A stretch of 64,000 nucleotides of DNA. Origin: Raineya orbicola. GTDB lineage: Bacteria > Bacteroidota > Bacteroidia > Cytophagales > Thermonemataceae. The notes beneath the pieces are model-generated. The model made no database searches and was not told the DNA's origin. It saw only the letters and a list, made by a program, of their open reading frames with translations. Every line of letters begins with the position of its first letter. Positions within the stretch are counted from its first letter, which is position 1. The stretch covers positions 1-64,000 of the forward strand of contig NZ_NKXO01000009.1 in the NCBI RefSeq assembly GCF_002843425.1. The letters run 5' to 3'. The translations under genes and the position numbers were made by a program. Of the stretch, positions 1-64,000 are shown one piece after another.

Positions 1-120
1 GTCAATTTGTGGTCTGGAATTATTGCCTACAAATTCCTAGATAAAAAGCCCACTATTAGAGATTTTCAAGAAAAAAATCTACTTACAAATTTTGAACTTT
101 TTCAAGATATTGCCGCTTAA
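1..120 (+). CDS. C-terminal fragment of an unknown protein (cut by window edge)
   Basis: Reading frame 1 is open from the first base to a TAA at 118-120 and gives 39 residues ending in FQDIAA. The start lies outside the window, so the family cannot be named from this tail. It lies directly before cas4, and in type I CRISPR loci the gene before cas4 is often cas3. That link is a guess from position only, and no Cas3 motif is visible. The end of this gene overlaps the region where the Cas4 N-terminus has to begin. Confidence 0.5.
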   Translation, partial: VNLWSGIIAYKFLDKKPTIRDFQEKNLLTNFELFQDIAA

Positions 121-635
121 CTCACGTTAACTACAACATTGTTTGTCAAAGAAAACTTTGGTTGTTTTATCACGATGTAACAATGGAACAAACCTCCGAT
201 ACTGTCTATGAAGGAAAACTGATTGGAGAAACCACCTACACTCAAAGAACAGAACGCTACACCGAAATAGAAGTAAAAGCTCTTTATCAAGACATTCGCC
301 TTGCGGCAAAAATAGATTTCTATGATGCACGGAATAGGCTTGTTCACGAAGTCAAGAAGTCAGATAAATTAGAGGAGGCTCATATTGCCCAAGTACAATT
401 TTATCTGTATGTTTTGGAGCAGAATGGTGTAGAAAGCCCCACAGGAATTTTGGAATACCCTAAACTTCGGAAAACCTTGTCAATTTCTGCCTTGAATGAT
501 GAAAATAGACAAAAAGTAGAGTTTTGGATAGCTAATATTGCCGCAATTTTATCACAAAAAAATGCACCCGAAGCTATCAAGAAATCCTATTGCAAAACTT
601 GCTCTTACCACGATTTTTGTTTTGTAAAAGAATAG
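120..635 (+). CDS. cas4: CRISPR-associated exonuclease Cas4, start codon disrupted
   Basis: Cas4 is a RecB-like, iron-sulfur exonuclease that trims and orients prespacers during CRISPR adaptation. The nuclease core is visible: KIDFYD supplies the active-site Asp, HEVKKSDK the E-x-K pair, followed by Q-V-Q-F-Y. The C-terminal CKTCSYHDFC gives three cluster cysteines. The fourth, in the conserved VCQRKLWLF motif, is encoded at 144-146, upstream of the first usable start (TTG at 162). The frame stays open back to 96 but holds no ATG, GTG or TTG before 162. Either translation begins at a rare codon such as ATT (138), or a one-base change broke the start; removing one A near 119-120 would join it to a TTG at 110. 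No cas1 or cas2 follows. Confidence 0.85.
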   Translation, partial: THVNYNIVCQRKLWLFYHDVTMEQTSDTVYEGKLIGETTYTQRTERYTEIEVKALYQDIRLAAKIDFYDARNRLVHEVKKSDKLEEAHIAQVQFYLYVLEQNGVESPTGILEYPKLRKTLSISALNDENRQKVEFWIANIAAILSQKNAPEAIKKSYCKTCSYHDFCFVKE

Positions 636-655
636 CCCAAAAATTTTGGGCTATT
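631..655. terminator. Hairpin between convergent cas4 and M1 peptidase genes
   Basis: Two 12-base arms (631-642 and 644-655) are perfect complements with one base between them, so a few inner A-T pairs would open to form the loop. The cas4 stop TAG (633-635) lies inside the left arm. The position between two convergent genes suggests a terminator serving both strands, although the T tracts beyond the arms are weak. Confidence 0.55.
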
Positions 656-658
656 GCT

Positions 659-2878
659 TTATTGTTTATCGGATTTTATTCTTTCAAAGTTATTGTTATT
701 GACATTGCCATTTCGAGGGAAAGTATTATTAGAGGTTTCTACATCAGCAGTTTCTAATTTGGGGTCTAACTGAAACTGCACTACTTCTTTATCAGTAACA
801 ATGAGTTTGCTAATTTCTTTATGGTTCATACGCCATATTTCGGCGGGGAATTTTTCTATTTGTTTAGAGCCGTCTTTGAAAGTCATTTCAACAATAAGAG
901 GCATAACAAGCTCTCCATTGTTTTTAATTTTCAGAACATAGAAGTTTTTTTCAGGACTTACCGCAGTTTTTTCCTTTTCAGTAAGGCGTACACCCATTTG
1001 TTCAATGCGTCTGAACATTTCATCAGTTTTGAGTTCTTTGGCAGGGAATATAGCAGTTGAAGACGAGTTATTGCCTACAAACTTTGCCTTGTAAAGCGTA
1101 ACAGCCTCAATACTTGGCTCATAGAAATCAATGGTGTAGAACCAACCTCGCCAAAACCAATCTAAATCAACGCCTGAAGCATCTTCCATAGTACGGAAAA
1201 AGTCAGCAGGTTCGGGGTGCTTGAATTTCCACTTTTGAGCATATTGTTTGAAAGCATAATCAAAAAGGCTTGCTCCCATTACGGTTTCACGCAGAATATT
1301 CAGAGCAGTAGCGGGTTTGCCATAGGCATTATTGCCAAATTGTTTGATTTGCTCCGAGTTAGTCATAATAGGCACTTGGGTGTCGGGAGCGGATTTCATA
1401 TAGCTCACAATATTGGCGGCAGGACCGCGACGAGAAGGATAAGGGTCTCTTTTGAGGTCTTTTGTCCAAGGGGCATCAGGTAATTCTTGTTCAGCACGGA
1501 ACTGCAAGAAAGAATTGAGCCCTTCGTCCATCCAAGACCACTGCCTTTCATCAGAATTGACAATCATAGGGAAATAATTATGTCCGACTTCGTGGATAAT
1601 CACCGAAACCATTGAATATTTTATGCGTTCATTGGCTTGTTTGATTTTTTCTGCATCTTCTTTGGAAATATTAGCAGGGGCGGGAATAGGTCTGCCTCCA
1701 TTGAAGCAAATCATAGGATATTCCATACCGAAAACAGGTCCGTGTACCGAAATAGCCACAGGATAGGGGTAATCAAAAGTATATTTAGAATAAACATTGA
1801 GCGTATGAGCTACTACCCAAGTAGATTTTTCACCCCATAGCGGGTTGCCTTCTTTTGGGTAAAAAGACATTGCCCAAACTTTTTTATTGCCGTTTTGCAC
1901 CTGAAAAGCGTCCCAAATAAATTTTCTTGAGCTTGCCCAAGCAAAATCACGTACATTTTCAGCTTTGAATTTCCATACTTTGCGAGCAGTAGAACGACTT
2001 TTTTCATTTTTTACAGCTTCATCGGGAGTAATAATAAGTACAGGGGCTTGGGCATTTTTGGCTTGCTCTAAACGTTGAATTTGTGTAGCGTTAAGCACTT
2101 CTTTGGGGTTTTGTAGCTCGCCAGTGGCGGCAACTACGTGGTCGGCGGGTACATCTATATTTACTTCATAATCGCCGAAAACCAAAGCAAACTCTCCTCT
2201 GCCAAGAAATTGTTTGTGTTGCCAGCCATACACATCGCTATACACGCACATACGTGGAAACCATTGTGCCATTTCGTAGAGGTAGTTATCATCTTCGGGG
2301 AAATATTCAAAACCACCTCTACCGCCCATTTTTTCGGCATCAATCACATAAAAATTCCAATCTATGTTGAAAGTAAATTTTTCACCTTTTTTGAGTGGGC
2401 GAGATAGATCTATTCGCATCATTGTTGCATTGATAGTATAAACCAGAGGTTTATTCATTGCGTCTGTTACAGAAGTAATATTGAATCCGTGAGGAGAATT
2501 GCTGCTGGTTACCCAAGACATTAGCCCACGAGGATTATTTTCCAAATCATAGGTATCGGTTTTGAAGGTATTAGATTCTTTGGAAAACATATTTTGGTCT
2601 AATTGTAGCCAAAGGTAACGTAATTCATTGGGCGAATTGTTGTAGTAGGTAATCGTTTCCGAGCCTTTTACCCATTGTTTGCTATCATCAAGACTAACAT
2701 TGATTTTATAGTCGGCTTTTTGTTGCCAATACTCGTGCCCAGGCGAGCCATCGGCAGTGCGAAAGTTGTTTGGGGTGGGCAACAAATATTCTAATTGCTC
2801 AAATTTTGAGCCAATTACTTGTGAAAAACTTGGTAAATAAGCAATTAGAGCAAGTAGTAAAAGCGATACAGATTTCAT
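659..2878 (-). CDS. M1 family zinc metallopeptidase (aminopeptidase N-like), exported
   Basis: The 739-residue product begins with a hydrophobic signal peptide (MKSVSLLLLALIAYLPSFSQ), so it is exported. The M1 signature is clear: HEVGH at residues 429-433 with the second zinc glutamate 18 residues later in WSWMDEGLNSF, preceded by the exopeptidase-type motif GMEYP. The enzyme would remove N-terminal residues from peptides outside the cytoplasm. The N-terminal third is the usual beta-rich domain of the family, while the C-terminal helical part is short. The gene is followed by a hairpin shared with the convergent cas4 and lies downstream of a small LOTUS-domain gene on the same strand. Confidence 0.9.
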   Translation of the reverse strand: MKSVSLLLLALIAYLPSFSQVIGSKFEQLEYLLPTPNNFRTADGSPGHEYWQQKADYKINVSLDDSKQWVKGSETITYYNNSPNELRYLWLQLDQNMFSKESNTFKTDTYDLENNPRGLMSWVTSSNSPHGFNITSVTDAMNKPLVYTINATMMRIDLSRPLKKGEKFTFNIDWNFYVIDAEKMGGRGGFEYFPEDDNYLYEMAQWFPRMCVYSDVYGWQHKQFLGRGEFALVFGDYEVNIDVPADHVVAATGELQNPKEVLNATQIQRLEQAKNAQAPVLIITPDEAVKNEKSRSTARKVWKFKAENVRDFAWASSRKFIWDAFQVQNGNKKVWAMSFYPKEGNPLWGEKSTWVVAHTLNVYSKYTFDYPYPVAISVHGPVFGMEYPMICFNGGRPIPAPANISKEDAEKIKQANERIKYSMVSVIIHEVGHNYFPMIVNSDERQWSWMDEGLNSFLQFRAEQELPDAPWTKDLKRDPYPSRRGPAANIVSYMKSAPDTQVPIMTNSEQIKQFGNNAYGKPATALNILRETVMGASLFDYAFKQYAQKWKFKHPEPADFFRTMEDASGVDLDWFWRGWFYTIDFYEPSIEAVTLYKAKFVGNNSSSTAIFPAKELKTDEMFRRIEQMGVRLTEKEKTAVSPEKNFYVLKIKNNGELVMPLIVEMTFKDGSKQIEKFPAEIWRMNHKEISKLIVTDKEVVQFQLDPKLETADVETSNNTFPRNGNVNNNNFERIKSDKQ

Positions 2879-2961
2879 TGCATTGAGGTTTTAGAAAATA
2901 CAAATTTATTGAGAAACGTAAAATTAGCAAAATTATGATAAAAATGTTTGGTTAATTTCAC

Positions 2962-2990
2962 AAAAAAGCCTCCTTTTAGGCGGAGGCTTG
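2962..2990 (-). terminator. Intrinsic terminator overlapping the LOTUS gene stop
   Basis: Read on the minus strand, arms at 2983-2989 and 2968-2974 (AGCCTCC / GGAGGCT) are followed by six T. The stop codon of the small LOTUS gene (2976-2978) lies in the loop, so the gene ends inside its own terminator. This separates it from the M1 peptidase gene downstream. Confidence 0.75.
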
Positions 2991-3224
2991 ATATTGTTGT
3001 TTGAGGCGGGCATACACCACGGGGGGTGTGAGCGAATTATCAATGCGTGTTTCTACTAAATGCGGAAAACTGCTGATAAACGTAGAGAGCTTGCCGTATT
3101 TGATACCTTTCTTACGCAAAACGGCTCCAATTTCTGCAAGATTTGCCCAGCCGAGTTCATTAGTACATTGCTGAATAGCCTCCCGCAAGGCATTTTCCAT
3201 TACTTGGCGTTCCATAATATACAA
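2976..3224 (-). CDS. Small stand-alone OST-HTH/LOTUS-type domain protein
   Basis: The 82-residue product is almost entirely one winged-helix-like domain. GWANLAEIGAVLRKKG, then YGKLSTFISSF, HLVETRI and a closing VVYARLK match the spacing and key hydrophobics of bacterial OST-HTH/LOTUS domains, which bind RNA (G-quadruplexes in some cases) or proteins. In bacteria this domain is usually the C-terminal part of a NYN/PIN-like RNase; here it stands alone, with no nuclease neighbour. The start is uncertain among ATG 3224, 3215 and 3200. A terminator hairpin holds its stop codon. The family call comes from pattern recognition only and is moderately sure. Confidence 0.6.
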   Translation of the reverse strand: MYIMERQVMENALREAIQQCTNELGWANLAEIGAVLRKKGIKYGKLSTFISSFPHLVETRIDNSLTPPVVYARLKQQYQASA

Positions 3225-3266
3225 GTTTTTTTCGTTGAATAGAATTAAACTTTTTGAAAAACTTTA

Positions 3267-3285
3267 ATTCGGCGAAAAACCGAAT
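3267..3285. other. Short hairpin between nuoA and the LOTUS gene
   Basis: ATTCGG at 3267-3272 pairs with CCGAAT at 3280-3285 around a seven-base loop. It lies in the 113-bp gap between nuoA and the LOTUS gene. No T tract follows directly on the minus strand, so it may be a weak terminator, a processing site or chance. Confidence 0.3.
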
Positions 3286-3337
3286 ATTATGTGTTACGCA
3301 AATTTACAAAAAATGTTATCTTTATGCAAAATTTATT

Positions 3338-3817
3338 TCACTTTTTTGCAAGTTGCTTTTCATTAAACTCTTGATAGATTGTATCAGGGAGAGGATTATT
3401 GATGAGAGGTTTAGTAGGAGTGGGCTTCTCCCAGTCTAAATACCCTTTTACCCAAACATATGCTAGTCCGAGAGCTAAAATTGCGATAAAAACAAACATT
3501 TCACCCAAAGCCAGCCAAGTCCAAGAGCCTTGGGTAGCATCAAAATATTCTTTTTTACCGAAAACAATACTCCAAGGGAAAAGAAAAATAATTTCTACAT
3601 CAAAAATAAGAAAAATAAGAGCTATTACGTAATAACGTATAGGAAAATTGAGCCAAGCCGAGCCAATAGTTGCTTCGCCACACTCGTAAGTGCTTAATTT
3701 TTCAGGATTAGGCTTTTTGGGGCGTAGCAGTGTCGCAATTCCCAAACTAATCAGCAAAAACAAGACTGCACCTACTATGAAAATAAGAACTTTACCAAAT
3801 TCTGAAAGCATTATCAA
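3338..3817 (-). CDS. nuoA: NADH-quinone oxidoreductase subunit A
   Basis: NuoA is a membrane subunit of respiratory complex I. The family signature STYECGE after the first membrane helix is present, followed by FPIRYYVIALIFLIFDVEIIFLFPW, written here in parts: FPIRYYVIALIFLIFDVE then IIFLFPW; these form the second helix. A third helix follows. At 159 residues it is longer than the usual roughly 120, because of a hydrophilic C-terminal tail rich in Pro and Lys. No nuoB or other nuo gene is in the window, although nuoA normally leads the nuo operon. ATG 3817 and ATG 3811 are both possible starts. Confidence 0.93.
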   Translation of the reverse strand: MIMLSEFGKVLIFIVGAVLFLLISLGIATLLRPKKPNPEKLSTYECGEATIGSAWLNFPIRYYVIALIFLIFDVEIIFLFPWSIVFGKKEYFDATQGSWTWLALGEMFVFIAILALGLAYVWVKGYLDWEKPTPTKPLINNPLPDTIYQEFNEKQLAKK

Positions 3818-3859
3818 AGAATTTGGACAAAGTTAAAAAATATCCGAAAAACTTTCAAA

Positions 3860-4969
3860 TTATTGCCATTTTGCAGGCACATCAAAACTAATTTCAGCTT
3901 GAATATTGGAAAGAATTACCAGTAAAGCTAAACTCATTCCATAGAGTTCTACTTTCTGAAAAGCAAAAAGAATTCCCCAAGCTACAAGGGCAGTAATAAT
4001 GAAAGTAATACCTCCTCTCAAAAGGTAAGTGAGCCAAAGATGAAAAATAGGCTTTTCTACAAATAAAGCAGTGTATTTTTCCTGTAAAAATTTGTAGAAC
4101 GAAATAATTTTATCCGAAAAAATAGCTATCAAGGTAGAAAATAAGAGGGTTATTAGTAAATCGGTTCGGTAGTAGCTTACGCCATTTTTTAGCCAAAAAT
4201 CAGGTAAAAAGATATATGAAATTAAGTTTATCAATACTACTTGTAAAAAAATACAAGCAATTTGCCAACGCTTATGGTGTTTCATAACAACAGCAGATAG
4301 TAGGGCAATCAGTGTAACAAAGATAGGTAAAATCGTAAAAACCCACCTATTACCATACATTTGTGAAAGAATTAGACAGCCTAGTAGTACTACTATCCAT
4401 AAATCAAATCTTTCGTTGCTAATATGTGGATTTTGAAGTGGTGCAGGGTGTAAGCCCAAACGATACTGCCAGAAACGAAATGCCAAAAATACGATACCAG
4501 AACCTAAAAACACTGCCGAAAGTAAAGCCATTAAAAGTACAATATTACCAAAAAAACCTTGGTAAAAATGTAGTAAAAAAGCATTGAGTAGCAATGCTCC
4601 TGCTATTCCTGCAATACTTAAAGGCGAACCTTCCCAAAAAAGGCTAAAAACATTAAGTTTTTGAGATAAGGTGCGATATTGTAAAAGTTCTTTTACAAAT
4701 ACTTGCAAAAACCACCAAGCTACATTGAGCCAAAAGAAAGTTTGTAAAACATTATCCCTGACAGCATTACCCGTAGCGAAAAGCACAAAAACTGAAATGA
4801 GAATAGCAAAGGCTAATTTGTATTCGTTGCGTACAAAGTAAAGAACCTGATAAGCTAAAATACGCTTAAATTGGGCTAATTTACGGGCTTCCAATCGCAC
4901 TACTTGTCTAATTACTTGCCAACCCGACCATAAGAGCGTTACCAAACTCCACCAATACAACTGCTCCAT
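3860..4969 (-). CDS. Polytopic membrane protein of unknown function
   Basis: A 369-residue protein with about ten hydrophobic segments separated by short basic loops. The N-terminal quarter holds an amphipathic, Arg/Lys-rich stretch (EARKLAQFKRILAYQ). I recognise no catalytic or transport motif and no family. It lies 42 bp upstream of nuoA on the same strand and 146 bp downstream of another multi-pass membrane protein, so the three could share a transcript, but nothing else ties them together. Confidence 0.75.
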   Translation of the reverse strand: MEQLYWWSLVTLLWSGWQVIRQVVRLEARKLAQFKRILAYQVLYFVRNEYKLAFAILISVFVLFATGNAVRDNVLQTFFWLNVAWWFLQVFVKELLQYRTLSQKLNVFSLFWEGSPLSIAGIAGALLLNAFLLHFYQGFFGNIVLLMALLSAVFLGSGIVFLAFRFWQYRLGLHPAPLQNPHISNERFDLWIVVLLGCLILSQMYGNRWVFTILPIFVTLIALLSAVVMKHHKRWQIACIFLQVVLINLISYIFLPDFWLKNGVSYYRTDLLITLLFSTLIAIFSDKIISFYKFLQEKYTALFVEKPIFHLWLTYLLRGGITFIITALVAWGILFAFQKVELYGMSLALLVILSNIQAEISFDVPAKWQ

Positions 4970-5115
4970 AGTTATTTCAAAATGGTTTCGCTTGCAAAAT
5001 TACCATTTTGAAAGTTGAGCTTTATTACTTTTCCTACAAAATTTTAACTTTATTGCTTCAATAACGTAAAATTTTGTACTTTTCAAAGATTAAACTTGTA
5101 TTTTGTGGTAAAATA

Positions 5116-6435
5116 TCAGGCAAACTGTACTCTTTGTTTCTGGTTTTTGGCAAAATATTGTAAAGCCAAAAGAAGCATTATGTAAAAAGGAATAAAAGGA
5201 ATACGATAGCGGTCTAATGAGCCATAGTTTCCACTGCCTACCCCTGTTCCAAAGGCAAGAATAAGCGTAAAAATCAGACAAAAAACCAAAAAAGGTTTGC
5301 TGAAAAGAATTTTGAAGAATTTGAAAAGACCTGTCTTAAAAAATGTCTGTAAAGTAAGAAAAAGAATAAAAGTAGCCTGCAAACTTGCCAGTAGCATCAA
5401 GGGGTTTCTTACTTGCCATAAGAAGGGCTGAAATAGCGAAACCGTAATTGCTGCGGGAAATTTACTAATCACGCTACCAATAGTGCCATCATACTCTCCC
5501 AAGGAATAACTTGCACTGCCTGATATGGCATTCCATTCGGTATTGGTTTTGGTAGTTTGCCCAATTTCTTCAAACGAAAAACGAGTGCCTTCGGTAAGTT
5601 TGCTTACGGCAATGTATCCCACAGGCACAGAAGCCAGTAGCACAATAGGCAAAATCAAGATACGTATCAGAGCAATTCGGATTTTATTGCGATATTCTAA
5701 AAGCAACCACGTTGCTGCCGCAGGTAAGAAGCACATTGCTACATAGATTTTTACCTCCTGCATCAACCAAATTGATGCTATCAGAATGAGTGAATTTTTA
5801 AGTATTTTTTGCTTTTTGATAAAAGCAAAGTAAAAAGCATAAAAAGCCCACCCCAAAGCACTCACAATAAGAGTATCTTTCATAAGCCCTGAACCCCAAA
5901 AAAATGCCGATGGCATCATAAAGCAGGCAAAAGCAATTTTATTGTAAAGCGAAGGATACATATCCACCATTGCCCTATACATTGCCCAAATCCCCGTAAA
6001 ACCAATAAAAGCAAAAATAAAGGCATTGGCTAAGTAGGTATGATAGGTTAGAAAACCTAAAACAGCGGAGAGTTTTACCACTACCATTGATTGGTGGTCA
6101 GGATAGAAATACAAGTATCTTGTATAGGATTGCGTAGAAGGGTTGAGAGTACCCGGTTTATCCAAAAGAATTTGCAGACCAATATCAAATCTATCCCAAA
6201 AAGAATTCCAAATGATAGTACTATCGTGAAAAAAATTATAGGTATCACCGCCACCATAGTAGAATTGATACACACAAGCAAAAGCTATACAACCAAAAAA
6301 ACGTAAGTGCAAAGCCCTGAAATAATACTTTTGTGTAAGTGGGTTAGTTAGTTTTGCTTTGCGTGTATAAGCAATACCATATAAAATAATCAGAAAGATA
6401 GGAGCTATCAAAACATCTTGCAAAGTCATAGGCAA
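5116..6435 (-). CDS. Polytopic membrane protein, EpsG/Wzy-like
   Basis: The 439-residue product has roughly ten to twelve membrane segments. A large early loop contains YYGGGDTYNFFHDS and is followed by FFWGSGLMKDTL. That arrangement resembles EpsG-like and other oligosaccharide-polymerase-like membrane proteins of Bacteroidota, in which charged residues in the periplasmic loops act on lipid-linked sugars. I cannot assign a substrate and there is no glycosyltransferase cluster next to it. The ATG at 6435 or the one at 6429 could be the start. The likeness is general and could also reflect another membrane-enzyme fold. Confidence 0.7.
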   Translation of the reverse strand: MPMTLQDVLIAPIFLIILYGIAYTRKAKLTNPLTQKYYFRALHLRFFGCIAFACVYQFYYGGGDTYNFFHDSTIIWNSFWDRFDIGLQILLDKPGTLNPSTQSYTRYLYFYPDHQSMVVVKLSAVLGFLTYHTYLANAFIFAFIGFTGIWAMYRAMVDMYPSLYNKIAFACFMMPSAFFWGSGLMKDTLIVSALGWAFYAFYFAFIKKQKILKNSLILIASIWLMQEVKIYVAMCFLPAAATWLLLEYRNKIRIALIRILILPIVLLASVPVGYIAVSKLTEGTRFSFEEIGQTTKTNTEWNAISGSASYSLGEYDGTIGSVISKFPAAITVSLFQPFLWQVRNPLMLLASLQATFILFLTLQTFFKTGLFKFFKILFSKPFLVFCLIFTLILAFGTGVGSGNYGSLDRYRIPFIPFYIMLLLALQYFAKNQKQRVQFA

Positions 6436-6497
6436 ATGCTTTCAAAAGCTCTACAAGTTACGAACTTTTGTTCAAAAAAATGCTTTCCTCAAACTTT

Positions 6498-7970
6498 TTA
6501 TATTTCTTTGGCTAATTCATTTGCTACTACTTGCCCTGAAATAATAGTAGGAGGTACGCCCGGACCAGGTACGGTGAGTTGCCCTGTGAAATACAAATTT
6601 TTGACTTTTTTGCTTTTTAACGAGGGTTTGAGAATAGCTGTTTGTGTAAGAGTATTGGCAAGTCCATAGGCATTTCCTTTGAAAGAATGATAATCTTTCA
6701 AGAAATCTTTATGAGCATAACTTTTCTTGAAAATGACACTATCTAAAATGCTTTGTTCTGTGAGTTTTTCCAAACGCCTCATAATAAGCTGATAATAATG
6801 CTCACGAGTTTCCTCTTTATCTTCCAAACCAACGGCGACAGGGATAAGCAAAACCAAATTTTCTTTACCTTCGGGAGCTACCGAGGTGTCTGTTTTTGAG
6901 GTTGCAGAAAGATAGAAAAGAGGTTTGGAGGGCCATTGAGGTTGGGTATAAATTTCGTGGGCGTGTAGGTCTAATTCTTCGTCAAAACATAAAACGTGGT
7001 GTTCTATATTTTGTAATTTTTTATTCAAACCAACATAGTATAGCAAAGACGAAGGCGACATAATACGTTTTTGCCAATAACTTTCACTATAATTGCGATA
7101 GGGTTTTTCTAAAATTTCTTGCTCTACGTGATGATAATCTGCTCCTGCTACCACAGCATCGGCTTCAAAAGTGTTTTGGTTAGTGATGATGCGAGTAGCT
7201 TTTCCATTTTCAACAACAATTTTTTTCACTTCTTGATTGTAGAGTATCTGTACGCCTTGTTCTTCAGCCAGCGAGACCATTGCTTTTACTACTTCATACA
7301 TTCCACCCATCGGATACCACGTACCCAAAGCCATATCGGCGTAATTCATCAGGCTATACAAAGCAGGCGTATTCTGAGGAATTGCACCCAAAAATAAAAT
7401 TGGAAATTCTACCAATTTGAGCAATTTGGGGTGTGAAAAATATTTACGAATATGCTTGTGGAAAGACTCAAAAATGTTCATTCGTATCATATCTACAAGT
7501 AATCGGAAATCTACAAATTCCCAAACAGAACGACTTGGCTTATAGACTAAATTATTGATGCCTACTTCGTACTTGTAAGCGGATTGTTTCAAAAAATCCT
7601 TTAATTTCTGACTACTTCCTTTTTCATAACTCTCAAAAAGTTCGTACAAATCGTTCAGATTTGCAGGGACATTGATATAATCGTTTTCTCCAAAATATAC
7701 CCTATACGAAGGGTCAAGGCGTTTGAGTGTGTAATAATCACTTACTTTCTTGCCAAAGCGGGCAAAATAGCGTTCAAAGACATCAGGCATCCAATACCAA
7801 CTAGGTCCCATATCAAAGGTAAAGCCCTCTGCTTGTAAAATATTAGCTCTACCGCCTGCTTTATCATTTTTTTCTAATAATGTAACGGCAAAGCCTTGAT
7901 GTGCCAGAGTAGTAGCGGCGGCAAGCCCTGCAAACCCTGCTCCTATAACAATAACTTTTTTCTTGGACAT
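6498..7970 (-). CDS. crtI: Phytoene desaturase (carotenoid biosynthesis)
   Basis: CrtI is an FAD-dependent enzyme that desaturates phytoene towards lycopene at the membrane. The N-terminal dinucleotide fold VIGAGFAGLAAATTLA with EKNDKAGGRA matches the family, as does the C-terminal signature LYFTGQLTVPGPGVPPTIIS (20 residues). The length of 490 residues is normal. The gene lies 71 bp downstream of dxs on the same strand, so precursor supply and carotenoid formation are probably co-transcribed. Phytoene synthase and a cyclase are not in the window. The organism is therefore likely pigmented yellow to red. Confidence 0.93.
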   Translation of the reverse strand: MSKKKVIVIGAGFAGLAAATTLAHQGFAVTLLEKNDKAGGRANILQAEGFTFDMGPSWYWMPDVFERYFARFGKKVSDYYTLKRLDPSYRVYFGENDYINVPANLNDLYELFESYEKGSSQKLKDFLKQSAYKYEVGINNLVYKPSRSVWEFVDFRLLVDMIRMNIFESFHKHIRKYFSHPKLLKLVEFPILFLGAIPQNTPALYSLMNYADMALGTWYPMGGMYEVVKAMVSLAEEQGVQILYNQEVKKIVVENGKATRIITNQNTFEADAVVAGADYHHVEQEILEKPYRNYSESYWQKRIMSPSSLLYYVGLNKKLQNIEHHVLCFDEELDLHAHEIYTQPQWPSKPLFYLSATSKTDTSVAPEGKENLVLLIPVAVGLEDKEETREHYYQLIMRRLEKLTEQSILDSVIFKKSYAHKDFLKDYHSFKGNAYGLANTLTQTAILKPSLKSKKVKNLYFTGQLTVPGPGVPPTIISGQVVANELAKEI

Positions 7971-8041
7971 TAGAACTATACTTTGAAAAGTTTAGAAAAA
8001 AGAAACAAAAGGTAAGAAACGAGACTTTCTCCTTTGGCTTC

Positions 8042-9973
8042 TTACAATACTTTCACGGCGGTTTTTATCATATTTTGCACCTCTTGGGCAATTTGTTCAG
8101 GGGCAAAGCCTGCTTCTCGGTGCAATTCAAGTTGAGTGCCGTGTTCATAAACTTTATCTGCCATACCCAAGCGTTTTACTTGAATGTTGGTATAGCCATT
8201 ATCGGCAATCCATTCTAAAATAGCACTGCCAAAACCACCCATCAAACAGCCATCTTCTACGGTCAGGATTTTATCAAACTTTTGACAAATTTCGTGTAAA
8301 AGCTCATTATCCAGTGGTTTTACGAAACGCATATCGTAATGAGCAGGATTAAAGCCCTCTTTTTCAAGCATTTTACAAGCCTCTACGGCATAATTGCCGA
8401 TATGTCCAATCGTTAAAATAGCCAGCTCTTCACCATCTTTAATTTTGCGTCCCTTACCTATGGGCAATCTTTCTAATGGAGTACGCCAATGGGGCATAAC
8501 TCCTTCGCCACGAGGATAGCGGATAGAAAAAGCCCTTTTGCCATTTTCTTCCATATCCAGCATAGCAGTATACATTAGGTTACGCAGTTCTTGTTCATTC
8601 ATTGGGGCAGAGACAATCATATTCGGCAGGCAACGCATATAAGCAATATCGTAGGCTCCGTGATGTGTAGGTCCATCAGCTCCTGCAAAGCCTGCTCTAT
8701 CCATACAGAAAATTACGGGAAGTTCTTGTATGCAAACATCGTGAATAACTTGGTCATAAGCCCTCTGCATAAATGTAGAATAAATATTGCAGAAAGGAAT
8801 AAGCCCTTGGGTGGCAAGTCCTGCTGAAAAGGTTACAGCGTGTTGCTCACAGATACCTACATCAAAGGCTCTTTCGGGCATTTCTTTCATCATAATATTC
8901 ATAGACGAACCCGAAGGCATTGCAGGTGTTATGCCCATTATTTTGGGGTTCATTTTAGCAAGTTCTACAAGCGTATGTCCAAATACATCTTGATATTTAG
9001 GCGGTTGGGGAGTGGTATAAACTTTTTTATGAATTTCGCCTGTAACTTTATCAAAAGTACCGGGGGCGTGCCATTTGGTTTGGTCTTGTTCGGCGAGGGC
9101 ATAACCTTTGCCTTTTACGGTTACGCAATGCAGAATTTTAGGACCTTGAATGTTTTTCAAATCCGAAAGTACGTGGTAGAGGTGGTCTATATCGTGTCCG
9201 TCTATGGGACCAAAATAACGCAAGCCCAAAGCCTCAAAAAGATTACTATGTTTGAGCAAACCTGCTTTCAGGGCATTTTCTATTTTAGAAATCATTTCAC
9301 GTGTGAATTTGCCCAAAGCGTTTTTACCCAAAATTTTCCAAACCTCGTCTTTGAGTTTGTTGTAAGTGGAGGAGGTAGTAATATCCGTTAGGTAGTCTTT
9401 CAAAGCCCCTACATTGGGGTCTATGGACATACAATTATCGTTGAGAATGATAAGGATATTTGCACCTGATACACCCGCATTATTCATTCCTTCAAAAGCA
9501 ATACCGCCTGTTAAAGCTCCATCACCAATAACGGCAATATGTTGGCGGTCGTTTTCACCTTTGTATTTAGAAGCAATTGCCATTCCAAGAGCGGCAGAAA
9601 TAGAAGTGGAGGAATGCCCTACACCGAAAGCATCGTAAATGCTTTCTTTTCTTTTGGGAAAGCCTGAAATTCCACCATAAACGCGATTGGTATGAAAAAC
9701 TTTGCGTCTTTCGGTAAGGATTTTATGCCCATACGCTTGATGACCTACGTCCCAAACGAGTTGGTCGTAGGGAGTATTGAAAACATAATGCAAAGCTACG
9801 GTAAGTTCTACCACACCCAAACTAGCTCCAAAATGCCCTCCATATACCGAAACTACATCAATGATGTAATCTCGCAATTCTTGAGCAACTTGTGGTAATT
9901 GGTGAGGGTGCAATTTGCGTAAATCTGCGGGGTTTTCAATTTGAGCCAGTAGCTTTCCCGGTTCTATAAGCAT
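8042..9973 (-). CDS. dxs: 1-deoxy-D-xylulose-5-phosphate synthase
   Basis: Dxs condenses pyruvate and glyceraldehyde-3-phosphate, using thiamine diphosphate, in the first step of the MEP isoprenoid pathway. Visible motifs are WDVGHQAYGHKILT, the thiamine-binding GDGALTGG with its downstream NDN, and in the transketolase half EQHAVTFSAGLA. I chose ATG 9973 (643 residues) because the longer frame from 10000 adds only non-conserved residues before MLIEPGKLL. It stands upstream of crtI on the same strand. A CAAAAGTA at 10044-10051 matches the -7 element on the minus strand, but I found no good -33 partner. Confidence 0.95.
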   Translation of the reverse strand: MLIEPGKLLAQIENPADLRKLHPHQLPQVAQELRDYIIDVVSVYGGHFGASLGVVELTVALHYVFNTPYDQLVWDVGHQAYGHKILTERRKVFHTNRVYGGISGFPKRKESIYDAFGVGHSSTSISAALGMAIASKYKGENDRQHIAVIGDGALTGGIAFEGMNNAGVSGANILIILNDNCMSIDPNVGALKDYLTDITTSSTYNKLKDEVWKILGKNALGKFTREMISKIENALKAGLLKHSNLFEALGLRYFGPIDGHDIDHLYHVLSDLKNIQGPKILHCVTVKGKGYALAEQDQTKWHAPGTFDKVTGEIHKKVYTTPQPPKYQDVFGHTLVELAKMNPKIMGITPAMPSGSSMNIMMKEMPERAFDVGICEQHAVTFSAGLATQGLIPFCNIYSTFMQRAYDQVIHDVCIQELPVIFCMDRAGFAGADGPTHHGAYDIAYMRCLPNMIVSAPMNEQELRNLMYTAMLDMEENGKRAFSIRYPRGEGVMPHWRTPLERLPIGKGRKIKDGEELAILTIGHIGNYAVEACKMLEKEGFNPAHYDMRFVKPLDNELLHEICQKFDKILTVEDGCLMGGFGSAILEWIADNGYTNIQVKRLGMADKVYEHGTQLELHREAGFAPEQIAQEVQNMIKTAVKVL

Positions 9974-10137
9974 AAAATTTTGGTTTAGGTGAAAATACAA
10001 TGCTTAAACGAAATTGAGCCAAAAATGTTTGGAAATAACAATGCAAAAGTACAGATTTTTTAGGAAAAATTATGAAGGCAGAGGATTTTTTTGCATAAAA
10101 TACTTTCTTGATTGTTTCAGGATAAAAGTTTGCCATT

Positions 10138-10169
10138 TTTGAAACTTTACCAAAAAGAATGTATTTTTG
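10138..10169 (+). promoter_or_regulatory. Bacteroidota-type promoter of the orphan methyltransferase
   Basis: TTTG at 10138-10141 and TATTTTTG at 10162-10169, separated by 20 bases, match the -33/-7 consensus TTTG and TAnnTTTG of the primary sigma factor in this phylum. The ATG of the methyltransferase follows at 10190. Confidence 0.6.
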
Positions 10170-10189
10170 CAAGCTAACATTTTGAACTT

Positions 10190-11143
10190 ATGAAATTCAA
10201 ATCTGATAGAAATAAAACGCTTACTTTGAATAATGAGGAGGCTTCTTACTTGGAAAAAAAACTTATTCAAGTAGAAAAACCTGTTGATTATCAAGAAATA
10301 ATGAATAAGACTATTTGGGGAAATAGTTTGGAAATATTACGATTCTTGCCTTCTGCTTTTGTAGATTTAGCTATCATTGACCCACCCTATAACTTGGATA
10401 AAGATTTTGGCGAACTGAAATTCAGCAAAATGACAGATGAGGAGTACGAAACCTATCTTGAAAGTTGGTTTCCTGATATAATACGTTTACTCAAACCGAA
10501 TGCGTCTCTTTATATTTGCGGAGATTGGAAAAATAGCCACAGTCTTTACAACGTGCTTAAAAAGTATTTAAAGGTCAGAAATCGCATTACTTGGCAGAGA
10601 GAAAAAGGGAGAGGAGCCTTAAAGAATTGGAAAAACTGCACCGAAGATATTTGGTTTGCCACCGTGAGCGAAGATTATTACTTTGATGTAGAGTCAGTAA
10701 AGATGAAACGAAAAGTAATTGCTCCTTACAAAGAAAATGGGAAACCCAAAGATTGGCAAGAAACCGAAGATGGAAATTTTAGACTTACGTATCCTTCTAA
10801 TTTTTGGGACGATATAACTATTCCTTATTGGTCTATGCCTGAGAACACTGAACATCCTACCCAAAAACCTGAAAAACTGATTGCTAAACTTATTTTAGCA
10901 AGCTCTCCGCCGAATGCTATCATATTTGACCCCTTTTTAGGTTCTGGCACAACTTCTGTGGTAGCTAAAAAACTCGGCAGAAATTATTGTGGGGTAGAAA
11001 TTAACAAACAATACTGCCTGTGGGCTGAAAAAAGACTGATGATGGCGGAAGCTGATAAACGTATTCAAGGATATGCTGATGGAGTTTTTTGGGAAAGAAA
11101 TACTTTAAATTTTCAACAAACGGCAAGCAAGAAAAGAAATTAA
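10190..11143 (+). CDS. Site-specific DNA methyltransferase (beta-type, orphan)
   Basis: The 317-residue protein carries the amino-methyltransferase motif IV DPPYNL near residue 64 and, later, motif I DPFLGSGTTSVVA near residue 244. That order is typical of beta-class N6-adenine or N4-cytosine enzymes, and DPPY favours adenine. The segment EHPTQKPEKLI before motif I is the usual motif X region. It has its own promoter and stands as a single plus-strand gene between dxs and uvrB, both on the minus strand. No restriction nuclease is adjacent, so it may be an orphan regulatory or protective methylase. The target sequence cannot be read from the protein. Confidence 0.88.
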   Translation: MKFKSDRNKTLTLNNEEASYLEKKLIQVEKPVDYQEIMNKTIWGNSLEILRFLPSAFVDLAIIDPPYNLDKDFGELKFSKMTDEEYETYLESWFPDIIRLLKPNASLYICGDWKNSHSLYNVLKKYLKVRNRITWQREKGRGALKNWKNCTEDIWFATVSEDYYFDVESVKMKRKVIAPYKENGKPKDWQETEDGNFRLTYPSNFWDDITIPYWSMPENTEHPTQKPEKLIAKLILASSPPNAIIFDPFLGSGTTSVVAKKLGRNYCGVEINKQYCLWAEKRLMMAEADKRIQGYADGVFWERNTLNFQQTASKKRN

Positions 11144-11221
11144 ACTAAATGCATAGTCTGACTTTTGTTGTGTGTTTGGAAAATAAAAACTTTTCAGGAA
11201 AACCAAAGCAAATACTGAAAG

Positions 11222-13243
11222 CTATTTCGTATTTCCTAATTGCTCTTTAATAGCTAAAATTTCATCACGTAGGCGGGCGGCTGTGAGAAAATCTAAATCT
11301 TTGGCGGCTTGTTCCATTGCTTTTTGGGTTTCTTTCAAAAGTTTTTCTAATTCGGTTTTAGACATAGTCTTTACGATAGGGTCTGAAAAGGGATTGATAT
11401 TTTCGGGTTCAACATAATATTTTTTGGTGCTTTTTTTGGCATCGGCTACTTTGGTTTGTTCTAAAATAGCTTCTTTACTTTTGAAAATAGTTTTTGGAGT
11501 AATATTGTGTATTTGGTTGTAATTCATTTGCATTTTACGGCGTCTTAGGGTTTCACTAATTGCCTTTTCCATAGATTGTGTAATTTTATCGGCATACATA
11601 ATTACTCTGCCATCGGCGTTGCGAGCGGCTCTGCCTATGACTTGTATCAAGGAGCGTTCATCACGTAAAAATCCTTCCTTGTCGGCGTCCATAATAGCAA
11701 CCAAAGCTACTTCGGGCAAATCCAGACCTTCTCGCAAAAGATTTACGCCTACCAGTACATCAAAAATGCCTAAACGCAACTCACGCAAAATTTCAACTCT
11801 ATCAAGTGCCTTTACTTCTGAATGAATGTACCTGCCTTTGATACCTACTTTTTCCAGATATTTGGAAAGTTCTTCTGCCATACGTTTGGTAAGCGTAGTT
11901 ACAAGCACCCTACCGCCTTTTTCAATGGTTTTTTGAATTTCATCAAGCAAATCGTCAATCTGGTGCAAACTAGGTTTTACAATAATTTCAGGGTCAAGCA
12001 ATCCTGTGGGGCGAATGATTTGTTCCACTACCACGCCTTCCGAGTTTTTGAGTTCGTAAGTTTGAGGAGTGGCACTTACGTAAATAACTTGATGCAAAAG
12101 TTCCTCAAATTCTTCAAATTTCAAAGGGCGGTTGTCCAGAGCCGAAGGCAAACGGAAGCCATATTCTACTAAATTTACCTTTCGGGAGCGGTCGCCGCCG
12201 TACATTGCCTTGATTTGCGGAATGGTTACGTGGCTTTCATCAACTACCAAGAGAAAGTCTTTGGGAAAATAATCCAGTAAGCAAAAAGGACGCTCACCGG
12301 ACTTTCTGCCGTCAAAATAACGAGAATAATTTTCAATACCTGAGCAATAGCCCAGTTCTCTCATCATTTCCAAATCAAATTCGGTGCGTTCTTTGAGGCG
12401 TTGAGCTTCGGTGAATTTGCCTTCTCGCTCAAAAAGGGCGATTTGCTCTACCAAATCTTTTTGAATTTGCTCAATGGCTCTATGCAGCACTTCTTGTCCT
12501 GTTACAAAAAGATTAGCAGGGTAGATAGCAATTTGTTTTTCTTCTTGTTCTTTTTTGCCCGTAGCGGGATTGATGATTTGAATTGCCTCAATTTCATCGC
12601 CGAAAAAGAAAATACGATAGGCAAAGTCGGCGTAAGCTACGAAAATATCAACGGTATCACCTTTTACGCGAAAATTACCCCTTTGAAATTCGGCTTCGGT
12701 ACGGCTGTAAAGGATATTAGTGAGGGCATAAAGTAGCTGATTGCGTGTAAGTCGTTGTCCTACCTTCAAATGCAAAACATTTTTTCCAAATTCTTGGGGA
12801 TTGGCAATACCATAAATGCAAGAAACCGATGCAACTACAATTACGTCTCGTCTGCCTGAAAGAAGGGCAGAAGTAGCCCGCAGACGCAACTTTTCAATTT
12901 CATCATTGATAGAAAGGTCTTTTTCTATGTAAGTATCGGTGCTTGGGATATAAGATTCGGGTTGGTAGTAGTCGTAATATGAAATGAAATATTCCACGGC
13001 ATTATTGGGGAAAAACTGCTGAAACTCGCCGTAAAGTTGTGCGGCAAGCGTTTTGTTATGGCTTAATACCAAAGTGGGTTTTTGAATTTGGGCAATGACG
13101 TTGGCGATAGTGAAAGTTTTACCCGAACCCGTAACGCCAAGTAAAGTTTGATATTTTTCGCCATTACGCAACCCTTCTACGAGTTTGGCAATGGCTTGGG
13201 GCTGGTCGCCTGTGGGTTGGAATTCGCTGATAAGTTCAAACAT
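11222..13243 (-). CDS. uvrB: UvrABC excision nuclease subunit B
   Basis: UvrB is the damage-verifying helicase-like subunit of nucleotide excision repair. Walker A ([10 protein letters not shown]), the beta-hairpin region [12 protein letters not shown], the DESH box and the helicase motif QVIGRAARN are all present, and the C-terminal 40 residues form a UVR motif ([10 protein letters not shown]). At 673 residues it has full family length. It is convergent with the orphan methyltransferase gene and lies downstream of the CHAT gene on the same strand, across a 112-bp gap. No uvrA or uvrC is in the window. Confidence 0.97.
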
Positions 13244-13355
13244 ACTTGTTCAAAGCAAACATTCGTGTAAAAAAACGCAGGAAAATGATTTTTGTTCAGA
13301 AACTATAATAGAAATAAAATTTGGGTATTTTTCTGCAAAAATATTTAAGCAATCA

Positions 13356-16250
13356 TTAGCCCACTATCACAAAAGCTCCCCAATAGTAGGGTTCTTTGTA
13401 TTTTTGTTTGAGGCTCTGTTGGGCTTGGGTAAAGGCTTCGGTTTTGGGCATTTTTTTTACGAGCCAGTTTTCGTAAAAACTGCTCATAAATTCTTGAGTA
13501 GCGGCATCATCAACTTTCCATAAACTAACAATCAGACTTTGCGTGCCTGCCTGCAAAAAGGCTCTTTGCAAGCCATATACACCTTCGCCGTTTTTAATTT
13601 CGCCCAAACCTGTTTCACAGGCAGAAAGAGCGACTAATTCTGTGGTTTCCAAATCCAAACTCAAAACTTCTTGGGCAGTAAGAATGCCGTTTTCATAAGT
13701 ATCGGGAATGAGTTTTTTAATAGCAAGTTCCGCACCTGCCAAAATCAACCCTGAACGCAACAAAGGATTTTTCATTTCTTCGCTCTCTTCTTCAAAAAAG
13801 CCGTGTGTAGCAATATGTAAAATATCAGGATTTTGTAGTTTTTTTAGATTTTCTTCGTTGGCTTGTAGTTCTTGAAATACTTGTGTTTTTACACCTGCTT
13901 TTTGGGCAAAAGAGGCGATATTTTCTACTTCTTTCTTGGTGCCGGGCAAACTTAAAATTACACTTGTTTCTGGGTTAAAAAAGCGTTGTTTGCGAAAACT
14001 TTTGCCCGTAGAACTTTTTTTAGGGGTATTGTTAGGAATTTTCAGATTGGGCAAATTGCTATAATCAAGATAGCCAAAAAGGTACATCTGATATACTGCG
14101 AATTTTTTTTCTTGGGCTTTTCTATTTCTGATTTCAATCAAATCTGCTGAACGGCTTATCATTCGCACTTCTAATTCATCGGCTACGTATGTATTGGTGG
14201 CAGGGTTGAATAGGGTTCTCGGATTGATTTGATGATAAATTCCATCAGGGCAGAAATATAATCTTTTTACACCTTTCAGTTGCTCGGCAATAGGCTTCCA
14301 GTAAATATTATACGATTCGTTATCTTTTTTGCGAAACCGAATGCTATTGCGGTAAAAATTCAAACTTCCATTTTCCATTTCATAACCATCAGAAAATTTG
14401 ATAAGCTCTACTTGGTTAGCATTGGGTTTGATGATGAGTGCTAAATAAATCGCAGAATCTTGATGAAATCCATTTTTGAACGAGTAAGTTCGCACAATTT
14501 CTACCAAGGCTTCATCTTCTTTGAGTTTGCTCTGAACATCAGTCCAATCAATGCGTTTTTGTTTGTTTTTATCTGTTACTTTTTTCTGAAATTCAGCATT
14601 TTGTGAGGCAATATCTTTTTCCAACTTTTCAATATCTTGCTCTAAAATGGATTTTCCACTCTGATAGTAGTTCCTTTCGGAAAGATTAGTAGATTGTTGT
14701 TTTTTAGCGAGTTCGGCTTTAAGAGCTTGCCATTTTTGGAATTTCTTTTTCAGGTTTTCGTTTTTGCTCTGCAAAATAGATTTTACAAAAACACGATTTT
14801 GGTTAAAAAGAAAGCCTTTGGTGTGTAAAAGCAGATTAAAAAGCAACTGACTAAGTGGCTGAATTTGCGAGTAATTTTCGCTTACAAAATACGCATAGAG
14901 CAAAATATTTTCATTGAAAGTCTTGTATAGGGCTTCTTTTTCTTTTTCGGTAAGATGGGCGAAATTGCGTCTGATTTGCTCTTCAATGATCCAGCTACCG
15001 CTTAAAAATTCTATTGCGGCTAAGCTATTTTTGTTTTGATACATCATAGCAAGCCCCGTATTGAAATGCAGATGTAAAAGATATATGTGGTACTTGTCGT
15101 TCAGAACGGGAGCAGCTTTCAGGGCAAGGGCGAAAAGTTCTTCGGCTTCGTTGTATTTTTTAAGATGCAAGGCAATGAAACCCGCTAAATTCGCAGATTC
15201 AATGTGCTTAACGTGAGGTTGCGTATAGTTTTTGTAAAAAAGGGAATAGGCAGATTTGGCAAGTTTGAAAGCAGTTTCGGTACGACTGGGTTCGGTATAA
15301 AGCAAATAACGCGAAAGGGCTAAAAGTACATCAGCGTAAATAGCGTTATCTTCACTGATTTCTTTCTGAAAAGTAAGGGCTTGGTGCAAATAATTAGCGG
15401 CTTTTTCTTTGGTATTGTCTTTGCTGATGCTATCTTTTTCGCTTATTACTTGTTTAGCGTAAAATTCGCCCGCTTTTTTGAGTGCCAAAATGTATTCTTT
15501 AAGCTTTTTAGCAGGTTCGCCAACATTGATTTCATAGTAATTGATTAAACTTTCCAGCTCTTTGATTTGCTTTTCGGGCAAGCCTTGCAAATCGTACATA
15601 TCGGCAAGGGCTAAAATAATAGAGCCGTATATATTCGTTCTTACCAAATCGTGTCGTGTTTCTTTGGAAGCTACATTGAGGGCTTTTCGGTAATATTTTT
15701 CGGCACCAGCAAGGTCATTTTGGGCAAAATGTAAGTCTCCATAAGTTTTGTAAAGTGAAGTCACTGCAAAGAGGGTATCAATAATTACATTTTTTTTCAA
15801 ATTTTCTGCTCGTACTTGGCTTACTTTTTGGTAAGTTCCGTCTAAATAGCCCTTTGCAGTTACAAAATCGCCTTTTAGTATCAAAACGTGAGCTAAATGG
15901 GAAGTGATGTACGCAAGTTCCATTAAAGTTCCACTATTTTTAGGGGCAGATTTGTTATTGCTCAAAGCCAAAATGCCATCGCCATAGAATTTTGCAGATT
16001 TATTCAAATCGTAAGTTTGGTAATAACATTCCCCCAAATCAATCAGTACAATTGCATATTCAAGACTTTCGGTGAGTTTTTGGGTTTCAAACCATTGTTT
16101 TGCTTTGAGTAGTGGCTCAATGGCTTTCAGATAGTCTGCTTTTTCAAAATGCGTTTCTATTTCATTTTTGTAACTACCCCAATTTTCGCGAGTAGCTTGT
16201 TGAGCAAAAAGCCAACAAGGCAAAAGAAAAAAAATCATTAAAAATCGCAT
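13356..16250 (-). CDS. Exported TPR-CHAT caspase-like protease
   Basis: A signal peptide (MRFLMIFFLLPCWLFAQ) starts at ATG 16250, giving 964 residues; the longer frame to 16295 only adds a non-conserved leader. About 500 residues of tetratricopeptide-like helical repeats are followed by a coiled coil rich in Lys and Gln, then a CHAT domain. The catalytic His816 lies in IATHGFF and Cys878 in ALSACETGLGE. CHAT domains are clan CD cysteine proteases related to caspases and separase. Many Bacteroidota carry exported TPR-CHAT proteins whose role is unknown. It is 48 bp downstream of a biotin carrier protein gene, with no obvious functional link. Confidence 0.9.
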   Translation of the reverse strand: MRFLMIFFLLPCWLFAQQATRENWGSYKNEIETHFEKADYLKAIEPLLKAKQWFETQKLTESLEYAIVLIDLGECYYQTYDLNKSAKFYGDGILALSNNKSAPKNSGTLMELAYITSHLAHVLILKGDFVTAKGYLDGTYQKVSQVRAENLKKNVIIDTLFAVTSLYKTYGDLHFAQNDLAGAEKYYRKALNVASKETRHDLVRTNIYGSIILALADMYDLQGLPEKQIKELESLINYYEINVGEPAKKLKEYILALKKAGEFYAKQVISEKDSISKDNTKEKAANYLHQALTFQKEISEDNAIYADVLLALSRYLLYTEPSRTETAFKLAKSAYSLFYKNYTQPHVKHIESANLAGFIALHLKKYNEAEELFALALKAAPVLNDKYHIYLLHLHFNTGLAMMYQNKNSLAAIEFLSGSWIIEEQIRRNFAHLTEKEKEALYKTFNENILLYAYFVSENYSQIQPLSQLLFNLLLHTKGFLFNQNRVFVKSILQSKNENLKKKFQKWQALKAELAKKQQSTNLSERNYYQSGKSILEQDIEKLEKDIASQNAEFQKKVTDKNKQKRIDWTDVQSKLKEDEALVEIVRTYSFKNGFHQDSAIYLALIIKPNANQVELIKFSDGYEMENGSLNFYRNSIRFRKKDNESYNIYWKPIAEQLKGVKRLYFCPDGIYHQINPRTLFNPATNTYVADELEVRMISRSADLIEIRNRKAQEKKFAVYQMYLFGYLDYSNLPNLKIPNNTPKKSSTGKSFRKQRFFNPETSVILSLPGTKKEVENIASFAQKAGVKTQVFQELQANEENLKKLQNPDILHIATHGFFEEESEEMKNPLLRSGLILAGAELAIKKLIPDTYENGILTAQEVLSLDLETTELVALSACETGLGEIKNGEGVYGLQRAFLQAGTQSLIVSLWKVDDAATQEFMSSFYENWLVKKMPKTEAFTQAQQSLKQKYKEPYYWGAFVIVG

Positions 16251-16298
16251 AGTTTTGAAATTTTTGTTAGGCTTTTCATTAACTTGCATTTGCAAAAA

Positions 16299-16808
16299 TT
16301 ATGCAAATTCAATCAGGACTTTATTTTTTTCAACACTATCTCCTTTTTTGATACAAATAGTTTTGATAGTAGCGTCAGCAGGGGCTTTGATAGCATTTTC
16401 CATTTTCATAGCTTCCAAAATAAGCAATACATCACCTTTCTGTACTTGCTGTCCTTCGGCTATGCGTACATCTACGATAAGTCCGGGCATAGGAGCTTTG
16501 AGCTGTCCGACCCTCAAACCACTGCTTTTTTGCATTCCGAGTTTCTCTAAAAGCAAATCCATTTCGGTTTGAGCAGTGTATTCGTATTTTTTTCCATTGA
16601 TTTTAAGTACAAAATTTTTTTCTAAGTAGTCTGCTTTTACAATTTCTACTACAAAAGATTTGTTTTCATAAAGGCAGTGAAGGGTATTTTCGTTGATAGA
16701 TACGCTATCCCAAGTAAAAGGGCTTTCATTCAAGAAAAATTTACCTTCTCTAAATTCTACAAGAAATTCTTTTTGTGAGTTTGCATTATTTGATTTAACT
16801 TTGACCAT
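16299..16808 (-). CDS. Biotin carboxyl carrier protein subunit of an acyl-CoA carboxylase
   Basis: The 169-residue protein ends in a biotinyl domain with the biotin-accepting Lys135 in EAMKMEN, preceded by the Pro/Gly-rich APMPGLIVDV strand. The N-terminal half is the less conserved domain seen in carriers of propionyl-CoA or methylmalonyl-type carboxylases of Bacteroidota. It would carry carboxybiotin between the carboxylase and carboxyltransferase subunits, neither of which is encoded here. Its start is only 22 bp from the divergent ftsB-like start, so the promoters of the two genes must overlap each other's coding sequence. Confidence 0.88.
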   Translation of the reverse strand: MVKVKSNNANSQKEFLVEFREGKFFLNESPFTWDSVSINENTLHCLYENKSFVVEIVKADYLEKNFVLKINGKKYEYTAQTEMDLLLEKLGMQKSSGLRVGQLKAPMPGLIVDVRIAEGQQVQKGDVLLILEAMKMENAIKAPADATIKTICIKKGDSVEKNKVLIEFA

Positions 16809-16830
16809 TGCTTTCTAAAAGTTTTTTGTG

Positions 16831-17154
16831 ATGAAAAAAATAATTACTCAAATTGTAAAAAAAGTAAGAAAATTTCGTATTCCCAAATTTATGAAAAACT
16901 TTTACTTTGTTTCTGCGAGTGTTTTTCTGATTTGGATGCTTTTTTTTGACACAAATGATTTCATCAGTCAGTATCGTTGGCGTAAAAAATACGAGCGTCT
17001 TTTACAAGAAAAAGCCTACTATTTAGAATTACAAAATACGCTCAAACAAAGCATTAAAGATTTTAACGACAGAGAAAATTTTGAAAAGTTTGCTCGCGAA
17101 AAACACCTTCTGCAAAAACCAAATGAGGACGTTTTTCTGATTGTGGAAGAGTAA
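16831..17154 (+). CDS. FtsB/DivIC-family septum formation protein
   Basis: A 107-residue bitopic protein with a basic cytoplasmic start, one membrane helix (FYFVSASVFLIWMLFF) and an extracytoplasmic coiled coil (RKKYERLLQEKAYYLELQ) ending in FAREKHLLQKPNEDVFLI. That last segment matches the closing motif of FtsB/DivIC proteins, which bridge FtsL and FtsQ in the divisome. ATG 16831 is preferred over GTG 16828. It is divergent from the biotin carrier gene and is followed 117 bp later by the porE-like gene. Confidence 0.85.
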   Translation: MKKIITQIVKKVRKFRIPKFMKNFYFVSASVFLIWMLFFDTNDFISQYRWRKKYERLLQEKAYYLELQNTLKQSIKDFNDRENFEKFAREKHLLQKPNEDVFLIVEE

Positions 17155-17271
17155 AGATTGGGAAGGCGTAAAAGTTTTAAGGCAAATAAAATGTAATTTT
17201 TCTTGGCAAAAGCGAAAAAAAATTGTAATTTGCAGGTCAAATTTGTTTTTATGTTAAAATCCTTATCAATT

Positions 17272-19380
17272 ATGCAAAATATTATTCGTTTGTTATTTGT
17301 TTTTTTTGCTGTGGTTCTTTTCTCTTGTGGGGGGTTCAACAAAGCCTACAAGCACTATGAGGAAGGGGAGTACCAAGATGCCATTGAAACGCTTAAAAAA
17401 TTACAAGCTAAAAAACCCGATGACCCTTTGGTGAATTTCTATATGGCTCAATCGCTACGCAAATCTAATCGTCTGCGTGAAGCCGAAGAGTATTATGCCA
17501 AAGTCTATAATAAAAAAATCCCTAAAACCCACCACGAAGACCACGAAGATGATGCCAAGTTTTATTATGCAGTAGTTTTAGAGGAAAACGGCAAAGTAGA
17601 GGAAGCTCTCAAACAATACGAAAATTATGTTAAAAAAGGCAAAAATAGGACTTATGTAGCTCGTGCCAAAAGAGAAGTAGAAAATTTGAAAAAGAGGGCG
17701 GATTTAGAGAAAATTCAAACTTTTTTTGAGGTGAAACCTGTTGAAAACCTAAATACCAATTTTGCCGAATTTGCTCCTGTGATTTATCAAGATAAGTTGG
17801 TTGTAAGTGCCTCACGCGATAAGGCTCACGAGTCTGACATCAATGGGCAGAAAAATTTGGGAATTTATTATGTGCCTTTGCAAAATTTGCAGTCGGGAGA
17901 GGCAAAAATGCAAGTGTTTGACCCCAATATTCACAAAGAAAATGTCAATGAAGGTACGCCTACATTTAGCCGTGATGGCAAAACAATGATTTTTGCCCGT
18001 GCCGCTCCTATAAATCGTAAGAAAGGACCCAAAAATATGAAATTGTATATTTCCGAGTTAGATAAAGACGGAAATTGGACTGAACCTCGTCTTTTAGAAG
18101 GGGTAAGCAGTGCAGATAACGAAAGTTACTACGGCAAACCTACCTCAAAATCTTTTCCCAAAGCGTATGCTTGGGATGCACAACCTTTTCTTTCTGCCGA
18201 TGGACAGCGTTTGTATTTTGTTTCGGATAGGGAAGCTGATGATAAAGGTACAAGAAGCATCGGCAGACACGATATTTTCGTTGCCGAAAAGAAAAAAGAC
18301 GGCACTTGGGGCAATGTTCGCAATCTTGGTAAAGAAATCAATACCGAAGCCGATGAGTATTTTCCTTATGTAGCTCCTGACGGCAGGCTTTATTTTGCCT
18401 CTGACGGACACCCCAGCCTTGGTGGTCTGGACATTTTCGTAGCGGAGCGTAAAGATGGAAAAATCACCGTAGAAAATCTCGGCAGACCTATCAATTCGCC
18501 TTTTGATGATTTCGGCATAATGTTTACCAATGATAGGGAGGGATATTTCAGTTCCAATCGTGCCGAAGGAAAAGGAGATGATGATATTTTTTATTTCATT
18601 GATAAAAACCCCGGCAAACGTACCGTAAATTACTTTGTGAAGTTCAAAACGATTGGTGTGAAAAAAGACGAAACCGAAATTCCTCTTACCAATGCTCACG
18701 TGAAAATTTTGGACGATAACGACAAAGTTTTGCAAGAATTTTACACCAATGAAAACGCAGAAACAGAAGTTATACCTGTCAAAGATGATAGGCTCGCTTT
18801 CAAAGTCGTTGCTGATGTTTCTCATCAGAAAAAGCCTTTCCTTGCGGCTCGTAATGATTTTGCCCTTGTAAAAATTCCTGAAAAATATTTACCCCCCAAG
18901 CCTGTAATTGATACTACCTTCGTTTATGAACTCAAATTGCAAGAATACGATGACAAAACCAAATTCACTTTGAACATTCTCTACGACTTCAACAAATGGA
19001 ATATCCGTCCTGATGCCGCTAAAATTCTTGATGAGCTTATTGTGTTTTTGAAAGATAACCCCAATGTGAAAATTGAATTAGGCTCACATACAGACGCTGT
19101 AGGTAATTTTGAAGATAACGACTTGCTTTCCAAACGCAGAGCCGAATCCGCAGTGGAATATATCGTAACCAAAGGTGGTTTTGATAAAGAACGTATTACA
19201 CCGCAAGGTTATGGCGAGTATGTACCTCGTGTAATTACCAAAGAACTTGCCGAACAATACGATTTCTTGAAAGAAGGTGATGTGCTTGATGAAGTATTTA
19301 TCAATAAATTTAAGGACAAAAAAACGAGAGACCTTTTACATCAACTCAACCGCCGAACCGAAATTCGCATTTTGCGATGA
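17272..19380 (+). CDS. PorE-like T9SS lipoprotein (TPR, PD40 propeller, CRD, OmpA)
   Basis: A lipobox (VVLFSCGG) places the 702-residue protein on a membrane. From N to C it has TPR helices (residues about 20-130), a PD40/WD40-like propeller with repeated FSxDGKTMIFA and DGQRLYFVSDR blades, a beta-sandwich region like a carboxypeptidase regulatory domain, and a C-terminal OmpA domain (GSHTDAVGN...RRAESAVEYI) for peptidoglycan. This order is that of PorE, the type IX secretion component that anchors the machine to the cell wall. I start at ATG 17272 because the longer frame would bury the signal peptide. OmpA/PD40 paralogues are common in the phylum, so the PorE assignment is likely but not certain. 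Confidence 0.8.
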   Translation: MQNIIRLLFVFFAVVLFSCGGFNKAYKHYEEGEYQDAIETLKKLQAKKPDDPLVNFYMAQSLRKSNRLREAEEYYAKVYNKKIPKTHHEDHEDDAKFYYAVVLEENGKVEEALKQYENYVKKGKNRTYVARAKREVENLKKRADLEKIQTFFEVKPVENLNTNFAEFAPVIYQDKLVVSASRDKAHESDINGQKNLGIYYVPLQNLQSGEAKMQVFDPNIHKENVNEGTPTFSRDGKTMIFARAAPINRKKGPKNMKLYISELDKDGNWTEPRLLEGVSSADNESYYGKPTSKSFPKAYAWDAQPFLSADGQRLYFVSDREADDKGTRSIGRHDIFVAEKKKDGTWGNVRNLGKEINTEADEYFPYVAPDGRLYFASDGHPSLGGLDIFVAERKDGKITVENLGRPINSPFDDFGIMFTNDREGYFSSNRAEGKGDDDIFYFIDKNPGKRTVNYFVKFKTIGVKKDETEIPLTNAHVKILDDNDKVLQEFYTNENAETEVIPVKDDRLAFKVVADVSHQKKPFLAARNDFALVKIPEKYLPPKPVIDTTFVYELKLQEYDDKTKFTLNILYDFNKWNIRPDAAKILDELIVFLKDNPNVKIELGSHTDAVGNFEDNDLLSKRRAESAVEYIVTKGGFDKERITPQGYGEYVPRVITKELAEQYDFLKEGDVLDEVFINKFKDKKTRDLLHQLNRRTEIRILR

Positions 19381-19470
19381 GTACGTTCACAAAATTCCTT
19401 GGCGGATTTTTAGGGGCATAATATTTTATTGTGCCTCTATTTTTTTAACTTGCTTCCAAATTCTACCATT

Positions 19471-20721
19471 ATGATAAAGGCTGAAATTCTAAACATTGGA
19501 GATGAAATTCTTTACGGACAAATCACCAACACAAATGCTCAATGGATAAGTGCCGAATTGGATAAAATTGGCATTCGGGTAGTCAGGCATAGTGTAGTGA
19601 GCGATACCGAAGAGGCAATTTTAGAGGGTTTGCAAGAAGCCGAAAAACGTGCCGATGTCGTGCTTATTACAGGAGGTTTGGGACCTACCAAAGATGATAT
19701 TACCAAAAAAACACTCTGTAAGTTTTTTGATGTAAAGCTCATTCGCCACCCCGAAGCCTTGCGAGCTGTTACGCATTTTTTTGAAAGCAGAGGCAGAGAA
19801 ATGTTAGAAGTAAATAGACAGCAAGCCGATTTGCCCGAAAATGCAGAGTATATCCCGAACCTGAAAGGAACTGCCCCTGGTATGTGGTTTGAAAAAAATG
19901 GAAAAATTTTTGTTTCAATGCCGGGCGTACCTCACGAAATGCAGTTTATTATGCAAAGTTATGTACTTGAAAACCTACAAAAATTTTTTCATACTCCTTG
20001 CATTGTACATAAAATGATAAAAACCGTGGGCATTGGCGAGAGTTATTTGGCTCGTGAAATTGAAACTTGGGAAAATAACCTGCCTGAAAACCTCAAACTT
20101 GCTTATTTGCCTGCTTTTGGAATGGTGCGGCTGAGAATTACAGGTTTGGGATATGACCAAGAGGCTGTTCGTAGGCAAATTGAGCAGGAAGTAGATAAAG
20201 TTTTACCACTCATTGATAAATATGTTTATGGATTTGATGACGACGATTTGGCAATAGCCGTAGGCAGACTGCTTGTTCAAAACAAAAAAACGCTTGCTAT
20301 CGCAGAAAGTTGTACAGGAGGCTATCTTGCACATTGCTTCACACAGCACGCAGGTAGTTCGGAATATCTGAAAGGAGCATTGGTAGCGTATAGCAATGAA
20401 ATTAAAATCAATGTTTTAGGGGTAAAAAAAGAAACAATTGAGCAGTTCGGAGCAGTAAGCGAACAAACCGTTCTGGAAATGGCAAGTAATATCCGAAAGC
20501 TATGCAATGCGGATATTGGCATAGCCACAAGCGGGATTGCGGGTCCCGGTGGTGCAACACCTACCAAGCCAGTAGGTACTATTTGGGTGGCTTATGCTGA
20601 TGAAAACGGAACTTCTGCCAAATTATATCAATTAGGAAACGATAGAATGGTGAATATTCAGGTAACTGCTAATTTGCTCATAGATTGGCTTCGCCGAAAG
20701 CAGGGAGGAAGGGTGAAATAA
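19471..20721 (+). CDS. cinA: CinA-like competence/damage-inducible protein
   Basis: The 416-residue product joins a molybdopterin-binding-like domain (EILNIGDEIL, TGGLGPTKDD, MPGVPHEM) to a C-terminal CinA nicotinamide-nucleotide amidase domain (AESCTGGYLAHC, GIAGPGGATPTKPVGTIW). The second domain deamidates NMN to nicotinic acid mononucleotide in pyridine nucleotide recycling, and the first can hydrolyse ADP-ribose in related proteins. The start at ATG 19471 begins the conserved MIKAEILNIGDE. It lies 90 bp after the porE-like gene and before acpP. Confidence 0.93.
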   Translation: MIKAEILNIGDEILYGQITNTNAQWISAELDKIGIRVVRHSVVSDTEEAILEGLQEAEKRADVVLITGGLGPTKDDITKKTLCKFFDVKLIRHPEALRAVTHFFESRGREMLEVNRQQADLPENAEYIPNLKGTAPGMWFEKNGKIFVSMPGVPHEMQFIMQSYVLENLQKFFHTPCIVHKMIKTVGIGESYLAREIETWENNLPENLKLAYLPAFGMVRLRITGLGYDQEAVRRQIEQEVDKVLPLIDKYVYGFDDDDLAIAVGRLLVQNKKTLAIAESCTGGYLAHCFTQHAGSSEYLKGALVAYSNEIKINVLGVKKETIEQFGAVSEQTVLEMASNIRKLCNADIGIATSGIAGPGGATPTKPVGTIWVAYADENGTSAKLYQLGNDRMVNIQVTANLLIDWLRRKQGGRVK

Positions 20722-20785
20722 GAGCAATTTTAGCGAAAGAAAAAACTTTTAGAATGAGCTTCAACTTAAAAATTTTTCAAATTTT

Positions 20786-20818
20786 TTTGGCAAATTTTTC
20801 AAAAATTGTATTTATTTG
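20786..20818 (+). promoter_or_regulatory. Probable acpP-fabF-rnc promoter
   Basis: TTTG at 20786-20789 and TTTATTTG at 20811-20818 (one mismatch to TAnnTTTG) are 21 bases apart. The acpP ATG follows 29 bases later. The match is weaker than at other genes in the window. Confidence 0.45.
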
Positions 20819-20847
20819 CGTTCTGTTAAACCAAAACTGATTTAGAG

Positions 20848-21084
20848 ATGTCTACTATTGCAGAAAAAGTAAAAAGCATTATCGTAGAAAAATTGGGCGT
20901 AGAACCTTCTGAGGTTACCCCTGAGGCAAGTTTTACTAATGACTTGGGAGCTGATTCCCTCGACCAAGTAGAACTGATTATGGAATTTGAAAAAGAATTT
21001 AACGTTTCTATTCCTGACGACCAAGCCGAAACTATCAGTACGGTAGGACAGGCAATCGCTTATCTGGAAGCTAACGTAAAATAA
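20848..21084 (+). CDS. acpP: Acyl carrier protein
   Basis: A 78-residue acidic protein with the phosphopantetheine attachment motif GADSLDQVE, in which the Ser carries the prosthetic group. It shuttles growing acyl chains in type II fatty acid synthesis. It is followed after 24 bp by fabF and then rnc, the standard acpP-fabF-rnc order of many bacteria. The upstream region contains a likely promoter. Length and motif spacing are canonical. Confidence 0.97.
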
Positions 21085-21108
21085 TCTTCTAACCAAAAAT
21101 CCAACTCA

Positions 21109-22362
21109 ATGAACCCAAAAAGAGTGGTAATTACGGGGTTGGGAGCAGTAACGCCCATTGGAAATACCGTAGCTGAGTATTGGGAAGGTCTTTCCAAAGG
21201 TGTGAGCGGTGCCGCTCCCATTACCCGTTTTGATGCCTCCAAATTCAAAACTCGCTTTGCTTGCGAAGTAAAAAATTTTGATGTCAAACTCTACATAGAA
21301 CACAAAGAAGCTCGTAAAATGGACTTGTTTCAGCATTATGCTATTGCCGTTGCTGAACAAGCTATCCAAGACGCAGGCTTTGATTTACAAAGCCTTGATA
21401 AACGCCGCGTAGGTGTGATATGGGGTTCGGGCATAGGCGGATTAAGGTCTTTGCAAATGGAAGTGGTTGATTTTGCCAAAGGTGATGGTACGCCTCGTTT
21501 CAATCCATTTTTTATTCCTAAAATGATTGCAGACCTTGCCCCTGGACATATTTCTATTAAGTACGGCTTTTTAGGACCCAACTACACCACGGTTTCGGCT
21601 TGTGCTTCTGCCAACAATGCCATTATTGATGCCTTTAATTATATTCGTTGGGGAAAAGCCAATGTTATTCTTACAGGTGGCTCCGAGGCGGCAGTTACTG
21701 AAGCGGGCATAGGTGGTTTTAATGCCAATAAAGCCCTTTCTGAACGCAACGATAGCCCCGAAACTGCTTCACGTCCTTACGATAAGGATAGAGATGGTTT
21801 TGTGCTTGGCGAGGGAGGAGCTTGCCTTATTTTGGAAGAATACGAACACGCCAAAAAACGTGGTGCAAAAATCTATGCAGAAGTAGTAGGAGCTGGTTTT
21901 TCCTCTGATGCTTATCATATTACAGCTCCACACCCCGAAGGTTTGGGCGTAATTTATTGTATGCAAGATGCCCTTGATGATGCAGGCATCACCCCCGATA
22001 AAATTGACTATATCAACACGCACGGCACCTCAACTCCCATTGGCGACCCGCAGGAAATTAAGGCTATCCAAGAAGTTTTTGGAGAATATGCCTATAAACT
22101 CAACATTAGCTCCACTAAGTCAATGACAGGGCATTTGCTCGGAGCTACGGGGGCTGTTGAAGCCTTAGCCTGCATTTTGGCTATTCAACATCAGGTTGTA
22201 CCACCTACTATCAACCTCTTTGAACTTGATGAGGTTTTAGACCCAAAGCTCAACTTTACCCCCAACAAAGCCCAAGAACGCAAAATTACTTATGCTTTGA
22301 GCAATGATTTTGGCTTTGGCGGGCATAACACTACCATTATTTTCAAGAAATTTGAAGAGTAA
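21109..22362 (+). CDS. fabF: 3-oxoacyl-[ACP] synthase II
   Basis: FabF extends acyl-ACP with malonyl-ACP in the cytoplasm. The 417-residue protein shows the catalytic Cys in VSACASANNA, the two active-site His in NTHGTSTPIGD and MTGHLLGATGAVEA, and the closing GFGGHN of the condensing enzyme family. It sits between acpP (24 bp before) and rnc (8 bp after), so the three are probably one transcript. Confidence 0.97.
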   Translation: MNPKRVVITGLGAVTPIGNTVAEYWEGLSKGVSGAAPITRFDASKFKTRFACEVKNFDVKLYIEHKEARKMDLFQHYAIAVAEQAIQDAGFDLQSLDKRRVGVIWGSGIGGLRSLQMEVVDFAKGDGTPRFNPFFIPKMIADLAPGHISIKYGFLGPNYTTVSACASANNAIIDAFNYIRWGKANVILTGGSEAAVTEAGIGGFNANKALSERNDSPETASRPYDKDRDGFVLGEGGACLILEEYEHAKKRGAKIYAEVVGAGFSSDAYHITAPHPEGLGVIYCMQDALDDAGITPDKIDYINTHGTSTPIGDPQEIKAIQEVFGEYAYKLNISSTKSMTGHLLGATGAVEALACILAIQHQVVPPTINLFELDEVLDPKLNFTPNKAQERKITYALSNDFGFGGHNTTIIFKKFEE

Positions 22363-22370
22363 TTGCTCCG

Positions 22371-23117
22371 ATGCTTTGGCTCAAGCAACTTCAAGCGTTT
22401 TTTAGGAAGTATTCACCGCAGGAACAAAGGCTTATTTCTTTTGTGAAAAACATCACAGGAAGTAAGCCTTTGAATTTATCGTTGTATCGCTTGGCTCTGA
22501 TACATAGTTCGGTAGCTATACAAACGCCAAATCAGAATTTTCGTTTATCTAACGAGCGTCTGGAATACTTAGGTGATGCAGTTTTAGGTTTGATTATTGC
22601 TGAATATCTTTACAAAAAATTCCCCTACAAAGATGAGGGGTTTCTGACAGAAATTCGCTCTCGGATTGTCAATCGCGAAAGTTTGAACCAACTGGCTCAT
22701 AAAATAGGCTTAACAGAACTGATTGAATACGAAACTTCTATTCAAATTCGTGGAAATCAGTCTATTGCGGGTGATGCCTTGGAGGCATTCATTGGTGCGG
22801 TGTATTTGGATAGAGGTTTTCTCTTTTGCAGAAACTTTGTTCTCAAAAGGCTTTTACAAGCACATCTGGATTTAGATAAAATTATACAAACCAACCTCAA
22901 CTATAAGAGTTTGCTGATAGAATATGCCCAAAAAAATGGCAAAAATATAGACTTCGTACTTATAGAGGAAAAAAGTTATCGGAATACTACAACTTTTACC
23001 GTTGAAGTTCGTCTAAATGGTAAAAGCATTTCGCAAGGTATGGGGCAAAACAAGAAAAAAGCTGAACAAGCCGCCGCCGAAAAAGCTCTACAAACCTTAA
23101 ATGTTTCTTTGAAATAA
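22371..23117 (+). CDS. rnc: Ribonuclease III
   Basis: RNase III cleaves double-stranded RNA in rRNA processing. The signature NERLEYLGDAVLGLI supplies the metal-binding acidic residues, and a second acidic cluster lies in AGDALEAFIGAVYLD. The C-terminal double-stranded RNA-binding domain (YKSLLIEYAQKNG to KKKAEQAAAEKAL) completes the 248-residue protein. It starts 8 bp after fabF and is convergent with the repeat-protein gene, 6 bp away. Confidence 0.96.
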   Translation: MLWLKQLQAFFRKYSPQEQRLISFVKNITGSKPLNLSLYRLALIHSSVAIQTPNQNFRLSNERLEYLGDAVLGLIIAEYLYKKFPYKDEGFLTEIRSRIVNRESLNQLAHKIGLTELIEYETSIQIRGNQSIAGDALEAFIGAVYLDRGFLFCRNFVLKRLLQAHLDLDKIIQTNLNYKSLLIEYAQKNGKNIDFVLIEEKSYRNTTTFTVEVRLNGKSISQGMGQNKKKAEQAAAEKALQTLNVSLK

Positions 23118-23123
23118 TCGCTT

Positions 23124-24269
23124 TCAATCTTGTTTAGGTTCTTTTTCTACTTCAGCAGATTTGATTTTGTTTTCTTTTTGCATTTGTTTGAGCTCTTTGG
23201 TTCGTGAGGGTGCATTGAGCGGCAAAGGATTTGTCGTAGGAGTACCTGATATGGTTCTTTTAATAGGTTTTCCATTTACCCACATTTCACCGCGACTGGG
23301 ATATAAAATTTCACCTTTCCCGCTACTTACTACTGCTCCTTGTCTTTCGGTAGGGTTGTAACGAGGCGATTTTTCAGGATATCTCTGATAGCGAGGCATA
23401 TCTTTTTTCCACATAAATTTGCCTTTACGCAAGTAGCGTACATTATAGGGCTTGGAGCGATATTTTTGCAACTCTCTATTGGATAGTTTAGACTTACGCA
23501 AAGAATACCTAATTTTCAAAGCCCCCAATGAGGTTGCCATACGATGAGAGCGTTTCATACGCACTTTTTTCCAATCTACATAACGCACCGTACCGCTATA
23601 ATTTTGCATTTTGCGAGTATTATGGATAATAGCTTTTCGGCGTTTTTCCAAAAAGCCGTATTTGATTGCTCCCCCTGTAAATTCATCGTATCCGCGTCTG
23701 TATTCGTGTGGGCGGAATTTATAATTGGAAATAAACTTATCGTGTCCAAATTTTTTCTTGGTTGGAAGAAAGGCATAACTTGATATAAACTTATCATAAC
23801 CACGTCTGTACTGATGAGGTAAGAATTTAGTTTTGGATTTGAATGTAGCGAAGCCTGTTTGCAATTTATGAGGTAAGAATTTGGTTTTAGATTTGAAGGT
23901 AGCAAAACCTGTTTGTAATTTATGAGGTAAAAATTTATATTTAGACCTAAATGTAGCAAATCCTTTTTGGGGCTCTCGAGGGAATAGCGGTTCAGAGCCT
24001 CGGAATTGGCTTTGTCCTAATACTTGTGGAGATTCTACATATCTTTTTTGCCCTGCATAATGTCCCGATTGTACGGTTTGTGAATTAGGAATTTTTTCCG
24101 AACCTTTGGATTTTGTACCCTCAGTGGGAGTTACACGCTTTTTGAGACGATATTTGTTGGTAAGAACAGGTTTTTTTGAGGCGGTATTGTCTTTACGTTG
24201 AGCAAAAACTTCGCCACAAGCCAAGAAAATTAAACTCAAAAAAATGATATGTATAAATTGGGTTTTCAA
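23124..24269 (-). CDS. Exported basic protein with 18-residue tandem repeats
   Basis: A 381-residue protein with a signal peptide (IIFLSLIFLACGEVFAQ) and a strikingly basic, Tyr- and Phe-rich body. Residues about 103-192 are five copies of an 18-residue unit of the type GFATFKSKTKFLPHKLQT; the first three are nearly identical and the rest have drifted to GYDKFISSYAFLPTKKKF. No enzyme motif is visible. The composition suggests a structural or surface-binding protein, but I do not recognise a family. LACG could act as a lipobox, though cleavage after FAQ looks as likely. The next gene upstream, 12 bp away on the same strand, encodes a Lys-rich lipoprotein. Confidence 0.8.
   Translation of the reverse strand: MKTQFIHIIFLSLIFLACGEVFAQRKDNTASKKPVLTNKYRLKKRVTPTEGTKSKGSEKIPNSQTVQSGHYAGQKRYVESPQVLGQSQFRGSEPLFPREPQKGFATFRSKYKFLPHKLQTGFATFKSKTKFLPHKLQTGFATFKSKTKFLPHQYRRGYDKFISSYAFLPTKKKFGHDKFISNYKFRPHEYRRGYDEFTGGAIKYGFLEKRRKAIIHNTRKMQNYSGTVRYVDWKKVRMKRSHRMATSLGALKIRYSLRKSKLSNRELQKYRSKPYNVRYLRKGKFMWKKDMPRYQRYPEKSPRYNPTERQGAVVSSGKGEILYPSRGEMWVNGKPIKRTISGTPTTNPLPLNAPSRTKELKQMQKENKIKSAEVEKEPKQD
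23694..23963 (-). repeat. Five tandem 54-bp coding repeats
   Basis: Units on the minus strand run 23963-23910, 23909-23856, 23855-23802, 23801-23748 and 23747-23694, each encoding 18 residues, and a sixth partial unit follows. Units 2 and 3 differ at few bases, while units 4 and 5 are diverged. The array can change length by slippage or recombination. Confidence 0.85.
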
Positions 24270-24281
24270 GTAAATAATTTT

Positions 24282-24710
24282 TTAGTTTCCGTCTTTTTTA
24301 GGTTCTTGTTTTTCTTCGGGCAAAGCAGGTGGATTTTCTTCCGGTTTTTCTGGCTGTTCTTGCTCCTCTTCATTAGCATTTTTCGCTCTTTTAGATTTTT
24401 TAGATTTTTTCTTGCGGGTTGCTTTGCTATTGTTATCGGGGAATAGCTCTTTATCCTTGATAAATTTCTTTTCTTTTCTAAAAATTTTACTTTGTTCGGC
24501 TCTTGTTTTATGTTTTTTCTTGCTTACACCGCCTACTTTTTTTACCAGCCCTGTTTTGCTGTGTCTTTCAGTAATGATAAAATTGGTAGGTACATAGCCA
24601 TCTTCAGGAATAGCTACGGTGCCTACTTCCTGATACGCCGCACAAGTAGAAGGCTTTCGATTGCAAGCAAAAATGAGCCAAATGCAGGTTATGTAAAATA
24701 AATATTTCAA
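24282..24710 (-). CDS. Small Lys/Glu-rich lipoprotein of unknown function
   Basis: A 142-residue product with a lipoprotein signal (CIWLIFACNRKP). After about 60 residues of mixed sequence the chain becomes highly charged: a Lys-rich block (KKKHKTRAEQSK to KKKSKKSKRAKN) followed by a Glu/Pro-rich tail. Such sequence is probably disordered. It lies 12 bp upstream of the repeat protein on the same strand, so the two are likely co-transcribed and may act together at the envelope. I do not recognise the family. Confidence 0.7.
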   Translation of the reverse strand: MKYLFYITCIWLIFACNRKPSTCAAYQEVGTVAIPEDGYVPTNFIITERHSKTGLVKKVGGVSKKKHKTRAEQSKIFRKEKKFIKDKELFPDNNSKATRKKKSKKSKRAKNANEEEQEQPEKPEENPPALPEEKQEPKKDGN

Positions 24711-24811
24711 AACAGATGTTTTTGATTAAAACTGCTCTCTGCAAATATACAAAAGCCTTTCTGAAATTCAGCAAAAACTATGCAATAATTTTCTTGGTAA
24801 GCATTTTATTG

Positions 24812-24843
24812 TTTGAACCTTTGAGTAAATCTTTCTACTTTTG
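24812..24843 (+). promoter_or_regulatory. Bacteroidota-type promoter of the 700-residue exported protein
   Basis: TTTG at 24812-24815 and TACTTTTG at 24836-24843 with exactly 20 bases between them fit TTTG-N20-TAnnTTTG. The chosen ATG is at 24899, which supports that start over the far upstream one. Confidence 0.6.
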
Positions 24844-24898
24844 CAAAAATTTTTACGAGCAATCTACTCTTTTTATTCACTTCAAAACTTACGTATCA

Positions 24899-27001
24899 AT
24901 GAAAAAATTTCTGTACAGCTCTGTATTTCTGCTTATTGCTAATATAGCTTTTTCTCAAAATTGCTTCAAAGAAGTAGCTATTCTGATTGATACGCTTCGT
25001 TTTACACAAACTAAAAATCAGATTCAATTCAAGGGGGAAAAATTTTTGGCTTTTGAGTATTTTACTGAAAATCCGACTTGTGAGGTACGTTTGTTTCCTC
25101 AAAATATGGAAAATATCCAAAAAATAGAACTGGCATACTCGCAGGATTTTCAACTTGTAGATTCTATTTTTCGCAGTCAGGATTATTTTCGTTTCAAGAT
25201 AAAATTTAATAATCTTACACAAACGCAATTTCTCACCTTAAACTTTACAATTTATCAGATTCCACTGAAAGAAATTCCTTGTGAATTGCGTCTGTTGCCA
25301 TATTTTAATACCAAAGTGGCTTTTGCACCAAAAGATGACGAATTGTACGTAGGTGAGGAGCGTATGTTTGAGCTAATTTCCAATAATCCTGAAAATATCC
25401 GAACCAACCCTATCCCTACGAATAGTAAAGATATTGATTATCGTACGGAATATGTTAATAAGCAACTTCGTTTGTATGTTCTGCCATCAAAAATTGGCGA
25501 TGTTGATTTTAGTCTGGATTTAAGCACTTTCATTCCTTACATTGACGAAAAAGGACGCGTAAATTATCAACTTCCAACTATTAAGTATAAATTTCGTGTA
25601 AAAGGTAGTCGTTTGGCTTTTTTGAATACCGATGTAAAAGAAATTACCATAGAAGAGGCTACGCAAAAGGAAGGCATAGAAGTTCAATTAGATTACAATC
25701 GTTATTTGAATGTAGGGAAAACGTATCGCATAGAAAACCAAGAGAAGGCAGGAGGAATGCTCGTGGCTGAAATTTTTATTAAGAGTTTAATGAACAATGG
25801 TAAATTTTTATGTGTTTTAAGACCTTACGGACAGCATCGTATTTCGGAAAGCTATCTTTACATCAAAGCGGGTGATGAGCCTGTTTGCATTACGAATTTT
25901 AATGTTACCCCCAAAACTATCATCAATAATATCATTATTTTTCACGAAGGAAACAGACGGGAAAATGTTTTTTATCCCGGTGAAACCGTTGATGTACGTA
26001 TAGAGGGGCTTGCTTTGCATAAAGCACGTTTTCGTTTTGATGGCTTGAATGTGCTTACCTCCGATTCGCTGATTCGCACCGAAAATGTGCAAACTTTTCG
26101 CTTGCAAGTACCAATGAATATCAGCAAAAAAGAAATAGAAATTTTTAACCGAAACGACAAAATTGGGCGTACTATTCCTGTAAGTGAATATCAAAGACCG
26201 CATCAGCAACTTAATTTTGTACGAATAAATTATGGTGCAGGCAAGCAAGTGCTCAGCGAACTGCCTCAGACCATTCTTTACCCTTATACCATCAAAGATA
26301 TTGAAGTTTCCTTTGATTATGATAAAATTGACGAAAACAAACTTTTTGGTAGGCAGTTTGTAAGCATTGATATCACGATTTTCAATGCACGTGGCGACTT
26401 GGTAGATTTGAAGCGTATTCCCAACATTATGGTATGCCCAGGTGAAAATTCACCAAGATTTGCTTTTTACAATGATAAGCAATGCAACAAAGAACCTATC
26501 AGCCTCAATAAAGTTTTGGGTAGAAAAACTTTTGATTTGGACGGGTGGAGTAGAATTGAAATTACCATTAGCCACGATAAAGATAAATATGGAGGTGAGG
26601 GCTTTAGTAAAAAAATTGAAATTATTTTGCAAAGAAAACTGCGTTTTGATACAGAGGTAACTTTTCCAGGGGGCTTGCTTATCAAACGTGCTGACCAAGA
26701 AAATTTTAGCCCCTTTGGAGGGATTAGTTTAGCAATTATCCAACAGCTTAGTTTTTATAATCCCAATAAAATCAATCGTTTTCAACCTTATAAAGTGGGT
26801 ATCGGTGTTCTTGCCAACAATGCCTTCAATTTTAACCCTAATGCAACTAATAGAGATATAGGTGTGGTACTTTTGGGTAGTCTGTATCCCACTCGGCGAG
26901 ATGTAAAACTTTCTTTTCCTCTTTTTGCGGGAATGGGTTATTTTTTAAGTGCCAAAGCCTGGTTTTTCTTGGTAGGTCCGGGTATTTTTGTGAGTTTCTG
27001 A
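24899..27001 (+). CDS. Large exported protein of unknown function
   Basis: With the start at ATG 24899 the protein has 700 residues and a clean signal peptide (MKKFLYSSVFLLIANIAFSQ). The longer open frame from 24716 would place the promoter inside the coding region. The body is mostly beta-like, with a possible Ig-type or fibronectin-type series, and the C-terminal 100 residues (LAIIQQLSFYN, KVGIGVLANN, FPLFAGMGYFL, FFLVGPGIFVSF) look like amphipathic strands of a small outer-membrane barrel. I recognise no named family. It is divergent from the Lys-rich lipoprotein. Confidence 0.75.
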   Translation: MKKFLYSSVFLLIANIAFSQNCFKEVAILIDTLRFTQTKNQIQFKGEKFLAFEYFTENPTCEVRLFPQNMENIQKIELAYSQDFQLVDSIFRSQDYFRFKIKFNNLTQTQFLTLNFTIYQIPLKEIPCELRLLPYFNTKVAFAPKDDELYVGEERMFELISNNPENIRTNPIPTNSKDIDYRTEYVNKQLRLYVLPSKIGDVDFSLDLSTFIPYIDEKGRVNYQLPTIKYKFRVKGSRLAFLNTDVKEITIEEATQKEGIEVQLDYNRYLNVGKTYRIENQEKAGGMLVAEIFIKSLMNNGKFLCVLRPYGQHRISESYLYIKAGDEPVCITNFNVTPKTIINNIIIFHEGNRRENVFYPGETVDVRIEGLALHKARFRFDGLNVLTSDSLIRTENVQTFRLQVPMNISKKEIEIFNRNDKIGRTIPVSEYQRPHQQLNFVRINYGAGKQVLSELPQTILYPYTIKDIEVSFDYDKIDENKLFGRQFVSIDITIFNARGDLVDLKRIPNIMVCPGENSPRFAFYNDKQCNKEPISLNKVLGRKTFDLDGWSRIEITISHDKDKYGGEGFSKKIEIILQRKLRFDTEVTFPGGLLIKRADQENFSPFGGISLAIIQQLSFYNPNKINRFQPYKVGIGVLANNAFNFNPNATNRDIGVVLLGSLYPTRRDVKLSFPLFAGMGYFLSAKAWFFLVGPGIFVSF

Positions 27002-27163
27002 TATTGGAAACAAAAGAATGAGGATTTGCTTTATGCAATGGAAGCAAACCCTCACTTGAATACATTTTGGAATAGAAAACAAAATTCGGTTTTTTAGATA
27101 TTGAAGGAAAACTTGATGGTTAATCTCTCATATCTTAATTTCTTTACACGTGAATTACTTCAC

Positions 27164-28306
27164 TTAATTTACACTTATGCCCATATTCAGTAAAATTAGC
27201 AATATTACTGCGGTAGCAAGGGCAGTGCCTCCGTAGTACAAACCTATGCTGTATCCTGTTTGCCCTGTTTTGGCTCTATTGAGAATGTAAGGCAAAGAAG
27301 CTACTGAAAGCAAGCTATACACCAAACCCATAAGCAGGAGCATAATGATAGAAAAAGTTTGTCCTTTGATAAACAGAGCAGGTAAAATAATTGCAAAAGC
27401 GATAATACAGCCCCAAATTAAACTTTTGTAAGAACCTTGTTTTTCTACAATTTTACTTACAGGAATAGCAAGTAAAGCGGAAAACATTAGCATAGCTGAT
27501 TGCAAATAATCGGGGTCGGAAAAGAAAACTTTTTCAGTTGCACCAAAAAATTTATGCTTTACCCACACCGCAGGTACAAAAAAGAGCATCATCATCTTGA
27601 AAAGTCCTACAAAAAAGCCTGTCAGAAACAAATCTTTTTTGCTATCCATAGCTAATTCTTCTTTTGCCATTATTTTTTTATCTTCTTCTGTGGGAGGCGT
27701 AATACTTACAGTTTTGATAGCATACGCCGCTGAAATCACAAGCACACCACCTAAAATAAAGGTGATTGTAAGCCCGAGTGTATTGAGGATTTGAATAAGA
27801 AAAGGCTCAATAGTATAAATTAAACCAAAAACCATTGTCAGAATTGCCGCAACTTGTGGAAATTTATGAACTGGCGTAAAATTTTCAATAAGTGAAATTG
27901 CAGGGCTATGAAAAGTAGCCATCGCTGCCAGCCATAGGATAACAAGCACTGGTAAAATCCATTTCAGAGGGCTTGCAGGATTAGTATTGAGAGCAACACT
28001 TACTGCTACGAAAATGACTGCCGCAAATGCCGCTCCCGATATGATGACTGAGAATTTAGAGCCTCTTTCACGAAAAGCCTTATCTGCCCATTTCCCTGAA
28101 ATGGGGTGAAAAATAGCTCCTAAAATACCTTGTGCTACCAGCAATAGTCCTGCAAATTCTACAAAACTGAATTTGAGTAGCAGTTGTGGCTGATACTTTT
28201 CGTAAGCAAGCCAGCCAATTGTAATTGCCGCTTCCAATGCCGCAATACTAATAATAGATTTGGTAAAACTTAATTTTTGGGCTTTAGGTGCAATAGAGGT
28301 TTCCAT
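27164..28306 (-). CDS. Major facilitator superfamily transporter
   Basis: The 380-residue protein has about eleven membrane helices with the MFS pattern: a basic loop after the second helix (GKWADKAFRERGSKF) and a similar charged loop in the second half (VSKIVEKQGSYKS). A cytoplasmic loop with EEDKKIMAKEELAMDSKKD divides the halves. It would move a small solute across the inner membrane, but the substrate cannot be inferred. It lies downstream of the feoA-feoB-osmC group on the same strand, about 90 bp away, and may be transcribed with it. Confidence 0.8.
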   Translation of the reverse strand: METSIAPKAQKLSFTKSIISIAALEAAITIGWLAYEKYQPQLLLKFSFVEFAGLLLVAQGILGAIFHPISGKWADKAFRERGSKFSVIISGAAFAAVIFVAVSVALNTNPASPLKWILPVLVILWLAAMATFHSPAISLIENFTPVHKFPQVAAILTMVFGLIYTIEPFLIQILNTLGLTITFILGGVLVISAAYAIKTVSITPPTEEDKKIMAKEELAMDSKKDLFLTGFFVGLFKMMMLFFVPAVWVKHKFFGATEKVFFSDPDYLQSAMLMFSALLAIPVSKIVEKQGSYKSLIWGCIIAFAIILPALFIKGQTFSIIMLLLMGLVYSLLSVASLPYILNRAKTGQTGYSIGLYYGGTALATAVILLILLNMGISVN

Positions 28307-28396
28307 ACATTTCTTAGTTTAAGTTTCTTTTGAAAAATCTTTTACAAGACTTACGAAATGATTGCCCAAGCGGTTTTCTAAAAAACAAAAAAATTC

Positions 28397-28810
28397 TTAT
28401 ATGTAGTGAAAAAATACTTCCTGCTTTATTTCTGTGGCTAAACTTAACGCTACGGGGCAAGTACGAGCCGCATTTTCAAGTTTTTGTTTGTATGTGCTTT
28501 CCAAATGCAAATTACTTGGAAAATAAAAATGCACCTGAATTTCTGCAATTCTACGAGGGTTAGATGCCATTATTTTAGTTGTTTTCCAAGTAACACCTTG
28601 CAGGTTTATTTTATCTCTTTCGGCAACAATGCCCATAATGGTCATCATACAACTACCCAAAGCGGCACAAACCAAATCGGTGGGTGAAAAAGCTTCTCCT
28701 TTGCCGTTGTTATCTGTGGGGGCATCAGTGATGATTTTACTTTGTGAAGCTAAATGTGTAGCTTCGGTGCGTAATTCTCCTAAATAAAGGCTTTCAATTT
28801 GGTGGTTCAT
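28397..28810 (-). CDS. OsmC-family peroxiredoxin-like protein
   Basis: The 137-residue protein has the two conserved cysteines of the OsmC/Ohr fold, one in ALGSCMMTIMG and one in TCPVALSL, so it probably reduces organic hydroperoxides. I place the start at ATG 28810, where it overlaps the feoB stop as ATGA; the longer frame to 28933 runs into feoB and adds no conserved sequence. The overlap implies translational coupling with feoB and links peroxide defence to iron uptake. Confidence 0.88.
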   Translation of the reverse strand: MNHQIESLYLGELRTEATHLASQSKIITDAPTDNNGKGEAFSPTDLVCAALGSCMMTIMGIVAERDKINLQGVTWKTTKIMASNPRRIAEIQVHFYFPSNLHLESTYKQKLENAARTCPVALSLATEIKQEVFFHYI

Positions 28811-30909
28811 CGGAGTATCGTGTAAGTTATCCAAGAGGCAAGATAAGCTAAAATGTTGAAAAAAACAAGTTGCCCCAAAGGATACTTCCAAGAGCGAGTT
28901 TCTTTCCATACTACGGCAAAAGTGCTCATACATTGCATCGCAAAAGCATAAAATACCATAAGCGAAAAACCCACAGCTACCGAGTAGGTTGGTTTTCCTG
29001 TTTGAGGATTTATTTCAGAAGCCATTTTTTGCCTTACACTTTGTTCGTTTCCTTCCTCTCCCAAGCCATAAATTACAGACATTGTCGCTACAAAAACTTC
29101 ACGAGCGGCAAAAGAGGTAATGAGTGAAATGCCTATTTTCCAATCAAATCCCAAAGGTTCTATGATAGGTTCAAGGGCTTTTCCCAAATTGCCCGCAAAA
29201 GAAGCCTCTAATTTTGCTGAATTGATAAGCGGAGTGAGTTCTTCTTCGGAGAGGGTAGGGTAGCTTTTTTTGATAGCACTTTCCGCTTTTTCTAAACTAT
29301 CTCCCCAACCATAGGAAGCCAAAACCCACAAAATAACTGAAATTACTACAATCACCTTTCCTGCATCAAACACAAAGGTTTTTACTTTTTCGTAAATAGT
29401 AATGATTACATTTTTCCAGCGAGGCATCTTGTAGGTAGGCATTTCCACGATAAAATAATCATTTCCCCAAAAAGGCAAAAATCGGCTTAAAACCTTTGCG
29501 GCAAGCATAGCCATAAGTAAGCCCAAAAGATACATTGCCAGCAGTGCAAGAGCCTGATAATGTAAAATTCCCCATAGCATTTTATCAGGTATTACAAGGG
29601 CTATCATTACGGTATAAATGGGCAGGCGAGCCGAACAGCTAATCAGAGGCACTACCAAAGTAGTAATAAGCCTTTCTTTGGGGTTATCAATGTTTCGGGT
29701 AGCCATAATAGCGGGAATAGCACAAGCCGCCCCCGAAATCAAGGGGACAACACTTTTGCCATTTAAGCCAAATTTTCGCATAATCTTGTCCATCATTATC
29801 ATTACGCGTGTCATATAGCCCGTTTCTTCCAAGATAGCAATAAAACCAAAAAGGAGAGCAATTTGTGGAATAAAAGTAACTACGGAGCCAATGCCTGCCA
29901 AAATCCCTTCTGTCCAAAGATTTGTAATAAAATGGTTGGGTAAATTTTCTCGGAAAAATGCTTGCAGATGGGCAGTACCTTGTTCAATCCATTCCATAGG
30001 GATTTCTGCCCACCTAAAAATCGCCGTAAAAATCAGCAGTAGTACCATTAAAAAAGAACCATATCCCCAAAGCGGGTGAAGCAATATTTTATCAATTTTG
30101 CGAGTAATACTCTGTGGATTGTAGGCTTTTTCGTGTTTTTGGGTGGTTTCGGCAACAATTTTTTCTATTACCCTGAAACGCTCCAAAGTCTCATCTGCTT
30201 GCAAATGAAGTGCTTGAAAGCTATTTTTTAATTCTAATTTTTGAAAAAATTGCTTGTCGGTTTCTGCCAAAAAAGATAATTTTTCGTAATGGTGAAAATA
30301 TAAATTTGCCCAATAAATGTTGGGTAATTGATATTTTTGCCTAATTTCTTGTAAAACATTTTGCAAGGGGGCATAAGTTTGAAGAATAATATTGGGAGGA
30401 ATTGATTTATTTTTTTCTAAATCAAGAACTTTCTGCTTGAGTTCGTTAATGCCTTCGCCACTTCTGGAGTTGGTACAAACCACAGGGCTTTGTAAGCGTT
30501 CAGCAAGTTTTTGTGTATCAATTTCCCAGCCGCTTTTTTGGGCTATATCAATCATATTTAGCACTAAAATAGTAGGAAAACCTAAACTCTGTACTTCTAA
30601 AAAAAGAAGCAAGTTTCTTTGCAAATTAGAAGCATCAATTACTACTAAAATTGCATCAGGTTTTTCGGGATTTTGAGGATTGAGCAGAAAATCCAAAACG
30701 ACTTGCTCATCATCCGATTTGGGATAGAGACTATATGTACCGGGCAAATCAGTGATATATGCTTTACTTTGATTAGGGAGCAAGAAAGAGCCTGTTTTTT
30801 TCTCTACGGTTACACCTGTAAAATTGGCTACTTTTTGATTTAACCCCGTAAGTTGGTTGAATAGCGAGGTTTTACCTGCATTAGGATTTCCGATAAGAGC
30901 AAGTTTCAC
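28807..30909 (-). CDS. feoB: Ferrous iron transport protein B
   Basis: FeoB imports Fe2+ through the inner membrane. The N-terminal G domain has G1 GNPNAGKTSLFN, G3 DLPGTYSLYP and G4 LNMID, followed by a helical spacer and a transmembrane part with the two gate motifs (RVMIMMDKIMRKFGLNG and ARLPIYTVMI regions). The length of 700 residues is normal. It lies 12 bp after feoA and overlaps the osmC-like gene by four bases. Confidence 0.96.
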   Translation of the reverse strand: MKLALIGNPNAGKTSLFNQLTGLNQKVANFTGVTVEKKTGSFLLPNQSKAYITDLPGTYSLYPKSDDEQVVLDFLLNPQNPEKPDAILVVIDASNLQRNLLLFLEVQSLGFPTILVLNMIDIAQKSGWEIDTQKLAERLQSPVVCTNSRSGEGINELKQKVLDLEKNKSIPPNIILQTYAPLQNVLQEIRQKYQLPNIYWANLYFHHYEKLSFLAETDKQFFQKLELKNSFQALHLQADETLERFRVIEKIVAETTQKHEKAYNPQSITRKIDKILLHPLWGYGSFLMVLLLIFTAIFRWAEIPMEWIEQGTAHLQAFFRENLPNHFITNLWTEGILAGIGSVVTFIPQIALLFGFIAILEETGYMTRVMIMMDKIMRKFGLNGKSVVPLISGAACAIPAIMATRNIDNPKERLITTLVVPLISCSARLPIYTVMIALVIPDKMLWGILHYQALALLAMYLLGLLMAMLAAKVLSRFLPFWGNDYFIVEMPTYKMPRWKNVIITIYEKVKTFVFDAGKVIVVISVILWVLASYGWGDSLEKAESAIKKSYPTLSEEELTPLINSAKLEASFAGNLGKALEPIIEPLGFDWKIGISLITSFAAREVFVATMSVIYGLGEEGNEQSVRQKMASEINPQTGKPTYSVAVGFSLMVFYAFAMQCMSTFAVVWKETRSWKYPLGQLVFFNILAYLASWITYTILR

Positions 30910-30921
30910 GTGAGTAATGTT

Positions 30922-31146
30922 TTATTCAATAATCTGAACTACAATATTTTGGGCTTCGCTTTTACGCAAAGCAATAAGCGTTTCTTGCACCGAAATATAA
31001 ATGGGGTCGCCAAGAGGAGCTTTGCCCAACACTTCAATAGTAATGTTCGGTAGTAAGCCCATTTCTAAAAGTTTGAGGAAAACACCCCTTTGCTGGAATT
31101 CAAGGATTTTTGCTTTTTTACCAATAGATACTTGATGTAGTTGCAT
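30922..31146 (-). CDS. feoA: Ferrous iron transport protein A
   Basis: A 74-residue SH3-like protein with GLLPNITIEVLGKAPLGDPI and the family-typical closing strand IALRKSEAQNIVV. FeoA assists FeoB at the cytoplasmic face. It is first in the feoA-feoB-osmC operon and has a good promoter just upstream. An AT-rich palindrome (31145-31156) touches its start codon but cannot be called a metal-regulator site from sequence alone. Confidence 0.93.
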   Translation of the reverse strand: MQLHQVSIGKKAKILEFQQRGVFLKLLEMGLLPNITIEVLGKAPLGDPIYISVQETLIALRKSEAQNIVVQIIE

Positions 31147-31174
31147 TTAATTAAATTAAATCTAAACAATTTTG

Positions 31175-31205
31175 CAAAAATAAGAAAAAACTTTACAAAC
31201 TCAAA
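31175..31205 (-). promoter_or_regulatory. Promoter of the feoA-feoB-osmC operon
   Basis: On the minus strand TTTG (31205-31202) and TATTTTTG (31182-31175) are separated by 19 bases, matching TTTG-N19-TAnnTTTG. The feoA start follows about 29 bases downstream. The -33 element lies within the 3' end of the PHP phosphatase gene. Confidence 0.6.
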
Positions 31206-31944
31206 GAGAGCCATTGAGCCAGGGATAATTCTGAACTTTCTTAAAAAAAGAGCTTTGCAAAAGGTTTTGCAAGGCTTGGGCTTGACGAATGTGGTGGCAA
31301 TCGCTTGCCAGAAAATGAGGCAGGCGTGCTTCTATGATTTTTTCAGCGGTTTTTTGTGCCTCTACCGAATAATATCCTACTAGCGAGAGTATATTTATTT
31401 GCAACAGAACACCCAAATTTAGTATTTTCTCCAAAAAACTAAAGTTATTCTGCACATATACATATCTTTCAGGGTGGGCAAGAATAGGTTGATATCCATT
31501 GGCTTTCATTAGAAAAATAGCTTCCTCCCAAAAAGCGGGTATATTCAAAAATCCTGTTTCAAAAAGTAAATAATTTTTTTCACCAAAGGAGAGCAGTTTT
31601 TCGTGTTTTTGGAGCATTTGCAAAAAATGCTCATCTACATAGTATTCTGCGGCGGCTTCAATAGGGATATTGATTTGGTTTTCTTGCAAAAAAATACGTA
31701 ACCTTTCTAATTTATTTTGTATAATCTCGGGGGTATTTTTGTAAAAATCCCACAAGATATGAGGTGTAGTGATGATTTTCTGAAAACCATAATCCTGAAA
31801 TTGCTCAATGATTTCAAGAGCTTGGCTTTCTGTTTGTACGCCATCATCAATACCTGCAAGCAAATGAGAGTGCAAATCAACTTTGAGAAAATCAAAGATG
31901 GCAGTATTAGGAGTATCTTTTTTGCGAGAGAAAAGTTTTAACAT
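31201..31944 (-). CDS. PHP-domain tyrosine-protein phosphatase (CpsB/Wzb-like)
   Basis: The 247-residue enzyme has the metal-binding DLHSHLLAGIDDG motif, HPERY and a closing SDCHH, all typical of the PHP phosphatases that remove phosphate from bacterial tyrosine kinases controlling capsule export. The start codon overlaps the stop of the upstream kinase by one base (TAATG), so kinase and phosphatase are translationally coupled. It would act in the cytoplasm on the Tyr-rich tail of that kinase. Confidence 0.92.
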   Translation of the reverse strand: MLKLFSRKKDTPNTAIFDFLKVDLHSHLLAGIDDGVQTESQALEIIEQFQDYGFQKIITTPHILWDFYKNTPEIIQNKLERLRIFLQENQINIPIEAAAEYYVDEHFLQMLQKHEKLLSFGEKNYLLFETGFLNIPAFWEEAIFLMKANGYQPILAHPERYVYVQNNFSFLEKILNLGVLLQINILSLVGYYSVEAQKTAEKIIEARLPHFLASDCHHIRQAQALQNLLQSSFFKKVQNYPWLNGSL

Positions 31945-34370
31945 TATTTTTTCCAGGATAAAAGTTGCATTTTTAGCTTGTTAAACCAACTTGTAGTTTT
32001 TGGTGTGTTCTTTTCCTCATAATATCCATACCCGTATCCGTATCCATATTTACCTTGCTCTTCAACAGCATTAAGAATAAGACCAACAGAACGAATTTGG
32101 TGTAAAGAAGTAATTTTTTGAATATTTTTGGCAAAACCTCTACGAGAGTAATTAGCCCTAAGCACAAAAAAGCGAACATCAACCTGCGACATAATGAGCA
32201 TTGCGTCAGTTACCAAACCTACGGGAGGCGTATCTATCAGTACTACATCATACAATTCTTTGAGAGTTTTGATAAGTTCTTTGAACTCATTTCTCAAAAT
32301 AAGCTCCGAAGGATTAGGAGGAACAGGTCCTGCTGAAATATAAGATAAATTTTCAATTTCTGTAGTTCGCAAACATTCTTCCAAAGAGTGCCTACCAATA
32401 AGAATGGTACTAATCCCCTTTTCATTAGAGCCATTCAGCCCTAAGTGTACTTTGGGTTTTCGCATATCCAAATCTATAATCACTACCCGTAAGCCCGACA
32501 TTGCGATAATACCACCTAAATTGATTGTTACAAAGGTTTTCCCTTCACCACTGATGGTAGAAGTAATAGAAACTACTTTTTGTCCCGTTTCTTTTTCGGA
32601 GCGAGGGAACATAAAATCCAAATTGGTTCTTATATTTCTAAACGATTCGCTGATAGCTGATTTAGGGTTTTGATGAACAATAAGTTTGGAATGCTCCATT
32701 TTATACTTTCTGTACTTAGGAATAGCTCCTACAACAGGCATAGAAACCGACTTTTCTAGTTCTTGTTGCGAACCTATGGTATCTTTGAGCAGATATTTTC
32801 CTACAACCAGAAGCAAGCTCAACAATATCCCGATACCTCCAGCTATACCATAGATGAGTGTTTTTTTAGGAGAAATGGGTATGGAAGGGGTAGAAGCAGG
32901 CGAAATGATTTCAAAGTTTGGTACAGTACCTGCTTCTGCCAAGCCAATTTGTATTTTTTGCTGAATAAGATTGTTGTAATAGCTTTGAACAGTTTCGTAT
33001 TTCTTTTTGAGCTTATTAAATTCTGTAATTTTGGAAGGTAGCCCTAAAAAATTAGCTTCTATTTCAGCCAGTTTTTGTGTGATTTCAGTCAGCTCTTTTA
33101 AGATTTTTTTCTTATAGCGGTCGATACTTTCTGTAATATTTTTTTGCAAGTTATTGATTTTTATATCTAATACTTGATAAGAGTAGGTAGCAGAGGTTTC
33201 GGAAAGTTCTTGATTTTGACGAATCTGACGCAAGCGGTTGAGTTCAGAAATTTGTTGTAAGATTGCCCCATCAACATCAGGCATCAGAGGAATGTTTTTA
33301 GAGTCTACAAAACGCTGATTAACAAATATTTCAAGTTCAATGATAGTTTGCAGTTTCGCATTGATTTTATAGCGTTCTTCGGTAAGTTGCTGAATTTTAT
33401 TAACTAGCTCGCTGATTTTTCCTTCAATGTTATTGGTTTTATTTTGAATGATGAAACGTTCCATTTCAGCTTCATAGGCATTGAGTTCTTTTTCAGTTTT
33501 TTCAATTTGAGCATCTAAATACTCTTTCTTTTGTCTATTTGCTCTGTTTTTGATTTCCACACTTTTTACACGATACACTTCGCTAATACTTTTGAGCACA
33601 TCACGAGCTTTGGTAGCGTTATGGTCTTTGAAACTGATAGCGATAATTTTGGCTTGAGGGTTGAGAATAAAGGCTTCTAAATTATTAGCCAAATAATTCA
33701 TTGATTTTCCCTTGCTATTTAGCACGAAGTAAATGTTTTCACTATACGTGGAGAGGGGCATTTTTTGAGTAATCAGTAACTCAACATCTTTATTTTTGAG
33801 CCACTCACCAAATTTGCCTTTGTATTCTGCAAGAGTTTTTTTATCGTTCTTAACTTCAATGTTGTAACTATGACCATCTTCACTTTCAATATAAAATTTT
33901 TGATTGTAAAGATTTTCATTTAATACCACTGCTTGCACTTCAATAGGTGAAAAGCCGTGCATTTCGTTATCTAAAATCCTGCCTTCGGCGTAGTATTCTA
34001 CGGATAAGTCTATGTTTTTCAGTACTTCTTCATAAATGAGAGGAGAGCGAATTACCTCCAATTCACCTGCAATGTTATCAATAGGATTTTCCTGATTTAA
34101 GCCTATGCGTAAGTCCAGCCCCGCCGATTCGTCTTTGAATTCCATTTTAAGATTAGCAGTGCTTTGAAAAATAGGCTTGGTATAGCGTAAATACAGATAA
34201 GCCAATGAAACAGAAAGTAAGGGAAAAACTATCAGCCAATACCAATTTTTACGAAGTATGTAAAGAATTTTTGCAAAATCTATAGCTTCCAAAGGACTTT
34301 CACCACTATCTATATCATCAGTTTGCAAAAGCCTTCTGAAACGTTCTTCTTCGGTAAGGTATTGAGCCAT
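31944..34370 (-). CDS. Wzc-like polysaccharide co-polymerase tyrosine autokinase
   Basis: An 808-residue inner-membrane protein. The N-terminal Wzz domain follows a first helix (WYWLIVFPLLSVSLAYLYL), and a long periplasmic coiled coil extends to the second helix (IYGIAGGIGILLSLLLVVG). The cytoplasmic BY-kinase domain has Walker A STISGEGKTFVT, Walker A' VIIDLDMRKP and Walker B VLIDTPPVG. The tail YGYGYGYGYYEEK is the autophosphorylated tyrosine cluster. It would regulate chain length and export of surface polysaccharide, reversed by the coupled PHP phosphatase. No Wza or Wzx gene is adjacent. Confidence 0.93.
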   Translation of the reverse strand: MAQYLTEEERFRRLLQTDDIDSGESPLEAIDFAKILYILRKNWYWLIVFPLLSVSLAYLYLRYTKPIFQSTANLKMEFKDESAGLDLRIGLNQENPIDNIAGELEVIRSPLIYEEVLKNIDLSVEYYAEGRILDNEMHGFSPIEVQAVVLNENLYNQKFYIESEDGHSYNIEVKNDKKTLAEYKGKFGEWLKNKDVELLITQKMPLSTYSENIYFVLNSKGKSMNYLANNLEAFILNPQAKIIAISFKDHNATKARDVLKSISEVYRVKSVEIKNRANRQKKEYLDAQIEKTEKELNAYEAEMERFIIQNKTNNIEGKISELVNKIQQLTEERYKINAKLQTIIELEIFVNQRFVDSKNIPLMPDVDGAILQQISELNRLRQIRQNQELSETSATYSYQVLDIKINNLQKNITESIDRYKKKILKELTEITQKLAEIEANFLGLPSKITEFNKLKKKYETVQSYYNNLIQQKIQIGLAEAGTVPNFEIISPASTPSIPISPKKTLIYGIAGGIGILLSLLLVVGKYLLKDTIGSQQELEKSVSMPVVGAIPKYRKYKMEHSKLIVHQNPKSAISESFRNIRTNLDFMFPRSEKETGQKVVSITSTISGEGKTFVTINLGGIIAMSGLRVVIIDLDMRKPKVHLGLNGSNEKGISTILIGRHSLEECLRTTEIENLSYISAGPVPPNPSELILRNEFKELIKTLKELYDVVLIDTPPVGLVTDAMLIMSQVDVRFFVLRANYSRRGFAKNIQKITSLHQIRSVGLILNAVEEQGKYGYGYGYGYYEEKNTPKTTSWFNKLKMQLLSWKK

Positions 34371-34401
34371 AATTGATTATTCAAACAAATCGGTAACACA
34401 A

Positions 34402-34421
34402 TTTTCGTAAATATACGAAAA
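34402..34421. promoter_or_regulatory. Inverted repeat upstream of the Wzc-like gene
   Basis: TTTTCGTA (34402-34409) and TACGAAAA (34414-34421) are perfect arms with a four-base spacer, 32 bases before the kinase start on the minus strand. On that strand the centre reads TATATTTA, close to a -7 element, so a regulator bound here could block transcription. The operator role is inferred. Confidence 0.4.
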
Positions 34422-34476
34422 AATGAGGAATATTGGTTTTGAAAATTGTAATTTTTTGACCTTCAAAAAAATGAAA

Positions 34477-37400
34477 TTATCTCAAAATATACAACTTTCC
34501 ATAGCCTTTTTTGAAACCTTTGTCGGCTTTGGTAGTTCGGTGTTTAATTTCTTGACCATTGAGCTTCATAGTTACGCGATATAGATATACACCGTTGGCA
34601 AGTCTATCACCAAATTCATCAGTACCATTCCAAGCATATTGCGAAATATTGTTACCTACCCGAATAGGTCCGAGTTCATCTTGGGTAATTTCTCGTACCA
34701 CCTTACCTGAAACCGTCAGGATTTGAATTTTCATTTCTTGCGGAACTTCCGAACCCGTAAGTGTAAAAACGAAACGCGTAGAACCCGAAAAAGGATTAGG
34801 ATAAGGCAAAACATTCGTTACGCTAGCTTCATTGATTACCTCAAAGTTTACTTGGTAAGGCTCTATACCTGCTCGGTTGCCGCGGGCATCTTCGCCATTC
34901 ACACGAAGAGTGTAAATACCGTCTTCTAAATTTTTGGGAGTAAATTCTATGTCAATATTTCTACCTTCACTTCGCCAACGCAAATCGTTACCACTGAAAG
35001 GAATACGTTCAAAAGTACAATTTTCGCAAGGTCGTTTAAGACGAATATCTAAGCCGATAGTATCTTGTTTTTGCAAGAATGGGTTATCATCTCGCAAGCG
35101 TATGCGTATGAGTGGATTAGCCGAAACAATATCACCATCTAAAATTCTCACACCATCAAAAGTTACATCAAGAATAGGGTTTTTGTTATCGCGTAAAACT
35201 TCATATTTTACTTCTAAAATGTTATTGTCGTAGTATTGCTCCAAAACTTGTTTAGGATTTACATATACTCGCAAGATGTTTTCACCATCATTACCAAGTG
35301 TCTGTACAGGTACTTCAAAAGTAGTATATTCTTGTGGTTTAGGGGCTTTGATACGCATCGTACGCACAACTTGCGTACCTTTGCTCGGATTAGTATAAGT
35401 GCATTGAACCAGTAAGGAATCTGCTGAAAATTCTTTTCCTGAAATATTTTCAAAAGCAAAAGGAACGCTGAAAGGTTCTCCTTCTTGTTTGGGTGTGATT
35501 TTATATTTTTCTAAACCAATTCTTTCGGTATTTAGGAAACCTTCGGGAACGCCATCATAAATTACTTGCCAACGTTTCAGCTGTGTAGGCGTGAAATTGA
35601 TGCTATCGCGAGTGTAAAGTTGTAAGCGTAAATAGGGATATTGCGTAGCATCAATACTATTGAGGGCAAAAGCGTATAGAGGTTGTGGAACATTGCTATT
35701 AAGAACAACTTGCTGACCTGCCAAGTTTTCGCCAATAATGCTCAAATACCACACATCAGGGCTATTACTAAGTTCGGAAGGCAAGATTTTTTTGTAAAGT
35801 GTTCCCCAAGCTGTAGCAGGACCTATCCGAGTAGAGGTAACAGTGCCTTTGGTGAAACCGCCTCCCAACTCATAATCCATTGAAATAGTTTCGGTAGTTG
35901 GGCTTGTTATGGAGGTTGCAATAATTTCCTGTAACCTTGCTCCACCTTTTTGGGCAAAGAGTATGTAGGGTTCGCCTTCATTAAGGGTTGCCAGTGCCGC
36001 AGGCGAGCCTCCTATGGCTTGCAGAGTAGGTAATGCCGCCGCCCAAGCCGCATTGGTTATATTCCCTTTATTGAACACTAAAATATAACTTCCTGTGGGT
36101 ATTTGCAAAAAAGCACCTTGCAAAGCACCATTGATAATGGCAGAGTTGGTGAAATAATACACTACCGAAGGGCGTCTGCCACAAATGGGCACACCTGTAT
36201 TGCTTCCTCCAAAAACCTGAAAAGGCAACTTGCTTTCTTGCTCAAAAACAACTAATAAAAGGGTATTTGCAAAGCAAGGGTCGCTATCGTTTGGAGTAAT
36301 GAGAGGTAAATCGTTTAGAAAACAATTAGTATTGATAAAGTTAGTGCCTGCGTCGGGGCTATCTTTACCAAAAGTGCGAACGCGTATGCGGTTTTGTACC
36401 TGCTTAAATTCCCATTTACGTTGGACTTCATTTTTTACAATACCCACGTCAGTGCTTTTGGAAAACTGAAAAAAGTGGCTTTGCGACCAACCCTGAGGGC
36501 TATTTTTGATGTAAATAAAACTACTTTCGTCCCAAAGAATGTTTGGGTTATTTACAGCATCAGCAAAATTGACCCGCCAATAATATACCAAGCTATCCGA
36601 AGGTAAAATATCAGTAAGCAGTGTAGTTTCCCAAGTAGCAATGCTTCCCGCAGGTACAATCCGAGAGCGTTTGATAGGGCTATTAAATTTATGGGTAGTA
36701 TCAATTTCAAAAATAAAATCGCGAGGCTCTAACTGCAAATTTGCGGATTGTGCCATTAGTTTTACAGGCTGACTGCTCACGATACTATATTCAGGAGGAA
36801 ATAAGGCTTTTGCACCAAAATCAGGGATAAATATTTCCAAAATAGCAGTATTATTGTTTTCAAATACTTCACTAATTTCATTTTTCCAATCTAAATGCAC
36901 TTCAAAGCGGTTATTGCCAAAGAAACTCACACCTGTTGGTCGGCGGATAGTGATATACACACTATCAGTACGGCGAGGGTCGTTGTAACGAATCTCGGGG
37001 GTATGGTCAAGGATTATTCCGTTGGGAAGCGTTTGTTTGACAGAAATTTCAAATTGTGTGTTAAAAGTTTTAGAAAGGTTGGCAAGTTTTACTTTCAGAC
37101 GCAACGAGTCGGCTCTTGCAGTTAAAGGGGCGTTGTTGAAGCCTTCCAAAGCTAACCAAGCATTTTGAGTAAAAAGGTCGGGGGCATTGCCACTTATCAG
37201 GCGTACAGCGGGGTCTCCTTGCAGAGCCATTTGTTGTACGTGAGCCAAGTCCATAAAGTTACTGGCAGGGTTAAGGCTTGGTCCGAAAGTACGAGGGATT
37301 TCTTGCGTGATTTCTCCCAATGATTTACCAAAAAAACTTGCATTAGCAAAAGCTGTGGAATAAAAACGTGAGGAATAACTATTTAAATTAGCAGCAAAAC

Positions 37401-39516
37401 CCAAAGAAGTATTAGCCAGCCACGCTATACAACCTCTGTCAGGTGTAAAAAGCCAATCTTCGGCTTGGGTTGGTTTGCCCGAATACACGTCTCCCAAACT
37501 ACAACCATTGCCCAAAAGCAAAGGGTATTTGCCTTTGTTCCGATAGCCTTGGGTATCATCAGAGGCTTGCCCAATTTCAATATCAGTAATGCTTTGCCCC
37601 GAATGACCGAAAAAAGTCATTAGAGCAGTTCCTTTATTCAGTTCATCGGCTATATTGATGTATTCTACATTGGAATTAGTGTTTTTTTGAACGGTTTTAA
37701 CTATTCCCGCTAAATAGTCGGCTTCGGCTATACCTTTGTACAAATTCAGATAGTAAAGCAAAGAGGCTTGTTCGCCTGCCCCTATTCCACCGCTTAAATG
37801 TAAAATATTTTTCCGCCAAGTATCGCCCTTACCAAAACTTTCTTCGTGTTCTTTTACTTTATTGAGGTAGTTGGCGACTTGTTGGGGGGTGCGAGCCACC
37901 AGCCTACCTGTAGGAATGGCAGGGGCATAGTTGTAAGTATCAAAACCTGCTGTAAAAGGTAAATCACTCCCCGGAAAGCCCCACGTAGGTACTAAATTCA
38001 TAGCCCAGTGGGCAGGATTTGAACGAATCTCGTAATCAGTGAAATAAATAGAGCCAAATTGAGCATCAAAAGGACGCAAAGTGATTGGATAACCTATCAA
38101 AAACAAATACTTGGGCGTACCATTGAAATAGCAATATCGGGCAAAATTACGGATAGCAAGCGGAGTATATTCACCATAACTGAATTGGTCGTAAAGTTGT
38201 AAAATATTTGCTACAAGAGGTTTGAAACTTCCTCCTTGCACAGAAGCTCGGTAGTCGGCATAGGCTTGAATTACATTGCTATATCCGCCTGCCGCTTGCA
38301 TAAGATTGGGGTGGGTAACAATCAGATAATCTACTTGTGCAGGATTGAAGTTAATAAAATTTACAGGACGTATGCCAATTACGCTTCGGAAATTGTTGCA
38401 AAAGAAAATGCGTTTGTTACTGGTAGTGCCGTCAATAATGGCAGAAATCGTACCTGTGCCTGTGGTAGCGAGACGTCTGATATTGTTTTCATCTGTAATA
38501 TCATAAAGCAAAGAGCCGTTAGGTACATTGCTTACGTTGATGAGTGAAGTACCTCCCACATTTGTGGGCAAAAGAAATTCTTTTTCACTTTGGTTGTTGG
38601 CATTAGGATTTTGCGAATATACTAAACGAATGGAAGTAACAGAAAACCAACCATCACCGCCATTGTGGATAGCCCGTAAAATAAAATTTCCATTGGTGGG
38701 TAAATCTGTAAAGTTCAAGGAGGCACTTAAAAAACCTTGGTTATAGTCGGCGATATTGGGGCTGGCAATAGTTCGCAATGATGAAACAGAACTGCCTACT
38801 TGAAAGATGATGGAAACGGGTGCTACACGCCTGCTTACATAACGAACTTCTAAATACGGATCTTGCCCAAAAGTGTTAGCATTTTGCACAGGAATAAGAA
38901 AATCACGGCTACCGCTATAAATAGGCGTACTGGTGAAACCTTCACCTCTATCATAGCTGGCTAAATAACAAAAGGTTGTGGTAGCGAAATTATTTTTACC
39001 CGGAGAAAGTTGTTCAGAAAGCACGCTAATACGTTCTTCTAAAAGGTAACTTTCGGGAGTATAGCCTAAATCAGGCAAATTTACAAAAGGCATACGTTTG
39101 CCTGCTACACCATTTCGCCAAGTAATAAAATACGCCGTAGTATCGGAATGAAGGTTATAATAAGGATTGACCTGATTGAACGTGTTAGGATAGTAGAGTT
39201 GTTGGTCAAGGGTGCCGTCGTTGCCTTTGCCGTAAAACTCTACATAATCGGAAGCATCAAAAGTGCCATCGCCTTCGCCTGCAACAAAAATGGCTTGCTC
39301 TTGCCCTCGGTGAAAGATTTGAATGTATTGCGGATTGACGCTTGCAGGGAAACCCGCAGATACCAATTGAGGCTGTGTAATGCGATAAATTCCTTTTTGT
39401 GTTACAGGAATTTTGAAATAAGTCTGTGCAGGATTTATCCATTCATTGCCATAAGGTTGGGCATACGCTACATAATAAAGCAAGAAAACGGCAAAAGCAG
39501 TAACAATACGTTTCAT
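34477..39516 (-). CDS. Very large C25-family protease, PorU2-like T9SS sortase
   Basis: The 1679-residue protein starts with a signal peptide (MKRIVTAFAVFLLYYVAYAQ). A gingipain-type C25 domain holds His638 in TFFGHSG and Cys672 in GNGCSLGD. Several beta-sandwich regions follow, and the C-terminus has a FlgD-like Ig domain (YPNPFSGSTRFVF, WNGTDEFGDRLANGVYLYRV; 20 residues at most). PorU is the sortase that cleaves C-terminal signals of type IX substrates at the cell surface; this longer form fits the group called PorU2. A direct role as sortase is an inference, because C25 enzymes also act as surface proteases. The gene is monocistronic in appearance. Confidence 0.85.
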   Translation of the reverse strand: MKRIVTAFAVFLLYYVAYAQPYGNEWINPAQTYFKIPVTQKGIYRITQPQLVSAGFPASVNPQYIQIFHRGQEQAIFVAGEGDGTFDASDYVEFYGKGNDGTLDQQLYYPNTFNQVNPYYNLHSDTTAYFITWRNGVAGKRMPFVNLPDLGYTPESYLLEERISVLSEQLSPGKNNFATTTFCYLASYDRGEGFTSTPIYSGSRDFLIPVQNANTFGQDPYLEVRYVSRRVAPVSIIFQVGSSVSSLRTIASPNIADYNQGFLSASLNFTDLPTNGNFILRAIHNGGDGWFSVTSIRLVYSQNPNANNQSEKEFLLPTNVGGTSLINVSNVPNGSLLYDITDENNIRRLATTGTGTISAIIDGTTSNKRIFFCNNFRSVIGIRPVNFINFNPAQVDYLIVTHPNLMQAAGGYSNVIQAYADYRASVQGGSFKPLVANILQLYDQFSYGEYTPLAIRNFARYCYFNGTPKYLFLIGYPITLRPFDAQFGSIYFTDYEIRSNPAHWAMNLVPTWGFPGSDLPFTAGFDTYNYAPAIPTGRLVARTPQQVANYLNKVKEHEESFGKGDTWRKNILHLSGGIGAGEQASLLYYLNLYKGIAEADYLAGIVKTVQKNTNSNVEYINIADELNKGTALMTFFGHSGQSITDIEIGQASDDTQGYRNKGKYPLLLGNGCSLGDVYSGKPTQAEDWLFTPDRGCIAWLANTSLGFAANLNSYSSRFYSTAFANASFFGKSLGEITQEIPRTFGPSLNPASNFMDLAHVQQMALQGDPAVRLISGNAPDLFTQNAWLALEGFNNAPLTARADSLRLKVKLANLSKTFNTQFEISVKQTLPNGIILDHTPEIRYNDPRRTDSVYITIRRPTGVSFFGNNRFEVHLDWKNEISEVFENNNTAILEIFIPDFGAKALFPPEYSIVSSQPVKLMAQSANLQLEPRDFIFEIDTTHKFNSPIKRSRIVPAGSIATWETTLLTDILPSDSLVYYWRVNFADAVNNPNILWDESSFIYIKNSPQGWSQSHFFQFSKSTDVGIVKNEVQRKWEFKQVQNRIRVRTFGKDSPDAGTNFINTNCFLNDLPLITPNDSDPCFANTLLLVVFEQESKLPFQVFGGSNTGVPICGRRPSVVYYFTNSAIINGALQGAFLQIPTGSYILVFNKGNITNAAWAAALPTLQAIGGSPAALATLNEGEPYILFAQKGGARLQEIIATSITSPTTETISMDYELGGGFTKGTVTSTRIGPATAWGTLYKKILPSELSNSPDVWYLSIIGENLAGQQVVLNSNVPQPLYAFALNSIDATQYPYLRLQLYTRDSINFTPTQLKRWQVIYDGVPEGFLNTERIGLEKYKITPKQEGEPFSVPFAFENISGKEFSADSLLVQCTYTNPSKGTQVVRTMRIKAPKPQEYTTFEVPVQTLGNDGENILRVYVNPKQVLEQYYDNNILEVKYEVLRDNKNPILDVTFDGVRILDGDIVSANPLIRIRLRDDNPFLQKQDTIGLDIRLKRPCENCTFERIPFSGNDLRWRSEGRNIDIEFTPKNLEDGIYTLRVNGEDARGNRAGIEPYQVNFEVINEASVTNVLPYPNPFSGSTRFVFTLTGSEVPQEMKIQILTVSGKVVREITQDELGPIRVGNNISQYAWNGTDEFGDRLANGVYLYRVTMKLNGQEIKHRTTKADKGFKKGYGKLYILR

Positions 39517-39650
39517 AGCGAGCAATTTTACCTTTTATACACAAAAAAACAAAAAGGTAAGCAAAAAAACAAGTATTTTTCAAGCCCTTTCCAAAAGGCT
39601 CCACTTGATATTCTCGCAATATACAAAATTTTTACAAACATATCAATATT

Positions 39651-40919
39651 CTACCAACTCACCCGAATAACCTCTAAATGCAAGCGTTCATTTTCCAAAA
39701 CTTCAAACTTACCTTTGGTGCTTTCGGCTTCTTCAAGAGCTGTTTGCAGGATTTCTTGTACTAATTCTTTGGGTTCAAAATAAAAGCGTAAGGTGGGAAT
39801 AACTTGGTGATTGAGAATGCGTAAGAAATCCAAACTTTCGGCATTTTGCATAAAATAGCCGTGTCCGAACATAAAATCGCTTCCTTTGTAGTAGGAAATT
39901 TTGCGATTAAGTTCTTTGAGAAAATCGGCGTAAGCTAAATTGATGTGGTCATAACGAGGATAGACGGGTATCATTTCAAAATGTTGCAAAAAACTGCTAT
40001 CTGTTTGATAGTCAATTTCAGCAATATTGATAGTGCCAATGATATAAAGATTGGGTGGAAGTGCAAAAATCTCGCCTGAATATGCCAATGCTACTTGAAT
40101 TTCGTTATCTTGCCCTAATCTTTTATCTGCTCCAAGCAGACTGATAGTTTCACCGAAAATTTCAGCGGGTTCGCTTCGGTGCATTTCATCAATAATAAGC
40201 ACAAAATTAGCGGGCTTTTCAGGATTGTTTTTGTATTCGTTGCGAGCTTTGGTAGCTATTTTTTTCAAAATACCATCTTTGATTTTTCCTTTGGCGTCAA
40301 TATCTTCTAAAAAATGCTCATAACGATAGTTGGGGTGCAGGGAAATCATTTCAAACTGCTTACCTTGCAATTCTCGCAGAGCTTTTTTGGCATCTGTATT
40401 TTTGAGCTTGTCCAGTCCTAAAATACCGATAGCCATTTCAATTGCTTTGGAAGTTTTTCCTGTGGCGGGCGGTCCGTAGAGAATGGTATTTTTGCTGAAA
40501 GTGGTAGTTTGCTCACGCTTTTTCCGAGAAATTACTTTTGGAACAAAAGTTTTTTTTGTGATTATATTAAAATTTTGTTGAGGGTTTTTCTTGCGGATAT
40601 TTTGTTTTACTTCTCGGATAAGCTCCTCTTCATTGACTTTTAGTTGTTTGCCATATTCCGTCAGAAACCAGCCTTTTTTCTGATAAGGGTTTTTCTTGGT
40701 GGTATGAATAATACCAGCTTCTGCCAGATAGTTGGAGGCTTGTAGAATACGGTTTTTCAGTTTTAGTCTTACCATAGTCCAAAATTCAGATTTTCTATCC
40801 AAAGGCAAATCTTGAATAATGGTTTGAGCTACTTCGGAAGGTTTTAGAGGTTTGTTAGTTTCTTTCAGTATAGTAAAAATAGGAAAGAAAAAATCTTTGG
40901 TTTTATAGTTGAGGTTCAT
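39651..40919 (-). CDS. Orphan McrB-like AAA+ protein with degenerate arginine-finger region
   Basis: The 422-residue protein has an N-terminal winged-helix region (residues 1-80, Mrr_N-like) and an AAA+ domain of the McrB type: Walker A GPPATGKTS with Lys155, HPNYRYEHFLEDI, Walker B FVLIIDEMHRSEPAEIFGE, and PPNLYIIGTIN with sensor Asn298. In McrB the sensor is followed by NTADRS and an RRRF arginine-finger motif. Here the same stretch reads INIAEIDYQTDSSFLQHF, without those arginines. McrB normally works with the nuclease McrC, and none is nearby. It could be a divergent regulator, a partner for a distant subunit or a decaying remnant. Confidence 0.75.
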   Translation of the reverse strand: MNLNYKTKDFFFPIFTILKETNKPLKPSEVAQTIIQDLPLDRKSEFWTMVRLKLKNRILQASNYLAEAGIIHTTKKNPYQKKGWFLTEYGKQLKVNEEELIREVKQNIRKKNPQQNFNIITKKTFVPKVISRKKREQTTTFSKNTILYGPPATGKTSKAIEMAIGILGLDKLKNTDAKKALRELQGKQFEMISLHPNYRYEHFLEDIDAKGKIKDGILKKIATKARNEYKNNPEKPANFVLIIDEMHRSEPAEIFGETISLLGADKRLGQDNEIQVALAYSGEIFALPPNLYIIGTINIAEIDYQTDSSFLQHFEMIPVYPRYDHINLAYADFLKELNRKISYYKGSDFMFGHGYFMQNAESLDFLRILNHQVIPTLRFYFEPKELVQEILQTALEEAESTKGKFEVLENERLHLEVIRVSW

Positions 40920-41027
40920 AATAGCAGATTTTTTGTAAAAAGTTATTACGTAAAAATGCAGTTTCTTAAAACAAATTCCAAGCGTTCGGACTAAAAATTC
41001 TCTAAAATGCTGAAATTTGACTTATGT

Positions 41028-41059
41028 TTTGCAAAGAATAATTGCATTTATTAAGTTTG
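41028..41059 (+). promoter_or_regulatory. Promoter of the surA-like gene
   Basis: TTTG at 41028-41031 and TAAGTTTG at 41052-41059 with 20 bases between them fit the phylum consensus exactly. The ATG of the foldase follows at 41084. This promoter probably drives the plus-strand run that continues through the PP2C and bioD genes. Confidence 0.6.
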
Positions 41060-41083
41060 CACTCTAAAATCTTTTGAATTGCT

Positions 41084-42439
41084 ATGAAAAAAAACTTTAA
41101 GTGGGCGATAGCTATCATTTTGTTTTTGCCTTTGGGTATTTTTGCTCAAACCAAAGAAACTTTGGATAAAATCGTAGCCAAGGTAGATAACCAAATCATT
41201 CTGCTTTCTGATGTAGAGCTTGCTGCAATGCAAATTTTACAGCAAAATCCTCGTTTGTCCAATAATCAGGAATTGCGTTGTGAGATTTTGCGTAGTATGA
41301 TTATTGGAAAAATTTTGGTTGCAAAAGCAGAAATTGACTCAGTAATGGTTGAAGCAGAATTACTTGATGATGATTTTAACACACGTTGGCAACAAATTTC
41401 ACAGGGAAAAACAGATGAAGAACTTAAAAATTTAATTGGTCTGCAAAATATAGAGGCTTTCAAGAGTGATTTGCGTGTGCAACTCAAAGAAAAAATGACT
41501 ATTGAGAAAATGCGAAATCATATTACTAAGAATGTAAAAATTACGCCTGCCGAAGTACGAAAGTATTTTAATCGCATTCCCAAAGATAGTTTGCCTGTGT
41601 ATGTTACGGAACTTGAAGTGGCTCAAATCGTAAAAAATCCGCCTTTGCTCAAATCCGAAAAAGAAAGATTACGCTCTCGTATGGAACAGGTGTATAAGCG
41701 AATTGTAGAAGAAAATCAGAGTTTTGAGGAAATGGCAAAAATCTATAGCGAAGACGGCTCAAGAGACCAGGGCGGCGATTTGGATTGGAGCAAACGTGGT
41801 AATATGGTGCCCGAATTTGAAGCAGTAGTGTTCAAACTTAAACCCGGTGAAATTTCCAAACCTTTTGAAAGTCGCTTTGGCTATCATATCGTAAAACTTG
41901 TGGATAGAAGGGGAGACGAATATCACGCCAAGCATATCTTGATGATGCCTGATTGGGAACAGGTAGATACGCGTGAAGCAGAGAGATTTTTAGATAGCCT
42001 TCGCACTCGTATTTTGCAGGATAGTATTTCTTTTGAGAAAGCCGCTTTGCAGTATTCTGACGATAAGGGTTTGGGGTCAATGAATACGGCTTCCAATGGC
42101 GGTAGAATTATGTCGCAAGACCTTTCTTATCGCATTCCTATCAATCAGATGGATAGCTTTCTTTCCGATTTGCTCGATGATATGAAAGTAGGAGAAATCA
42201 GTAAGCCACATACTTTCAGAACTTACGATGGCAAAAAGGCTTTGCGTATTGTTCTTTTCCGTGCCAAGCATCCTGCACACGTTGCGGACTTCAATCTGGA
42301 TTATCCCAAAATTCAGCAAGAAGCCTTAGAAGTCAAACGCAATAAAAAACTGATGGAATGGCTACAAAAAGCCAAAAATGACGTTTTTATTGATATTGAT
42401 AAAGACTATGCTCCTTGCAATATTCTGGGCTTAAACTAA
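41084..42439 (+). CDS. SurA-like periplasmic peptidyl-prolyl isomerase
   Basis: A 451-residue protein with a signal peptide (WAIAIILFLPLGIFAQ), a SurA-type N-terminal chaperone region (LDKIVAKVDNQIILLSDVE) and two parvulin domains. The first parvulin is the better preserved (GGDLDWSKRGNMVPEFE, FGYHIVKLVDRRGD). SurA helps outer-membrane proteins fold in the periplasm. It is followed after 16 bp by a PP2C-type phosphatase gene on the same strand. Confidence 0.9.
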   Translation: MKKNFKWAIAIILFLPLGIFAQTKETLDKIVAKVDNQIILLSDVELAAMQILQQNPRLSNNQELRCEILRSMIIGKILVAKAEIDSVMVEAELLDDDFNTRWQQISQGKTDEELKNLIGLQNIEAFKSDLRVQLKEKMTIEKMRNHITKNVKITPAEVRKYFNRIPKDSLPVYVTELEVAQIVKNPPLLKSEKERLRSRMEQVYKRIVEENQSFEEMAKIYSEDGSRDQGGDLDWSKRGNMVPEFEAVVFKLKPGEISKPFESRFGYHIVKLVDRRGDEYHAKHILMMPDWEQVDTREAERFLDSLRTRILQDSISFEKAALQYSDDKGLGSMNTASNGGRIMSQDLSYRIPINQMDSFLSDLLDDMKVGEISKPHTFRTYDGKKALRIVLFRAKHPAHVADFNLDYPKIQQEALEVKRNKKLMEWLQKAKNDVFIDIDKDYAPCNILGLN

Positions 42440-42455
42440 ATTTTGCCGTCTGCTT

Positions 42456-43397
42456 ATGATGTTACTGACCTTATGGGCTGAAAAAATTGCGGGAAAAGGT
42501 GAAGATGCTTTTCCTGCTTCGCTCATTGATGAAGAGAATGGCACAGGCATCATAGCAGTAGCAGATGGTTTGGGAGGGGCAGGAAGCACACCTTATGAAA
42601 TAGGCGAAAAAGTATTTTCAGGGGCTTATTTGGCTTCTCGGCTTGCTATTCAGATTGCAGAGCAAACTTTTGTTGAAGAAAACCCTGATTTAGAGAATTT
42701 TATACAAAAGTTGCAAAATAATCTTTTGTTAGGTTTTCAACTTAAAATTGCTCAATTAGACGATAGGCGTTCTAAATTGCGTACTCGTTTGATAAAGCGG
42801 TTGCCTACAACACTTGCGGGAGTGGTATTTAAGGTGCAGGAGGGAGCAACAATGGCTGAAAATGTATATCAAACCGAGGTTTTTTGGGCAGGCGACTCGC
42901 GTGTATATGTGCTGAAAAAATCTGGTTTGCAACAAATTTCCCAAGATAACCTTACGCAAGATTTAGATGCCTTTGAAAATCTTTTACAAGATGCCCCTAT
43001 TTCTAATTGCATAAATGCCGAAGGAGATTTTCAGCTTTTTAGTAAAAAAAGTATTTTTAATGAGCCTATTGTGCTGATTGCCGCCACTGATGGCTGTTTT
43101 GGTTATTTGCCTACACCTTTGCATTTTGAATACTATTTGTTGGCAACTTTACACCACCTGCAAATTTGCACTTTGGAAATGTGGCAACAGGCTCTTTTGT
43201 GGGCTTTTGAAGCAAATGCAGGCGATGATATTAGTTTGGCTTTGGTTACTTTGGGATTTGCCAGTTTTGAGGAACTCAAATTTGCAACCATTGACCGATT
43301 TGTTTCCTTGAAAAAACTGATTTTTTCTGATAAAACCCCACAACAACAATGGGAAGAATATAAAAAAGATTACTACGAAACAGCTATTTTATTGTGA
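42456..43397 (+). CDS. PP2C-type (PPM) protein phosphatase
   Basis: The 313-residue protein shows the PPM metal motifs in order: GEDAF near residue 17, VADGLGGAG near 36, AGDSRVYVL in the middle, ATDGCFGYL and a late AGDDISLALVTLG. Such enzymes remove phosphate from Ser/Thr residues in the cytoplasm. An unusual insert (LDDRRSKLRTRLIKRLP) precedes the TTLAG strand. No Ser/Thr kinase is in the window. It belongs to the surA-bioD run of plus-strand genes. Confidence 0.85.
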   Translation: MMLLTLWAEKIAGKGEDAFPASLIDEENGTGIIAVADGLGGAGSTPYEIGEKVFSGAYLASRLAIQIAEQTFVEENPDLENFIQKLQNNLLLGFQLKIAQLDDRRSKLRTRLIKRLPTTLAGVVFKVQEGATMAENVYQTEVFWAGDSRVYVLKKSGLQQISQDNLTQDLDAFENLLQDAPISNCINAEGDFQLFSKKSIFNEPIVLIAATDGCFGYLPTPLHFEYYLLATLHHLQICTLEMWQQALLWAFEANAGDDISLALVTLGFASFEELKFATIDRFVSLKKLIFSDKTPQQQWEEYKKDYYETAILL

Positions 43398-43415
43398 AAC
43401 TTTGTTTTCAATTTT

Positions 43416-44018
43416 ATGCGATACTTTGTTACAGCTATTGGTACTGATTCTGGGAAAACGATTACAAGTGCTATTTTAGTAGAAGCTCTCAAAGCTGACT
43501 ATTGGAAACCTGTGCAGTCGGGCTATCCGAGAGATAGTGAAACAGTAGCAGATTTAGTGAGCTTTCCTGTAAAAATTTTTCCTTCCAGTTATGAGTTTGC
43601 CAAACCTGCTTCCCCTCACGACTCTGCCAAAGCAGAAAATAAAATCATTGAGCTTGCCAAGATTACCCTGCCTCAAACTGATAATCACTTGATTATTGAA
43701 GGAGCAGGAGGCATTTTAGTCCCTCTCAATGACCAAGACTTTGTGATTGACATTGCTCAAAAGTTTGATTTGGAAATTATTTTGGTAGTCAATTTATATT
43801 TAGGCTGTATCAATCACACATTGCTCTCGGTAAGAGAATTGCAACGAAGAAATCTGAAAGTAAAAGGCATTGTTTTCAACGGAGTGAGCAATCCCGAAAG
43901 TGAAAGAATCATTTTGCATCATTCAGGCTACCAAGAGTTATTGCATATAGAAAAAGAAGCACTTATCACGCCTCTTATTGTGCAGAAATACGCAGAAAAA
44001 ATCAAAAATATACTCTAA
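43416..44018 (+). CDS. bioD: ATP-dependent dethiobiotin synthetase
   Basis: BioD closes the ureido ring of dethiobiotin in biotin synthesis. The 200-residue protein has the P-loop GTDSGKTITSA, the KPVQSGYPRDS segment and the family motif EGAGGILVPL. It lies 18 bp after the phosphatase gene and 5 bp before a SAM methyltransferase. No other bio gene is present; the adjacent methyltransferase does not look like BioC in its motifs, although that cannot be excluded. Confidence 0.93.
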   Translation: MRYFVTAIGTDSGKTITSAILVEALKADYWKPVQSGYPRDSETVADLVSFPVKIFPSSYEFAKPASPHDSAKAENKIIELAKITLPQTDNHLIIEGAGGILVPLNDQDFVIDIAQKFDLEIILVVNLYLGCINHTLLSVRELQRRNLKVKGIVFNGVSNPESERIILHHSGYQELLHIEKEALITPLIVQKYAEKIKNIL

Positions 44019-44023
44019 ACAAT

Positions 44024-44752
44024 ATGGCTTGGTACAAAGAATGGTTTGATTCACCCTATTATCATATTCTTTACAAAAACAGAGATGAGCAAGAAGCTCA
44101 AATCTGTTTAACAAATATGTTTAATTTAGTGCCAATAGTGAAAGGTTCAAAGATTTTGGATATACCTTGTGGGAGAGGTAGGCACGCCGCTTATTTAGCA
44201 AAAAATGGTTATCAGGTTACAGGGGTAGATCTTTCACTTGAAAGTATTGCTTATGCCAAAGAAAATTACCAAGGTTTATCTAATTTAGAGTTTTTCGTAC
44301 ACGATATGCGTGTGCCTTTCCGAGAGGGTTATTATGATTATGTATTGAATTTTTTTACAAGTTTTGGCTACTTTGAAACAGAAACTGAAAATGTTGCTTG
44401 TTTGCAGGCTCTTGCGAAAAATTTAAAAAAAGAAGGGACGCTTATTTTAGATTTTTTTAATACAGAACGAGTTTTGAAAGAACTTGTCCAAAAGGAAGAA
44501 GTGAAAGTTGAAGGCATCAGTTTTTACATAGAACGAGAGTTGCAGGGGAAATTTCTTGTAAAAACTATTCGTTTTACGGATAAAGGGCAAGACTATTGCT
44601 TTCAGGAGCGAGTGATGGCTATCAGCCCCGAAGAGTTTAGAAATTACTTTAAGCAAGCGGGCTTGCGTCCTTTAAGGGTGTTTGGTAACTATTTTTTAGA
44701 GCCTTATGATGAGTTTATGCCAAGAGTTATTTGGGTGCTTGTGAAAGAATAA
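44024..44752 (+). CDS. Class I SAM-dependent methyltransferase
   Basis: The 242-residue protein has motif I ILDIPCGRGRHAAYLA, the acidic end of strand 2 (VTGVDLS) and the later FVHDMRVPF and YDYVLNFFTSFGYF segments of small-molecule methyltransferases. The substrate is unknown. It starts 5 bp after bioD and ends 12 bp before the restriction endonuclease gene. It lacks the catalytic motif of DNA amino-methyltransferases and is not part of the restriction system. Confidence 0.85.
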   Translation: MAWYKEWFDSPYYHILYKNRDEQEAQICLTNMFNLVPIVKGSKILDIPCGRGRHAAYLAKNGYQVTGVDLSLESIAYAKENYQGLSNLEFFVHDMRVPFREGYYDYVLNFFTSFGYFETETENVACLQALAKNLKKEGTLILDFFNTERVLKELVQKEEVKVEGISFYIERELQGKFLVKTIRFTDKGQDYCFQERVMAISPEEFRNYFKQAGLRPLRVFGNYFLEPYDEFMPRVIWVLVKE

Positions 44753-44764
44753 AGTAATGCACTT

Positions 44765-46560
44765 ATGAAATTATGGAGTATCTCAACAACAGTCAGGAAT
44801 CCTGAACGCTTGAGAGATTTTTTGAAAACTCTCAAAGAAATAGAAGGGCAACCTTTTAATGTAGAAAATCAAATAAAATATCAAATTTTATTGATAAAAA
44901 ATCGTTTTTACAAGCCTACTCATATTCCTTCGGAATTTATACCATTGTGGGATAATCCAACGGAAAATATTAGTTATGAATTAGCTGAAAAGATATTTTA
45001 TTTACAAAACTACCAAGACCCTGCAATGCGTGGTAGGCAATCGGTAAATCCGCTTAATAAATTAGGTTTTGCAGTGGCTCGTGAGTCTTTGGGAAAAATA
45101 GAAATTACTGAACTGGGTAACAACTTTATTTCGGGTAAGTATGACATAGGCTTTACGTTTTTTAAATCTCTATTGAAACTTCAATTTCCTAATCCTTGGA
45201 GTAAAGATTTTCAAGAAGGTTTTGATGTAATTCCTTTTATAGCCGCGTTGCACTTAATTGATAGGGTTAATCAAAAATTTTCAGAAAAAGGACTTACCCA
45301 AACGGAATTTAGCTTATTTGTACCTTCTTTGGTGAATTATCAGCAAATAGACGAGTATGTTGAAAAAATTGCCTTGTACCGAAAAAGTACCGATAAAAAG
45401 CAATTTTTTTATGAATTTGCAAAAGATTTTTATCAAACCCATCCAAATGAAAAACAATTAAAAAATTTTTATGAATATGGAGATAATATAATGCGATATT
45501 TTCGTCTTACGAGATTTTTTTGTGTAAGCACTTCTTTTTTTGGAGCAGAGTGGCGAATTGATATTGAACCTAACCGAAAAATTGAAGTAGAGCAAATTTT
45601 AAGGCAGTTTTCGGGCAAGGCATTAGACTTTCAAAATGAAAAAGATTATTTGCATTATATTAGAGATATTGACTTGCCTATTTTACCAAACAAACAAGCA
45701 GAAAATATAAAGAAAATTATAGAAGGGGTGCTTACAGGATTACTTCAAATGCAAAAAACTCACCAAATTCAATTAAATGAGGAAGAAAAAGCACTTTTGG
45801 CAATTTCTTATGAAAGTTTTTCACAAAGCGAACTGGAAAATTTATTAGAAAGATTAAGAAAAATTTTAACCAAGTTTAGCACAATCATACAAAAAAAGAA
45901 ACTAATCAACAACGCCAATGAAATCCAAAAAATAATTAGTCTGTTGCAGGATAGTAAAAGGTTGCGTAAAATAGAGGCTTATCAATTTGAAAAACTGCTT
46001 GCAGATAGTCTGAAAATTATCAATGATGAAATTGAAATTAAACCTAACTATCCCGTTGATGATGTAGGAGAACCTATCAGCCATGCTGTTGGCAACCAAG
46101 CCGATATTGAGTGTTTCTATGAAAAATTCAATGCTATTTGCGAGGTTACATTAGATACTTCCTTGTATCAGTGGGTAAGAGAAACTCAGCCTGTAATGCG
46201 TCATTTGAGAGATTTTGAAAAAAAGTACAAGGATAAAAATTGTTACTGCTTGTTTATTGCCCAAAAATTCATCAAGACACCTTGTATCATTTTTGGGCAT
46301 CTATCAAATATGGATATGATGGTGCCAAACAAAAAATTATTCCTCTAAATACTCAACAATTTTCTGTTATACTTGAAACTTTACAAAAAGTACTTGTAAG
46401 TACAGGAAAACGCATTACACACTTTGAGGTAGAAAAACTTTATCAGAATATTGTAGAAATTTGCCAAATTCTTGAAGGACACTCAAATTGGCAAAGTCAA
46501 ATTGAAAATGTAGTAATTGAGTGGAAAAATAAAATTTTATCGGATTATGGTGTTAAATGA
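44765..46560 (+). pseudogene. AlwI-family type IIS restriction endonuclease, frameshifted
   Basis: The opening LWSISTTVRNPERLRDFLKT and QIKYQILLIKNRFY match the AlwI family, which cuts beside the asymmetric site GGATC. The first frame runs from 44765 to 46348 but loses the family sequence after FIAQ. From 46263 the other frame continues it as PKIHQDTLYHFW, then IKYGYDGAKQKIIPL, to a stop at 46560. A single missing base in the GCCCAAAAA run at 46259-46267 explains this: restoring one C gives FIAPKIHQDT. The repaired protein would have about 598 residues. The gene is followed at once by two methyltransferases. Whether the shift is real or an assembly error cannot be told here. Confidence 0.85.
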
Positions 46561-47341
46561 AATTTATCACGGCGATTGCATTAGTATAATGAATACAAAT
46601 ATAACTTCTGAAAGTATTCCTCTGATATTTGCTGACCCCCCCTATAACTTATCGGGTAAAGTTTTAGACCTCGCTAAAAATACCACAGGTGGGGCTTATT
46701 ACAAGGTTAATGAAAAATGGGATACTTATACTTATGAAGATTACTTGCTTTTCTGTAAGCAATGGATACAAACTGCCTACGAAAAATTAACAAGTAATGG
46801 TAGTATGTATATTTCTTGTACCCATCATAATATTGGGGAAATTATCACTACAGCTAGACAAATGGGGTTAAAGTTAAATAATATACTTACTTGGTACAAA
46901 GTCAATGCTATGCCTAATATTACTAAAAGAACCTTTACTCACGCTACTGAGTTTATTTGTTGGTTTGTAAAAGGGCAAAATTGGATTTTTAATTATGAAG
47001 TTGTAAAATCTTTCAACCCACATCGAACCAAAAAAGGGGAAACCAAACAAATGAGAGATTTTTTAGATTTTATTGAACTACCAATAGTACAGGGCAAAGA
47101 AAGAATAAAACTTGCAGGCACTAATCGTGCCGCTCATCCTACACAAAAACCTGAAAAGCTATTGGAATTGATAATTTTAGCCTCTTCTAATGAAGGCGAT
47201 GTTGTATTAGACCCTTTTTTTGGTACAGGTACAACAGGCGTTGTAGCTCAAAGGCTCAATAGAAATTGGATAGGCATTGAAAATTGTTGGGAGTACGTTC
47301 AAATTGCAAAAAAACGAATTTATGAATATTCAACTCTTTAA
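46547..47341 (+). CDS. DNA adenine methyltransferase M1 of the AlwI-like system
   Basis: The 264-residue enzyme has motif IV DPPYNLSGK near residue 28 and motif I DPFFGTGTTGVVA near residue 224, the beta-type order, with HPTQKPEKLL between. It probably methylates adenine on one strand of the asymmetric recognition site. I start at ATG 46547, which overlaps the nuclease reading frame by 14 bases; TTG 46517 would be further inside. It overlaps the next methyltransferase by 20 bases, so all three genes form a coupled unit. Confidence 0.92.
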   Translation: MVLNEIYHGDCISIMNTNITSESIPLIFADPPYNLSGKVLDLAKNTTGGAYYKVNEKWDTYTYEDYLLFCKQWIQTAYEKLTSNGSMYISCTHHNIGEIITTARQMGLKLNNILTWYKVNAMPNITKRTFTHATEFICWFVKGQNWIFNYEVVKSFNPHRTKKGETKQMRDFLDFIELPIVQGKERIKLAGTNRAAHPTQKPEKLLELIILASSNEGDVVLDPFFGTGTTGVVAQRLNRNWIGIENCWEYVQIAKKRIYEYSTL

Positions 47342-48056
47342 TGATGATTGTATTAATGTTCTGAAAGATTTGCCCGAAAAAAGCATAGATTTAATTTTTG
47401 CTGACCCCCCATATAATCTTTCAGGAGAAAATTACTTGACTACTCAAAATGGAAAAATTGCCAAACTTTACAAAGGGGATTGGGATATTATTCAGGATAT
47501 TGATGCTTTTAATTTTAAGTGGATTAGCGAGTGTATAAGGGTGCTTTCAGATACAGGTACAATTTGGGTTAGTGGAACGCTACATAATCACCCTTCGGTA
47601 GGAGTTACACTCAAAAAATTAGGTCTTTGGATTATTAACGATATTATATGGTTTAAGCCTAATGCTACGCCTTTGCTTGCTAATAACCGTTTAGCACCCG
47701 CTACCGAGCTTATTTGGCTTGCAAGCAAAACTAAAAAGTATTATTTCAATTATGAGCTTGCCAAACAACTTAATGGCGGTAAGCAAATGAAAAACTTGTG
47801 GATTATCAATGCAGAAAAACATAAAACTATCCACAAAACTGAAAAACCCGAGTCACTTTTGCAAAGAATTATTTTGCTTGGCTCACAAGAAGGAAAAACC
47901 GTTTTAGACCCTTTTTTAGGAAGCGGAACTACAGGGGTAGTGGCAAAACGTTTGCATAGAAATTTTATAGGTATAGAAATTGATAAAAAATATTTTGAGA
48001 TTGCTTCTAAAAGAATTATTGATGAAGTTGTTGCACAAGAATTGAAATTTACCTAA
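47322..48056 (+). CDS. DNA adenine methyltransferase M2 of the AlwI-like system
   Basis: A second beta-type methyltransferase of 244 residues with DPPYNLSGENY and DPFLGSGTTGVVAKR. A type IIS system with an asymmetric target needs two activities, one for each strand, and this pair fits that need. The start at ATG 47322 (MNIQLFNDDC) matches where its sister protein begins. M1 and M2 resemble each other but are clearly diverged, which points to an old duplication rather than a recent one. Confidence 0.92.
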   Translation: MNIQLFNDDCINVLKDLPEKSIDLIFADPPYNLSGENYLTTQNGKIAKLYKGDWDIIQDIDAFNFKWISECIRVLSDTGTIWVSGTLHNHPSVGVTLKKLGLWIINDIIWFKPNATPLLANNRLAPATELIWLASKTKKYYFNYELAKQLNGGKQMKNLWIINAEKHKTIHKTEKPESLLQRIILLGSQEGKTVLDPFLGSGTTGVVAKRLHRNFIGIEIDKKYFEIASKRIIDEVVAQELKFT

Positions 48057-48059
48057 AAA

Positions 48060-49706
48060 ATGCTTTTTACAGAAAGTTTCTTGTTAAGATATTTCTATTG
48101 GAGTTTGTTTTTGGGCATTTTTGGGGCTTGTGCTAATCCACGCCCTATTACGGGTGGGGCAAAAGATACTATTCCTCCTAAAATTACCAAACAAATCCCA
48201 CTCAACAAAACACTTAATTTCAACAGCAGAACGATTATTTTAGAATTTGATGAAAGAATAAAGACCAACAATTTACAACAAGAACTGCTCATTACGCCTT
48301 CAATCAAAGGCTCTTTTAAGGTACGGGAGTTCAAAAAAGCTGTAGTTTTGGAGTTTCAAGAACCTTTTGAGCCGAATACTACTTATACACTTAATTTTCG
48401 TAAGGGTATTCAAGACCTCAATGAAGGAAATGTGCCACCCAACTTTCAAATGGTTTTCAGTACGGGCGATAAGTTAGATTCTTTGGAAATTCGTGGAAAA
48501 GCTACTTATTTGCTCACAGGCACGCCTGCCGCCGAGTGTGTAGTATGGCTTGCTCCCGCCAAAGATACGCTAAAAGTGGAAAAACATTTGCCGTATTATT
48601 TGGGCAAATCCGACAAAGAAGGCGTTTTTAGATTACAAAATCTCAAAGCAGGTACTTACAAGCTATATGTGTTTAGCGATAAAAATAATAATAATCGCTT
48701 AAACCCTGAACAGGAAGCAGTTGGCTTTTTAGAACAAAATATTATTCTGAAAGATAAAAATGCTGATTCGCTCAATTTAATGCTTGCTTTATCCGATAAA
48801 AAGCCACCTCGTTTTCTGAAAATGCGTCCTTCTAACACTCAAACCGACAAAACTATTTTAGATTTTAGCAAACCCTTGCAGAAAATTCGTTTGCAGAGCA
48901 TTCATAAATTGGCTTATCAAATAAATGAGGGCGGAAAAGAAGTTGCGTTGTTTAATATTTCACAATTTTATGATACTTTGCAAGTAAATTTACAGGCTAT
49001 TGATTCGCTCGGAAACGTTCTGGATACCACTGCCAAAGTGATTTTCTTAAAAGAATTACGTAGCGGTAAAAGCAAAAAAGAACCCTTAAAATTTCAAATT
49101 AAAAATGTTTCACAAGGCGAAGGGATTTTACAGAATTTTCATTTAGAAATTGTTTTCAATAAGCCGATTTTGCAAATAGATACTGCGAAAATTTATTTTT
49201 ACAAAGATAGCGATAGCTTGCAAAAAATACCACTTCTTGCCAAAGATTACGAGTGGAACGAGTATCAGAACATTTTAAGCATACGCAAGAAAATTGAATT
49301 TCAAGAAAAATTGCGTTTGCAAATAGATAGTGCCGCTTTTGAAAGTTGCGAAAAAGAGTTGAATAGAGCAACCAAAGAAAATTTTGTGCTGAAACAAGCC
49401 AACCGCTTTGCAACACTAAAACTTAATCTCAAAACCCAAGAACCAAATTTTATTTTAGAATTATTAGACGAAAAAAAGCAGGTATTGCGTAGCATTGCGA
49501 AAGAAAAAATTTATGAAAATAAGATTATTTGGGAGTATTTGCCCGCAGGAACGTACCTAGTGAGGGTAATTTTAGATAAAAATAAAAACGGACGTTGGGA
49601 CAAAGGCGATTACGAAAAAGGAATTTTGCCTGAAAAAGTTATTTTTCTACCCAAAGCTATTCCTTTGCGTGAAAATTGGGAAATTACAGAAGAGTTTAGC
49701 TTTTGA
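48060..49706 (+). CDS. Ig-like (SbsA/Big_5) domain lipoprotein
   Basis: The 548-residue product has a lipoprotein signal ending in IFGACANP. The conserved opening PRPITGGAKDTIPPKI followed by FDERIKTNNLQQELLITP is that of a widespread Bacteroidota family with an N-terminal bacterial Ig-like fold, a middle segment like a carboxypeptidase regulatory domain (GVFRLQNLKAGTYKLYVFSD) and a C-terminal LDKNKNGRWDKGDY. The function is unknown; it is probably attached to the outer membrane. It starts 3 bp after the M2 methyltransferase stop and is convergent with the TPR gene. Confidence 0.82.
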   Translation: MLFTESFLLRYFYWSLFLGIFGACANPRPITGGAKDTIPPKITKQIPLNKTLNFNSRTIILEFDERIKTNNLQQELLITPSIKGSFKVREFKKAVVLEFQEPFEPNTTYTLNFRKGIQDLNEGNVPPNFQMVFSTGDKLDSLEIRGKATYLLTGTPAAECVVWLAPAKDTLKVEKHLPYYLGKSDKEGVFRLQNLKAGTYKLYVFSDKNNNNRLNPEQEAVGFLEQNIILKDKNADSLNLMLALSDKKPPRFLKMRPSNTQTDKTILDFSKPLQKIRLQSIHKLAYQINEGGKEVALFNISQFYDTLQVNLQAIDSLGNVLDTTAKVIFLKELRSGKSKKEPLKFQIKNVSQGEGILQNFHLEIVFNKPILQIDTAKIYFYKDSDSLQKIPLLAKDYEWNEYQNILSIRKKIEFQEKLRLQIDSAAFESCEKELNRATKENFVLKQANRFATLKLNLKTQEPNFILELLDEKKQVLRSIAKEKIYENKIIWEYLPAGTYLVRVILDKNKNGRWDKGDYEKGILPEKVIFLPKAIPLRENWEITEEFSF

Positions 49707-49707
49707 G

Positions 49708-50553
49708 CTATTTGCAAGATTGCTGTAAGTATTTGCTTGCTTCGCTACTGCCAAGTTTTTCGGCTTTTTGCCAAGCCAAGCAGGCTTCGGTTCTGTTTTT
49801 GAGTAAAAAATATGTAAAGCCTAACTCTAACCAAGTTTCGGCATTGTAAGCGTTCATTTCGGCACTTTTTTGAAAGTTTTGCAAGGCTTCGGCGTATTTT
49901 TTCTGATTTTTGAGTAAAATTCCTTTCAAAAAGTATCCTTGGGCGTCTTGGGGTTTGAGCAAGATATATTTTTCTGTAAGTATCAAAGATTTTTTAGGAT
50001 TTTCGTCACTTATCAAAAGGGCGTAATTGTAGTAAGCGGGGGCATAATTTGCATTATGTTGCAAGGCTTTCAGATAAGCTTGTTCTGCTTTTTGAAGAAA
50101 CTTTTTTCTTGATTTCTTATCGGTTTCAGTTTCGGCTATTCTGCTGTAAAGAGACCCCAGTGCCGTGTAAGTACGCGAATCGGTACTATCTATTTGGAGG
50201 GCTTTGAGCAAATCATTTTCAGCGTTTTCGTTCTGATTGAGCCAAAAATAACTTACCGCTCGGTTGTAATAAGCATCTTTGAAGTCTTTTTGAAGTGTAA
50301 TAGCTTTCGTGTAATCCTCAATAGAAGCACCAAATTCAGAAAAAGCGTATTTCGCTAAACCTCGCAAGTAGTAAGCGTAGGCATTTTGAGGCTCTTGCTC
50401 AATAATTTGTGTAGTAATTTGTATCGCTTCTTGAATTTTATTTTCATCAAGGGCTTTTTGGGCTTTTGAAAGTGATTCACTTGTTTTTTGGGCAAAAGTA
50501 TTTTGTTGAAATAATGTTCCTAATACTATGAACAAAAACTGAATTTTTTGCAT
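49708..50553 (-). CDS. Exported tetratricopeptide repeat protein
   Basis: With the start at ATG 50553 the product has 281 residues and a signal peptide (MQKIQFLFIVLGTLFQQNTFAQ, cleaved after FAQ). At least six TPR units follow, for example AYYLRGLAKYAFSEFGASIE and AYYNRAVSYFWLNQNENAE. TPR arrays bind other proteins, so it is probably a periplasmic scaffold with an unknown partner. Its stop lies one base from the stop of the convergent Ig-like gene. Confidence 0.85.
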   Translation of the reverse strand: MQKIQFLFIVLGTLFQQNTFAQKTSESLSKAQKALDENKIQEAIQITTQIIEQEPQNAYAYYLRGLAKYAFSEFGASIEDYTKAITLQKDFKDAYYNRAVSYFWLNQNENAENDLLKALQIDSTDSRTYTALGSLYSRIAETETDKKSRKKFLQKAEQAYLKALQHNANYAPAYYNYALLISDENPKKSLILTEKYILLKPQDAQGYFLKGILLKNQKKYAEALQNFQKSAEMNAYNAETWLELGFTYFLLKNRTEACLAWQKAEKLGSSEASKYLQQSCK

Positions 50554-50705
50554 AAGGACTTTTCTAAAAAAATGAACCAAAAGTTTTTTATTTTAACTTT
50601 TTTGATTAGCTTTGTTCAACTAAATTTTATGACTAAAAATTTAGGAGTTTAGTTTCAAACACCAAATAAAATTTTTATGAAAAGTTTTTTGTTTTCCAAC
50701 TCGCA

Positions 50706-51191
50706 GTGGCACTTATTGCCTTGCTCGCTTTTCTTGCCTGCAACAAGCAGAAAGAACTTTCGCAAGATTTTACCCCCAAAGATGCAATTGCAGTCTTCAA
50801 AGAGGGTAGCTTTGTGCTTAACAAAAGCCTTGAATTGGATAACTTGGTAAAAAACACTTTTTTAGAAGTTGAAAAAAGTTATAAAATTAGCCAACCCGAT
50901 GCAAATTATACATTAAAGTTACAAGATATAAAAATTTCCTTTGACAAAGAATCTCAACATCACTATCTACAAATTTTGAGCCAAAGAAGCGATAATGCCT
51001 TTGTAACTATTGCTATTTTGCTTGAAAAAAGCGGTGATTTTCTGAAAATATCTCAACAAAGATGTACGCATACTTGTTCCAGTTTAGACTGCCCTTGTAC
51101 TATTTCAGAGATAAAGCCTTGCCAAGGGCATAAATGTAGTTGTGCGAAGGGAACTTCGGGCGGTTGTAGTGCAGGCGTGCTGATTGAATAA
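50706..51191 (+). CDS. Cys-rich lipoprotein, probable frameshift in signal peptide
   Basis: The frame from GTG 50706 gives 161 residues beginning ALIALLAFLACNKQ, a lipobox with no positive N-terminus. An ATG at 50678 reads MKSFLF in another frame; adding one T in the run at 50692-50695 would join them as MKSFLFFQLAVALIALLAFLAC, split here as MKSFLFFQLAVAL + IALLAFLAC, a textbook lipoprotein signal. The mature protein is a plain acidic domain of about 100 residues followed by a tail with eight cysteines (CTHTC, DCPC, KPC, KCSC, GGC). The tail may bind metal or form disulfides. I do not know the family. Confidence 0.65.
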   Translation: MALIALLAFLACNKQKELSQDFTPKDAIAVFKEGSFVLNKSLELDNLVKNTFLEVEKSYKISQPDANYTLKLQDIKISFDKESQHHYLQILSQRSDNAFVTIAILLEKSGDFLKISQQRCTHTCSSLDCPCTISEIKPCQGHKCSCAKGTSGGCSAGVLIE

Positions 51192-51200
51192 ATTTTCATA

Positions 51201-51232
51201 CCTCTGATAGAATAAGCTATCAGAGGTTTTTT
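51201..51232 (+). terminator. Terminator of the Cys-rich lipoprotein gene
   Basis: Ten-base perfect arms (51201-51210 and 51217-51226) around a six-base loop are followed by six T at 51227-51232. It ends the plus-strand gene, and the stop codon of the convergent purM begins within its T run. Confidence 0.85.
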
Positions 51233-52397
51233 AATACTCAAATACGCCGTATTTGCTCCGAATGGTTAATTTTTTTTCATCGCTTGCTTCCACTCTGCCA
51301 ATAATTTGGGCTTTAACTCCAAAACTTTTGCTAATTGCGATAATCTCTTCTGCAATTTTCAGGTCGGAAAGGTAAATTTCCAAACGATGCCCCATATTAA
51401 ATACCTGATACATTTCTTGCCAACTGCTTTGGCTTTCTTGCTGAATGATTTCAAAGAGCAAAGGTGTTTCAAAAAGGTTATCTTTGATAATGTGCAGATT
51501 TTCAATAAAATGTAAAACTTTGGTTTGCCCGCCGCCACTACAATGAATTAGCCCGTGAATGTAGGAGCGAAATTGCTCTAAAACAAGTTTCATAATAGGT
51601 GCGTAGGTTCGCGTAGGCGAAAGAACAAACTTGCCCATTGTAAGTGTTTCATTATCAATTTGAACGGCATCTGTTAAGTGATACTTGCCTGTATAAACAA
51701 CTTTATCGCTCAAAGCATTATCGTAGCTTTCAGGGTATTTTTGGGCAAATATTTTAGTGAATACATCGTGGCGGGCAGAGGTAAGTCCATTGCTACCTAT
51801 GCCACTATTGTAAGAGTTCTCGTAGGTGGCTTTTCCAAAAGAAGCAAGCCCAATGATGTAGTCTCCTGCCTGAATGGTGTGGTTGGAAATAATATCTGAA
51901 CGTTTGGCACGTGCCGTAACGGTACTATCTACTACAATAGTTCGCACTAAATCGCCAATATCGGCAGTTTCGCCTCCTGTCGTGTAAATATTGATGCCAT
52001 ACTTTTGCATTTGTGAGCAAAATGCTTCTGTACCATTGATAATTTCAGCAATTACTTCACCGGGAATGAGTTTTTTATTCCTGCCAATGGTAGAGGAAAG
52101 CAAAAAATTATCATAGACACCTACACAAAGCAGGTCATCAATATTCATCACGATAGCATCTTGAGCTATGCCTTGCCACACCGAAAGGTCGCCTGTTTCA
52201 CGCCAATACATATAAGCAAGCGAGGATTTTGTGCCTGCTCCATCTGCGTGCATTATATTGCAGTAGTTTTCATCACCTCCCAGATAGTCAGGCACAATTT
52301 TACAGAAAGCCTTCGGGAAAATGCCTTTATCTATTTTGGAAATGGCTTGATGAACATCTTCTTTTTTGGCAGAAACGCCTCTTTCGGTGTATTTCAT
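51231..52397 (-). CDS. purM: Phosphoribosylformylglycinamidine cyclo-ligase (AIR synthetase)
   Basis: PurM closes the imidazole ring in purine synthesis. The 388-residue protein begins MKYTERGVSAKKED and has the family motifs HADGAGTKSSLAY, AQDAIVMNIDDLLCVG and TTGGETADIGDL. It is about 40 residues longer than the E. coli enzyme, as I expect for Bacteroidota forms. It starts 6 bp downstream of the UDP-glucuronate decarboxylase gene, so the two may be co-transcribed without an obvious metabolic link. Confidence 0.92.
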   Translation of the reverse strand: MKYTERGVSAKKEDVHQAISKIDKGIFPKAFCKIVPDYLGGDENYCNIMHADGAGTKSSLAYMYWRETGDLSVWQGIAQDAIVMNIDDLLCVGVYDNFLLSSTIGRNKKLIPGEVIAEIINGTEAFCSQMQKYGINIYTTGGETADIGDLVRTIVVDSTVTARAKRSDIISNHTIQAGDYIIGLASFGKATYENSYNSGIGSNGLTSARHDVFTKIFAQKYPESYDNALSDKVVYTGKYHLTDAVQIDNETLTMGKFVLSPTRTYAPIMKLVLEQFRSYIHGLIHCSGGGQTKVLHFIENLHIIKDNLFETPLLFEIIQQESQSSWQEMYQVFNMGHRLEIYLSDLKIAEEIIAISKSFGVKAQIIGRVEASDEKKLTIRSKYGVFEY

Positions 52398-52403
52398 ACT
52401 TGT

Positions 52404-53342
52404 TTAAGCGTTTAGCATTTGTTTGAAATATTCCAGAGTAATTTTCAATCCTTCTTTGCGGGAAAAACGAGGCTCCCAGCCCAAAATTTCTTTGGCACGT
52501 GTAATATCGGGTCGGCGTTGTTTGGGGTCATCTTTTGGGAGAGGCTTGAAAACGATTTTAGATTTACTACCTGTAAGTTCTTGAATTTCCTTAGCGAACT
52601 CTAAAAGCGTAATTTCATCAGGGTTACCAATATTGACAGGGTAGGGGTAATCACTGAGAAGTAGTCGGTAAATACCTTCAATCAAATCATCAACATAGCA
52701 AAAAGAACGAGTTTGAGAACCATCGCCAAAGACCGTAATATCCTCTCCTTTTAGAGCTTGGCTCATAAAAGCAGGCAAGGCTCTGCCGTCATCTAAACGC
52801 ATACGAGGTCCGAAGGTGTTGAAAATTCTCACGATGCGTGTTTCCAATCCGTGATAGGTATGGTATGCCATTGTAATAGCTTCTTGGAAACGTTTGGCTT
52901 CATCATATACACCCCGAGGACCTATCGGATTGACATTTCCCCAATAATCTTCATTTTGCGGATGCACCAAAGGGTCGCCATATACTTCGGAGGTAGAGGC
53001 TACCAAGATTCTTGCTTTTTTGCTTTTGGCTAAGCCGAGTAAATTATGTGTTCCCAAAGAACCTACTTTGAGTGTCTGAATTGGAATTTTCAAATAATCT
53101 ATGGGACTGGCAGGTGAGGCAAAATGCAAAATGTAATCTAAATGTCCTGGTACGTGTACGAATTTAGAAACATCGTGATGATAAAACTCAAACTCTTTAA
53201 GTTTGAAAAGATGTTCAATATTTGCCAAATTGCCTGTAATGAGGTTATCCATTCCTACTACTTGATAACCTTCCTTGATAAAGCGGTCGCAGAGATGTGA
53301 GCCTAAAAAACCCGCCGCACCTGTAATTAAAACTCTTTTCAT
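52404..53342 (-). CDS. UDP-glucuronate decarboxylase (UDP-xylose synthase)
   Basis: The 312-residue short-chain dehydrogenase has the NAD-binding [15 protein letters not shown], the catalytic YDEAKRF (Tyr-xxx-Lys) and family-specific segments [21 protein letters not shown] and [13 protein letters not shown]. It converts UDP-glucuronate to UDP-xylose for cell-surface glycans, fitting the polysaccharide genes elsewhere in the window. The chain starts [12 protein letters not shown], so it lacks the membrane anchor of eukaryotic forms. Confidence 0.92.
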
Positions 53343-53482
53343 TGATTAACACAATTTTTCGGCAAACTTACGATTTCTTTCGGTTTTCTTGCAAATGCTT
53401 GTGTAGCTTTTTGTAAAAAAGTGAAACATTTGCAATTTTGAGAGCGTTTTTATTATATTGCTAAAAATTTAATCTTTGGCTG

Positions 53483-55732
53483 ATGAATACCTATCAAATA
53501 GATACCATTGTCAAGCAGTTTGCCAAATCTATCGATTTGACCTTCAATGCTTTTGACCTCAAAGAGAGTTATTCAGAAAAAAAAGAGTACTCCAAAAGTG
53601 ATGTTCCAAAATTTATAGATGATTTGGCAGATAAGGCTCGTAAAATCAATCTGAATATTCTCAAAAATAATATCTACCCCCAAGACTTAGAAATGTTTAT
53701 AGAGCAAGCCGAATTTGCGATGCTCTTTTTTATAGATAAAGGAGATGACCATACCGTTGAGCCTATTCTCGTAAAAAAGAATAAAAAAGGGCGTAGTGTT
53801 GTATATGATTTGAAAACAGGACAAGAAACTTTTTGGGAAGACACAGGGCTGAATGCTAAAAACCTGCTTGTCTATGAAAACCACCCCAATACCGATTTGA
53901 ATGGGCAAATAATGGTTGTTACTTGCTTTCCAATGGAGTATTTGGAAGATGACTACTACAAGAAAGGCATTAAGCCTACGCCTATGCAAAGAATGTTTCG
54001 CATTTTGCGAGCAGAGCGGAAAGATATTGCCTATATTTATGTGTATTCTATTGTAATTGGATTGCTTTCTCTTACGCTTCCTTTGGGTATTCAGGCGATT
54101 ATTACGCTTATTTCAGCAGGAGCAGTGGTAAGTTCTACGGTGGTTTTGATGGTTATCATTATTGCGGGAGTGATGATTACAGGGGGCTTGCAAATTATGC
54201 AAATGACGGTAGTGGAGATTTTACAACAAAGAATTTTCGCTAAAACAGCCTTTGAGTTTATTTATCGCTTGCCTCGTATGAAGCCTGAAAAGCTTTCAGA
54301 ATACTATCCGCCTGAACTAATGAACCGCTTTTTTGATATTCTGACTATACAGAAAGGTATGCCCAAACTCTTGATAGATATTTTGGGGGCGGTGATTCAG
54401 ATACTTGCGGGCTTGCTACTTTTGGCATTTTATCACCCTTCATTTTTGGCTTTCTCAATTGTAACCGTCGGAGTACTGATAGCTACATTTTATTTTTCAG
54501 GTCCCAAAGGTTTGGAAGCAAGTCTTATGGAATCAAAATACAAATATAAAATTGCTCACTGGCTTGAAGAAGTAGCTCGTACTTTGGAATCTTTCCGCTT
54601 GGCAAGTACCTCTAATTTGCCGTTGGAAAAAATGGATAATTACGTAAATAACTATCTGTATTATCGTAAAAAGCATTTCAAAGTACTTATCGGACACTTT
54701 TTGAGCATTACAATATTCAAAATTGCTATTACTGCGGGGCTTTTGATTGTTGGTACTCTTTTGGTGGTAGATGGTCAAATTACGCTTGGGCAGTTTGTAG
54801 CTTCGGAAGTGGTGATTATTTTGGTAGTAGCATCGGTAGAAAAACTGGTGGTGAGTATGGATATTATTTATGATTTGCTCACTTCGGCTGAAAAAATTGG
54901 TAATGTTACAGATATTCCATTAAGCAAGGAGTATGGAATTAAAATTGATTTGAGCAAAGTGGAAGGCGGACTTTCATTGCAGTTCAAAAATATTTCTGTG
55001 CATTCCGGAGCAAAATACCTACTCAAAGACATCAATCTGGATATCCAATCTAACGACCGCGTTTGCATTGCAGGGGGCGATGGGGCAGGAAAAAGTAGTT
55101 TGGTGAAGATGATTTTAGGAAATTTTGACGAATTTGATGGCATAGCTACCGTTTCTAATTGCTCTTTACGTGATATAAATCTTTTTAGCTATCGGGCTGT
55201 AACGGAAGATAATTTCTCGGAAGATGAAATTTTTTCAGGTAGTATTTTAGATAATGTTTCAATGGGACGTAGCCAAGTAAAATACCAAGATGTGATTTGG
55301 GCTTTACAGAATGTGGGCTTGTATGAAAGAATCAACGCTTTGCCCGATGGCTTGCACACTGAATTAGCATCAGGAGGCAAAGAACTTTCTTCGGTAGAAA
55401 GAAGAAAGCTCATTTTGGCTCGTTGTGTGGCGGCAAGACCTAAACTGCTTATTATCAATGACTTTTTGAAAGACTTTTCAGTAGTAGAGCGTAATAGAAT
55501 CATTGAATTTTTGATGAATGAGGAAAACCCTTGGACACTCATAATGGTTTCCAACGATATTTCTATTTTGGCACGTATTCCCAAAATAATTTTCCTTAAA
55601 GACCGAACCATTCATCGCATTGGCGACTATCAGGAGCTACTTCAAGATGATGCCTTCCGTGAGCTAATTTCACAGCAAAACATAGCTTTGGATATTTTAC
55701 GCAATGTAAAACCTCGCCGTACAGAAAGATAA
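53483..55732 (+). CDS. ABC exporter-like protein with degenerate ATPase motifs
   Basis: The 749-residue protein has an N-terminal soluble domain of about 180 residues, six membrane helices (LPLGIQAIITLISAGAVV onwards) and an ABC domain. Walker A is intact (GGDGAGKSSL, Lys537), but Walker B reads LLIINDF, with Asn659 for the usual Asp and Asp660 for the catalytic Glu. The signature reads GGKELSSVERRK instead of LSGGQ, and the switch His is Asn691. It is therefore probably poor at ATP hydrolysis and may be the silent half of a heterodimer or a regulated export scaffold. No HlyD or TolC gene is near. Confidence 0.85.
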   Translation: MNTYQIDTIVKQFAKSIDLTFNAFDLKESYSEKKEYSKSDVPKFIDDLADKARKINLNILKNNIYPQDLEMFIEQAEFAMLFFIDKGDDHTVEPILVKKNKKGRSVVYDLKTGQETFWEDTGLNAKNLLVYENHPNTDLNGQIMVVTCFPMEYLEDDYYKKGIKPTPMQRMFRILRAERKDIAYIYVYSIVIGLLSLTLPLGIQAIITLISAGAVVSSTVVLMVIIIAGVMITGGLQIMQMTVVEILQQRIFAKTAFEFIYRLPRMKPEKLSEYYPPELMNRFFDILTIQKGMPKLLIDILGAVIQILAGLLLLAFYHPSFLAFSIVTVGVLIATFYFSGPKGLEASLMESKYKYKIAHWLEEVARTLESFRLASTSNLPLEKMDNYVNNYLYYRKKHFKVLIGHFLSITIFKIAITAGLLIVGTLLVVDGQITLGQFVASEVVIILVVASVEKLVVSMDIIYDLLTSAEKIGNVTDIPLSKEYGIKIDLSKVEGGLSLQFKNISVHSGAKYLLKDINLDIQSNDRVCIAGGDGAGKSSLVKMILGNFDEFDGIATVSNCSLRDINLFSYRAVTEDNFSEDEIFSGSILDNVSMGRSQVKYQDVIWALQNVGLYERINALPDGLHTELASGGKELSSVERRKLILARCVAARPKLLIINDFLKDFSVVERNRIIEFLMNEENPWTLIMVSNDISILARIPKIIFLKDRTIHRIGDYQELLQDDAFRELISQQNIALDILRNVKPRRTER

Positions 55733-55744
55733 CCTAACCCAAAA

Positions 55745-55773
55745 ATGAGGGCTTCAAGAAATGAAGCCCTCAT
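55745..55773. terminator. Bidirectional terminator between convergent genes
   Basis: Twelve-base perfect arms (55745-55756 and 55762-55773) around a five-base loop sit between the ABC gene and the convergent conserved gene. On the minus strand five T follow the hairpin (A run at 55741-55745), which makes it strongest for that direction. Confidence 0.8.
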
Positions 55774-55781
55774 TTGTAAAT

Positions 55782-57209
55782 CTATGTTTCTACAAACCTT
55801 CGTTTTTCACCTACTATCACACAAGGAAATCCAAACAGGCAATTTTCTTTAATTTTTTTTGCTACAATTTCAGGAACCATTTCTTCCCAACCTTCCTGAT
55901 TGGTGCGCACCATTTCCAAAACTTTTTCGGAATAAATATTTAATACTTCTTCGTCATAATCTACAATATCCGTAATTTTTCCGTTAATACGCAGGTACTC
56001 AATGAGCGGCTGTAAAGTAGGATTAACTTCCAAATTTTCAAAGGTTTGAGGAATGCCGTCTTTCAGGTACGGATATACATATACGTGTAAATCATTGATA
56101 AATAGCCTGCTAAACGCTTCTAACAGACCGCCTCGTAAGTTGGAATAACGACTGGGGTCGCAGAGTTGTTCAATAATGAGCCTACCAATTACGATGGCAA
56201 TTTTTTTCTTGGTAAGTTGTGAGATATAGGAAATAAGTTTAGAATGTTCTTGGAAATTAGAAATCATTACGTTCTGTCCCAGAGTACAAAGAATATCTAC
56301 TCTATCTAAAAAATCTTGAATATCAATATCAGTGTTTCCTGCTTTGAGGTCTTGTAGAGTGAGTTCGGCTAAAACCACAGTTTTATCGTGCTCATCGGGG
56401 GGCAAATCTGTGAGGAATTGCCTTTTGGCTTTACGAAACATATCCATATTGACGTGTGTAACAGGACGAAAACGCCCGCGTAATATCAGCACGTTCTTTT
56501 TGTAGAGGGCATCGGCGGGTTGTAGCATTTCGGCTTTGGGGTTGAACATTGCCGCATCTGCCAAGCCAAAAAGCACCAATTTAAGCGTAATCAGGCGGTT
56601 ATCAATATTTTTGAAATCAGGACCGCTGAATCGTATCATATCAATTTCTATGCGTTCGCGTGAAAGATTATCCATCAGCGAAAGCACAAAAGTTTTAGGA
56701 TCTTGATGATAAAAAAAGCAGGCATAAATGAGATTTACTCCCAAAATTCCATAGGCTTGTTGTTGTAAAATAGCGTCTTTATCACTCATTCTGACGTGAA
56801 TGATCACATCATTGGGTGGTGATTGGGGATATAGCTGGAAACGAACCCCGAGCCAGCCGTGTCCTTGTACGGTGCGAGTGTAATTGATAGTGGTAACCGT
56901 ATTGGCAAAGGCAAAAAATTTAGTAGTTTCGCCTCTTTTTTCGCCCAAGCGTAATTCCAAGAGGCTAAATTCTTTGGCAAGCATTTTCATCAGGCGTGGC
57001 TCACACACATACCTACCGCTTTCTTCTTTGCCATAAATGGCATCACTGAAAGTCATATCATACGCCGACATTGTTTTGGCGATAGTACCTGATGCTCCTC
57101 CAGCTTTGAAAAAAATAGCGGCGGTTTCTTGTCCTGCTCCTATTTCGGCAAATGAGCCATAAATACTTGTATCTAAATTGATTTTCAAGGCTTTTTGCCT
57201 TGTACTCAT
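55782..57209 (-). CDS. Conserved Bacteroidota protein of unknown function
   Basis: The 475-residue protein starts STRQKALKINLDTSIYGSFA and continues AEIGAGQETAAIFFKAGGAS and GTIAKTMSAYDMTFSDAIYG. I recognise this as a highly conserved family found across Bacteroidota and some other phyla. Members carry unreliable labels such as TonB-dependent receptor or nucleotidyltransferase. There is no signal peptide or membrane helix, so neither label fits an outer-membrane receptor; the protein is probably cytoplasmic. I start at ATG 57209, not 57227, because the conserved part begins there. It stands alone on the minus strand. Confidence 0.8.
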   Translation of the reverse strand: MSTRQKALKINLDTSIYGSFAEIGAGQETAAIFFKAGGASGTIAKTMSAYDMTFSDAIYGKEESGRYVCEPRLMKMLAKEFSLLELRLGEKRGETTKFFAFANTVTTINYTRTVQGHGWLGVRFQLYPQSPPNDVIIHVRMSDKDAILQQQAYGILGVNLIYACFFYHQDPKTFVLSLMDNLSRERIEIDMIRFSGPDFKNIDNRLITLKLVLFGLADAAMFNPKAEMLQPADALYKKNVLILRGRFRPVTHVNMDMFRKAKRQFLTDLPPDEHDKTVVLAELTLQDLKAGNTDIDIQDFLDRVDILCTLGQNVMISNFQEHSKLISYISQLTKKKIAIVIGRLIIEQLCDPSRYSNLRGGLLEAFSRLFINDLHVYVYPYLKDGIPQTFENLEVNPTLQPLIEYLRINGKITDIVDYDEEVLNIYSEKVLEMVRTNQEGWEEMVPEIVAKKIKENCLFGFPCVIVGEKRRFVET

Positions 57210-57363
57210 AATTTTTTCGTCTTCCATAGCTTATAGTTTGGCGTATATTTTGCCTCAATTTAAGCATTACAGGGTAAAATTCAAAACATTTTAGGCGTAA
57301 TTTTTGCCTTCATCTTAAAATTTTCATATATTTTCAGAAAATTTGAACTAAAACTTCTTGTTT

Positions 57364-57657
57364 ATGGAACGACACAAAAAAGCTCGTCAAAATCTTGCTA
57401 TCAACACCTTATTGTTTGCAGGTTTGAGTATTTTTTTTATCATCAATTTCATTACCAACATTGCTCAAAGTTGGAATAGCACATTGGGTAAAATTACAAC
57501 ATTCGGAAGTGTCGTAATTTACGTAGCAGTAGCAATTCCCGCTATTTTACAGGCTTGGAAAGGCTTTTCTGATTTAGATTATAGCAAAGCTATGAGTAAA
57601 GGCATTCTCTCTTGGGTAGTACCCGCAGGCTTGATAGTCATAGATTTTATTTTTTAG
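57364..57657 (+). CDS. Small three-helix membrane protein
   Basis: A 97-residue protein with a basic start (MERHKKARQNLA) and three hydrophobic segments (TLLFAGLSIFFIINFI, VVIYVAVAIPAIL, WVVPAGLIVIDFIF). No function is recognisable. ATG 57364 is preferred over TTG 57358. It lies 72 bp upstream of the prolyl oligopeptidase gene on the same strand. Confidence 0.7.
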   Translation: MERHKKARQNLAINTLLFAGLSIFFIINFITNIAQSWNSTLGKITTFGSVVIYVAVAIPAILQAWKGFSDLDYSKAMSKGILSWVVPAGLIVIDFIF

Positions 57658-57729
57658 CAAAAAAATTGCTTTATTCCGCAACGCAACAATCTGACAAAGT
57701 TTTCGTTATATTGCCAAAAAACTTTGTCT

Positions 57730-59823
57730 ATGTTGCGTTATTACATTTCAACTTTTTTGATTTCGGTTTCTCCAATGTTTGCTCAAAAAATATCTTACCC
57801 GCAAACAGCAAAAGTTAATCAGATTGATGAATATTTTGGGGTAAAAGTAGCTGACCCTTACCGCTGGTTAGAAGTTTCCGACTCGGCGGCGGTTAAAGAA
57901 TGGATAAAAGCTCAAAATGCTGTAACTTTTGATTATCTTTCTCAAATACCTTATCGTAATCAAATTCGCAAGCGTTTGCAAGAAGTTTGGAATTATCCGA
58001 AAATGGGTGTGCCTGTGAGCTATGGTGATTTTGAAATTATCCAAAAAAATGATGGTTTGCAAAATCAGTTTGTTTTTTACATCAAAAAAGGTACTCAGGA
58101 AGAGTTGCTATTAGACCCCAACAAAATGTCGGCAGAAGGGATAGTTTCTATCAATTCTTGGTCTGTATCTGAAAATAAGCGTTATTTTGCATATGCTTGG
58201 GCGAAAGGTGGTTCTGATTGGAACACTATTGAAATTATTGATTTGCAAACCAAACAAAAACTTTCCGAAAAATTAGAATGGGTGAAATTTTCAGGGATTG
58301 CTTGGTACAGAGATGGCTTTTTTTACAGCCGATACGATGCTCCCAAAGCAGGTAAAGAATATGAAGCCAAAAATGAGTTTCATAAATTGTATTATCACAA
58401 AATTGGTACTCCTCAAAGTCAAGACGAGTTAATTTTTGTGGACAGAAAAAACCCTTTGCAGAATGTTTCGGCTTCGGTAAGTGAAAAAAACGATTTGCTT
58501 TATGTGTTTTTACCCAAAGGCACCGCAGGAACAGCTATTTTATACAAAAAACTTACTTCTTTTGCAGACCTGAAACCCTTGATAGCTCATCAGGAGGCAG
58601 AAAATCAATTGATTACTACTTTGGATAATCACGCTGTCATACGCACTAACTATCAAGCACCACGTTACAGAGTAGTGGCAGTTCCTTTGGAAAATCCCGC
58701 CGTAGAGAATTGGAAAACACTCATTCCCGAGGCTGAAAATGTGCTTACAAGCGTGCGTTATATGAATGGCTATTTTATCGCTACTTATATGCAAGATGCC
58801 AGCCACAGAGTTTGGCTTTTTGATAAAAATGGCAAGAAAACAAATGAAATCAAACTACCTGCTTTGGGTACGGTAGCAGGTTTTACAGGGAAAGAGGAGG
58901 CGACTTTTACCTACTACACATTTAGCTCATTTTTGCAGGGAGGTAATATCTACAAATACGACTTCATTACGCATACTTCTACTTTGTATTTTGTTCCTAA
59001 AATTCCTTTCAAGGCTGAAAACTATGAAACCCGAGAAGTTTTTTATCCAAGCAAAGATGGTAAGAAAGTACATTTATTTATTACACACAAGAAAGGCTTG
59101 AAACGCAACGGCAAAAATCCTACTTATTTGTATGGTTATGGAGGATTTAACATTAGTATCAATCCGAGTTTTGATGTGCGTCTGATACCTTTTTTGGAAG
59201 CAGGGGGAGTATATGCTGTGGCAAACTTACGTGGTGGAAGTGAGTATGGCGAGGAGTGGCATTTGGACGGAGCCAGACTGAAAAAGCAAAATGTTTTTGA
59301 TGATTTTATTGCCGCCGCTGAATTTTTAATTAAAGAAAAATACACTTCCTCTGAAAAGCTGGCTATTTCAGGTCGTAGCAATGGCGGTTTGTTGGTGGGT
59401 GCTTGTATGACCCAACGCCCTGACCTTTTTGCCGTAGCTTTGCCCGGTGTAGGGGTAATGGATATGCTTCGTTTTCATAAATTTACCATTGGTTGGGCTT
59501 GGGTGCCTGAATATGGCTCAGCAGAGCAAAGCAAAGAAGATTTTGAAAATCTTTACAAATACTCGCCTTTACATAATATCAAGCCTGCTTCTTATCCTGC
59601 GACGTTGGTTTATACAGCTGATAAAGATGATAGGGTAGTGCCTGCTCATTCTTTCAAGTTTATTGCCACTTTACAGGAGAAACAGAAGGGAGCAAAACCT
59701 ACGCTTATACGTATAGACGTAGATGCAGGACACGGAGCAGGAAAGCCCATTAGCAAACAAATTGATGAATGGGCAGATATTTGGGCTTTTACGTTATGGA
59801 ATCTGGGAATAAAAAAAATGTAG
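57730..59823 (+). CDS. Prolyl oligopeptidase (S9A), exported
   Basis: The 697-residue serine peptidase has a short signal peptide (YYISTFLISVSPMFAQ). The start DPYRWLE is the family N-terminal motif; a beta-propeller fills the middle, and the alpha/beta hydrolase domain holds Ser550 in GRSNGG, Asp633 in DKDDRVVP and His668 in DAGHGAGKP. It cleaves short peptides after proline, here in the periplasm. The last codon pair is followed by a stop inside a terminator palindrome. Confidence 0.94.
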   Translation: MLRYYISTFLISVSPMFAQKISYPQTAKVNQIDEYFGVKVADPYRWLEVSDSAAVKEWIKAQNAVTFDYLSQIPYRNQIRKRLQEVWNYPKMGVPVSYGDFEIIQKNDGLQNQFVFYIKKGTQEELLLDPNKMSAEGIVSINSWSVSENKRYFAYAWAKGGSDWNTIEIIDLQTKQKLSEKLEWVKFSGIAWYRDGFFYSRYDAPKAGKEYEAKNEFHKLYYHKIGTPQSQDELIFVDRKNPLQNVSASVSEKNDLLYVFLPKGTAGTAILYKKLTSFADLKPLIAHQEAENQLITTLDNHAVIRTNYQAPRYRVVAVPLENPAVENWKTLIPEAENVLTSVRYMNGYFIATYMQDASHRVWLFDKNGKKTNEIKLPALGTVAGFTGKEEATFTYYTFSSFLQGGNIYKYDFITHTSTLYFVPKIPFKAENYETREVFYPSKDGKKVHLFITHKKGLKRNGKNPTYLYGYGGFNISINPSFDVRLIPFLEAGGVYAVANLRGGSEYGEEWHLDGARLKKQNVFDDFIAAAEFLIKEKYTSSEKLAISGRSNGGLLVGACMTQRPDLFAVALPGVGVMDMLRFHKFTIGWAWVPEYGSAEQSKEDFENLYKYSPLHNIKPASYPATLVYTADKDDRVVPAHSFKFIATLQEKQKGAKPTLIRIDVDAGHGAGKPISKQIDEWADIWAFTLWNLGIKKM

Positions 59824-59845
59824 GGGGAAATTTCCCCCTATTTTT
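59821..59845 (+). terminator. Palindromic terminator containing the peptidase stop codon
   Basis: Bases 59821-59840 form a perfect 20-base palindrome (TAGGGGGAAA arm and its complement), followed by five T at 59841-59845. The TAG stop of the peptidase is the first codon of the left arm. The inner A-T pairs would form the loop. Confidence 0.8.
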
Positions 59846-59863
59846 GCAAATTGTAGCAGGAAA

Positions 59864-60001
59864 TTATCCACGAATATCTTGCTTTTCAGTTTTGGGTTCT
59901 TGCTTCAAATACGTGGGGCAAGTATAACGGCGAGTACAAGCGGAAGTAGCTAACAAAGCCACTAATGCAGTAAAAGCGAAAAAAAACTTTAATTTTTTCA
60001 T
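59864..60001 (-). CDS. Small lipoprotein, 45 residues
   Basis: A short minus-strand frame encodes a basic start (MKKLKFFF), a hydrophobic core and a lipobox (LLATSACTRR), then a 25-residue tail with a second Cys (YTCPTYLKQEP) and a charged end. Lys-rich start, lipobox and correct spacing make it a credible micro-lipoprotein. It lies 46 bp downstream of kdsA on the same strand and may be co-transcribed. Its role is unknown. Confidence 0.65.
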   Translation of the reverse strand: MKKLKFFFAFTALVALLATSACTRRYTCPTYLKQEPKTEKQDIRG

Positions 60002-60047
60002 ATTTTTTGTTATTTGAGTGCTAAATTAGACAAATAATTTTCAAAAA

Positions 60048-60899
60048 TCAAGCCAAAGCCAAAGTTTTTTCACGATATTTTACTTCAAGCTCGTGAATTT
60101 CAATAAGTGGCTTCAAAAATTCTTCTAAATCATACACACACATTTGGCTAGCGGCATCACAAAGGGCTTTAGCAGGCTCGGGGTGGGTTTCTATGAATAC
60201 CCCATCAACTCCTGCCGCTACTCCTGCTCGGGCAATAGTAGGTAAAAATTCTCTTGCCCCGCCTTTGGGGTCGGCACTGGGTATGCCGTATTTGCGAATG
60301 GAGTGGGTAATATCAAACACCACAGGAAAACCTATTTGATTGAGATGATAGAAACTGCGAGGATCTACTACTAAATCGTTGTAGCCAAAAGTGTAGCCTC
60401 TTTCGGTGAGAATAATTTGGTCATTACCGCTATCAATGGCTTTTTGAGCAGGTTTTGCCATATTTTCGGGTGCGAGAAATTGCCCGTGTTTAATATTGAT
60501 AACTTTTTGAGTTTTGGCAATTGCTACAATCAAATCGGTTTGCATACATAAATAAGCAGGTATTTGCAAAACATCAAGTACTTCTGCCGCCATTGGTACT
60601 TGCTCGGGATAATGCACATCAGAAAGCAATGGAAACCCAAATTCTTTTTTGATTTTGGCGAGCATTTCAAGTCCTTTTTCAATACGAGGACCGATATAAT
60701 ATTTCAAGGAACTGCGGTTATCCTTTTGATAAGAGGACTTAAATATTACAGGAATATGAAGCCTTTCGGAAATTTCTTTTAACATTTCGGCAGTTTTCAT
60801 CATTGTCAGTTCGTCCTCAATTACGCAAGGTCCTGAAATGAGGAACAATTTTTCGCTACCACAAGCGATATTACCTACTTTTACAATTTTTTTTTGCAT
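60048..60899 (-). CDS. kdsA: 3-deoxy-8-phosphooctulonate synthase
   Basis: KdsA joins phosphoenolpyruvate and arabinose-5-phosphate to make KDO-8-phosphate for lipopolysaccharide core. The 283-residue protein has the motifs FLISGPCVIE, FKSSYQKDNRSS, NIKHGQFLAPE and DGVFIETHPEP, all typical of the family. It shows that the organism makes KDO-containing lipid A. The upstream region is shared divergently with the ompA-like gene. Confidence 0.95.
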   Translation of the reverse strand: MQKKIVKVGNIACGSEKLFLISGPCVIEDELTMMKTAEMLKEISERLHIPVIFKSSYQKDNRSSLKYYIGPRIEKGLEMLAKIKKEFGFPLLSDVHYPEQVPMAAEVLDVLQIPAYLCMQTDLIVAIAKTQKVINIKHGQFLAPENMAKPAQKAIDSGNDQIILTERGYTFGYNDLVVDPRSFYHLNQIGFPVVFDITHSIRKYGIPSADPKGGAREFLPTIARAGVAAGVDGVFIETHPEPAKALCDAASQMCVYDLEEFLKPLIEIHELEVKYREKTLALA

Positions 60900-61003
60900 A
60901 TTAAGCCAAGATAAATTTTTTACTTTTTTGTGGCAATTTCTTGCTTTTTACAAAAAAATCCAAAAGATTTGCGACAGATTTTTGAAAAAAAATATTTTTT
61001 TGT

Positions 61004-61033
61004 TTTGATTTTTTATTCTTTTGTGCAACTTTG
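61004..61033 (+). promoter_or_regulatory. Probable promoter of the ompA-like gene
   Basis: TTTG at 61004-61007 and CAACTTTG at 61026-61033 (one mismatch to TAnnTTTG) are 18 bases apart, 45 bases before the ATG at 61078. The spacing is slightly short. Confidence 0.45.
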
Positions 61034-61077
61034 CACCAAGAAGTTTAGCAAAATTTAAACCTTAAATGTAGTAACAA

Positions 61078-62535
61078 ATGTTAAACCTTATGAAAAAGAC
61101 CAAACTATTTTCTTTTTTGCTCGCTTGTTTGGTAGTGGGCAACCTGCAAGCTCAGGATAAATGGACAGTTGGTTTCCATTATTCTGCAATGGATTTTATT
61201 CTTCCCTATGCCCAGGAGAAAAAACCTTTTGAAACCAAAAACTGGAATGAGGGCGTAGGAGTTACTGTTGGCTACCGCATTAAGCCTTTGTTTGGTTTAA
61301 CAGCCAATTACACTTTGAGTCGTATTGATAAGATTGTAGAAAATACCGTAGGTGGCACAGGTGACCTTTCTAACTTTTTGACTTTGAATGCACAAGTACA
61401 TCCTCTTGGTAATAAAGAAGGTTTCTGGTTTGACCCACACGTATTTGTAGGCGGTGGTTTGCATAGAATAGCCGATATGAGCTATGGAACTGTTGGTGGA
61501 GGTTTAGGTTTGAATTTCTGGTTCAATGAAAGTGTAGCTCTAACGCTCAGAACAGCCTACAATGCTATGCCTCTTGCTCCCAAAGAAAATGAGTTTGGTG
61601 GTGTAGGTCCTAGAGCATACTGGATGCATAATGGAGGTTTGACTTTCAAACTTGGCAAACCCAAAGACGATGATGGCGATGGTGTTCCTGATAAAAAAGA
61701 TAAATGCCCTGCTGAAGCAGGTAAAAAGGAACTTGGAGGTTGTCCTGATAGAGATAATGATGGCATTGCTGATGGTGAAGATGCTTGTCCTGATAATGCG
61801 GGTACTGCTGAATTCAAAGGTTGTCCTGATAAAGACGGGGATAAAATCATTGATAAAGATGATAAATGTCCTGATACTCCCGGTTTGGCTCAGTTCCAAG
61901 GCTGTCCTGATACTGACGGCGATGGACTACCTGACCCTGATGATGAATGTCCTACTGAAGCAGGAAAGGTAGAACTTAAAGGCTGCCCTGACAAGGATGG
62001 CGATGGTATCGCTGATAAAAATGACCGTTGTCCTGACCAAGCTGGTTTAGCTCAGTTCCAAGGCTGCCCTGATAGAGATGGTGATGGTGTTGCCGACCCT
62101 GACGATGCTTGTCCTGATGTTCCCGGTGTACCTGAAGAAAAAGGTTGTCCTAAAAAGAAAATTGAAGAGAAGGCTCTCCTTGCCATTGCTAAGCAAATCA
62201 ACTTTGCGACAGGAAAGGCTACTATTCTAAAAAACTCTTTCCCTGTTCTTGACAATTTGGTAAATCTTTTGAAAGAATATAAAGATGCTAAAATTGCGGT
62301 AGAAGGACACACTGATAATGTAGGTAATAGAGCGGCGAATAAGAAGCTTTCACAACAACGAGCAGACGCTATCAAAGCATATCTTGTGAAGAAGGGAATT
62401 GATGCTAGTCGCATCCAAGCTATCGGTTATGGAGATGAAAGACCTGCTGATGGAAATACCGATATTAAGGCTGGCAACAAAACTCCTCAACAACGTGCTG
62501 CTAACCGTCGTGTAGAAATTAAGAATATAGACTAA
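61078..62535 (+). CDS. OmpA-family outer-membrane protein with thrombospondin type-3 repeats
   Basis: The 485-residue protein has a signal peptide (LFSFLLACLVVGNLQAQ), an eight-stranded OmpA-like barrel (residues about 25-195), six Ca-binding thrombospondin type-3 repeats with DxDGDGxxD and CP motifs, and a C-terminal OmpA peptidoglycan-binding domain (EGHTDNVGNRAANKKLSQQR, 20 residues). It links outer membrane and cell wall and is probably abundant. ATG 61078 and ATG 61090 are both plausible starts. It is followed by a strong terminator. Confidence 0.93.
   Translation: MLNLMKKTKLFSFLLACLVVGNLQAQDKWTVGFHYSAMDFILPYAQEKKPFETKNWNEGVGVTVGYRIKPLFGLTANYTLSRIDKIVENTVGGTGDLSNFLTLNAQVHPLGNKEGFWFDPHVFVGGGLHRIADMSYGTVGGGLGLNFWFNESVALTLRTAYNAMPLAPKENEFGGVGPRAYWMHNGGLTFKLGKPKDDDGDGVPDKKDKCPAEAGKKELGGCPDRDNDGIADGEDACPDNAGTAEFKGCPDKDGDKIIDKDDKCPDTPGLAQFQGCPDTDGDGLPDPDDECPTEAGKVELKGCPDKDGDGIADKNDRCPDQAGLAQFQGCPDRDGDGVADPDDACPDVPGVPEEKGCPKKKIEEKALLAIAKQINFATGKATILKNSFPVLDNLVNLLKEYKDAKIAVEGHTDNVGNRAANKKLSQQRADAIKAYLVKKGIDASRIQAIGYGDERPADGNTDIKAGNKTPQQRAANRRVEIKNID
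61666..62157 (+). repeat. Six tandem 81-bp thrombospondin type-3 coding repeats
   Basis: About six units of 27 residues of the form GCPDxDGDGxxDxxDxCP encode a Ca-binding linker between barrel and OmpA domain. Two units sharing GLAQFQGCPD are almost the same, which shows recent duplication within the array. Confidence 0.85.
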
Positions 62536-62554
62536 TTTCTAAAAAACTTTCCTA

Positions 62555-62583
62555 AAAAGCCTCTTGAAAAAGAGGCTTTTTTT
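62555..62583 (+). terminator. Terminator of the ompA-like gene
   Basis: Nine-base arms (62557-62565 and 62570-62578) with a GAAA tetraloop are followed by a run of T from 62577 to 62583. This is the strongest intrinsic terminator in the last part of the window. Confidence 0.9.
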
Positions 62584-62611
62584 ATATCTTTAACCTCAAA
62601 ATTTTGTTATT

Positions 62612-62989
62612 ATGAGTAAAAAAGTTATTTTTTCTGAAAATGCTCCTGCTCCTATCGGTCCGTATAGTCAGGCAATTTTAGCGGGTAATTTACTTTTTAT
62701 CTCAGGGCAAATTGCTCTAAAAGAAGGTGTTATGGTACAAGAAACTATCCAAGCTGAAACACACCAAGTAATGCGTAATATCCAGGCTATATTACAGGAA
62801 ACAGGAATGGATTTTAGTAATGTGGTAAAAAGCACTATTTTTGTAAAAGACCTCAATAACTTTCAGGTTATCAATGAAGTGTATGGTTCTTATTTTGGTG
62901 AAAATCCGCCTGCACGCGAAACTGTGGAAGTGAGCCGTTTGCCCAAAGATGCTAATGTGGAAATTTCTTGTATTGCTTTGAAATTCTAA
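62612..62989 (+). CDS. RidA-family enamine/imine deaminase
   Basis: The 125-residue protein has the family signature APAPIGPYSQA, FISGQIAL and the closing RETVEVSRLPKDANVEI, with the catalytic Arg in the last motif. It hydrolyses reactive enamine intermediates made by PLP enzymes. It starts shortly after the ompA terminator, so it must have its own promoter; TATCTTTA just upstream resembles a -7 element. Confidence 0.95.
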   Translation: MSKKVIFSENAPAPIGPYSQAILAGNLLFISGQIALKEGVMVQETIQAETHQVMRNIQAILQETGMDFSNVVKSTIFVKDLNNFQVINEVYGSYFGENPPARETVEVSRLPKDANVEISCIALKF

Positions 62990-63028
62990 TTTTTTAAGCG
63001 AAAATTTTTATATTGGCACAATTTTTAT

Positions 63029-63036
63029 AGCTTTGC
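63029..63036 (+). promoter_or_regulatory. -7 element before the coiled-coil exported protein
   Basis: TAGCTTTG at 63029-63036 matches TAnnTTTG exactly, 28 bases before the ATG at 63065. The -33 region is only T-rich, so the match is partial. Confidence 0.45.
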
Positions 63037-63064
63037 TATTGGTTTCACTCAAAATTTTATTTTT

Positions 63065-63787
63065 ATGAAAAAGTTAGTTACACTGCTTGGGCTACTTTTA
63101 GTCGGCAATTATGTTTTGTCTCAATCGCTTGCCCCATATCAAAAGCAAATTACCTTGGAAAAAATCAATGTAGATGCTTGGGCGGCAGGCATTGAAAAGG
63201 GTACAGAGGACGATTTGAAAGATGCTTTTTCGGCATACGTGAAAAAAAACTTCAATTTGAAATCTAAAAAGAATGGCAGACACGGTTTAGTTGTACCCGA
63301 AGCCACTTTACCTCAAGTTACTACTCGCAGAGGAGATTTACACGTGCAATTTTCCAACGATACAGGTCGCCCTGAAATGGCTGTTGCCTTTATGATGGGC
63401 TATGATATTTACCTGAATGCACGCGAAAATCCTCAAGAAATGGAACGTTTCAAGGAATTTTTTACCACTTTCCTTTTCAATTATTACAAAGAATACTACG
63501 AAAAAATGATACGTGAAAAGGAAAAAATGCTCAAAGATTTGCGTAGCCAAATTGCTGATAACGAGAAAAAAGTTAAAAGCCTTCAAAGCGATATAGAAAA
63601 AACACAAAAAAAGATAGCCAAAGAATCTGACCAGCTCAAAAAGACAGAACTTGAAAATAAAAACGTAGTGGCTCGCCGCCAGATTGATGCTCTCAATGAA
63701 ATGAACGCCAACAATAACAAACAAATTACCAATATTGAAAACGAAATCAATCAAATAAAAATGCAAATGGCAAACATTGGGAAATAA
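63065..63787 (+). CDS. Exported coiled-coil protein of unknown function
   Basis: A 240-residue protein with a signal peptide (VTLLGLLLVGNYVLSQ). Residues about 25-140 form a mixed domain with RRGDLHVQFSNDTGRPEMAV cut here as RRGDLHVQFSND and GRPEMAV; the last 100 residues are a heptad-rich coiled coil (EKMLKDLRSQIADNEKKVKS and on). It would be periplasmic and probably oligomeric. I do not recognise the family. Confidence 0.75.
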   Translation: MKKLVTLLGLLLVGNYVLSQSLAPYQKQITLEKINVDAWAAGIEKGTEDDLKDAFSAYVKKNFNLKSKKNGRHGLVVPEATLPQVTTRRGDLHVQFSNDTGRPEMAVAFMMGYDIYLNARENPQEMERFKEFFTTFLFNYYKEYYEKMIREKEKMLKDLRSQIADNEKKVKSLQSDIEKTQKKIAKESDQLKKTELENKNVVARRQIDALNEMNANNNKQITNIENEINQIKMQMANIGK

Positions 63788-63819
63788 TTTGTTTATTTGA
63801 AACCTTCTTACTTATTTTG
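63788..63819 (+). promoter_or_regulatory. Probable promoter of the last gene
   Basis: TTTG at 63788-63791 and TTATTTTG at 63812-63819 are 20 bases apart, with one mismatch to TAnnTTTG. The ATG of the final gene follows at 63847. Confidence 0.4.
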
Positions 63820-63846
63820 CAATGTTCAAACCTAAACTGAAAAAAT

Positions 63847-64000
63847 ATGAAAAAATTATCGCTTTCCTTGTTATTTTTTGTCTTTACTTTTTCTGTTTTT
63901 GCCCAAGATGATACAGGATTCAAATTGGGTATGAAAGTGGGTTTGCCTATTGGTTTCAATAGTGTTAAATCTAATGAGAACGGATTTGAAGCCACTCCTA
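63847..64000 (+). CDS. N-terminal part of a probable outer-membrane beta-barrel protein
   Basis: The frame runs off the window edge after 51 codons. It has a signal peptide (MKKLSLSLLFFVFTFSVFAQ) and then GFKLGMKVGLPIGFNSV, which looks like the first strand of a small porin-like barrel of the PorT/OmpW-like kind common in this phylum. Only the start is seen, so the family is a guess. Confidence 0.6.
   Translation, partial: MKKLSLSLLFFVFTFSVFAQDDTGFKLGMKVGLPIGFNSVKSNENGFEATP

Follow-up and report, generated by a model that had tools for sequence, protein, structure and literature searches.

Genes of the locus

The window considered here, a stretch of 64,000 nucleotides from Raineya orbicola, contains a nuclease gene of the AlwI family that is interrupted by a change of reading frame, and two overlapping methyltransferase genes, M1 and M2, that directly follow it. 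The ORF calls confirm the gene coordinates of a preliminary description of this DNA. The features, with their strands, are as follows.

44024 to 44752, plus strand: left flanking gene, a SAM-dependent methyltransferase outside the system, with an orthologue in 7 of 7 relatives tested
44757 to 48044, no strand: inserted cassette (ends approximate), for which the genus relative G001 has an empty site
44765 to 46348, plus strand: frame 0 part of the nuclease (AlwI family, PF09491, type IIS), 527 aa, the last ~26 residues out of frame; profile match and match to N.BspD6I (E 1e-20)
45989 to 46183, plus strand: predicted catalytic stretch of the nuclease (E409, D447, E460, E473), entirely upstream of the break
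46259 to 46263, plus strand: frame break, at which GCC (Ala499, frame 0) and CCA (Pro, -1 frame) share one base
46261 to 46560, plus strand: C-terminal ~100 residues of the nuclease in the -1 frame, stop-free, matching PF09491 402-439 and 36-44% identical to seven relatives
46547 to 47341, plus strand: M1, a predicted beta-class N6-adenine DNA methyltransferase, intact; N6_N4_Mtase 198 bits, 67% identity to the M1 of L010
47322 to 48056, plus strand: M2, a predicted beta-class N6-adenine DNA methyltransferase, intact; N6_N4_Mtase 195 bits, 69% identity to the M2 of L010
48060 to 49706, plus strand: right flanking gene, an Ig-like domain protein outside the system, with an orthologue in 7 of 7 relatives tested

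The AlwI-family type IIS nuclease proposed for this locus is borne out by the match of both pieces to the Pfam profile RE_AlwI (PF09491), whose curated cut-off is 23.1 bits. The frame 0 product scores 226 bits, with residues 99-501 on positions 2-404 of the 441 in the profile, and the -1 frame ORF scores 25.7 bits on positions 402-439. Because the two pieces match the profile consecutively, they represent a single gene joined at the break, with codon 499 (GCC, 46259-46261) of frame 0 on its left and CCA (46261-46263) of the -1 frame on its right. Frame 0 reads YCLFIA up to the break and QKFIK beyond it, and the -1 frame reads C followed by PKIHQDTLYHFW; eight aligned relatives carry ..F[IV]AP[KRS].H.DT...FW.. 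across the same point in a single frame. Since the conserved Ala and Pro codons overlap by one base, the window is one base short here with respect to these relatives. The frameshift previously described, which moves the C-terminal ~100 residues into another frame, is therefore upheld, as the displaced tail still matches PF09491, resembles seven relatives beyond chance (36-44% identity), and the relatives have one frame. In the alignment with the eight relatives, ~26 unrelated residues replace the conserved tail. The -1 frame is free of further stops up to 46560, which suggests that the loss of the nuclease is probably recent.

Predicted catalytic residues E409, D447, E460 and E473 align with E418, D456, E469 and E482 of N.BspD6I, the catalytic residues of that enzyme, and all four are invariant in 9 of 9 aligned sequences. 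AlphaFold models, at mean pLDDT 53 and 60, have poorly modelled nuclease cores and are too weak for judging this part. On sequence grounds the window nuclease is clearly an AlwI-family member by descent, and a broken copy, since it has no complete single frame that includes the C-terminal ~100 residues.

M1 and M2 each cover the N6_N4_Mtase profile almost end to end and show the beta-class order of motifs, with ADPPYNLSG near the N-terminus and DPF[FL]G[TS]GTTG near the C-terminus. The structural matches of M1 include CcrM (E 2e-48) and MboIIA (E 6e-29), and the nearest solved structure to M2 is also CcrM (E 2e-54). Because the nearest solved relatives of the pair, CcrM, DpnA (5HEK) and MboIIA, are m6A enzymes, both proteins are likely to methylate adenine at N6. 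M1 and M2 are 38% identical to one another, and L010 and G322, two relatives described below, possess a separate orthologue of each, so that two different methylases adjoin the nuclease, as in a type IIS M1/M2 system. The site of a type IIS nuclease is asymmetric, which makes protection of both strands necessary; the overlapping M1 and M2 originally noted as the kind needed for such a target are indeed present as two intact beta-class frames. M1 overlaps the tail of the nuclease gene, as read through to 46560, by 14 nt, and M2 overlaps M1 by 20 nt. Whereas the nuclease and M1 frames overlap in the intact relatives, the nuclease stop in the window now falls 198 nt before the M1 start, and the gap after this premature stop might reduce translation or expression of M1.

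Insertion site, relatives and target

In G001 (contig C4) the two flanking genes are separated by 57 bp; at this empty site they share 68% and 85% protein identity with those of the window. DNA homology between the window and G001 ends at ~44753 and resumes at 48045 (AAATTTACCTAA), and the last M2 codons fall within DNA that matches the G001 spacer. Because the flanks are adjacent in G001, and homology stops and resumes in this way, the cassette represents an insertion of ~3.3 kb between two resident genes. Its GC content of 0.32-0.34 is lower than the 0.36-0.40 of most of the DNA around it, and there is no integrase or transposase inside it. In a second genus relative, G003, the two flanking genes are on different contigs. 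G003 has no nuclease of the window type, and its only AlwI-family gene is the orthologue of a different one in the R. orbicola genome. By these sequence comparisons, the cassette is privately and horizontally acquired.

That other R. orbicola gene, on contig 23 (L039:3302-6838), encodes a second AlwI-family nuclease, unbroken and of 514 aa, which stands behind two D12 methylases and is 72.5% identical to the one in G003. In its methylase partners it is closer to AlwI than the window nuclease is.

The nearest full relative of the cassette is found in an Aminicenantes MAG (L010), which has the same R-M1-M2 order and identities of 54% for the nuclease, 67% for M1 and 69% for M2. The same three genes occur in G322, from the same phylum as the window (nuclease 40-43%, M1 67%, M2 64.5%). 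In both, the nuclease occupies a single open frame, and G322 and seven other relatives read through the break point in one frame. A nuclease start fragment that is 66% identical lies at a contig end in an Aquificaceae MAG (L017). We found no relatives in viral contigs and phages, and a plasmid search returned distant relatives only.

A second group of loci (L011-L016), with nuclease identities of about 40-42%, has one beta-class methylase downstream of the nuclease, closest to M1, and a D12-class methylase upstream, usually fused to a RadC domain. Should the nucleases of the two groups have the same target, M2 and the D12 methylase would be two non-homologous enzymes that protect one and the same strand. 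Decay is also seen in this second group: in L018, a frameshifted nuclease start is joined to a methylase end. The RadC-D12 methylase fusion lies directly upstream of the AlwI-family nuclease at L012:403-2208 and likewise in L013, L014, L016 and L018, these MAGs belonging to several phyla.

How far the locus resembles characterized systems depends on which component is compared. AlwI and the plasmid systems of Acinetobacter and Geobacillus also have a PF09491 nuclease, but nuclease identity to the window enzyme is ~23%. The methylases differ in kind and position: the AlwI-family plasmid systems have one fused double Dam/D12 methylase upstream, the partner of the Acinetobacter lwoffii nuclease in its plasmid record, and the AlwI methylases are described as joined in one chain (PMC4081073). 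In contrast, the window has no Dam-type double methylase in one chain and instead has two separate PF01555 beta-class enzymes downstream. The label 'AlwI-like', first attached to the locus, is thus right as to descent within PF09491 and too close as to the enzyme itself, given 23% identity to the A. lwoffii nuclease and different methylase partners.

The closest solved nuclease structures are those of N.BspD6I/Nt.BstNBI, MlyI and PleI (GAGTC), and the predicted catalytic residues are conserved. A separate small subunit such as that of BspD6I is not seen at the window locus. For MlyI, whose GAGTC target is quasi-palindromic, one GASTC methylase suffices, whereas other systems use two (PMC4081073), as does the window locus. 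The locus also resembles R.Cal02329/M1/M2 of Caldicellulosiruptor, an SfaNI-like system in which an AlwI-family type IIS nuclease shares its operon with two m6A methylases, separate proteins that each serve one strand. This system is active and by experiment recognises GATGC/GCATC; a close homologue had earlier been listed as GASTC (PMC9799307). The likeness is one of gene content and arrangement as described, and the window nuclease, unlike the active enzyme, is frame-broken.

The presence of two separate, diverged methylases in the window speaks against a quasi-palindromic target. The more specific suggestion of GGATC is unsupported, since GAGTC and GCATC enzymes belong to this family too and the methylase class differs from the AlwI type. 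Depleted words are uninformative about this target: GGATC is rare, yet GATC as such is depleted in four members of the genus, including two that lack AlwI-family genes, and G precedes 39 of ~164 GATC strand-words, so that there is no extra depletion of GGATC. GGATG, the only strongly depleted 5-mer that is truly asymmetric, was also rejected as a candidate, being depleted in G001, which has no AlwI-family genes, and hardly at all in G322.

Nature of the frame break

We considered whether the break might be a sequencing or assembly error, in which case the nuclease would be intact and active. The genome is a draft of 104 contigs, and one base within a C run is a plausible mistake. However, 13 longer homopolymer runs in the nuclease gene are unbroken, and no other broken genes are apparent in the window. 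Proteins from sampled contigs of G001 and G003, set against 640 kb of the R. orbicola genome (the window, L039-L055 and L178-L197), revealed only one other frameshift in 68,402 aligned residues (about 205 kb of coding sequence; 208 comparisons). It lies near 5189-5231 of L040 (contig 6) and interrupts the gene of a beta-class methyltransferase (L040:4842-5692), which adjoins an intact methylase gene; both of these genes are intact in G003 contig 331. Because frameshifts are rare in this assembly, and both of them hit restriction-modification genes, as real decay predicts, we regard an error as unlikely. At the level of sequence, decay of restriction-modification genes is a pattern in this host.

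A second alternative, which takes up the slippage in a C3A5 tract suggested in the preliminary description, is that the nuclease is restored at times, either because the tract is phase-variable or through ribosomal or transcriptional slippage on its A run. Slipping back by one base on A AAA would bring the frames together again, and a moderate hairpin lies downstream of the break, but the slip would place Gln where 8 of 8 relatives and N.BspD6I keep Pro. For programmed -1 frameshifting there is in addition no in-frame heptamer of the form X XXY YYZ, and the downstream fold is ordinary (z-score -1.2). Phase variation would be expected to show a long simple repeat at the break, which has C3A5 only, a tract that is short and common (CCCAAAAA has 78 copies in 240 kb), and none of the relatives has an off-frame design. 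Switching of either kind is therefore unsupported and, in our estimate, very improbable; judged from sequence, it is far likelier that the frame has been lost for good.

A third alternative concerns the 527-residue product itself. Since the break comes after all four of its predicted catalytic residues, some nicking or DNA binding could conceivably persist; a truncated nuclease with a function of its own could act as a nickase, bind the site, or regulate the methylases as their partner. The recognition part is likewise in frame, and the large subunit of BstNBI/BspD6I nicks alone (PMC4081073). N.BspD6I, however, retains its C-terminal part, which the frame 0 product loses, and the lost tail is conserved in 8 of 8 relatives and here gives way to unrelated residues. 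We therefore consider such a function the least probable of the three alternatives. Similarly improbable is the broader proposal that the truncated nuclease has been kept as a nickase or as a site-binding partner of M1 and M2, which would make the locus a methylation-based regulator rather than a relic.

Methylation and restriction in the host

A fixed loss of the nuclease in an acquired cassette is, with high probability, the explanation of this locus: a type IIS system whose nuclease was lost to a single-base deletion, so that cutting is most likely gone, and whose M1 and M2 are intact, so that the host most likely still methylates. It is the best account of what was directly observed, namely the homology, the gene order, the frame break, the intact M1 and M2 frames, and the empty site in a relative. 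In such a sequence of events, the nuclease-M1-M2 cassette would have been acquired horizontally, and a single base would then have been lost from the nuclease gene, displacing the C-terminal ~100 residues from the frame and leaving an enzyme that most likely makes no productive double-strand cuts. M1 and M2 would probably divide the two strands of an asymmetric site between them, each marking an adenine, and the host, in which they are most likely expressed and active, would methylate this site without restricting. The original suggestion that methylation is kept and cutting lost is thus probable, in that the break accompanies intact M1 and M2 frames, from which we infer both the loss of cutting and the activity of the methylases. 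In other words, the locus is best read as an ordinary stage in the decay of a restriction-modification system, and not as a new kind of system. The literature that we found on nuclease decay offers general statements only.

Across all contigs of the R. orbicola genome (3.07 Mb) there are 25 PF01555 matches, about 16 of them full-length, six clear D12 methylase genes and no PF00145 m5C methylase; in all, about 20 genes encode DNA methyltransferases. One further beta-class DNA methylase lies within the window at 10190-11143, with no obvious adjoining nuclease. The methylase load of G003 is similar, and G001 has only about three methylases and is still depleted in GATC, GGCC, GCGC and CCGG. In the 640 kb of R. 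orbicola sequence, CATG (12 sites), GCGC (4), GGCC (25), GATC (82), TCGA (104) and CTAG (111) occur at 0.005-0.05 of the expectation from base composition, and GTGAC, GCWGC, GGATG, CTNAG, ACWGT, CCWGG, GAWTC and several 6-mers are likewise depleted; many restriction-like words are, unexpectedly, all but missing from the genome. The depletion of CATG is far stronger than in three genus relatives. The host lineage therefore shows unusually strong signs of restriction pressure, and may be a more interesting subject than the locus itself.

With an empty site in a genus relative, a private cassette and a break that is a single event, the locus cleanly illustrates how a full restriction-modification system is reduced to a pair of solitary methylases, and M1 and M2 could serve as new strand-specific m6A enzymes.
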